From a virus, in IMG/VR virus record IMGVR_UViG_3300025141_000696, positions 1 to 24,917 of that record: a DNA stretch of 24,917 bases. One strand, given 5' to 3'. Below, piece by piece: positions 1 to 24,917 of the stretch. Position 1 is the stretch's first letter. Every line of letters begins with the position of its first letter. A program made the position numbers and the translations under genes. The notes under the pieces were generated by a model that saw only the letters and a program-made list of their open reading frames with translations, made no database searches and was not told where the DNA came from.

Positions 1-105
1 AATGTCCTGATTCCCATCTTCGGGACGCCAAAAGCTGTCCCTGTCTCCGCCGGTGCCCTTAAGGGTGGCCAGCTTCTCTCTCATCTTATCCAAGTTAATA
101 CCCAT
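1..105 (-). CDS. 32: gp32-like single-stranded DNA-binding protein, N-terminal 35 residues (runs off the left edge)
   Basis: The frame begins at ATG 105-103 and runs off the window at base 1. Its first residues, MGINLDKMREKLATLKG, followed by a DSFWRPEDG stretch, are typical of T4 gp32-type proteins, which coat single-stranded DNA during phage replication, recombination and repair. The zinc-binding core and the acidic C-terminus lie outside the window. An AGGA ribosome site sits seven bases before this ATG. An in-frame ATG at 120-118 has no ribosome site, so the inner start is chosen. It is the last gene of the leftward series and follows the tubulin-like gene by 33 bases. The family call is from memory of gp32 N-termini, and only the LAST (basic) region and the start of the core can be seen. 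Confidence 0.8.
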   Translation of the reverse strand, partial: MGINLDKMREKLATLKGTGGDRDSFWRPEDGNQDI

Positions 106-138
106 TTTGTTTCCTTTCATAGTTGGGTTAGAGTACGA

Positions 139-999
139 TCAGCCAATATCCTGATCGTCTAGTTCGTTTATATATGATTGTACCACAGAGCTATACTTAA
201 TGCAATAACAATATTTCTGATCATAGTTCGTTTGGTAGACTCCATAAGATACATTCATCTTGTCTTCTACCTTGTCTTGAACGTAATCTTTAATCTTTTT
301 AAAAAGAGTGCCGTCGCTTCTCAAGTCATCCTCATTGATACCATAATAGTATACCACATCTCGTGGCATTTGCAAGTCAAAAAACCATTTTTCTTCATTT
401 TTTTCGATGTCTAAAATCCCCACCGTTGCAATCCTCGCAATCTCATGCGGCTCCGTAAACGTACCAAGAATTGGCTCTGAATATTTAAAGACCGTCACCA
501 TGTGCAACGTGTTTACAATCGCCTGGTTGATGGTTTCATAGTAGCTAATGATGGGAACATCGCCGATGCACTTTTCGATTTCTGCATTTGATACTAGATA
601 CATGCGGTCAAACATGCCGGAGCGCGCGTACTCTTGAAATACATTGCTCACGATCCTTTCCTGTGTCGCCTCAGTTTCGCTTAGCATCGTCAAATCCGGC
701 TGGACGTACAGGATGCTCACAGAAACGCCTGAGAGTTGCTCTAGGAGCCTCAGAGCGCACCCTGAGATGTTGCCAGCACCACATAGTATGAATATAACAT
801 CTCCTGAGATGTTTTGCAAGCGTTTTTTTAGGTTTGGGAACTTTTTTTCATACTCCTCGTGTGACTTTTGTTTGGGAATACTAAAACAGTTCTCATCTTC
901 TGCAATATCATGATCAAACTTGTACACATCGTACTGAGGAAACTTAGAAAAGCAATCAGCAATTGCACAGCCTGCTCGGCCTAGGCCTATAACATTCAT
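139..999 (-). CDS. Putative divergent tubulin/FtsZ-like protein (286 aa)
   Basis: The product starts MNVIGLGRAGC, a beta-strand plus GxGxxG turn (residues 5-10) like the first nucleotide loop of FtsZ and tubulin. A hydrophobic strand DVIFILCGAGNISG (67-80) sits where FtsZ has its GGGTGTG signature, but the Gly/Thr-rich loop has become GAGNISG. A strand ending in VSN (136-138) and a helix SYYETINQAIVNTLHMV (153-169) resemble the end of the nucleotide domain and central helix H7. The rest (about 185-286) is a mixed alpha/beta segment that could be the activation domain, but no NxDxxD-type T7 loop is evident. Length is close to PhuZ/TubZ size (about 300 aa). The start at 999 overlaps the MazG stop as ATGA; a TTG five codons upstream is less likely. 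Function is unknown: a filament for DNA positioning or interference with host FtsZ are inferences. A Rossmann-like dinucleotide-binding protein is the main alternative. Confidence 0.5.
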   Translation of the reverse strand: MNVIGLGRAGCAIADCFSKFPQYDVYKFDHDIAEDENCFSIPKQKSHEEYEKKFPNLKKRLQNISGDVIFILCGAGNISGCALRLLEQLSGVSVSILYVQPDLTMLSETEATQERIVSNVFQEYARSGMFDRMYLVSNAEIEKCIGDVPIISYYETINQAIVNTLHMVTVFKYSEPILGTFTEPHEIARIATVGILDIEKNEEKWFFDLQMPRDVVYYYGINEDDLRSDGTLFKKIKDYVQDKVEDKMNVSYGVYQTNYDQKYCYCIKYSSVVQSYINELDDQDIG

Positions 1000-1307
1000 T
1001 CCTCGTCGACCCAATCTAGTACTATGTGTTGCTCAAAGGCGCCGCGACTATAGGCCTTAAGACCCATTTTGGCATAGCGATTGAGACCCATTACCCTCTC
1101 AATGGTGCGAATGACTTCCATGACGTCCGCCAACTCCTCATTCGATGGGTTCTCTTGAAACTCTTTGGCTTCTTCTACAAGCTTCTTCCCCAGATAGGTG
1201 GGCATTGCTCGGTCTTGCGCCTTGTGCCACTTACATTTCTTGCCCGATTGCTCGATGATCTCTGGAATCAGATCCCGTACGAGTTTGTTATATTTCTTAC
1301 GCCCCAT
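996..1307 (-). CDS. MazG-like / all-alpha NTP pyrophosphohydrolase
   Basis: This 103-residue protein opens with YNKLVRDLIPEII (6-18), a hallmark of small phosphoribosyl-ATP pyrophosphatase/MazG-like proteins. It carries the expected metal-binding pattern: E45, E46 and E49 in LVEEAKEF, then E58 and D61 in EELAD on the next helix. The family hydrolyses nucleoside triphosphates to monophosphates and pyrophosphate, cleaning the nucleotide pool or lowering alarmones. The gene overlaps the end of the polymerase gene by 11 bases and its stop overlaps the start of the tubulin-like gene, so the three are probably translationally coupled. Its position beside a DNA polymerase fits a role in nucleotide metabolism during replication. 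The substrate cannot be inferred. The family call is firm, the biological role is not. Confidence 0.85.
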   Translation of the reverse strand: MGRKKYNKLVRDLIPEIIEQSGKKCKWHKAQDRAMPTYLGKKLVEEAKEFQENPSNEELADVMEVIRTIERVMGLNRYAKMGLKAYSRGAFEQHIVLDWVDEE

Positions 1308-2493
1308 TAATATTTAAATCTTTCATGTCTCCGAAGTTTTTTCCGAGAGCCACGTTCACTTTATACTCTCCGAAGGGAGTTGCCCCAAACATCTTCATGA
1401 GCTCTGGGATCATCTGTCGGTCTGCGTGTTTTAAATCAATCACAATTGAGTCATGCAGCATAAAGGCCACATTGCTTTCTAGTTCTCTCAACTTGTTGTG
1501 AATCTCCACTGCTTTCGTCATGACCAAATCACTAGTTGTACTCTGTACAGTATAACTCAAAGCGTGATGATCGTCAACCTCTTTTATTGTTCTTCCAAAC
1601 TCTGTATAAACGCTTTTGCCATCCCAATACTTTTCTTTAACAAGGTTCTTATCATAAAAGACGTCGGCCTTTTTGTTTTCCCGATGAGAGTAGAGCCACT
1701 CAAAAATCTTTTGCTTGGCCTCGCGGCGATCCACTTTTCCATCATAAATATTCTTAATGTTCCACGCGTGTATGTCTCCCGTTGGCTGAGGGGTGCCTGA
1801 TAGTCCTAAAAGTGTCCTTACTTCGGCTGCGTTATAATCCAGCTCCAGAAACCAATCATTCTGCGGATGGAGACACCCGCGGAAATCCCTATGGAGGGTT
1901 AGAATCGGAAAAGTTTTCGGGTGGGTAGTTAGGCGCCCCGTCACGGTACCGAAGGGATTGTAATCACAGATGTACTGTATCTCTTGAAGTTTTCTAATAA
2001 AGTTCTTTCCCTTTACCGAAACAAGCTTCGTCATGATCGGCTCTATATCTATATTTAAAGGTTGTTTCTTAATATCTTCTAACATCTTGATCACCTCTAC
2101 CATAAAATCATGGTTTGTAGGTCGAGGATAGTTTTCTATTATGTGCTGTGTAATTTTATTCTTTGTATCACAGAGTTCGTACAGAAAGAACTCGGGGATC
2201 AGATTATAGATGCAAGTCTCGTTGAGATTTATTTGCGACGTCTGAAATGATTTAAGAAATGACCGGAGTCTCGTCGTCACCCCTTCCCACACAGGGCGTA
2301 GCTCTTCGGGGCATGCCTCAGCGAGCGTTAGGCCTCCGGCATAGATACGCGCATATTCAACATATCGATCTTTGAGTGGTTCTGAATAATGCCACGTTTT
2401 ATCCGCACTTTGGGGGAGGGGTTCGTAGCGAAGTTCATTGTTAGCATAGTAGCCCAAGCAGTCCCCTTTGTTATCCAACGTTTGAAAATACAA
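1297..2493 (-). CDS. Compact family A DNA polymerase (polymerase domain only, 398 aa)
   Basis: Polymerase I-type motifs appear in order: TGRLTT (185-190); motif A LELDYNAAEVR with D219, steric-gate E224 and R226 (216-226); motif B R256, K260, F264, Y268 with exact four-residue spacing; a TVQSTTSDL segment (315-323) equivalent to the Pol I QGTAAD region; and motif C LHDS with D348. The catalytic aspartates are present, but motif C has Ser where Pol I has Glu, and the glycine after Y268 is Ser. The first 170 residues show no 3'-5' exonuclease DxE motif and no 5' nuclease, so the enzyme looks like a bare polymerase. Spacings between motifs are shorter than in Pol I. The start is TTG, chosen because AGGAGG lies four bases upstream inside the preceding stop region and residues before it are not in frame. 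The downstream MazG-like gene overlaps by 11 bases. Role: phage DNA synthesis or repair, inferred. Confidence 0.85.
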   Translation of the reverse strand: MYFQTLDNKGDCLGYYANNELRYEPLPQSADKTWHYSEPLKDRYVEYARIYAGGLTLAEACPEELRPVWEGVTTRLRSFLKSFQTSQINLNETCIYNLIPEFFLYELCDTKNKITQHIIENYPRPTNHDFMVEVIKMLEDIKKQPLNIDIEPIMTKLVSVKGKNFIRKLQEIQYICDYNPFGTVTGRLTTHPKTFPILTLHRDFRGCLHPQNDWFLELDYNAAEVRTLLGLSGTPQPTGDIHAWNIKNIYDGKVDRREAKQKIFEWLYSHRENKKADVFYDKNLVKEKYWDGKSVYTEFGRTIKEVDDHHALSYTVQSTTSDLVMTKAVEIHNKLRELESNVAFMLHDSIVIDLKHADRQMIPELMKMFGATPFGEYKVNVALGKNFGDMKDLNINGA

Positions 2494-2497
2494 AAAT

Positions 2498-2503
2498 CCT
2501 CCT
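2498..2503 (-). promoter_or_regulatory. Strong Shine-Dalgarno deciding a TTG start
   Basis: AGGAGG on the minus strand begins within the TAG stop of the upstream gene and lies four bases before the TTG at 2493-2491. No ATG or GTG with a ribosome site is available, so this site fixes the polymerase start. Confidence 0.75.
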
Positions 2504-3977
2504 AGTGTCCGTGGCCACTCGGGCCGCTGTAAATACTCTCACCGTATTCGATCACGGCTGGGGCGGTGGGAGCCGTTGTTCCGAGATCCAGTGAAACTGT
2601 GCCCGCCGGGGGGGTCGAGGCCGTGGGCGTTGGGCACGGCGGCAACAAATCTGGGCACGAAGGTCGGAATCGACTAGCCATGGTACGCTTCCGTTGCGGT
2701 GGGGGTTGTACGTCTCTCACTGTTCCTATTCTAACAGGGCGCTCTTCCTTTGTCAAGGGTTTTTCTCCAACTCTTAAATCATAAAGGTAGGGCTTTATTT
2801 CGTTGTTAATGTATCGCACTGCTCGATTGAGATCGTAGGTCTCTAGGATTTCCAGAGCCATATTATACTTATATCGATAATCGGTCATTTCTAGCTGGGA
2901 TTCTTTGAGGCGAATCTTAAAATAAACATCAAGCCAATACCGATCGCCTAGTGTGTCTACAGCCGCCGCATCAGTAGGAAGACGGTAGCTAACTTCTTGC
3001 TGAGTGCCACGTTGGCAGCGAGTGTGGCGTGTAGTCTCTATAGTAATCCGGGGGAAATCCGTAGCAAACTTATTATACATTACACGCAGGGTGTCTTTCA
3101 GCCCAGCGAAATCTTGAAGATAGGTCTTCTCATAATAATGACTGAAGAAAGAAACACCAGGAAAAGTAGGAGAAACATTTATATACTTAGACATATACCT
3201 TTGCATGGGGCACGACAGGGGATCCGCCGTAAGCTTCCATGGTCCATTCCTGTCTACATAAAAGCCAAACTTTCTTGCTGCTTGTACGAAGTATCTAAAG
3301 TTGGGGTCTTTCATATATTTGCTCATTTTCACTGCGTCTGTGGAATAATCATCCGTTTGCAGTTCAATAGAAAGACCGGAGATCATTGGAGAAGAATAGT
3401 TAGACACCACATAACCGGTGAAAGTAAGCGGCATATAGTTAACCCGGGAGTCCATGTAGCTGAAAAGTTCTTTAATATAGGCTTGAAGCCCGGTTACTCG
3501 ATTAGAGATCTGACGGTTAGAGTTTATTCGAGTCGTAAAGCGCCCTTGCCAGGTTTGTTTGAGGCTGACATAAGGAGGGCTATAATCTAGAAGGCCATTA
3601 ATCGGATCCAACTGAGTGTAAACGCTGTTCGTGCTGATCAAGCCCGCGGTTGCTGCCATCAACAGATGTTGCTTTAAGTCTTCAAAGGCGTCCGCCACAA
3701 AATCTAATACAAAGATGTTGCCGGCCGTAGTGTTGATCTGTTTTAGATTAGAGGTCTGTTGTTTTATGACCACCCCGTTTTGGATCAGATCTACTCTGCC
3801 AAAATATAACTTATCATATAATGATTTGAGTGGGGTAGGAAGATCTATAAAATAGGGCACATCCTTATACATCTTCCGCTGCTCAAATGCTTGGCGGCTT
3901 GATAAGACATTGCTCCCGCGAGGGTTCATTAACTCTGCTACGCTGTATGGAACTGAGCCATCAAACTCTACTACCAT
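2502..3977 (-). CDS. Probable virion structural (baseplate/tail) protein, family not recognised
   Basis: I do not recognise this 491-residue protein. It lacks a signal peptide and membrane segments. Residues 1 to about 410 look like a soluble mixed alpha/beta protein rich in Tyr, Phe and Arg. The last 75 residues change to a Pro/Thr/Ala/Ser-rich low-complexity tail with a PPPQRKR patch and a Gly-His ending, and the DNA there is visibly richer in GC. It sits between the hub-like gene (42-base gap) and the polymerase, and all genes just upstream are tail or baseplate components, so a virion role is the best inference. Start ATG 3977 has a GGGGGAGAA ribosome site. A peripheral baseplate or wedge protein is possible, and the disordered tail may contact another subunit. 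Confidence in the gene is high, in the role low. Confidence 0.6.
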   Translation of the reverse strand: MVVEFDGSVPYSVAELMNPRGSNVLSSRQAFEQRKMYKDVPYFIDLPTPLKSLYDKLYFGRVDLIQNGVVIKQQTSNLKQINTTAGNIFVLDFVADAFEDLKQHLLMAATAGLISTNSVYTQLDPINGLLDYSPPYVSLKQTWQGRFTTRINSNRQISNRVTGLQAYIKELFSYMDSRVNYMPLTFTGYVVSNYSSPMISGLSIELQTDDYSTDAVKMSKYMKDPNFRYFVQAARKFGFYVDRNGPWKLTADPLSCPMQRYMSKYINVSPTFPGVSFFSHYYEKTYLQDFAGLKDTLRVMYNKFATDFPRITIETTRHTRCQRGTQQEVSYRLPTDAAAVDTLGDRYWLDVYFKIRLKESQLEMTDYRYKYNMALEILETYDLNRAVRYINNEIKPYLYDLRVGEKPLTKEERPVRIGTVRDVQPPPQRKRTMASRFRPSCPDLLPPCPTPTASTPPAGTVSLDLGTTAPTAPAVIEYGESIYSGPSGHGH

Positions 3978-4019
3978 GACTTTTCTCCCCCTGTTATCCT
4001 AGCTCTCATTACTGTGTCC

Positions 4020-6710
4020 CTACTTGTAGATAGCCGGCAGTGCCTGATGAAGAGCTTTGACCGTCGTTTCATATCCATTACGCCCAATAGTAGACTCTAC
4101 CGAAACTACTAAATGGTACCCTCCAATCCCCAGCATCCGTGCGTGCGAGCCTGCAGCCGTCAAGTCTCCAAATCCAAACGTTGAGGGGCTTACATATATA
4201 TATTGTCCCGGCTTTAATATTGGTGTCCCATAAAGTTTTAAACTAACATTATATAACTCTCGCAGCTGTTGGGTACCGAGCGTTCTATTTCGATTAACTC
4301 GTGCCTCACGAAGATATGGGGCATCCACGCGTTCGAAGCGCGCTTCCTTCAAAAGCCCACGATCAAGTCCTACAACGAAATGTTGTATACCGCTGTCTAT
4401 ATTTTTTGTGTAGTTCCCATCCATATAGTTTAGCCTTGTAGAATTAAGATGAATATACCTCATGATTGTGTGCCCAGCGTCCGTCTCATCAGGGTTAATG
4501 GTTGCGGGTACTGCGCGAGTCTCCTCAAGGTAATCGATAGTTGGTGCATGGGTACCGGAGTCGAGGGAAATAGCTTTCGGGCCCTTCCAGCGCTTTTCGG
4601 TGCCAGGATAGCATATCTGTGCAAGAGTACTATTTTTAGCCACCGGAAAATCCAGCATTGATACCTGGACATTATGCTGGGGGATTCCATAAAAGCAGCG
4701 CGCAGAGAGGGCTGGTGCAACAAGGTCAGTGAAAAGATCGCGGACAAAGTGGGAAAAAAAATACCGTTGTCTCTTGGCTTTTACAATCTTTCTCAGGTAC
4801 CAGTCTATAAAACTATCCCAATGAATAGGAACATGCGCACTGTTGACCGCTATAAATATACTTTCTTGCTCCGCTAGAGTCCACTGCGTCTCTCCTATTT
4901 GGAGATTCTTCAAAAAAGCCAATGGTTCTATACTCGCAGTCTTCGACCTGTTCTTGACGGCCCCATAAAAATTCTTTATGTTATAAAATCTAAAATCTCC
5001 CATCAGGAGCCCCATATCTCTTGAGAGTAATAGTTTCTCAAGGCGCCCTTTGCCATCCCCGGCATCCACATTCAAAACTTCTATAGCGGCGTCTATTATG
5101 TCCCCCACATAAACAAAAGGGACCGCGATATAAGGATCATCATCCTTTTTTGGGACGTTCACAGACATGTCGCGGTCTTTGGATTTCATGAGGGCTTCAG
5201 CTTGGGCGCCCTCATCATCTCCTATAGCCGTAATATTTTCCATGTTTGTTTTAATCCGGCGTCTAGTGACTGCGGTCATATTCATGTCGTACGTATCTGC
5301 TGGCAAGTCGCCGTTTAAATAGGCTAGTGCCCAGTTGTCGCTATCTGCAGCGCCGCGCGCGATCGATGTTTGGGTTTTACCATCCCCGAACCAGCCCCCC
5401 ACGGTCGTGCTTCCGACGGCTTCCCCCAAACTCTCCCTAAGTGCAGCAGTGCTGGTCTCTGTTGCTGCGGCATCACCAATATCAACCGCTCGTAACTCTA
5501 AAGGTGTAGCCCATGCATTGTATACGCGCGCTTTCAGCTTGCTGAGGCCTATGTTTGTGATGATGTTCGCCGCCGAGCGCGATGCGTCTGGGATATGCTC
5601 GCCATACTTTAGTATGTTTAATAATCGACTATAGCGGTCTCCCAGGCTATCATTTAACCGCTTTTGCGCGAGGTCTAGTTCCTCCTGTGTGGCTGCTGTC
5701 ACATCTTCGTCACCGGCCGCCGTTTCTTTTAGCGCTTTGAGATTTTTTTGGAGTTCTTTTACCTTCGCTAACTGATCGGAGGGTACGTTTAAAAGATCGT
5801 ATCCGCTTTCTTGATCCGAAAGGCGAGCGCGATAATTAATCTTTAAATCAGCTGAGCCGTCTTGGCTAAAGTCAAACTGATGCTTAGTTAGCTGCAAAAA
5901 GAGAGGAGTTTGTGACTCTCTAATCGCTTCGAGGTCGCTAGCATTGAAAAGATCATTATGACTTCCCGGAGGTGCTGCCCAGCCTACGACCGCTTGAATT
6001 TCAAAAAACTGGCCGTCATAATGAAATACATTGTTTGGGAAGTCTTCGAGACTTAGATCGCTGGGGTTATATAATATTAAATCTAGAAAGCTGGCTTCTC
6101 CCGGGGCATTTCGAGTAAGCACAGATACATCGTTAAAGTGGATCACAAGCTCTGCGGTTATATTGGCGTCTACTTCAGCCGGATTAACCCCCTTCAGTGA
6201 CCATTTAAAACTTTTAATTCCTATCCCGGAGGCGCGCCCACCGCGGTTCTTAAAAATGTCATCAAGCTGGGAGGCGCGCGTAAAGTCATCAAAGAGAATT
6301 TCTTGCACGTCTGGTTCTATGCCTCGATCTATTCTCAATGTGTCTCCGTCTACTTTGTGTTTATAGACGAGTTTATAAATTCTTATTTTAGGAACAAGCA
6401 TCGCCATTTGTGCGGGTGTAAAGTTCGCTATTGCATTGGAGCTTTTGGTAGCCGTTACTTTACTATAAACCTGTTCCGGTTTATATGTACTACTAGAAAA
6501 AATAGGAGATATATGTTTAAAACTACTCGGAGCCAGACCCGGGGTACTCCCACCCAAGCGTCGTCGACTAGAAATCGAGAGCATATTTTGAATCAGAAAA
6601 CACTGACCATTAAACTGTATTGCGCTTGTTAAAGAGTCCCCCGAGAGGGCTTCGCTGCTCTGTTTTAGGTTATCGATTGCACTCTTTTTTTTAGTTACTC
6701 CGCTGGCCAT
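4020..6710 (-). CDS. Large baseplate protein, possibly hub-like (896 aa)
   Basis: This long soluble protein has beta-rich N-terminal and C-terminal parts around a charged, helical middle (about 295-380, with a coiled-coil-like Lys/Glu/Leu stretch). The C-terminal portion (about 765-896) contains GTPILKPGQYIYV followed by a GIGGYHLVVSVEST segment and a final GYETTVKAL strand. This 'lower bound, Y-x-V, x-T-x-x' pattern resembles the closing domains of phage hub proteins of the gpD/gp27 type. It is encoded directly after the LysM-like wedge protein (6-base gap) and downstream of the tape measure, the normal place for the hub. Start ATG 6710 has AGGAC five bases upstream. No lysozyme motif or obvious cysteine peptidase was seen. 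Hub identity is an inference; another large baseplate component is possible. Confidence 0.55.
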   Translation of the reverse strand: MASGVTKKKSAIDNLKQSSEALSGDSLTSAIQFNGQCFLIQNMLSISSRRRLGGSTPGLAPSSFKHISPIFSSSTYKPEQVYSKVTATKSSNAIANFTPAQMAMLVPKIRIYKLVYKHKVDGDTLRIDRGIEPDVQEILFDDFTRASQLDDIFKNRGGRASGIGIKSFKWSLKGVNPAEVDANITAELVIHFNDVSVLTRNAPGEASFLDLILYNPSDLSLEDFPNNVFHYDGQFFEIQAVVGWAAPPGSHNDLFNASDLEAIRESQTPLFLQLTKHQFDFSQDGSADLKINYRARLSDQESGYDLLNVPSDQLAKVKELQKNLKALKETAAGDEDVTAATQEELDLAQKRLNDSLGDRYSRLLNILKYGEHIPDASRSAANIITNIGLSKLKARVYNAWATPLELRAVDIGDAAATETSTAALRESLGEAVGSTTVGGWFGDGKTQTSIARGAADSDNWALAYLNGDLPADTYDMNMTAVTRRRIKTNMENITAIGDDEGAQAEALMKSKDRDMSVNVPKKDDDPYIAVPFVYVGDIIDAAIEVLNVDAGDGKGRLEKLLLSRDMGLLMGDFRFYNIKNFYGAVKNRSKTASIEPLAFLKNLQIGETQWTLAEQESIFIAVNSAHVPIHWDSFIDWYLRKIVKAKRQRYFFSHFVRDLFTDLVAPALSARCFYGIPQHNVQVSMLDFPVAKNSTLAQICYPGTEKRWKGPKAISLDSGTHAPTIDYLEETRAVPATINPDETDAGHTIMRYIHLNSTRLNYMDGNYTKNIDSGIQHFVVGLDRGLLKEARFERVDAPYLREARVNRNRTLGTQQLRELYNVSLKLYGTPILKPGQYIYVSPSTFGFGDLTAAGSHARMLGIGGYHLVVSVESTIGRNGYETTVKALHQALPAIYK

Positions 6711-6716
6711 CTTGTC

Positions 6717-7055
6717 CTACCTCTTATACAATCTTATTATGTGTTCAGGGGGTCCTGGTATGGAAACTATGTCTCCGGGTTTAAAATGTGATTCGGTGGG
6801 GCGCCCATTCCAGCGCGCGATTATCCACCAATATCTGGGGTCTCCGTAATATTCCGACGCCATCTTAAAGAGGCGATCGCCGGTCGTCCATATTCTCTGG
6901 GTGGTGGAGATGCGTTCAATATCGCTCTTTTTAAGTTTCTTAAAAATAGCTGTGTCGTATTGAACAATTCTTTCTAAGCCCCGCTCTTCTAGAATATGAA
7001 AATATATATCGTCCGTATTTGTAAAAATTCGTCTATCATCGTATCGTGAAGGCAT
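6717..7055 (-). CDS. 53: gp53-like baseplate wedge protein with LysM-like domain
   Basis: The 112-residue product has an N-terminal helix-rich part followed by a LysM-like segment (about 53-100). The pattern is TTGDRLFKMASEYYGDPRY, then WWIIARWNG, then KPGDIVSIP. This 'x-GD-x-L...YYGD...WW-x-I...N...PGD-x-I-x-IP' arrangement is typical of T4 gp53-type and contractile-injection-system baseplate LysM proteins, which clamp tube, hub and wedge rather than bind peptidoglycan in the cell wall. The gene has AGGAAA upstream of ATG 7055. It sits 15 bases after the preceding gene and 6 bases before the large hub-like gene, consistent with co-translation of baseplate parts. Family-level confidence is high. 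The exact T4 equivalence is inferred from size (T4 gp53 is larger, about 196 residues) and position. Confidence 0.7.
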   Translation of the reverse strand: MPSRYDDRRIFTNTDDIYFHILEERGLERIVQYDTAIFKKLKKSDIERISTTQRIWTTGDRLFKMASEYYGDPRYWWIIARWNGRPTESHFKPGDIVSIPGPPEHIIRLYKR

Positions 7056-7070
7056 AACAGTTTCCTTTTA

Positions 7071-8114
7071 CTATGGGGCTAATATGCCAACGGTGCCGGC
7101 GAGCGGATCGAGGACGCTATCGGTGCCTACTTCGTCGGCCTGGGCGCCGGGCGAGCCTTTCGGGAGCCCGGTCTTAGCTCCCCCAGTTGCCTGCTCTGGT
7201 GTCCGATATGTGTCGACGGCCCCTCGCTGACCGTAGGGGTATCTAGCTCCCATCTTGGTGCCAAACGAAACACTGACGGCGTTCTTGCTGTCCTTCGTCC
7301 AAACCCAGCCCGGCTTTGCGTCTTCGTGGAATACAGTGCCTCCTATAGTGATAGTATATTTGATGGGAAGTATACCGCCGGCCGGGAGGCGCTTTACATC
7401 GAACTTCTCGCCTGAAGCTGTATATTTTTCAATGTCAAACGAGTCAACGGCTATTAGAAATCCCGTGTTGCCCCCCATAAAACTCGAAGGTTTTTTGCCA
7501 ACCCGGTTAGTGACCATTGATATTCTCAGCAGCGGCGCTGCCGTCATGGTGCCGGTACCAGCATGGGACGGACCGCTATCCTCATATACAGGATATAAGA
7601 ACTTTATTAAATCTCCCACTCTGCCCGCAACGATAGCCGATACCTCGTCCGGCGCATCCACTTCCCACCCAATCGTCACTTTTCGTGGAGTCCCTTGATA
7701 TGTGATTATCGGATCCATTCGGCCATATACCTCTTCTGCCTTCCATTTGGGAGAGTAATCATCTTTAAAGTGCATCAGGTGTCCCGGAAGATCGATCGAT
7801 TTTCCGATAGCCAAATACTGTACGCGCAGCGTATCTTTGTTGCCCTGTTTGTCGCCGATGCTTCGGAGCGAAGCCAGCCTTTCCTCGGGGGTCTGGTTGC
7901 CGTGGCCATCGTTAGCAAGCTTTACCTGGGCCCAGCCTAGGACCATGCGCGCGAGGCCGCGCTGTTCGAAGTTATGTTTCGGCTCCTGGGCCAGATCTTC
8001 AAGTACAGTAAGTGTCTTCTTGCCCGTCGGGAACCCATACTCCAGCCACACCTCCAGCTGTCGCTCATCGTTCTCCTTAATCAGGGTTTCTATGTTTACT
8101 TTTGGTTTAGCCAT
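7071..8114 (-). CDS. Baseplate/tail-tube-end structural protein, specific family uncertain
   Basis: This 347-residue protein has a helical N-terminus (1-75) and a beta-rich centre containing SPKWKAEEVYGRMDPIITY (about 125-143) and a PRKVTIGWEVDAPDE strand. Similar 'W-x-x-E-x-VYGR-x-D-P-I-x-x-Y' phrases occur in baseplate proteins adjoining the tube in other contractile phages, to my recollection. The last 40 residues are Gly/Pro/Ala-rich and look disordered. It lies 6 bases after the tape-measure gene and 15 bases before the gp53-like gene, where T4-like phages keep gp48/gp54-type tube-baseplate junction proteins. No enzyme motif was seen. Only a distant GGAG, about 12 bases upstream, supports ATG 8114, so translation may be coupled to the preceding stop. 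Function: probable baseplate to tube adaptor, inferred. Confidence 0.55.
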   Translation of the reverse strand: MAKPKVNIETLIKENDERQLEVWLEYGFPTGKKTLTVLEDLAQEPKHNFEQRGLARMVLGWAQVKLANDGHGNQTPEERLASLRSIGDKQGNKDTLRVQYLAIGKSIDLPGHLMHFKDDYSPKWKAEEVYGRMDPIITYQGTPRKVTIGWEVDAPDEVSAIVAGRVGDLIKFLYPVYEDSGPSHAGTGTMTAAPLLRISMVTNRVGKKPSSFMGGNTGFLIAVDSFDIEKYTASGEKFDVKRLPAGGILPIKYTITIGGTVFHEDAKPGWVWTKDSKNAVSVSFGTKMGARYPYGQRGAVDTYRTPEQATGGAKTGLPKGSPGAQADEVGTDSVLDPLAGTVGILAP

Positions 8115-8120
8115 GATTTC

Positions 8121-10520
8121 TTACGCTCCCGTCCAGCCGTATTTCTCTTCAAGCCACGATGCCGTAGCTTCTCCAACCTTGTCTCGATCCAGTTCCATCG
8201 TAACCTCCACTGCCTTTTCTTTGCCGCCGCCCTTGGCGCGCTCTTCAGACTGTGTTATCATTGTATTTAGTTTCGCGACCAAATTATTGATCGCCTGTGT
8301 TACTTCTTCGAAGCCTTTATCCTTCGTGAGGCTGAGTTGCCCCTTAGCCTCGGCATCCGCGACGGCCTGATCGTCTGACTTCTTGTGAGTGGGGAGCACT
8401 GTTTCGCCGGCCGCTAAGGTAGCTTGTTTATCTTCGCCTCGGATGCCCGGGACAACTCCTCCATCGTGCATCATGATCCCATCTACGGTCGCCTTCATTC
8501 CCGCTACGGCAAGACCGGCTGCTGCGCCGGCGGCAACAATACCCGCCAGTCCCACGCCAAGTGTGCTGATGGCATAAAACACGGCAAACGCGCCGGCTAG
8601 CGCCAAAACAATGCCGATGATGATTTTGGCTGTCTTACCAAATCCAGCGAGCATGTTGTCAACGATTTTGAACATCATGACCGCTGCAACCACTCCAGCG
8701 GCCGCAATCCCGACACCCTTCATAGCTATCGCCAGTTTCGCCCATCCAACCGAAGCGGCCCACGCGGCCTTGGTGCTGAGCCATGTCGCCTTAATCAGCA
8801 TTCCCACTCCTTTAACCAAGCCATAGTGATTAATCACCTGCTGGCGCTGGATCGCTACCTGTGCGACCTGAGCAGTAGTATTGGCAATGGTCGCAATGGT
8901 CTCCTGCCCCGTCAGTAGAAGTTTCGCGGCTTGGATCGCCGCAGCCGCGGCGGTAGCAGATTTAACTGCCATCATGACACCATAGAATGTCGTGAATATA
9001 GTAGCTAGCTGCATCACTGTAGCAGCGAGCTTATTCTGAGCCAGTTCCGCGAACCACTGGGCGATGCCTCCCAGCATCTCCACTATAGGCTGAACAGCTA
9101 CCGCGAAGGCCATCATGGCTTGTTTCATTTGATCCATTGCTTTTTGGGATTCTTGGGCGCGCTTTGCGAGGGCTTCTTGGTTGGAGGACGCGTCTGCAAA
9201 CTCCTGCTGTGTTCCTCCGAACAGCTGTGCTGCCACAGCCATATCACTAATACCAGCGGCGGTGGCGATCGCTTGTTGTTCGTGTCGGCCCATATCTTTC
9301 CACACTTGTCCAGACAAAGAAATGGTTTCGCGGAGGGCCTCAATGCGCTGGTCTTCTGTCATGTATACCATATCAATGGCATTCAAGTATGGGCCTCCCA
9401 ATATAGCGTTTAGTCTGCCGACCGCTTCGCCGGCGGTATCAAACTGATCAAACTGTTTCGCAATTCCAAGAAGATCCCCCACAGCCAGTCCTGTATTCTT
9501 GGATTGTTGTTCAAGCCCTTCTAGCACCTCTAACATTCCATCGCCATACTTCATCAACTCTTTTGAAGAGGCCTGCCAGTCTTTAAAAATAACATCAGGG
9601 GGAACTTTCAGCTGTTCCGACATATCATATAACTTAGCGGTATAGTCTTTAATCTCGGGCGCAGACATTCCGAGCCCTTTGTCCAGAATGTTCATCATTT
9701 TCGCTGTAGTTCCAAACTCAACACCTACTTCATTTAAAAGCGCTGCCTGGTCTCTTAAAAGGTTCTGGTTGGTGTCTAGGCTATGGGAAAAGCCGGCCAT
9801 CTCGCGAAGCAGGGCGTTTGTCGCTTCGCCGGCCTCCCCTATAGTCACCCCATACGACAGCATAGCACGATGCGACTCATAAGCCTGGTTGGCTAAGTCG
9901 CTATCGGCCCCCGTTATTCTCCTAATGGAAGCCGACATTGCGTCAAATTCCATGACCGCCATGGTGGTTATCTCTTTAATCTTTTCAAGTGTTGACATGG
10001 CTATATTCAAGGGATCTGCCATGGACTTCATGGTCCCCAGCAGCCTTCCAGACGCGGCGCCCGTGAGCAACGCCCCCGTAAGGGTGCCCTGCCACGCATC
10101 GCTTATTCCCAGGGTGCGCTTGAGGATAGTTGCCGCGGCTGAATTGGCGGCCTGTTGACTCTGAACATTCTTCCGCGAGAGTTCAAGAAGAGTCTGGCGA
10201 TCCTTGATGGCCGCGGCATCAAGGCGCCCCCCATCGAGGCCAATATCCAGACCTAGGGCACGAAGCTTATTAAGTTCTTCCTGGGCGTCAGCGCCACCCT
10301 CAATCGCCTTCTGAGCGCGCTGTAGCTGTCCTACTTCTTGCTCCATCAGGCGATGGGTCTGCGAATGCAGATCGAGGTTGGTTTGAAGAAGCTCCTTGCC
10401 TTTACCTAAATACTGGCCCGCCTCTTCGATCGCCTTCTTTTGAAGTTTCAGGGCCTCCAACTGATTGCGCTGGTGTTCTAGCAGCTCTAGAGCGTTTGAG
10501 ACCTCGCGATCTGTAGTCAT
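8121..10520 (-). CDS. Tail tape measure protein (799 aa)
   Basis: It has the standard tape-measure layout: a long N-terminal charged coiled-coil (1 to about 135), a helical centre with alternating Ala/Gly/Gln-rich stretches, hydrophobic clusters at about 580-620 and 633-675, and a C-terminal HDGGVVPGIRGEDK...GETVLP motif (about 683-708) that is common near the ends of phage tape measures. The protein sets tail length and is expelled with the DNA; the hydrophobic segments probably insert in the host inner membrane. It follows the gp26-like gene and two small genes, in the order expected for chaperones then tape measure. 799 residues would predict a tail of roughly 120 nm if the usual 1.5 angstrom per residue rule applies (inference). 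AGAGGG lies upstream of ATG 10520. It functionally corresponds to T4 gp29, though homology was not tested. Confidence 0.85.
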   Translation of the reverse strand: MTTDREVSNALELLEHQRNQLEALKLQKKAIEEAGQYLGKGKELLQTNLDLHSQTHRLMEQEVGQLQRAQKAIEGGADAQEELNKLRALGLDIGLDGGRLDAAAIKDRQTLLELSRKNVQSQQAANSAAATILKRTLGISDAWQGTLTGALLTGAASGRLLGTMKSMADPLNIAMSTLEKIKEITTMAVMEFDAMSASIRRITGADSDLANQAYESHRAMLSYGVTIGEAGEATNALLREMAGFSHSLDTNQNLLRDQAALLNEVGVEFGTTAKMMNILDKGLGMSAPEIKDYTAKLYDMSEQLKVPPDVIFKDWQASSKELMKYGDGMLEVLEGLEQQSKNTGLAVGDLLGIAKQFDQFDTAGEAVGRLNAILGGPYLNAIDMVYMTEDQRIEALRETISLSGQVWKDMGRHEQQAIATAAGISDMAVAAQLFGGTQQEFADASSNQEALAKRAQESQKAMDQMKQAMMAFAVAVQPIVEMLGGIAQWFAELAQNKLAATVMQLATIFTTFYGVMMAVKSATAAAAAIQAAKLLLTGQETIATIANTTAQVAQVAIQRQQVINHYGLVKGVGMLIKATWLSTKAAWAASVGWAKLAIAMKGVGIAAAGVVAAVMMFKIVDNMLAGFGKTAKIIIGIVLALAGAFAVFYAISTLGVGLAGIVAAGAAAGLAVAGMKATVDGIMMHDGGVVPGIRGEDKQATLAAGETVLPTHKKSDDQAVADAEAKGQLSLTKDKGFEEVTQAINNLVAKLNTMITQSEERAKGGGKEKAVEVTMELDRDKVGEATASWLEEKYGWTGA

Positions 10521-10531
10521 CAGCTATCCCT

Positions 10532-10873
10532 CTACTTGAAAGGCCACTTGATGCCAGTTTCGCGTTCAAAGTTGGCGACGGAACGCTCAAGCTCATGCCG
10601 GCTCCGGAAGCTCTGCGGATTATTTAGGCCGTGCTTTTGAAATACTTGCATGTATTTCTTTTCTTTTGAGAGTGTATCGCCAAAAGCAGCCACTTGAGAT
10701 GGTGTGCCCCGGATCACCGCGGACGAAGGCGTGTCAACTACACTGCCGCCAAACATTTGGTTTAGCATGGACTCCACCGCGCTTCCAAACATCGTAAGAA
10801 AGCTTTCATTTAGCTTTTCTTCGTGGGACGCATTTAAATTAATGATTACTGGGACTAGCTCACTATCGCTCAT
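10532..10873 (-). CDS. Small conserved-looking protein upstream of the tape measure, unknown function
   Basis: I do not recognise a named family. The 113-residue protein has an amphipathic helix-rich N-terminus containing a Met/Phe-rich segment (about 27-43, FLTMFGSAVESMLNQMFGG). Next comes a short 'IRGTPSQVAAFG' loop and a Lys/Arg-rich helical C-terminal half ending in a Trp-Pro-Phe-Lys. There is no signal peptide; the hydrophobic patch is short and looks like a helix surface rather than a membrane anchor. It starts at ATG 10873 with GAGG upstream and ends 11 bases before the tape measure. In contractile phages this slot is often filled by tape-measure assembly factors, so a chaperone or tail-assembly role is plausible but unproven. 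Confidence 0.55.
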   Translation of the reverse strand: MSDSELVPVIINLNASHEEKLNESFLTMFGSAVESMLNQMFGGSVVDTPSSAVIRGTPSQVAAFGDTLSKEKKYMQVFQKHGLNNPQSFRSRHELERSVANFERETGIKWPFK

Positions 10874-10918
10874 TCTGTAAACCTCGCATCTATACAGAAT
10901 AATTAGTCTTTAGTTTGA

Positions 10919-11143
10919 TTAAAGCTTAGGTGGATTTACACCGGCGCCCAAAACAGTTCTTTCGCTTTTAGAGCCCTTAGAACCCTTCGACGCTTCTTCC
11001 GCAGCTTCTTGTTCTTGCTTCTTCTGTTCGACAAGTCTTTTAAGGAACCACGCGCGTAGTTTAATAGGCAAACTGTATGCTTCAGTAAAGCTCCATCCGC
11101 CGTGATACTTTAGTACAAAGAACTGCTCATAGACATTCTCCAT
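10919..11143 (-). CDS. Small helical protein, possible +1 frameshift extension of the gp26-like gene
   Basis: The conservative start is ATG 11143, five bases after the stop of the gp26-like gene, giving 74 residues; an upstream GTG at 11218 would extend the frame into the gp26-like gene. The readable core, YHGGWSFTEAYSLP followed by an LRAWFLKRL helix and a Lys/Gln/Glu-rich tail ending in PPKL, resembles the small helical proteins that accompany gp26-type genes in T4-like phages (from memory). The start has only a poor ribosome site (TTGAG). The frame lies one base downstream of the gp26-like frame and is open across the overlap, so it could be reached by a +1 slip on the T7 run at 11162-11168, producing a fusion of about 367 residues. 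Tail-assembly chaperones often use such extensions. Stand-alone translation by reinitiation is the alternative. Confidence 0.6.
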   Translation of the reverse strand: MENVYEQFFVLKYHGGWSFTEAYSLPIKLRAWFLKRLVEQKKQEQEAAEEASKGSKGSKSERTVLGAGVNPPKL

Positions 11144-11147
11144 GTAC

Positions 11148-12023
11148 TCAAGACTGAGGCCAAAAAAAGTCGGTTGTAAAGGGAAACTCGATTTCGTCCT
11201 CGTGACCACACTGGTCACAGACGAACTCCTTTCGCAACTCGATGTTTGGGGTCACCTTTTGGGCAGCGGTTCGGAGAAGCTTAGCGTCCACCAATGTCAT
11301 GGTGTCCACAAACTTATGGAGCAGTTCCTTCTCGGTATGGCCGTTGATCGAAACAATCATTAACTTTAGCTGGTCGGTGATTAGCTGCTGCTCCAACTTT
11401 TTCTTCTTGCGCTTCTCAGCATTGCGCAAGAGGTAAGTTTCTTCGCGTCCTGTTAGCAGCCGAAACTCTACACTCACCGGATTTCTCTCCAGATCTATTG
11501 TAAAATGTCCATTTTCGGCCATTCCCACGTTAAGCTCGGCTAGTTCATCACCCTCGGGAACGAGACTAATAACTGCCTCATCAAGATTATAGTTATGAGT
11601 ATCTATGTCGCTGCAGCCGGGGCACGTAACTTTAGTTTCATACTCCGCCCCGTAGCCTGACTTGCGAGCAGCGATTAAAATAGCATTGCGATCGCCACTC
11701 AATAAGGTATCTGGCTTAATGCGTTTATCTATAACAAGATTGGCCATCAGCCGATCCAGCGCAAGTCCCTTTTCCAAAAGACTCTGAGAGGTAAGAATAT
11801 CTTCTTCCTTCGCCGTCATATATTTAATCTCAATTGTTTCTTTGCCGTGCAAAGGGTGCGTCGATGAATAAAACTGTCCACGACTCGGGAGATCTACAAA
11901 CTCCGTCGGAACAACAAACGAAAAAGGATTAGGGCCTAGGGGCTCCTCTTCTAGAACGTCGATAGGGATATCTGTATCTGGTTGGGGTGCCGAAAATCGG
12001 TCTTCATTATTACGGGTTGACAA
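11148..12023 (-). CDS. 26: T4 gp26-like baseplate/tail-assembly protein with zinc-ribbon cysteines
   Basis: This 291-residue protein carries VPTEFVDLPSRGQFY (38-52), then an ILTSQSLLEKGLALDRL helix region, and two cysteine pairs, CPGC (134-137) and CDQC (269-272), that could form one zinc site. Together these are typical of the T4_baseplate family (gp26/gp51-like). The proteins work in hub assembly and may act as tape-measure chaperones. A Lys/Arg-rich segment (203-210) precedes a helix and a short C-terminus. The start is TTG, justified by GAGAGGTGA six bases upstream and by the conserved VPTEFVDLPSRG at residue 38; the first in-frame Met is at residue 69. A candidate extended -10 sequence lies 23 bases upstream. 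The final codons contain seven T residues. Confidence 0.75.
   Translation of the reverse strand: MSTRNNEDRFSAPQPDTDIPIDVLEEEPLGPNPFSFVVPTEFVDLPSRGQFYSSTHPLHGKETIEIKYMTAKEEDILTSQSLLEKGLALDRLMANLVIDKRIKPDTLLSGDRNAILIAARKSGYGAEYETKVTCPGCSDIDTHNYNLDEAVISLVPEGDELAELNVGMAENGHFTIDLERNPVSVEFRLLTGREETYLLRNAEKRKKKKLEQQLITDQLKLMIVSINGHTEKELLHKFVDTMTLVDAKLLRTAAQKVTPNIELRKEFVCDQCGHEDEIEFPFTTDFFWPQS
11162..11168 (-). other. Candidate +1 slippery run (seven T on the coding strand)
   Basis: Near the end of the gp26-like gene the codons read GAC TTT TTT TGG. The small frame that follows is offset +1 relative to this gene. A Phe tRNA on TTT could re-pair on TTT one base downstream, placing GGC in the A site and skipping the TGA stop at 11150-11148. 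No stimulatory structure was demonstrated. Confidence 0.35.
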
Positions 12024-12026
12024 AAG

Positions 12027-12036
12027 TCACCTCTCT
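12027..12036 (-). promoter_or_regulatory. Shine-Dalgarno deciding a TTG start
   Basis: The minus strand reads AGAGAGGTGA just before the TTG at 12023-12021, with a GAGG core six bases away. It supports the TTG start of the gp26-like gene, which has no suitable ATG or GTG. Confidence 0.7.
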
Positions 12037-12045
12037 TTCACAGTA

Positions 12046-12054
12046 ATTATATCA
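12046..12054 (-). promoter_or_regulatory. Candidate extended -10 promoter element
   Basis: The minus strand reads TGATATAAT, a perfect TGnTATAAT extended -10, about 23 bases upstream of the gp26-like start. A TTTAAA about 18 bases further upstream could be a weak -35. It sits in the 58-base gap after the tube-like gene, so it could drive the chaperone/tape-measure/baseplate genes with host sigma70, or be a variant of the phage late signal. Based on sequence only. Confidence 0.4.
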
Positions 12055-12081
12055 CTCAATAAGTTTTTATTTAAATTAATA

Positions 12082-13407
12082 TTACTCGCGAGGAAAGGGG
12101 TTGTCTTCGTTCATCCAGTCCTCTTCTTCCACAGGTGTCGGTTCCGTCTCTTCGTCCACCCAGCCGCCTCCGGATTCGCTCTCTTGCCGGATACGCTTGG
12201 TCTCTTCGTCCAAGGACTGAAGATCACCACGAGGCGGGTGCAGCGCGGCTCTGTCAGCTGCGCGCGCGGATTGCTCATTAGCGCTCTGTTGCGCTTCGAA
12301 GTTGCCCTGGCTGGCATTCCAGTCATCGGCGGCTTGGGCGCGCTCAGCGGGGGTCATTGCGGCGATGGCGGCAGGATCAGCACCAGCAGCCTGCGCGAGA
12401 GCCTGGGCGTTCGCGCGGTCGGCAGGGGACATGTCTTGAATCGCCTGGGTTCTGTCGAACTCGGCGCGCTCGTGGGCTGTAGCCTCGGCACGACGCTCGG
12501 CTGTTACGTCGCCAATAGATACCCCCCGCCGATAAGCCTCGGCGTGGATTCCTTCGGCGGCAACTTTTGCAGCCTGCTCTTGTGTTAGAAGGCCAGCCCG
12601 TACCGTCTCCAGTAAACGTTTATTTAGCACATAATCGGTACGGCTCAGTTCTACGTCCAGGCCAGTCTCGTTCGCGCGGTGAGCATAATACTCATAATCA
12701 GCACTATCGTATACAATCTGTACCTTAACAGTAGAAAAGTCTGTTTCTTTGTAGCTCAATGTCCCTAATGTTATTCCTGCAATATAAGGATTGTACAATA
12801 GAATCTTACGGGCGATGGGCGATCTATTGGGGCGCCCCGCGCCGAGGACGGTACCCACGGCATCGGCGCCAGGGTCTTTCCCGTCCATAGTGTATCTGCT
12901 TTGGTCTAACAACTCAATAATCTCAAAGACGTTGTCACCTGTGCCATCTCGGTTTCTAATGGGTATAAGCTTACCGGCTGCCTGCCGTCGAGGATCGTCT
13001 GCTTTTCCCGCCTGTGGGGTGGCTAGTTGACCATAAGCATATAACATAGCCATCAAGGAGGCCTCTATATCATGACTATAAGTATCTAATAGCTCTATTT
13101 CTACAGGCGCAAAATCAAAGACCGTCGGCTGCTCACCGCGGATCACGAAGACGCCGCTGGCCGGGTCTTTGATTCGAAATGCCTCTGTGGTTATCTGTGG
13201 TTTTGTAACCGAAGTACAGAACATGGGGAAGTAACAGTCTTTACCAAACCTAGATCTCTTCGGGCTCCGGAGATTGCCCGCAACTCCGAATATCTCGCTG
13301 ATTTTACCTGTTCCTTTCGGAAGGAAGATAGGAAACGGTACAAGAAATCTATACGGGCGCTTTGGCTCGTAATAGGGATTGGCCCAGCCGTCGAAACTGG
13401 TCGGCAT
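12082..13407 (-). CDS. Second tail-tube-like protein with long helical C-terminal extension
   Basis: The N-terminal part (1 to about 255) echoes the tube protein encoded just upstream: EPKRPYRFLVPF against EPKRSHRFLIQF, a similar 'FDFAPVEIELLDTYSHD' strand and a closing 'KVQIVYDSADYEYY' strand. This marks it as a tube-family paralogue. From about 275 to 441 it gains an Ala/Arg/Glu/Gln-rich helical extension in which an MSPADRANAQAL unit is echoed by MTPAERAQAADD. It ends in an acidic, Pro- and Trp-containing tail. It is separated from the tube gene by 13 bases. Its role is unknown: tube-baseplate adaptor (like T4 gp48/gp54), a first-ring protein or a decorated tube are all possible. No known T4 gene matches closely. 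Confidence 0.7.
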   Translation of the reverse strand: MPTSFDGWANPYYEPKRPYRFLVPFPIFLPKGTGKISEIFGVAGNLRSPKRSRFGKDCYFPMFCTSVTKPQITTEAFRIKDPASGVFVIRGEQPTVFDFAPVEIELLDTYSHDIEASLMAMLYAYGQLATPQAGKADDPRRQAAGKLIPIRNRDGTGDNVFEIIELLDQSRYTMDGKDPGADAVGTVLGAGRPNRSPIARKILLYNPYIAGITLGTLSYKETDFSTVKVQIVYDSADYEYYAHRANETGLDVELSRTDYVLNKRLLETVRAGLLTQEQAAKVAAEGIHAEAYRRGVSIGDVTAERRAEATAHERAEFDRTQAIQDMSPADRANAQALAQAAGADPAAIAAMTPAERAQAADDWNASQGNFEAQQSANEQSARAADRAALHPPRGDLQSLDEETKRIRQESESGGGWVDEETEPTPVEEEDWMNEDNPFPRE

Positions 13408-13420
13408 CGACTATTGCCTG

Positions 13421-13969
13421 CTAGCCGGCAGCGGCGCTGGATTTCTTATAAGTGGCCCAATCGTAGCGGAAAACCAGATCTACAGTTAATAGATCTTCTG
13501 AAGAATAATCAAGCTCTCCATAGCTAATGGACTTTATCCACGCATTCTGCAGTTGATAAGTGCCGAGTGTTCGGCCGTCCCCATCAAGCTCTTTAATGAG
13601 GACACTACCGAGCGAAGTAACAGCGTCAAACTTATTGAGAGTACCAGCTTCATCGACGTTGCCCGTCCTTGATATCTCGTCAGGCTGTATATAGCCGGCC
13701 GAACGCAGGAGTGCCGCCAAAACGGCGTCAAAATCGGGCGTCGCGGCATTCACTAGGGTGGCAGTCACATCGGTCCATGTCACTGCACCGGGATAATAGT
13801 AAGTCTGGCCAAGGAACTTATGCTCGCTTTGACCAATTTCAAAGGCTGGCTTGCTTACCTTCCTCCCGTAAATCTGAGATGTTCCCAGCCCGAGCAAGTC
13901 AAACTGAATCAAAAAGCGATGTGATCGCTTTGGCTCCATCGCGGCGTTGTTCCAAAATTCTCCAGCCAT
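13421..13969 (-). CDS. 19: Tail tube protein, T4 gp19-like
   Basis: This 182-residue protein is encoded right after the sheath gene, as in T4, and is close to the T4 gp19 length (163). It begins MAGEFWNNAAMEPKRSHRFLIQF, with beta-strand-rich sequence, a 'YYYPGAVTWTDVTATL' segment and a C-terminal 'ISYGELDYSSEDLLTVDLV' strand ending 'FRYDWATY'. These are typical of gp19-type tubes, whose rings form the inner channel of the contractile tail. GGGAG lies upstream of ATG 13969, and the 8-base ACTATTTA motif sits 24 bases further upstream. High synthesis would be expected because one copy is needed per tube subunit. A paralogue with an extension follows. Confidence 0.85.
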   Translation of the reverse strand: MAGEFWNNAAMEPKRSHRFLIQFDLLGLGTSQIYGRKVSKPAFEIGQSEHKFLGQTYYYPGAVTWTDVTATLVNAATPDFDAVLAALLRSAGYIQPDEISRTGNVDEAGTLNKFDAVTSLGSVLIKELDGDGRTLGTYQLQNAWIKSISYGELDYSSEDLLTVDLVFRYDWATYKKSSAAAG

Positions 13970-13993
13970 TGTCTTAGTTACTCCCGTTCGTTT

Positions 13994-14001
13994 TAAATAG
14001 T
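13994..14001 (-). promoter_or_regulatory. ACTATTTA motif upstream of tube gene
   Basis: ACTATTTA on the coding strand, 24 bases before the tube ATG. It is one of four exact copies, all intergenic. A late-promoter -10-like role is possible but not shown. Confidence 0.35.
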
Positions 14002-14028
14002 GGGGTAGAATAAATCCACCTAGTTTTC

Positions 14029-17000
14029 TTAGTCATCAAATGATGCCCCTTGGCTTGTTACTACGAAATCAAGTGCAATAAACTCGATTGCCTTTGTGGG
14101 CTTAAGTAGCACCTTCGCGTACATGATGTTTCTGTCCACAAGATCCGGCGTTGTAGTAGTACTGTCTAGAATGACTCTATACTCCTGCAGCCCATAACGC
14201 GCCTTAACCGACCTGAGCAGTGGCTCTACCGATGCCAAGAATCGATCCCACGTTACCTGGATGTTTGGATCGAACAGAATTGTAGTCGAGATTATAGAAA
14301 TCTGCTTCTTCAAGTAGATTAGAAGTCGTCGTACATTAATACGATCCAGCGCAGAGGGGGTCGCCTGTAGCGTCTTCTGGCCGAAGACGACGATTCCTTC
14401 TGCGGGGAACGACGCGATGGGGTTAATGTTAACCTCATAGAGATCGTCCCTTTGTTTGCTTGTGAGCTTCTCTAGCACCGATACGACCGGTACCCCTGCG
14501 GCGCCTCTACTGAGGCCTCCGCGATTAAACCCTGCGGGCGCAAACCAAAGATCAGATGTCCGTGCCGAAGAGGCATAAGTTCCGAGCGCCGCAATGGACG
14601 GCGGAAGCCATATGCTGCTTCCAAGAAGCGTGTCGCGTGACTGTACCCATGGATAGTAGCATGCGCCATAACTGTTATTAAGGTTTCGTGCCTTCAGATA
14701 AGTTATGGTATTAGCCGTACTGCCTGCCCTCGCACTGAATGCATCAGTGTTCTCAGCCTGCGGGACGAAGCCGCCCTCTAGGTCAATGATAGCTAAAGTA
14801 TCAGCGCGATCCTGCGCAACCCTCAAAGCGTGGTTCGTAACTGCTCGTGGAGTCATTCCAGGCACTGTTAGCAAGTTAATGTCAACAACGTCAGGGTCCG
14901 CTATCGTATCGATTCCCTTCTTTACTGTGTAAAGCATTGGAAGTGCACGATCGTTAGGTGCGGAATCGGGGGCTTCGCCGCCGAGTGCCCGGACATTGTT
15001 GAATGGCTCCTTCTCGGCAATATTGAATCCATCAAAGCCACCAAACATGGGAACCGTAAAGCGGTTATAGTTCTGGTCCAGAACCTCTGTATAAGCGCCG
15101 CTCACGGCGGTCATGGAAGCGCCCGTGGTGCGGCCATTATCATATACTCCAGCGGCCTGTCGGTAGCCCCAGAAGGGCGCGCCGATAAGGCCACCGTTAT
15201 AATAGGCAGCCTGAGTGTCAGTATCAAAACAGACGTTGTCTAGAGAGAATCCCGGGCCTCTCTCGGCAAAATCATCATTTGAGGGATCAAGACGGTTCGT
15301 GCCCAGTGGACGCATGCGCAATAGATCGATAACCGACCGATCAGCTATCAAAGAAGTGGCCGTCGTGGTGTTCTGCATGCCCCAGTATGCCTTGGTAGTG
15401 TCTATCATCTGGCCATCTGAGGAAGAGTGGCGCAATGGAAGCATTGGGAAAGCGAAGCTCGCCGTCAGTCTCTGGTCGTCTGCGGCGTGTGAGCCGCTGC
15501 CAACGTCAATAATGGCCCCGTCTTCGAGCACTGAGGCGCCGTACGATGCGCTACAAACGCTGCCGCTGCCTTTAGCGTAAGCGTCTGCAAAGGCCGTGCC
15601 GGGCGTGCTGGCGTTGGCCAAGTCCAGCTCTCTAAAAGTAGTTGAGCCAGAGTTAAAGTTAAAGCCGATATTCTTTGGAACTCCCTTGAATCCGAAAGGC
15701 AAGAGGGACGGATCTACATTGCCACCATCAACAGAAACGTCCATATCCATTCGAATATACCGAGAGACATTGTCATATTGTCCATACTCTCGATACTTCC
15801 TATTGGTCGTATCCCAAGAAACATACTTGTCGCCAATCCGGCGTCCAATATAGTTGGGAGAGTTAGGATTGAGGGATAAATTGTTATACTGTTCCAGAAT
15901 AACCGGATTAGCATCAGTGTCCATCATGTCCCGAACTAGTAAGGAAAACTTACCGTAGGGCTCGAAGGAGGGATTAGGAGATTGCTTAATATCCAGCAGT
16001 GAAATCTTAAGATTATTCTGCGCCCACTCTGCCTGATCGCGAGCCACTATGCTGAAGAGTTCTTTTGGTGTGCTGTTGATATCAAACAGCGCATAGTTAC
16101 TATTTTGGTCCTGCGCGACAATTGGCGGAGTCTGTGGCATCTTGAAGCCGGTTGCGAAGTTGTTGGGGTTGCCGCCAGCAGAACTTGACAAGGCTACAAT
16201 ACACCCAAACATATCGTCCGACCCATACGTTAGGAGGTCTGTGACTCCTCTTTCGAATGTTTCGCCTAAGAAATAATATTCTTTATTGGCGGTCGTTGTA
16301 ATGCTGTCATTAACGAGTTGTGGGTTTGTATTAAAGACCTTGCGGATGTAGCGACCACTTGTTTCATTAAAGTTAAAGGTGGACTCTACAATGGTGCCGA
16401 TCGAGCCGTCGCCGGATATTCTAACTTTAAACTCTTTCTGTCCTGCGGTCGTTGCGGGCTTAAGTATCGCGGCGGTCGACGAGGTCGTCGCGGTGTCTTC
16501 GGGGGTGAAACCGACCCCAACCAGCGCAATGTTAGCAGAACTACTAAGATACCATACAGCAGCAAGAGTGCCGGTAATATGCAGGCCCGCGGCCGGCGAA
16601 CCCGCGCCGGCGCTCTGGCTATTAAAGACGAAAAGGCCGTACGCTCCTCCTGGGTTGTCGGCGGTTGAGGCCGGATATACCCAGCCAGCACTGCCAGCAG
16701 CAGTCTTCTGGGGGCTTTCGTCTCCTAGGAGTCTAACAATAGTTACAGGTGCATCATTCGAGAGATATGCCTGGGCCGCATAGGCAGCATACGTGGGAGC
16801 AGACTTGTTTCCGTCTCTCCAAACATCGCCGCCCTGACCGCCCGGGCTTGGGTTTCCAAAAAAATCTACGAATTCGCTAAACGAACTAACCGTGATCGGT
16901 CGCATTGCGGGACCTTTAACGGTTCGGCCGATAATAGCGGGGCCCGTTCGAAATACCCGTTGTTGGGGCACTTGCGACTGATCGATTTCGTTAATAAAAA

Positions 17001-17037
17001 CGCCGGGCGATACAAATCTAAACTTATCTACAGACAT
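14029..17037 (-). CDS. 18: Tail sheath protein, T4 gp18-like, enlarged (1002 aa)
   Basis: The N-terminus, FVSPGVFINEIDQSQ (residues 8-22), and the C-terminal third are classical for contractile sheaths: 'LWFAPAGFNRGG', 'LYEVNINPIASFP', 'GIVVFGQKTLQ', 'SALDRINVRRLLIYL' and a final 'KPTKAIEFIALDFVV'. The sheath contracts to drive the tube into the host. The protein is far longer than T4 gp18 (659 residues); the extra length lies in the middle (about 150-650), Gly/Ser/Thr/Asp-rich with many Asn and Tyr, so it probably adds surface domains. AAGGAG precedes ATG 17037. Two ACTATTTA motifs lie within the 91-base gap upstream. Transcribed immediately before the tube gene, as in T4. Confidence 0.95.
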   Translation of the reverse strand: MSVDKFRFVSPGVFINEIDQSQVPQQRVFRTGPAIIGRTVKGPAMRPITVSSFSEFVDFFGNPSPGGQGGDVWRDGNKSAPTYAAYAAQAYLSNDAPVTIVRLLGDESPQKTAAGSAGWVYPASTADNPGGAYGLFVFNSQSAGAGSPAAGLHITGTLAAVWYLSSSANIALVGVGFTPEDTATTSSTAAILKPATTAGQKEFKVRISGDGSIGTIVESTFNFNETSGRYIRKVFNTNPQLVNDSITTTANKEYYFLGETFERGVTDLLTYGSDDMFGCIVALSSSAGGNPNNFATGFKMPQTPPIVAQDQNSNYALFDINSTPKELFSIVARDQAEWAQNNLKISLLDIKQSPNPSFEPYGKFSLLVRDMMDTDANPVILEQYNNLSLNPNSPNYIGRRIGDKYVSWDTTNRKYREYGQYDNVSRYIRMDMDVSVDGGNVDPSLLPFGFKGVPKNIGFNFNSGSTTFRELDLANASTPGTAFADAYAKGSGSVCSASYGASVLEDGAIIDVGSGSHAADDQRLTASFAFPMLPLRHSSSDGQMIDTTKAYWGMQNTTTATSLIADRSVIDLLRMRPLGTNRLDPSNDDFAERGPGFSLDNVCFDTDTQAAYYNGGLIGAPFWGYRQAAGVYDNGRTTGASMTAVSGAYTEVLDQNYNRFTVPMFGGFDGFNIAEKEPFNNVRALGGEAPDSAPNDRALPMLYTVKKGIDTIADPDVVDINLLTVPGMTPRAVTNHALRVAQDRADTLAIIDLEGGFVPQAENTDAFSARAGSTANTITYLKARNLNNSYGACYYPWVQSRDTLLGSSIWLPPSIAALGTYASSARTSDLWFAPAGFNRGGLSRGAAGVPVVSVLEKLTSKQRDDLYEVNINPIASFPAEGIVVFGQKTLQATPSALDRINVRRLLIYLKKQISIISTTILFDPNIQVTWDRFLASVEPLLRSVKARYGLQEYRVILDSTTTTPDLVDRNIMYAKVLLKPTKAIEFIALDFVVTSQGASFDD

Positions 17038-17065
17038 TATTTGGCATCTCCTTCTTCATCAAAAT

Positions 17066-17073
17066 TAAATAGT
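17066..17073 (-). promoter_or_regulatory. ACTATTTA motif upstream of sheath gene (proximal)
   Basis: Coding-strand ACTATTTA, 28 bases before the sheath ATG. It is the nearer of two copies in this gap. Confidence 0.35.
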
Positions 17074-17097
17074 TAATTTTTACACCAATTTCTTAAG

Positions 17098-17105
17098 TAA
17101 ATAGT
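17098..17105 (-). promoter_or_regulatory. ACTATTTA motif upstream of sheath gene (distal)
   Basis: Second exact copy, 32 bases upstream of the proximal one and just after the stop of the gp15-like gene. Two sites in one gap could give two start points, or be chance in AT-rich spacer. Confidence 0.3.
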
Positions 17106-17128
17106 GAAGCGAAGCAGGAAGAGCCCGA

Positions 17129-18073
17129 CTAATCTCTATAAAACCCCTCATCACTCAAATATTCATTTATATCACCCAAGATTACATGCTCGCGGGGGAT
17201 TTTCACCTCAACTGCATTTTCTCTGATCACCACCTTTGGTCGTTCCTCGTTGGGGCCGTCGCCGATCAAATATCCAAGGACCTCCATTGTTATCACGGTT
17301 TCATACATGCGCTGGTTCATCTCTAGGGCATTTGTATTAGAATTGTTCACAAAATCGCCCTTTATAAACGCTTCATATTTGTGACCATCTCTCTTCAACC
17401 GGTGCGGCATGCTGTTCATACCTCCTTGCCTAATCATCGGAGTCACCAAATCATTCATTTGCTGTTGATATTCGCTTTTAAGGCTTATTTCATAGGTAGC
17501 CGTGACCCACACAGGAAGGGGAATCGTAATGGTCTCATAAACCGTCCTTTTGTCAACAATCTTAGGAAAAGTATTCTGACCGCTGCCTCTCCCGGTAACG
17601 GTTCCATCGACGTATTTTCGTCGAGCCAAGTTATCCTGAAACTCAGCCGTCTTTTTCTGGTTAATGCGTCGGGCGATAGTGATGCTTCCCCCTCTGACAT
17701 CAGCTTGTGGAGGAACATTAGCATATGGAATGGCGCGCTTATCTAACTCCTTTGTTACCGACTTGCGCTCGATGGTCATCATCGGCAAAATAAGGGTCTC
17801 TTCTTTGTCCCTCAGATCCTTGTTTCCTTTTATCTGGAAAGAACGTTCCGCGGAGGCCCACACAATAGGAATCTTTTTAAAGCCACTGTTAGACGTCGTA
17901 GCTAGTTTCATTCTTTCATTCATATAATCATAGACAGCATAATCAATAGTCTCCAGTGTTGACGACATGAACTCTATTTCATGTAAAATAGATTTATCCT
18001 TGACTCCTGTGTTGTCATACTTGTCAGGATGTTCAATTTCTTCTTGTGTTAATATTGATCTGCTACGTGGCAT
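17129..18073 (-). CDS. 15: Tail completion / sheath stabiliser protein, T4 gp15-like
   Basis: The 314-residue protein contains ETIDYAVYDYMNERMKL (41-57), 'KKIPIVWASAERSFQIK', a 'LILPMMTIERKSVTK' strand, 'RGGSITIARRINQKKT', 'VYETITIPLPVWVTATYEI' and 'RRDGHKYEAF'-like phrases (here 'KRDGHKYEAFIKGDF') followed by 'MEVLGYLIGDGPNEERP'. That combination is what I remember of gp15-type tail terminators in T4-like phages, which cap the tail and join it to the neck. It lies between the gp14-like gene (11-base overlap) and the sheath, exactly the T4 order 14-15-18 (with 16 and 17 absent here). AAGGGG precedes ATG 18073. The family assignment is by memory and order. Confidence 0.65.
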   Translation of the reverse strand: MPRSRSILTQEEIEHPDKYDNTGVKDKSILHEIEFMSSTLETIDYAVYDYMNERMKLATTSNSGFKKIPIVWASAERSFQIKGNKDLRDKEETLILPMMTIERKSVTKELDKRAIPYANVPPQADVRGGSITIARRINQKKTAEFQDNLARRKYVDGTVTGRGSGQNTFPKIVDKRTVYETITIPLPVWVTATYEISLKSEYQQQMNDLVTPMIRQGGMNSMPHRLKRDGHKYEAFIKGDFVNNSNTNALEMNQRMYETVITMEVLGYLIGDGPNEERPKVVIRENAVEVKIPREHVILGDINEYLSDEGFYRD

Positions 18074-18560
18074 CGAAGGTCCCCTTTCTGGCTCTCACGC
18101 ACTCGGCGCTTACTTGGAATTTGTGGTCTACCTGTCCGAAATAGTATCTGGTATCATTAAATGTCTTAACTATTTCATACAGTTTGTCGCCATACTGTAC
18201 AAAGTCACCGGGTCGCACATACAGATTCTGATCCGCTGTGAGCCTCTTCCGGTGAAAGTGAACCGTTAGCTTGCTTTGGTACTCGTACCCATACTTATCG
18301 TTGGTTTGTTCGTTTTCAACCTCAACATATGCATACACACGCACGGGCGGCAAAAATGTTTTATTAACAGCCTCCCCATAGAGATTGTGAAAATTAGTTT
18401 TTTCCACATCAATAGGATAATAGACTACAGTCTGGCCAATGACTCGTTCTGCAAGTTCATCGTTAACCTGCTTAACCAGATCGCGCTCCTTCTTCCCAAA
18501 GAACATGGGAGGAGGCGGCGCTGCGGGCTGCGTCCATTTATCGTTCGGATCATTGGCCAT
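18063..18560 (-). CDS. 14: Head-closure / neck protein, T4 gp14-like
   Basis: A 165-residue protein with a Pro-rich N-terminal arm, then 'FFGKKERDLVKQVNDELAE', a short 'QTVVYYPIDVEKTNFHNLYG' segment, 'PVRVYAYVEVENEQTNDKYG', 'SKLTVHFHRKRL', and 'YVRPGDFVQYGDKLYEIVK', a beta-barrel-like pattern with an 'xxPGDxVxYxxxxYEI' ending seen in phage head-closure proteins. It would connect the portal-side adaptor to the tail completion protein. It follows the gp13-like gene by 4 bases and overlaps the gp15-like gene by 11 bases, matching T4 order. It is shorter than T4 gp14 (256 residues). AGGGTAG is a weak ribosome site, so coupling is likely. Inference rests on order as much as sequence. Confidence 0.6.
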   Translation of the reverse strand: MANDPNDKWTQPAAPPPPMFFGKKERDLVKQVNDELAERVIGQTVVYYPIDVEKTNFHNLYGEAVNKTFLPPVRVYAYVEVENEQTNDKYGYEYQSKLTVHFHRKRLTADQNLYVRPGDFVQYGDKLYEIVKTFNDTRYYFGQVDHKFQVSAECVRARKGTFDAT

Positions 18561-18564
18561 TTAA

Positions 18565-19824
18565 CTACCCTACGTAGATGCCGGCTGGGATATCAGATAA
18601 AAGTTTTTCAGCATTATCGGACAAAGCAGCATCATTCTCCGCCAGCTTCGTATATGTAAGCTCATCAAAGGTAGTCTTGAGTTCCTCGCGAAGGGCGTCT
18701 TGTTCTGCTTTCGCTTGCCCTAGGAGGTCTGCAGCGTTTAAGGTCACTGATTCCCCTGGAATCGGTACTGTTGCGAACTTGCCGCGAACCTGACCTAACA
18801 TTTCTTTTGCTAGCGCCAAAGCAAACCTTCGAATCCACTGCTTACCAATGGAGTTAATACTGGTGTATGCCACATTTTGAAACGGCAGCGTATTAACATT
18901 ATTAATGCCCACAACAGATTTGCCGGCGGATCCCGACGCCTCCCAGGGCGCGCTTTCCACCGTGAAATAAAACCAATATTTTGGAGGGCTTGTACCATCG
19001 GGCGTAGGCTGAATACGAATCTTATTATCTTTTATTTCGTAAGACCAGTGAGATACGCGCACATTCAGCGCATCCTCATAGGCCATTGATTGAAGCTTGT
19101 TTTGCCAAACGGGAACAATATCGAAAGTGGAGTCGTCCGCATACTGGCCATACGTACGCAAGTTGCCTACAGCGCTGAAACCTCCATAATAACCATAGAA
19201 TCGCCACATAGCGTTAGGGGTTTTATAAAAGACTTTTCTAATAATAATACGCTTATCGCCAACTTTATTATAATACGGCATCGAACTAGTCAACGCCGAA
19301 GATGAAATAATACTCTGAAGATCATAGTCCGATTCATTTACAACCCGCGCAAACGACCCCGAATAGATTGGCTCAGTGCCTCCTAAGTTTGTTTCGGTAC
19401 TGACTTTGTCCGAATATCGACGTAGGTACCCATAATCATAGCGCGGATATCGGAGTTCTATATTGGAACCCGAGAGGCTATCTCCGCTTTTGATTTGTCC
19501 GTCCGAATTAAAAGAAGCCGTCGTGTGCCCCAAAAAGCTAGATAGAGAGTTTTTTGATTGATGAATATTTAGAAGATAAGAATACTCCAATACCGACTCT
19601 TCGTAAGCTGCGTAAACATTCCCTTCAGTTAATTCAATATCAAGTATATCTCCGCCTAGTTTCTTATAAGTAAATGCCACCTGATCAGCCGCACCGGAAA
19701 GAAAGTCGGCCGAGTCGGCATACATTCCAAAGGGCAACGTAGCCGACACGCTGGTGGTTGAACCTGTTGCTGATAAAACGTTAGCATTGGTTGTTGAAGC
19801 AGGATTGAGTTTTGGTAGGGCCAT
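18565..19824 (-). CDS. 13: Neck/head-tail adaptor protein, T4 gp13-like
   Basis: This 419-residue protein begins with a Ser/Thr/Ala-rich arm. It contains 'ILDIELTEGNVYAAYEESV', a helix typical of head-tail adaptor proteins, then Tyr/Gly-rich beta structure ('MWRFYGYYGGF'). It ends with a helical block 'IRRFALALAKEMLGQVRGKF' followed by 'IPGESVTLNAADLLGQA' and a Glu/Leu helix, seen by memory in gp13-like neck proteins. T4 gp13 is 309 residues, so this one is larger. The start ATG 19824 has GAGGAA. The gene lies immediately after the terminator of the capsid gene and carries an ACTATTTA-like sequence 33 bases upstream. It then overlaps or abuts the gp14- and gp15-like genes. Identity rests on order and the helical block. 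Confidence 0.6.
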   Translation of the reverse strand: MALPKLNPASTTNANVLSATGSTTSVSATLPFGMYADSADFLSGAADQVAFTYKKLGGDILDIELTEGNVYAAYEESVLEYSYLLNIHQSKNSLSSFLGHTTASFNSDGQIKSGDSLSGSNIELRYPRYDYGYLRRYSDKVSTETNLGGTEPIYSGSFARVVNESDYDLQSIISSSALTSSMPYYNKVGDKRIIIRKVFYKTPNAMWRFYGYYGGFSAVGNLRTYGQYADDSTFDIVPVWQNKLQSMAYEDALNVRVSHWSYEIKDNKIRIQPTPDGTSPPKYWFYFTVESAPWEASGSAGKSVVGINNVNTLPFQNVAYTSINSIGKQWIRRFALALAKEMLGQVRGKFATVPIPGESVTLNAADLLGQAKAEQDALREELKTTFDELTYTKLAENDAALSDNAEKLLSDIPAGIYVG

Positions 19825-19857
19825 CGATGTTCCTCGTCTTGACTAGTGGTACTACCC

Positions 19858-19865
19858 TAAATAGA
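19858..19865 (-). promoter_or_regulatory. Variant TCTATTTA motif upstream of gp13-like gene
   Basis: Coding-strand TCTATTTA, 33 bases before the ATG at 19824. It shares seven of eight bases with the exact motif and also forms the U-rich tail of the terminator, so it may have no separate role. Confidence 0.25.
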
Positions 19866-19894
19866 AAGCCCCGACTCATAGAGCCGGGGCTTTC
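19864..19894 (-). terminator. Rho-independent terminator after the major capsid gene
   Basis: The sequence GAAAGCCCCG at 19864-19873 pairs perfectly with CGGGGCTTTC at 19885-19894. The stem continues as CTC with GAG after one A-C mismatch, around an ATA loop. On the coding strand the stem is followed by TATTTAGGG. It lies 31 bases after the capsid stop (capsid stop at 19926), and the next gene has its own ribosome site, so it separates capsid from neck transcription. Because the stem has T-rich flanks on both sides it could also work on the other strand. Confidence 0.85.
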
Positions 19895-19925
19895 ACATTT
19901 ATTTGTCCTTTGTGGACTAGTTGTC

Positions 19926-21722
19926 TTAACCGATAGTCATATCAGCAATAACAACTACGCCATACATATCGGGACGCACCATCTTCTTGGCGTACCGAGT
20001 CATCACGCCCTTGCGGGGCACGAAGTCTTCGACACCGAAGATAGTAGGCGTGGTCTGTAGCGGCACATAGGGAGCGTATACATATCCGCTCTCTAGGAAA
20101 CTACTACCCTTACGGCCTACGAGTACAACACTACGCAGGAAGTAAGGATCGACATAAATGTCCCACTTCTTGGAAAGGCTACCAACCTTCACAGCGCCAG
20201 CGGTGCCCCTGTCACTGTCAACAGCAACATTGGCACGGAAACCAGCCGTGAACTCAAGGATGTTAGCAACTTCAGGTCCGCAGACGATGAAGTTAGCACC
20301 ACCCCGGAGGGTCTTGCGGTGGATCTGAGCAGAGACATCATTGATGGTCTCAATCAGAGTCTCATACCACTCGCTCACGTTACCGGTGAAGTCCGGAGCA
20401 ACAGTGTTGGCTCCAACTTCGACGCCCGTAACGCGATCCAGGAACTTGCCGGGAGCGCGGGACCAGTAACGAGTACCAGCCTTAGCACCAACGACGAGGT
20501 CCTCAAGGATCTCGCGATCAATTTCAAGAGCGATCTGCTCAGATAGAATCTGAGTAAGCTCGACCTCAGCGTCAAGGTTGTGATAGGCATTTAGATCCTG
20601 TCCCAACTCTGGCGTCCACTTGGCCTTGAGCTTCTTAGTAACCGCGGTGACGGCTACACTGTCGACCTTGATGTCGATCTCGGGAATGTTGGCCTCATTT
20701 TCCAGTGCCCATGGGGTTGAACCCACGATGGCTCCTAGGGCGCGCGTACCAACATTATCAAAGTTGTCCTTTTGAGGCCAACTTATAGTATTAGCAGCAA
20801 TGTCCAGGCCCGCGAGCATGCCCGTAGCCAGCTGAGCACTCGTCTGAGCGCCCGAGACGCCCTTCGACCCGGTGCCGATAAACACCAGATTCCATCGAGT
20901 AGATGAGCTGATATGAGTGAGACGTCGCACTAAGCGGCCGGACCACACATCTGCTACCTCGGCGAGAAGGCCATTCCCCATAGAGTTGGAGAGCTGAATA
21001 CCCACCAGATCATCAAGATTGAACTGATTAGAGTCACCCTCCAAGACGCTTCTCAAAATGCTAACAACCGAGACGAGCGTACTCCCTGAAACAAAATCAG
21101 GATCAAAGCTGCAAAGCCTATCAAGCTCGCCACCAGCACCGAAGGTGCCGTTGACAACATTCGCTGCGCTGAGGCCAAAACTGCCCATCGTCGAAGATCC
21201 GGTAGCCGAAGCATAACCGTTGTTAAGTCCGTAAGGACCAGCGCCAGCGTTAGCAGCATTTGTACCAACACCGTCAAGATTGACACCGCCGGTCAGCTGT
21301 TCACCAACCACGCCACCACCGAAGAGTGATTTACCGGCTGTGTATCCCAAACGACTAGTCTGGGTAGCGCCTGCACCAATCTCGGCGGAAACCGTGAAAT
21401 CAAGGAAGAAGATGAGGCCCGAGGGCAAGCTCATCGGCTGAACACTTACAAGATCATTAGCAATTAGGTTGCCGAATACACGACGAACCAGAGGGAATGC
21501 GACAGCCGCAAAGCCCTCGACGTCGCCACCCTTCATGGTGGACGACTCACGGAGTAGCTCACGAGCCTGGTTCTCAAGCAAGCTGGCCATTCCGTTTCGA
21601 AGATGATCGTGCTCTAGACCCTCAAGAAGGCCGGTCTTTTCCCACTTGGAAATAAGAGCCGCGCCGTCCTTAGATAGGTCGCGATTAACGATACCTTCGG
21701 TTAACTTTTCTACAATAGACAT
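19926..21722 (-). CDS. 23: Major capsid protein, T4 gp23-like
   Basis: The 598-residue protein shows the gp23 family block 'VEGFAAVAFPLVRRVFGNLI' followed by 'ANDLVSVQPMSLPSG' and 'FFLDFTVSAE' (about 67-115). It has the long Gly/Asn/Ser-rich centre, and the C-terminal 'YVYAPYVPLQTTPTIF' and 'RKGVMTRYAKKMVRPDMYG' found in gp23-type HK97-fold shells. It forms the head hexamers. Early residues GLLEG (31-35, L-x-E) fit the (L/I)-x-E consensus of T4-type prohead proteases, suggesting removal of the N-terminal arm; this is an inference, and no protease gene is in the window. AGGAGG precedes ATG 21722. The gene follows the scaffold by 24 bases and ends at a strong terminator. Confidence 0.95.
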   Translation of the reverse strand: MSIVEKLTEGIVNRDLSKDGAALISKWEKTGLLEGLEHDHLRNGMASLLENQARELLRESSTMKGGDVEGFAAVAFPLVRRVFGNLIANDLVSVQPMSLPSGLIFFLDFTVSAEIGAGATQTSRLGYTAGKSLFGGGVVGEQLTGGVNLDGVGTNAANAGAGPYGLNNGYASATGSSTMGSFGLSAANVVNGTFGAGGELDRLCSFDPDFVSGSTLVSVVSILRSVLEGDSNQFNLDDLVGIQLSNSMGNGLLAEVADVWSGRLVRRLTHISSSTRWNLVFIGTGSKGVSGAQTSAQLATGMLAGLDIAANTISWPQKDNFDNVGTRALGAIVGSTPWALENEANIPEIDIKVDSVAVTAVTKKLKAKWTPELGQDLNAYHNLDAEVELTQILSEQIALEIDREILEDLVVGAKAGTRYWSRAPGKFLDRVTGVEVGANTVAPDFTGNVSEWYETLIETINDVSAQIHRKTLRGGANFIVCGPEVANILEFTAGFRANVAVDSDRGTAGAVKVGSLSKKWDIYVDPYFLRSVVLVGRKGSSFLESGYVYAPYVPLQTTPTIFGVEDFVPRKGVMTRYAKKMVRPDMYGVVVIADMTIG

Positions 21723-21746
21723 TTTTATATAACCTCCTAGTATGTT

Positions 21747-22778
21747 TTATTGTTTTAAACCTGCCAAACGTAACATTCGATCCATATTCGGATCAACAGT
21801 AGTAGAAGCATTACTGCCTCTGTTTGAACTTAGAAGCATCGAAGTGGTTGGTTTGCTGACGGCTTCGCGAAGTGATTCTGTACGGTGACTCTTACGAGTG
21901 CCCACTGCGCTTTGAAGCGACTCAAACAACATTTTCGTCTCTTCTACTGAACTGGCGTTACGAACAGCTTCGACAATATTTTCTTTTTGTCGCTCATTCA
22001 AGGAGGCGCTATTCAAAGCCTTATTTTGATATAGAAGTTTGGCGTTTTCTAATATCAAAAGATTTAGTTGGCCCTTCGCTTCTCCAAGCAAGGACCTTAG
22101 ATCAAGAACCTCAGTGTTGAGGTTGCTGATCTGTGATTCATAAAGTTCTAGATTCTTTTCTAGTCGAGCGGTCACTTCAGGGGATTGCTCCTCTGCTGCT
22201 TCCTCTTCGACTTCCGACTCCTCGACGTGCGCCTCTGTATCGGCACTTGCCACGGAGGCCCAGCCGCCTAGGCGGGCCGCCACATCGACGGTAAGTTCTT
22301 CAGCGATTGCATCAATAAGTTCATCAGAGATTGCCACGTCTTCTGAGAGCTCACCTCCGAGGTCAGCTTCTGCGCCGGACTCGGGTGGGAGGCCCGTATC
22401 GGGTTCTTCGCCGCCAAAGATTTCTTCTGCTGTTTCCTCCGAACTTAGGAGGTCAGCCGGCTCGGCCTCTATGCCAGCCTCTTCTTCCGCATGCAGGCGC
22501 GCTTTTAGGTCATCAAAATCAATTTCAATTAACTCATCTTCTCCAGGGCCTTCGAGGGTGTCATTTTCATGAGCCAATGGTACCTCTTCCACAAAAGAGT
22601 CATCAAGACCCGTCGCAGTCTCCATACCCGGCAAATCAAGCTCTTGTTCTAGGAGTGTGTCGAGAGCATTTTTAACTTCTCCCGAGTACTTCTCCAATAC
22701 GGTGTTCTCGGCGTTTTTTAACGCTGCTTCCTTAAGCGCCGAAGCGTCGACAATAGCCTGCTCTAACAATGAAGACAT
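21747..22778 (-). CDS. 22: Prohead core / scaffold protein, T4 gp22-like
   Basis: The 343-residue protein is strongly acidic (residues about 55-205, with runs such as EESEVEEEAAEE). A Leu/Glu/Asn-rich coiled coil follows (about 205-262), then a Ser/Arg-rich region and the ending 'DRMLRLAGLKQ'. This layout is typical of gp22-type scaffolds, which assemble inside the prohead and are later degraded. Several L-x-E sites (for example LLEQ near residue 5) are compatible with prohead protease cleavage. It directly precedes the capsid gene, as gp22 precedes gp23 in T4. GGAGTG lies upstream of ATG 22778. The ACTATTTA motif is 33 bases before it. Sequence identity to gp22 is not evident; the role is by context. 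Confidence 0.8.
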   Translation of the reverse strand: MSSLLEQAIVDASALKEAALKNAENTVLEKYSGEVKNALDTLLEQELDLPGMETATGLDDSFVEEVPLAHENDTLEGPGEDELIEIDFDDLKARLHAEEEAGIEAEPADLLSSEETAEEIFGGEEPDTGLPPESGAEADLGGELSEDVAISDELIDAIAEELTVDVAARLGGWASVASADTEAHVEESEVEEEAAEEQSPEVTARLEKNLELYESQISNLNTEVLDLRSLLGEAKGQLNLLILENAKLLYQNKALNSASLNERQKENIVEAVRNASSVEETKMLFESLQSAVGTRKSHRTESLREAVSKPTTSMLLSSNRGSNASTTVDPNMDRMLRLAGLKQ

Positions 22779-22811
22779 AAAATCACTCCAAACTCTGACA
22801 TGTAATCAAAA

Positions 22812-22819
22812 TAAATAGT
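22812..22819 (-). promoter_or_regulatory. ACTATTTA motif upstream of scaffold gene
   Basis: Coding-strand ACTATTTA, 33 bases before the scaffold ATG, in the 95-base gap after the fibre-like gene. It matches the copies before the sheath and tube genes. No terminator hairpin was seen in this gap. Confidence 0.35.
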
Positions 22820-22873
22820 ATCTAAGATGAGGAAATGACTAATAGTTGCGTATTGCTGTCCATAATAGTGCTC

Positions 22874-24733
22874 TTAGCCCCCGCCGCCGCCTTCTTCCTG
22901 CTGCTGTCTGTTATCTGTTAAAATAAACCAATACGCACCAGTACTCACCAACGTAACGCTCTGCGCGGAGCCGGTGATCCCGATTTCGTCCTCTGGGCCC
23001 GCTTGCTGGCTGGAACCCATAAACTGGCCGCCAGAGCCGGTAATCGTAAGTACCTCATCGCCCTGGTAGGTAGTCAAAATGTGATATGTTCTTCCAGTAA
23101 CTCCACTAGCAGCTGGGAGAGTTACGGTTGCGGCAATGCCGCCCGTAAGGTCTGCTATGTAGTGAGTTTCATCTAACGTCATACTGCCAGATATAACTGT
23201 ATAGTTGCCGGCTTGAGAACCACTAACTTGAAAGGTGGAGTTGGGCGTTGCCGTACCGATGCCGACGTAGCCGGAATCTAAAATAGTTAAATCTGTCGAG
23301 CCGTCGTCATTCTTAAAAGTGTATCCGGTATAGCCGCCCTGCGTTCCTTGAAAATCTAAATATCCAGTGCTAGTATTTCGTCCAATTTTGTAGTAGTTCG
23401 TGGGTCCGTGGCCGAAGCGCAGTTGATCGCCGGAAGCACCCCCGATAATGTCTAGGGTGGTGGCCGGGGTGGCGGTGCCGATGCCGACTCGACCAGAGCC
23501 TGTTACAAAGAGAACAGTGCCATTGGCTTTTCCGGTGACCTCAAGCAACTTTTCGCCGGATAGCGATTCAGTTGAAGCTGAAATGTGAAGACGCGATGCG
23601 GGGCTAGTCGTGCCGATGCCGACTCTTCCAGAACCGGTTGCAAATAGAAGGGGGAGACTGTTGCCGTGATCAACTCGGAATACCGCCTGGTTGTTCGAAG
23701 ATGAAACATGAAGTTGAGCACTTGGGTACAGGCTCCCCGCGATGCTAACACCTGAACCCATACCAATAAATCCAGCCGTGGTTGAACCGCCACCATCTGC
23801 GACGACCATCCTGTACCCAGCAGTACCAAGGCCGGCATCTTCAAATATTGTGAAGCCATAACCGTCGGACCCAACAGTATATGCGTTAGACTGATTGACC
23901 GCGTTGAGTTGAATGCCGGCGCTGTCGCCACCCTCGATATCGAGCATGCGCGTCGGGGCGGCGGTGCCGATGCCGACTCGACCAGAGCCTGTTACAAAGA
24001 GAACAGTGCCATTGGCTTTTCCGGTGACCTCAAGCAACTTTTCGCCGGATAGCGATTCAGTTGAAGCTGAAATGTGAAGACGCGATGCGGGGCTAGTCGT
24101 GCCCACCCCGACTTGGCCGGAACCGGTTACAAAGAGAACCGTTCCGTTCGCCGCGCCGTCGACCTGCAGAAGCGCTGCGTCACCCGAAGAGGAAACGTGC
24201 AAGCTTGCGCTTGGCGCCTGAGTACCAATGCCGACATTTCCGCCGGGTTGATCAAAGTAGTAGCCAATACCCCCCAAGCTGCCAGTAATCTGGAAGTCCG
24301 TGTAGCCGTGTTGAAGGCTAATCTGATTATAACCACCGAAAGCCCCGACCGACATGTAGTAATCCGTATCGGTGTCAGTACCGAACCTGATCGACGGGCC
24401 ATTGGCGGGCAGAAGCTCTATGGTTTTTGAATCTGATTCTACAAGAATACTGGCATCGCCTACCGACCCAGAAACATGTAACCTCTTCGAAGGCGACACC
24501 GTGCCAATGCCGACTCTATTTTCGCCGGCGTCGACAAAAAGCATGTTTGGCTCACCGCTAGATTCAACACGGAAATCGAAATCTCCGCCGGCCTCATTGG
24601 ATGTAAATGCTCCATAATTGGTAATCGTGTTGCTTCCAGAGACTATAAGGCTGCCGGTAACAGTTAGAGAGCCACTCACGCCGGAGCCACTAATGGTCGT
24701 TGTACCTTGAGATCCACTAATGATAACAGGCAT
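22874..24733 (-). CDS. Repetitive fibre-like / virion surface protein (619 aa)
   Basis: The product opens with Gly/Ser/Thr-rich strands (SGSQGTTTISGSGVSGSL) and contains seven copies of a 'VG(I/V)GTxxP' turn, usually followed by 'LHVS' or 'LHIS' strands and preceded by 'VLFVTGSG'. Similar VGIGTTxP-LHVxG repeats occur in phage tail-fibre or appendage proteins. It ends with a 'TVTLPAASGVTGRTYHI' strand domain, a 'WFILTDNR' strand and a Gln/Glu-Gly5 tail. Two 144-base exact repeats lie inside. The upstream fibre-like gene stop overlaps this start as TAATG and GGAGGA precedes it. Receptor binding is plausible but the role could also be a head or whisker fibre. No enzymatic motif was seen. Confidence 0.75.
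   Translation of the reverse strand: MPVIISGSQGTTTISGSGVSGSLTVTGSLIVSGSNTITNYGAFTSNEAGGDFDFRVESSGEPNMLFVDAGENRVGIGTVSPSKRLHVSGSVGDASILVESDSKTIELLPANGPSIRFGTDTDTDYYMSVGAFGGYNQISLQHGYTDFQITGSLGGIGYYFDQPGGNVGIGTQAPSASLHVSSSGDAALLQVDGAANGTVLFVTGSGQVGVGTTSPASRLHISASTESLSGEKLLEVTGKANGTVLFVTGSGRVGIGTAAPTRMLDIEGGDSAGIQLNAVNQSNAYTVGSDGYGFTIFEDAGLGTAGYRMVVADGGGSTTAGFIGMGSGVSIAGSLYPSAQLHVSSSNNQAVFRVDHGNSLPLLFATGSGRVGIGTTSPASRLHISASTESLSGEKLLEVTGKANGTVLFVTGSGRVGIGTATPATTLDIIGGASGDQLRFGHGPTNYYKIGRNTSTGYLDFQGTQGGYTGYTFKNDDGSTDLTILDSGYVGIGTATPNSTFQVSGSQAGNYTVISGSMTLDETHYIADLTGGIAATVTLPAASGVTGRTYHILTTYQGDEVLTITGSGGQFMGSSQQAGPEDEIGITGSAQSVTLVSTGAYWFILTDNRQQQEEGGGGG
23471..23614 (-). repeat. Exact internal repeat, copy A (144 bp)
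   Basis: By eye this copy is identical to 23960-24103, with an offset of 489 bases (163 codons). It encodes the block from 'SRLHISASTESLSGEKLL' to 'VTGSGRVGIGT'. Flanks differ, so this is a segmental duplication or conversion within the fibre-like gene. Confidence 0.9.
23960..24103 (-). repeat. Exact internal repeat, copy B (144 bp)
   Basis: Second copy of the 144-base unit, in the same reading frame as copy A. The codon-level identity, where neighbouring protein repeats differ, points to recent duplication or gene conversion. Confidence 0.9.
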
Positions 24734-24917
24734 TATTCTATTTCCTCCATTAACAACTTGAAGCGCTTACCGGTTTTGTTGTTCTTTATAGTTAAGTAGT
24801 TTTCTTCCTCAACAACAGTCCAATCGCCGCGGTCATTGGCTAGGTGCAGGTCGCCAGTATAAACGTTTGCCCAGCGCATGCCGGATGAACCAAGATCGTG
24901 TGTATTATCTGCTCCGG
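24733..24917 (-). CDS. C-terminal fragment of a fibre-like virion protein (runs off the right edge)
   Basis: The visible 60 residues read 'HDLGSSGMRWANVYTGDLHL', then 'NDRGDWTVVEEENYLTI', 'NNKTGKRFKLLMEEIE' and a TAA stop whose last A is the A of the next ATG. The 'W-x-VY-x-GDLHL...RGDWT' ending, with Lys/Arg-rich and Glu-rich closing strands, is typical by memory of the C-terminal domain of phage tail-fibre or structural proteins. The 5' end lies outside the window, so the domain order and length cannot be judged. The stop/start overlap suggests translational coupling with the repeat-rich gene that follows, and both could be parts of one appendage. Confidence 0.75.
   Translation of the reverse strand, partial: GADNTHDLGSSGMRWANVYTGDLHLANDRGDWTVVEEENYLTIKNNKTGKRFKLLMEEIE

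Follow-up and report, generated by a model that had tools for sequence, protein, structure and literature searches.

A divergent tubulin/FtsZ-like gene within a phage replication block, with predicted gp32 regulatory signals in its 3′ end

What might a tubulin-like protein do among the replication genes of a phage? The question is raised by a viral DNA stretch of 24,917 nucleotides (IMG/VR record IMGVR_UViG_3300025141_000696, called here the window), in which a gene lies between a MazG-like ORF and a gp32-like gene (Table 1). The initial annotation rightly placed it between these two, MazG being recognized by motif only, and proposed that its product is a divergent tubulin/FtsZ homologue. Here we examine the gene and its relatives, the predicted fold and nucleotide pocket, the signals embedded in its 3′ end and the functions that its neighbourhood suggests.

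The gene and its environmental relatives

The program-called ORF starts at a TTG (1014); the alignment of relatives begins at the ATG at position 999. The median dN/dS among nine close relatives was 0.08, indicating strong purifying selection. The protein gave no significant Pfam or PHROG match, and a single-sequence search of annotated phage records returned no credible relative (a 26.6%-identity match, E 0.3, within a tail-fibre gene was discarded). No relative was found in cellular genomes by a pattern-limited scan, or in RM378, Flavobacterium immuto phages, Microcystis Mel-JY01 and two uncultured jumbo phages by a scan run without positive control. In IMG/VR, by contrast with these collections, widening the query raised the number of relatives from 13 to 94 and then to at least 428 candidate stretches, all metagenomic and on contigs partly overlapping or repeated. 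The tubulin superfamily thereby gains a large environmental clade missed by Pfam, PHROGs and the annotated-phage search. Identity to the window protein falls to about 40% in distant clades. In one relative (L200:1869-2695) the frame is broken after 115 codons and resumes further on, which is either a real break or an assembly error.

Table 1. Position of the tubulin-like gene, its sequence features and its neighbours in the window
Feature	Position	Strand	Description
gp32-like SSB gene, 5′ part	1..105	minus	First 35 codons; sequence identity to L088 gene; leaves window
RNA hairpin, 8 bp, covarying	135..158	minus	ACGAUCAG GAUAUUGG CUGAUCGU; spans stop codon; predicted gp32 5′ leader
Tubulin/FtsZ-like gene	139..999	minus	286 aa; ATG at 999, stop TGA 139-141
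P2, promoter-like	177..205	minus	Codons 265-275; TTGCAT-17-TACAAT, extended -10
P1, sigma-70-like promoter	348..375	minus	Codons 209-218; TTGCAA-16-TATACT, extended -10
T7/H8 region	433..483	minus	Residues 173-189; short loop into strand, no NxDxxD, no invariant acid
Asn138 to start of H7	526..588	minus	Residues 138-158; Asn138 after strand S6, Tyr153/Tyr154 and Asn158 starting H7
T4-type loop GAGNISG	760..780	minus	Residues 74-80, after a strand; position conserved
T1-type loop GLGRAG	970..987	minus	Residues 5-10; matches FtsZ GVGGGGxN
MazG-like small ORF	996..1307	minus	Motif only (KLVRDLIPEII, EExxE); overlaps tubulin-like gene start
Short DNA polymerase A-like gene	1297..2493	minus	398 aa; PF00476 2.4e-10, phrog_17 2.4e-13; upstream, same apparent operon

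Predicted fold, nucleotide pocket and the T7/H8 region

With nine sequences, AlphaFold gave a model of pLDDT 69.7, for which the best 50 Foldseek matches listed were already TubZ, FtsZ and tubulin. With 52 sequences the model reached pLDDT 82.6 and pTM 0.82, and its strands and helices followed an FtsZ-like order. Compared with the PDB, the best match was an FtsZ (E 1.1e-11; query TM about 0.57-0.69 over about 300 columns), and the best 50 matches listed were all FtsZ or TubZ, full-length and including the C-terminal domain. The N-terminal GTPase domain, H7 and the C-terminal domain, by which superfamily membership was judged, were all found in the model, and in comparison with FtsZ, PhuZ and TubZ the GTPase domain and H7 matched at the fold level. 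A plain Rossmann NAD(P) dehydrogenase, the outcome that the initial annotation had named as speaking against its proposal, did not emerge and was ruled out by the PDB matches listed.

Among viral models (BFVD), the best Foldseek match was a protein annotated as FtsZ from an uncultured Caudovirales phage (9.8e-12); Noxifer PhuZ (8e-6) and a second phage protein with the annotation ‘cell division protein’ also matched. The two annotated uncultured-phage proteins, A0A6J5RW92 (452 aa, E 1e-11) and A0A8S5UFG9 (387 aa, E 2e-9), are the best viral structure matches; they are larger than the window protein, with 13-16% identity. The earlier claim of novelty for a homologue outside the PhuZ group of jumbo phages was therefore too strong, since phage proteins that are annotated as FtsZ or cell-division proteins and are not PhuZ exist.

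Profile comparisons independently agreed with the fold, more clearly for PhuZ than for FtsZ. Against seven PhuZ, hhalign scored 39.1 (E 1e-4, probability 58%) over an alignment spanning T1 to T4 only; this is about 9 sd higher than the mean of 40 column shuffles (mean 14.3, sd 2.8) and above all of them (maximum 23.9). Against eight FtsZ, T1, T4, Asn and H7 were aligned in correct register with a score of 24.1 (shuffle maximum 22.6), a comparison that by itself is not significant (probability 2%). PF00091 gave no match in the window protein, nor in four relatives' contigs in a search where 13 of the 14 control genomes were positive. The HMM search proposed at first thus gave a signal with the PhuZ profile, but neither with PF00091 nor, significantly, with FtsZ alone. 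Judged from predicted fold and profile, the protein almost certainly belongs, though divergent, to the tubulin/FtsZ superfamily, the AlphaFold and profile results being evidence on homology only.

The elements first read from the sequence were all present: a GxGxxG first loop, a strand running into GAGNISG, a strand followed by an Asn and an H7-like helix, which in the model covers residues 150-172. Conservation was followed in 64 non-redundant members. In the T1 loop, G5, G7 and G10 are invariant wherever the residue is present. The T4 loop had been called degraded; it is altered, but not destroyed. The signature (G/A)GG(T/S)G(S/T)G is here a degenerate GxGxx(S/T)G that is conserved in place (G74 64/64, G76 61/64, S/T79 63/64 and G80 62/64). 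Further along the pocket, N138 and N158 are each kept in 63/64, Y153 in 64/64 and Y/F154 in 60/64. According to secondary-structure position and spacing, from which these equivalences are drawn, N138, Y153 and N158 are placed like N165, F182 and D187 of Escherichia coli FtsZ, with an aromatic-to-N/D spacing of five in both. We take the tubulin equivalents, with guanine-contact roles, to be N206, Y224 and N228, where a spacing of four would correspond to Y154.

Because T1, T4, N138, Y153/Y154 and N158 are kept almost universally, the protein probably binds a guanine nucleotide. One lineage (L275:2066-2899) has kept position, fold and overall similarity and has lost the pocket (GLGEMGS, V138, R158), so that nucleotide binding may be non-essential there.

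The region following H7 is of another kind. In the model, a 15-residue loop leads straight into a strand and H8 is absent. The lack of a T7 NxDxxD, noted at the outset, was confirmed: none occurs among the members inspected, and no acid is invariant in this region in the 64 non-redundant members. Acids at 175 (83%) and 186 (66%) are common, and a remodelled catalytic site is conceivable for that reason. Since the face of the subunit bearing the catalytic acid is gone, the usual GTP hydrolysis would be impossible, and as read from these alignments the protein very likely does without conventional assembly-coupled hydrolysis. Conventional treadmilling is unlikely as well, because a neighbour's active site cannot be completed without the T7 face; an analogy is the D198A mutant of PhuZ, which polymerises at each induction level tested (PMC10299810).

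These features set the family apart from known tubulin-like systems. FtsZ, the best structural match, is alike in T1, T4, guanine-contact positions, H7 and C-terminal domain order; it differs in that identity is about 12%, GGGTGTG has become GxGxx[S/T]G, NVDFAD and H8 are lost, and PF00091 is silent. PhuZ (phiKZ gp039) is likewise a phage tubulin-superfamily protein of about 300 aa and gives the profile signal from T1 to T4. However, PhuZ keeps T7-region acids (D201 and D204 are invariant in the seven aligned PhuZ), whereas in the window family no T7 acid is invariant, and both H8 and a PhuZ-like tail are missing. PhuZ also belongs to nucleus-forming jumbo phages; judged by gp23 capsid and PolA/DnaE/UvsX/gp32, the phage type seen here appears to be a different one. 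As to TubZ, the partition tubulin of plasmids and phages, TubZ-Bt is among the best structure matches, but nothing of the tubR/tubC type was noticed among the neighbouring genes read, and the T7 acid is missing here.

Predicted promoters and an RNA hairpin in the 3′ end of the gene

Over most of the gene synonymous divergence is close to saturation (0.75-0.91); two stretches are much lower, codons 199-220 (0.37) and codons 265-286 (0.26). The predicted promoter P1 lies in the first of these stretches and reads TTGACA-16-TATACT in most relatives. Among 88 members, 92% reach 9/12 or more at its site, whereas elsewhere in the gene this share never exceeds 15% per bin. The number of promoters in the window taken by itself does not stand out from shuffles (4 found, 2.9 expected), and support for P1 comes from its conservation. 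The P1 element lies in a different reading frame in the distant relatives L159, L195, L269, L271 and L275; it is therefore the DNA, and not the peptide, that is conserved, and P1 dictates much of the VVYYYG motif. A stand-alone C-terminal fragment expressed from P1 was considered and rejected; P1 was given to gp32 because no conserved internal Met was seen in the alignment.

The second stretch holds the promoter-like P2 and the hairpin. In the latter, 99.6% of 248 cells pair, changes on both sides are found in all 8 pairs, and covariation scores 0.679, compared with 0.282 for shuffles. Rfam gave no match for the hairpin and gp32 leader, and inspection by eye for a loop-leader pseudoknot gave no consistent pairing. 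In L069, L144 and L186, gp32 is located about 1-1.5 kb from the tubulin-like gene, and promoter and hairpin stay by gp32; in L069 and L144 the promoter ahead of gp32 reads instead TTGACA...TATAAT. The promoter and hairpin cassette of L159 is likewise upstream of gp32. Because the two elements follow gp32 where the genes are apart, we assign the cassette to gp32, which seems to be expressed and controlled through P1, P2 and the hairpin; the hairpin leader is a candidate translational operator or mRNA stabiliser. The gene 32 operator of T4 and RB69 is comparable as a folded RNA in the gp32 leader, in T4 also overlapping an upstream ORF (PMC535899); it differs from the simple covarying 8-bp hairpin found here, to which no pseudoknot could be added by eye.

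Two other readings of the tail were rejected. About ten relatives read DD*DIC there, and amber recoding was dismissed because the Gln-to-stop change is a compensatory hairpin change. An FtsZ-type tail peptide was rejected as main cause of the conservation, since synonymous sites are themselves constrained (0.26). The VVYYYG motif and the C-terminal tail, among the most conserved motifs of the family, call for caution, as both are strongly shaped by promoters and RNA hairpin and not by protein function alone.

Replication-gene neighbourhood and candidate functions

Among 80 loci, every contig that extends far enough has a PolA-like gene on the upstream side and gp32 (PF08804) on the downstream side, which bears out the coupling to a polymerase-containing replication set suggested by the initial annotation. 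The gp32 homologue of a 170.9-kb relative (L088) matches PF08804 (2.1e-13) and phrog_1192 (3.8e-22). UvsX/RecA, 5′-3′ exonuclease and DnaB helicase lie downstream of gp32 in relatives, and gene order is unchanged at about 40% identity. The MazG-like ORF, without Pfam or PHROG match in the window, is missing from several clades, where PolA abuts the tubulin-like gene; in L005 the PolA stop and the tubulin-like start share one base. In the reverse test, starting from gp32, the tubulin-like gene was found in 68/68 loci having upstream sequence, the five others, whose sequence starts at gp32 or no more than 70 bases from it, being excluded. From this linkage and the PolA/gp32 context, the tubulin-like gene behaves as a core gene of the replication block. 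The linkage shows co-expression, not physical interaction.

The same 170.9-kb relative also has a Pol III alpha (DnaE)-like polymerase (L088:696-4136; phrog_405, 1e-218), which raises the possibility that the replicase is not the PolA-like protein. In L269, L271 and L274 an open frame of about 597 codons replaces the PolA-like gene.

Given this genomic context, we lean towards a replication-associated role, and an accessory or scaffold of replication or recombination is favoured because the gene is linked to PolA, gp32 and UvsX. The protein would be expressed together with the phage polymerase and SSB from what looks like one operon, where the start of its gene overlaps the end of the preceding one. 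It would hold GTP or GDP through the T1, T4, N138, Y153/Y154 and N158 positions, without ordinary hydrolysis. In this nucleotide-bound state it would most likely assist or scaffold the phage replication complex, perhaps in the form of static oligomers that do not treadmill, and would not act as a dynamic spindle. The 3′ third of the gene would have a second job, carrying two promoters and the gp32 5′ leader hairpin. This combination, a hydrolysis-deficient tubulin relative that binds a guanine nucleotide, that is a replication accessory and bears a 3′ gp32 cassette, is the best overall explanation, although we hold it with evenly balanced confidence. With a clade that is tied to replication genes and no longer has the motif for assembly-driven GTP hydrolysis, tubulin action outside filaments becomes testable. 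A bolder version, rather doubtful at present, would make the tubulin fold a core nucleotide-switched component of the replication machine whose own coding sequence also holds the gp32 promoters and leader; if true, a tubulin fold would serve DNA replication itself, rather than division, segregation or positioning.

The initial annotation had offered a cytoskeletal homologue or a dead paralogue poisoning host FtsZ; both stay at the level of speculation, as neither polymerisation nor FtsZ binding can be read from the sequence. Filaments that position or cage replicating DNA like PhuZ or TubZ, slow or static without T7, seem unlikely. The nearest sequence signal is PhuZ, the nucleotide face is conserved, and T7-mutant PhuZ (D198A) still forms filaments (PMC10299810). 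However, the standard longitudinal contact needs the bottom face (T7/H8), which here is shorter and, in distant clades, variable, and there is no PhuZ-type C-terminal tail, the last residues being of low confidence and constrained as DNA by the gp32 leader.

That the protein is a decoy against host division, a one-ended tubulin able to cap the T7 face of host FtsZ with its own nucleotide face, is distinctly improbable. A kept nucleotide face with a lost T7 face is the geometry expected of such a cap, and phages do attack FtsZ (lambda Kil, T7 Gp0.4, T5.008), but these inhibitors are not described as tubulin homologues, the relatives all sit in the replication operon and the sequence is nearer PhuZ than FtsZ. 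Linkage would speak more for a replication role than for the poisoning of host FtsZ. That the pocket holds another nucleotide or cofactor, the fold being reused as a small-molecule or dNTP-related enzyme with MazG and polymerase, is very improbable: a MazG-like gene adjoins in many clades, a Rossmann-type N-terminal half could take other ligands and Pfam YjeF_N gives a weak match (E 0.16), yet guanine-contact positions are kept in 63/64, the tubulin-like gene stays where MazG is lost and the FtsZ match extends through the C-terminal domain.

As to the phage that carries the gene, the window encodes a gp23-type capsid (PF07068, 3.3e-72) and a contractile tail sheath (phrog_23, 6.8e-65), and its relatives carry gp23 capsid and T4-like genes. 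The capsid is nearest to records from an uncultured jumbo phage, Flavobacterium immuto phages and Microcystis phage Mel-JY01, with Rhodothermus RM378 lower. By capsid matches alone, the window probably derives from a Far-T4-like phage as understood in PMC4360716, where tubulin and FtsZ go unmentioned in the text. At the other end of the window (22874-24733, minus strand), a repetitive fibre-like protein carries many GSGRVGIGT-type repeats.
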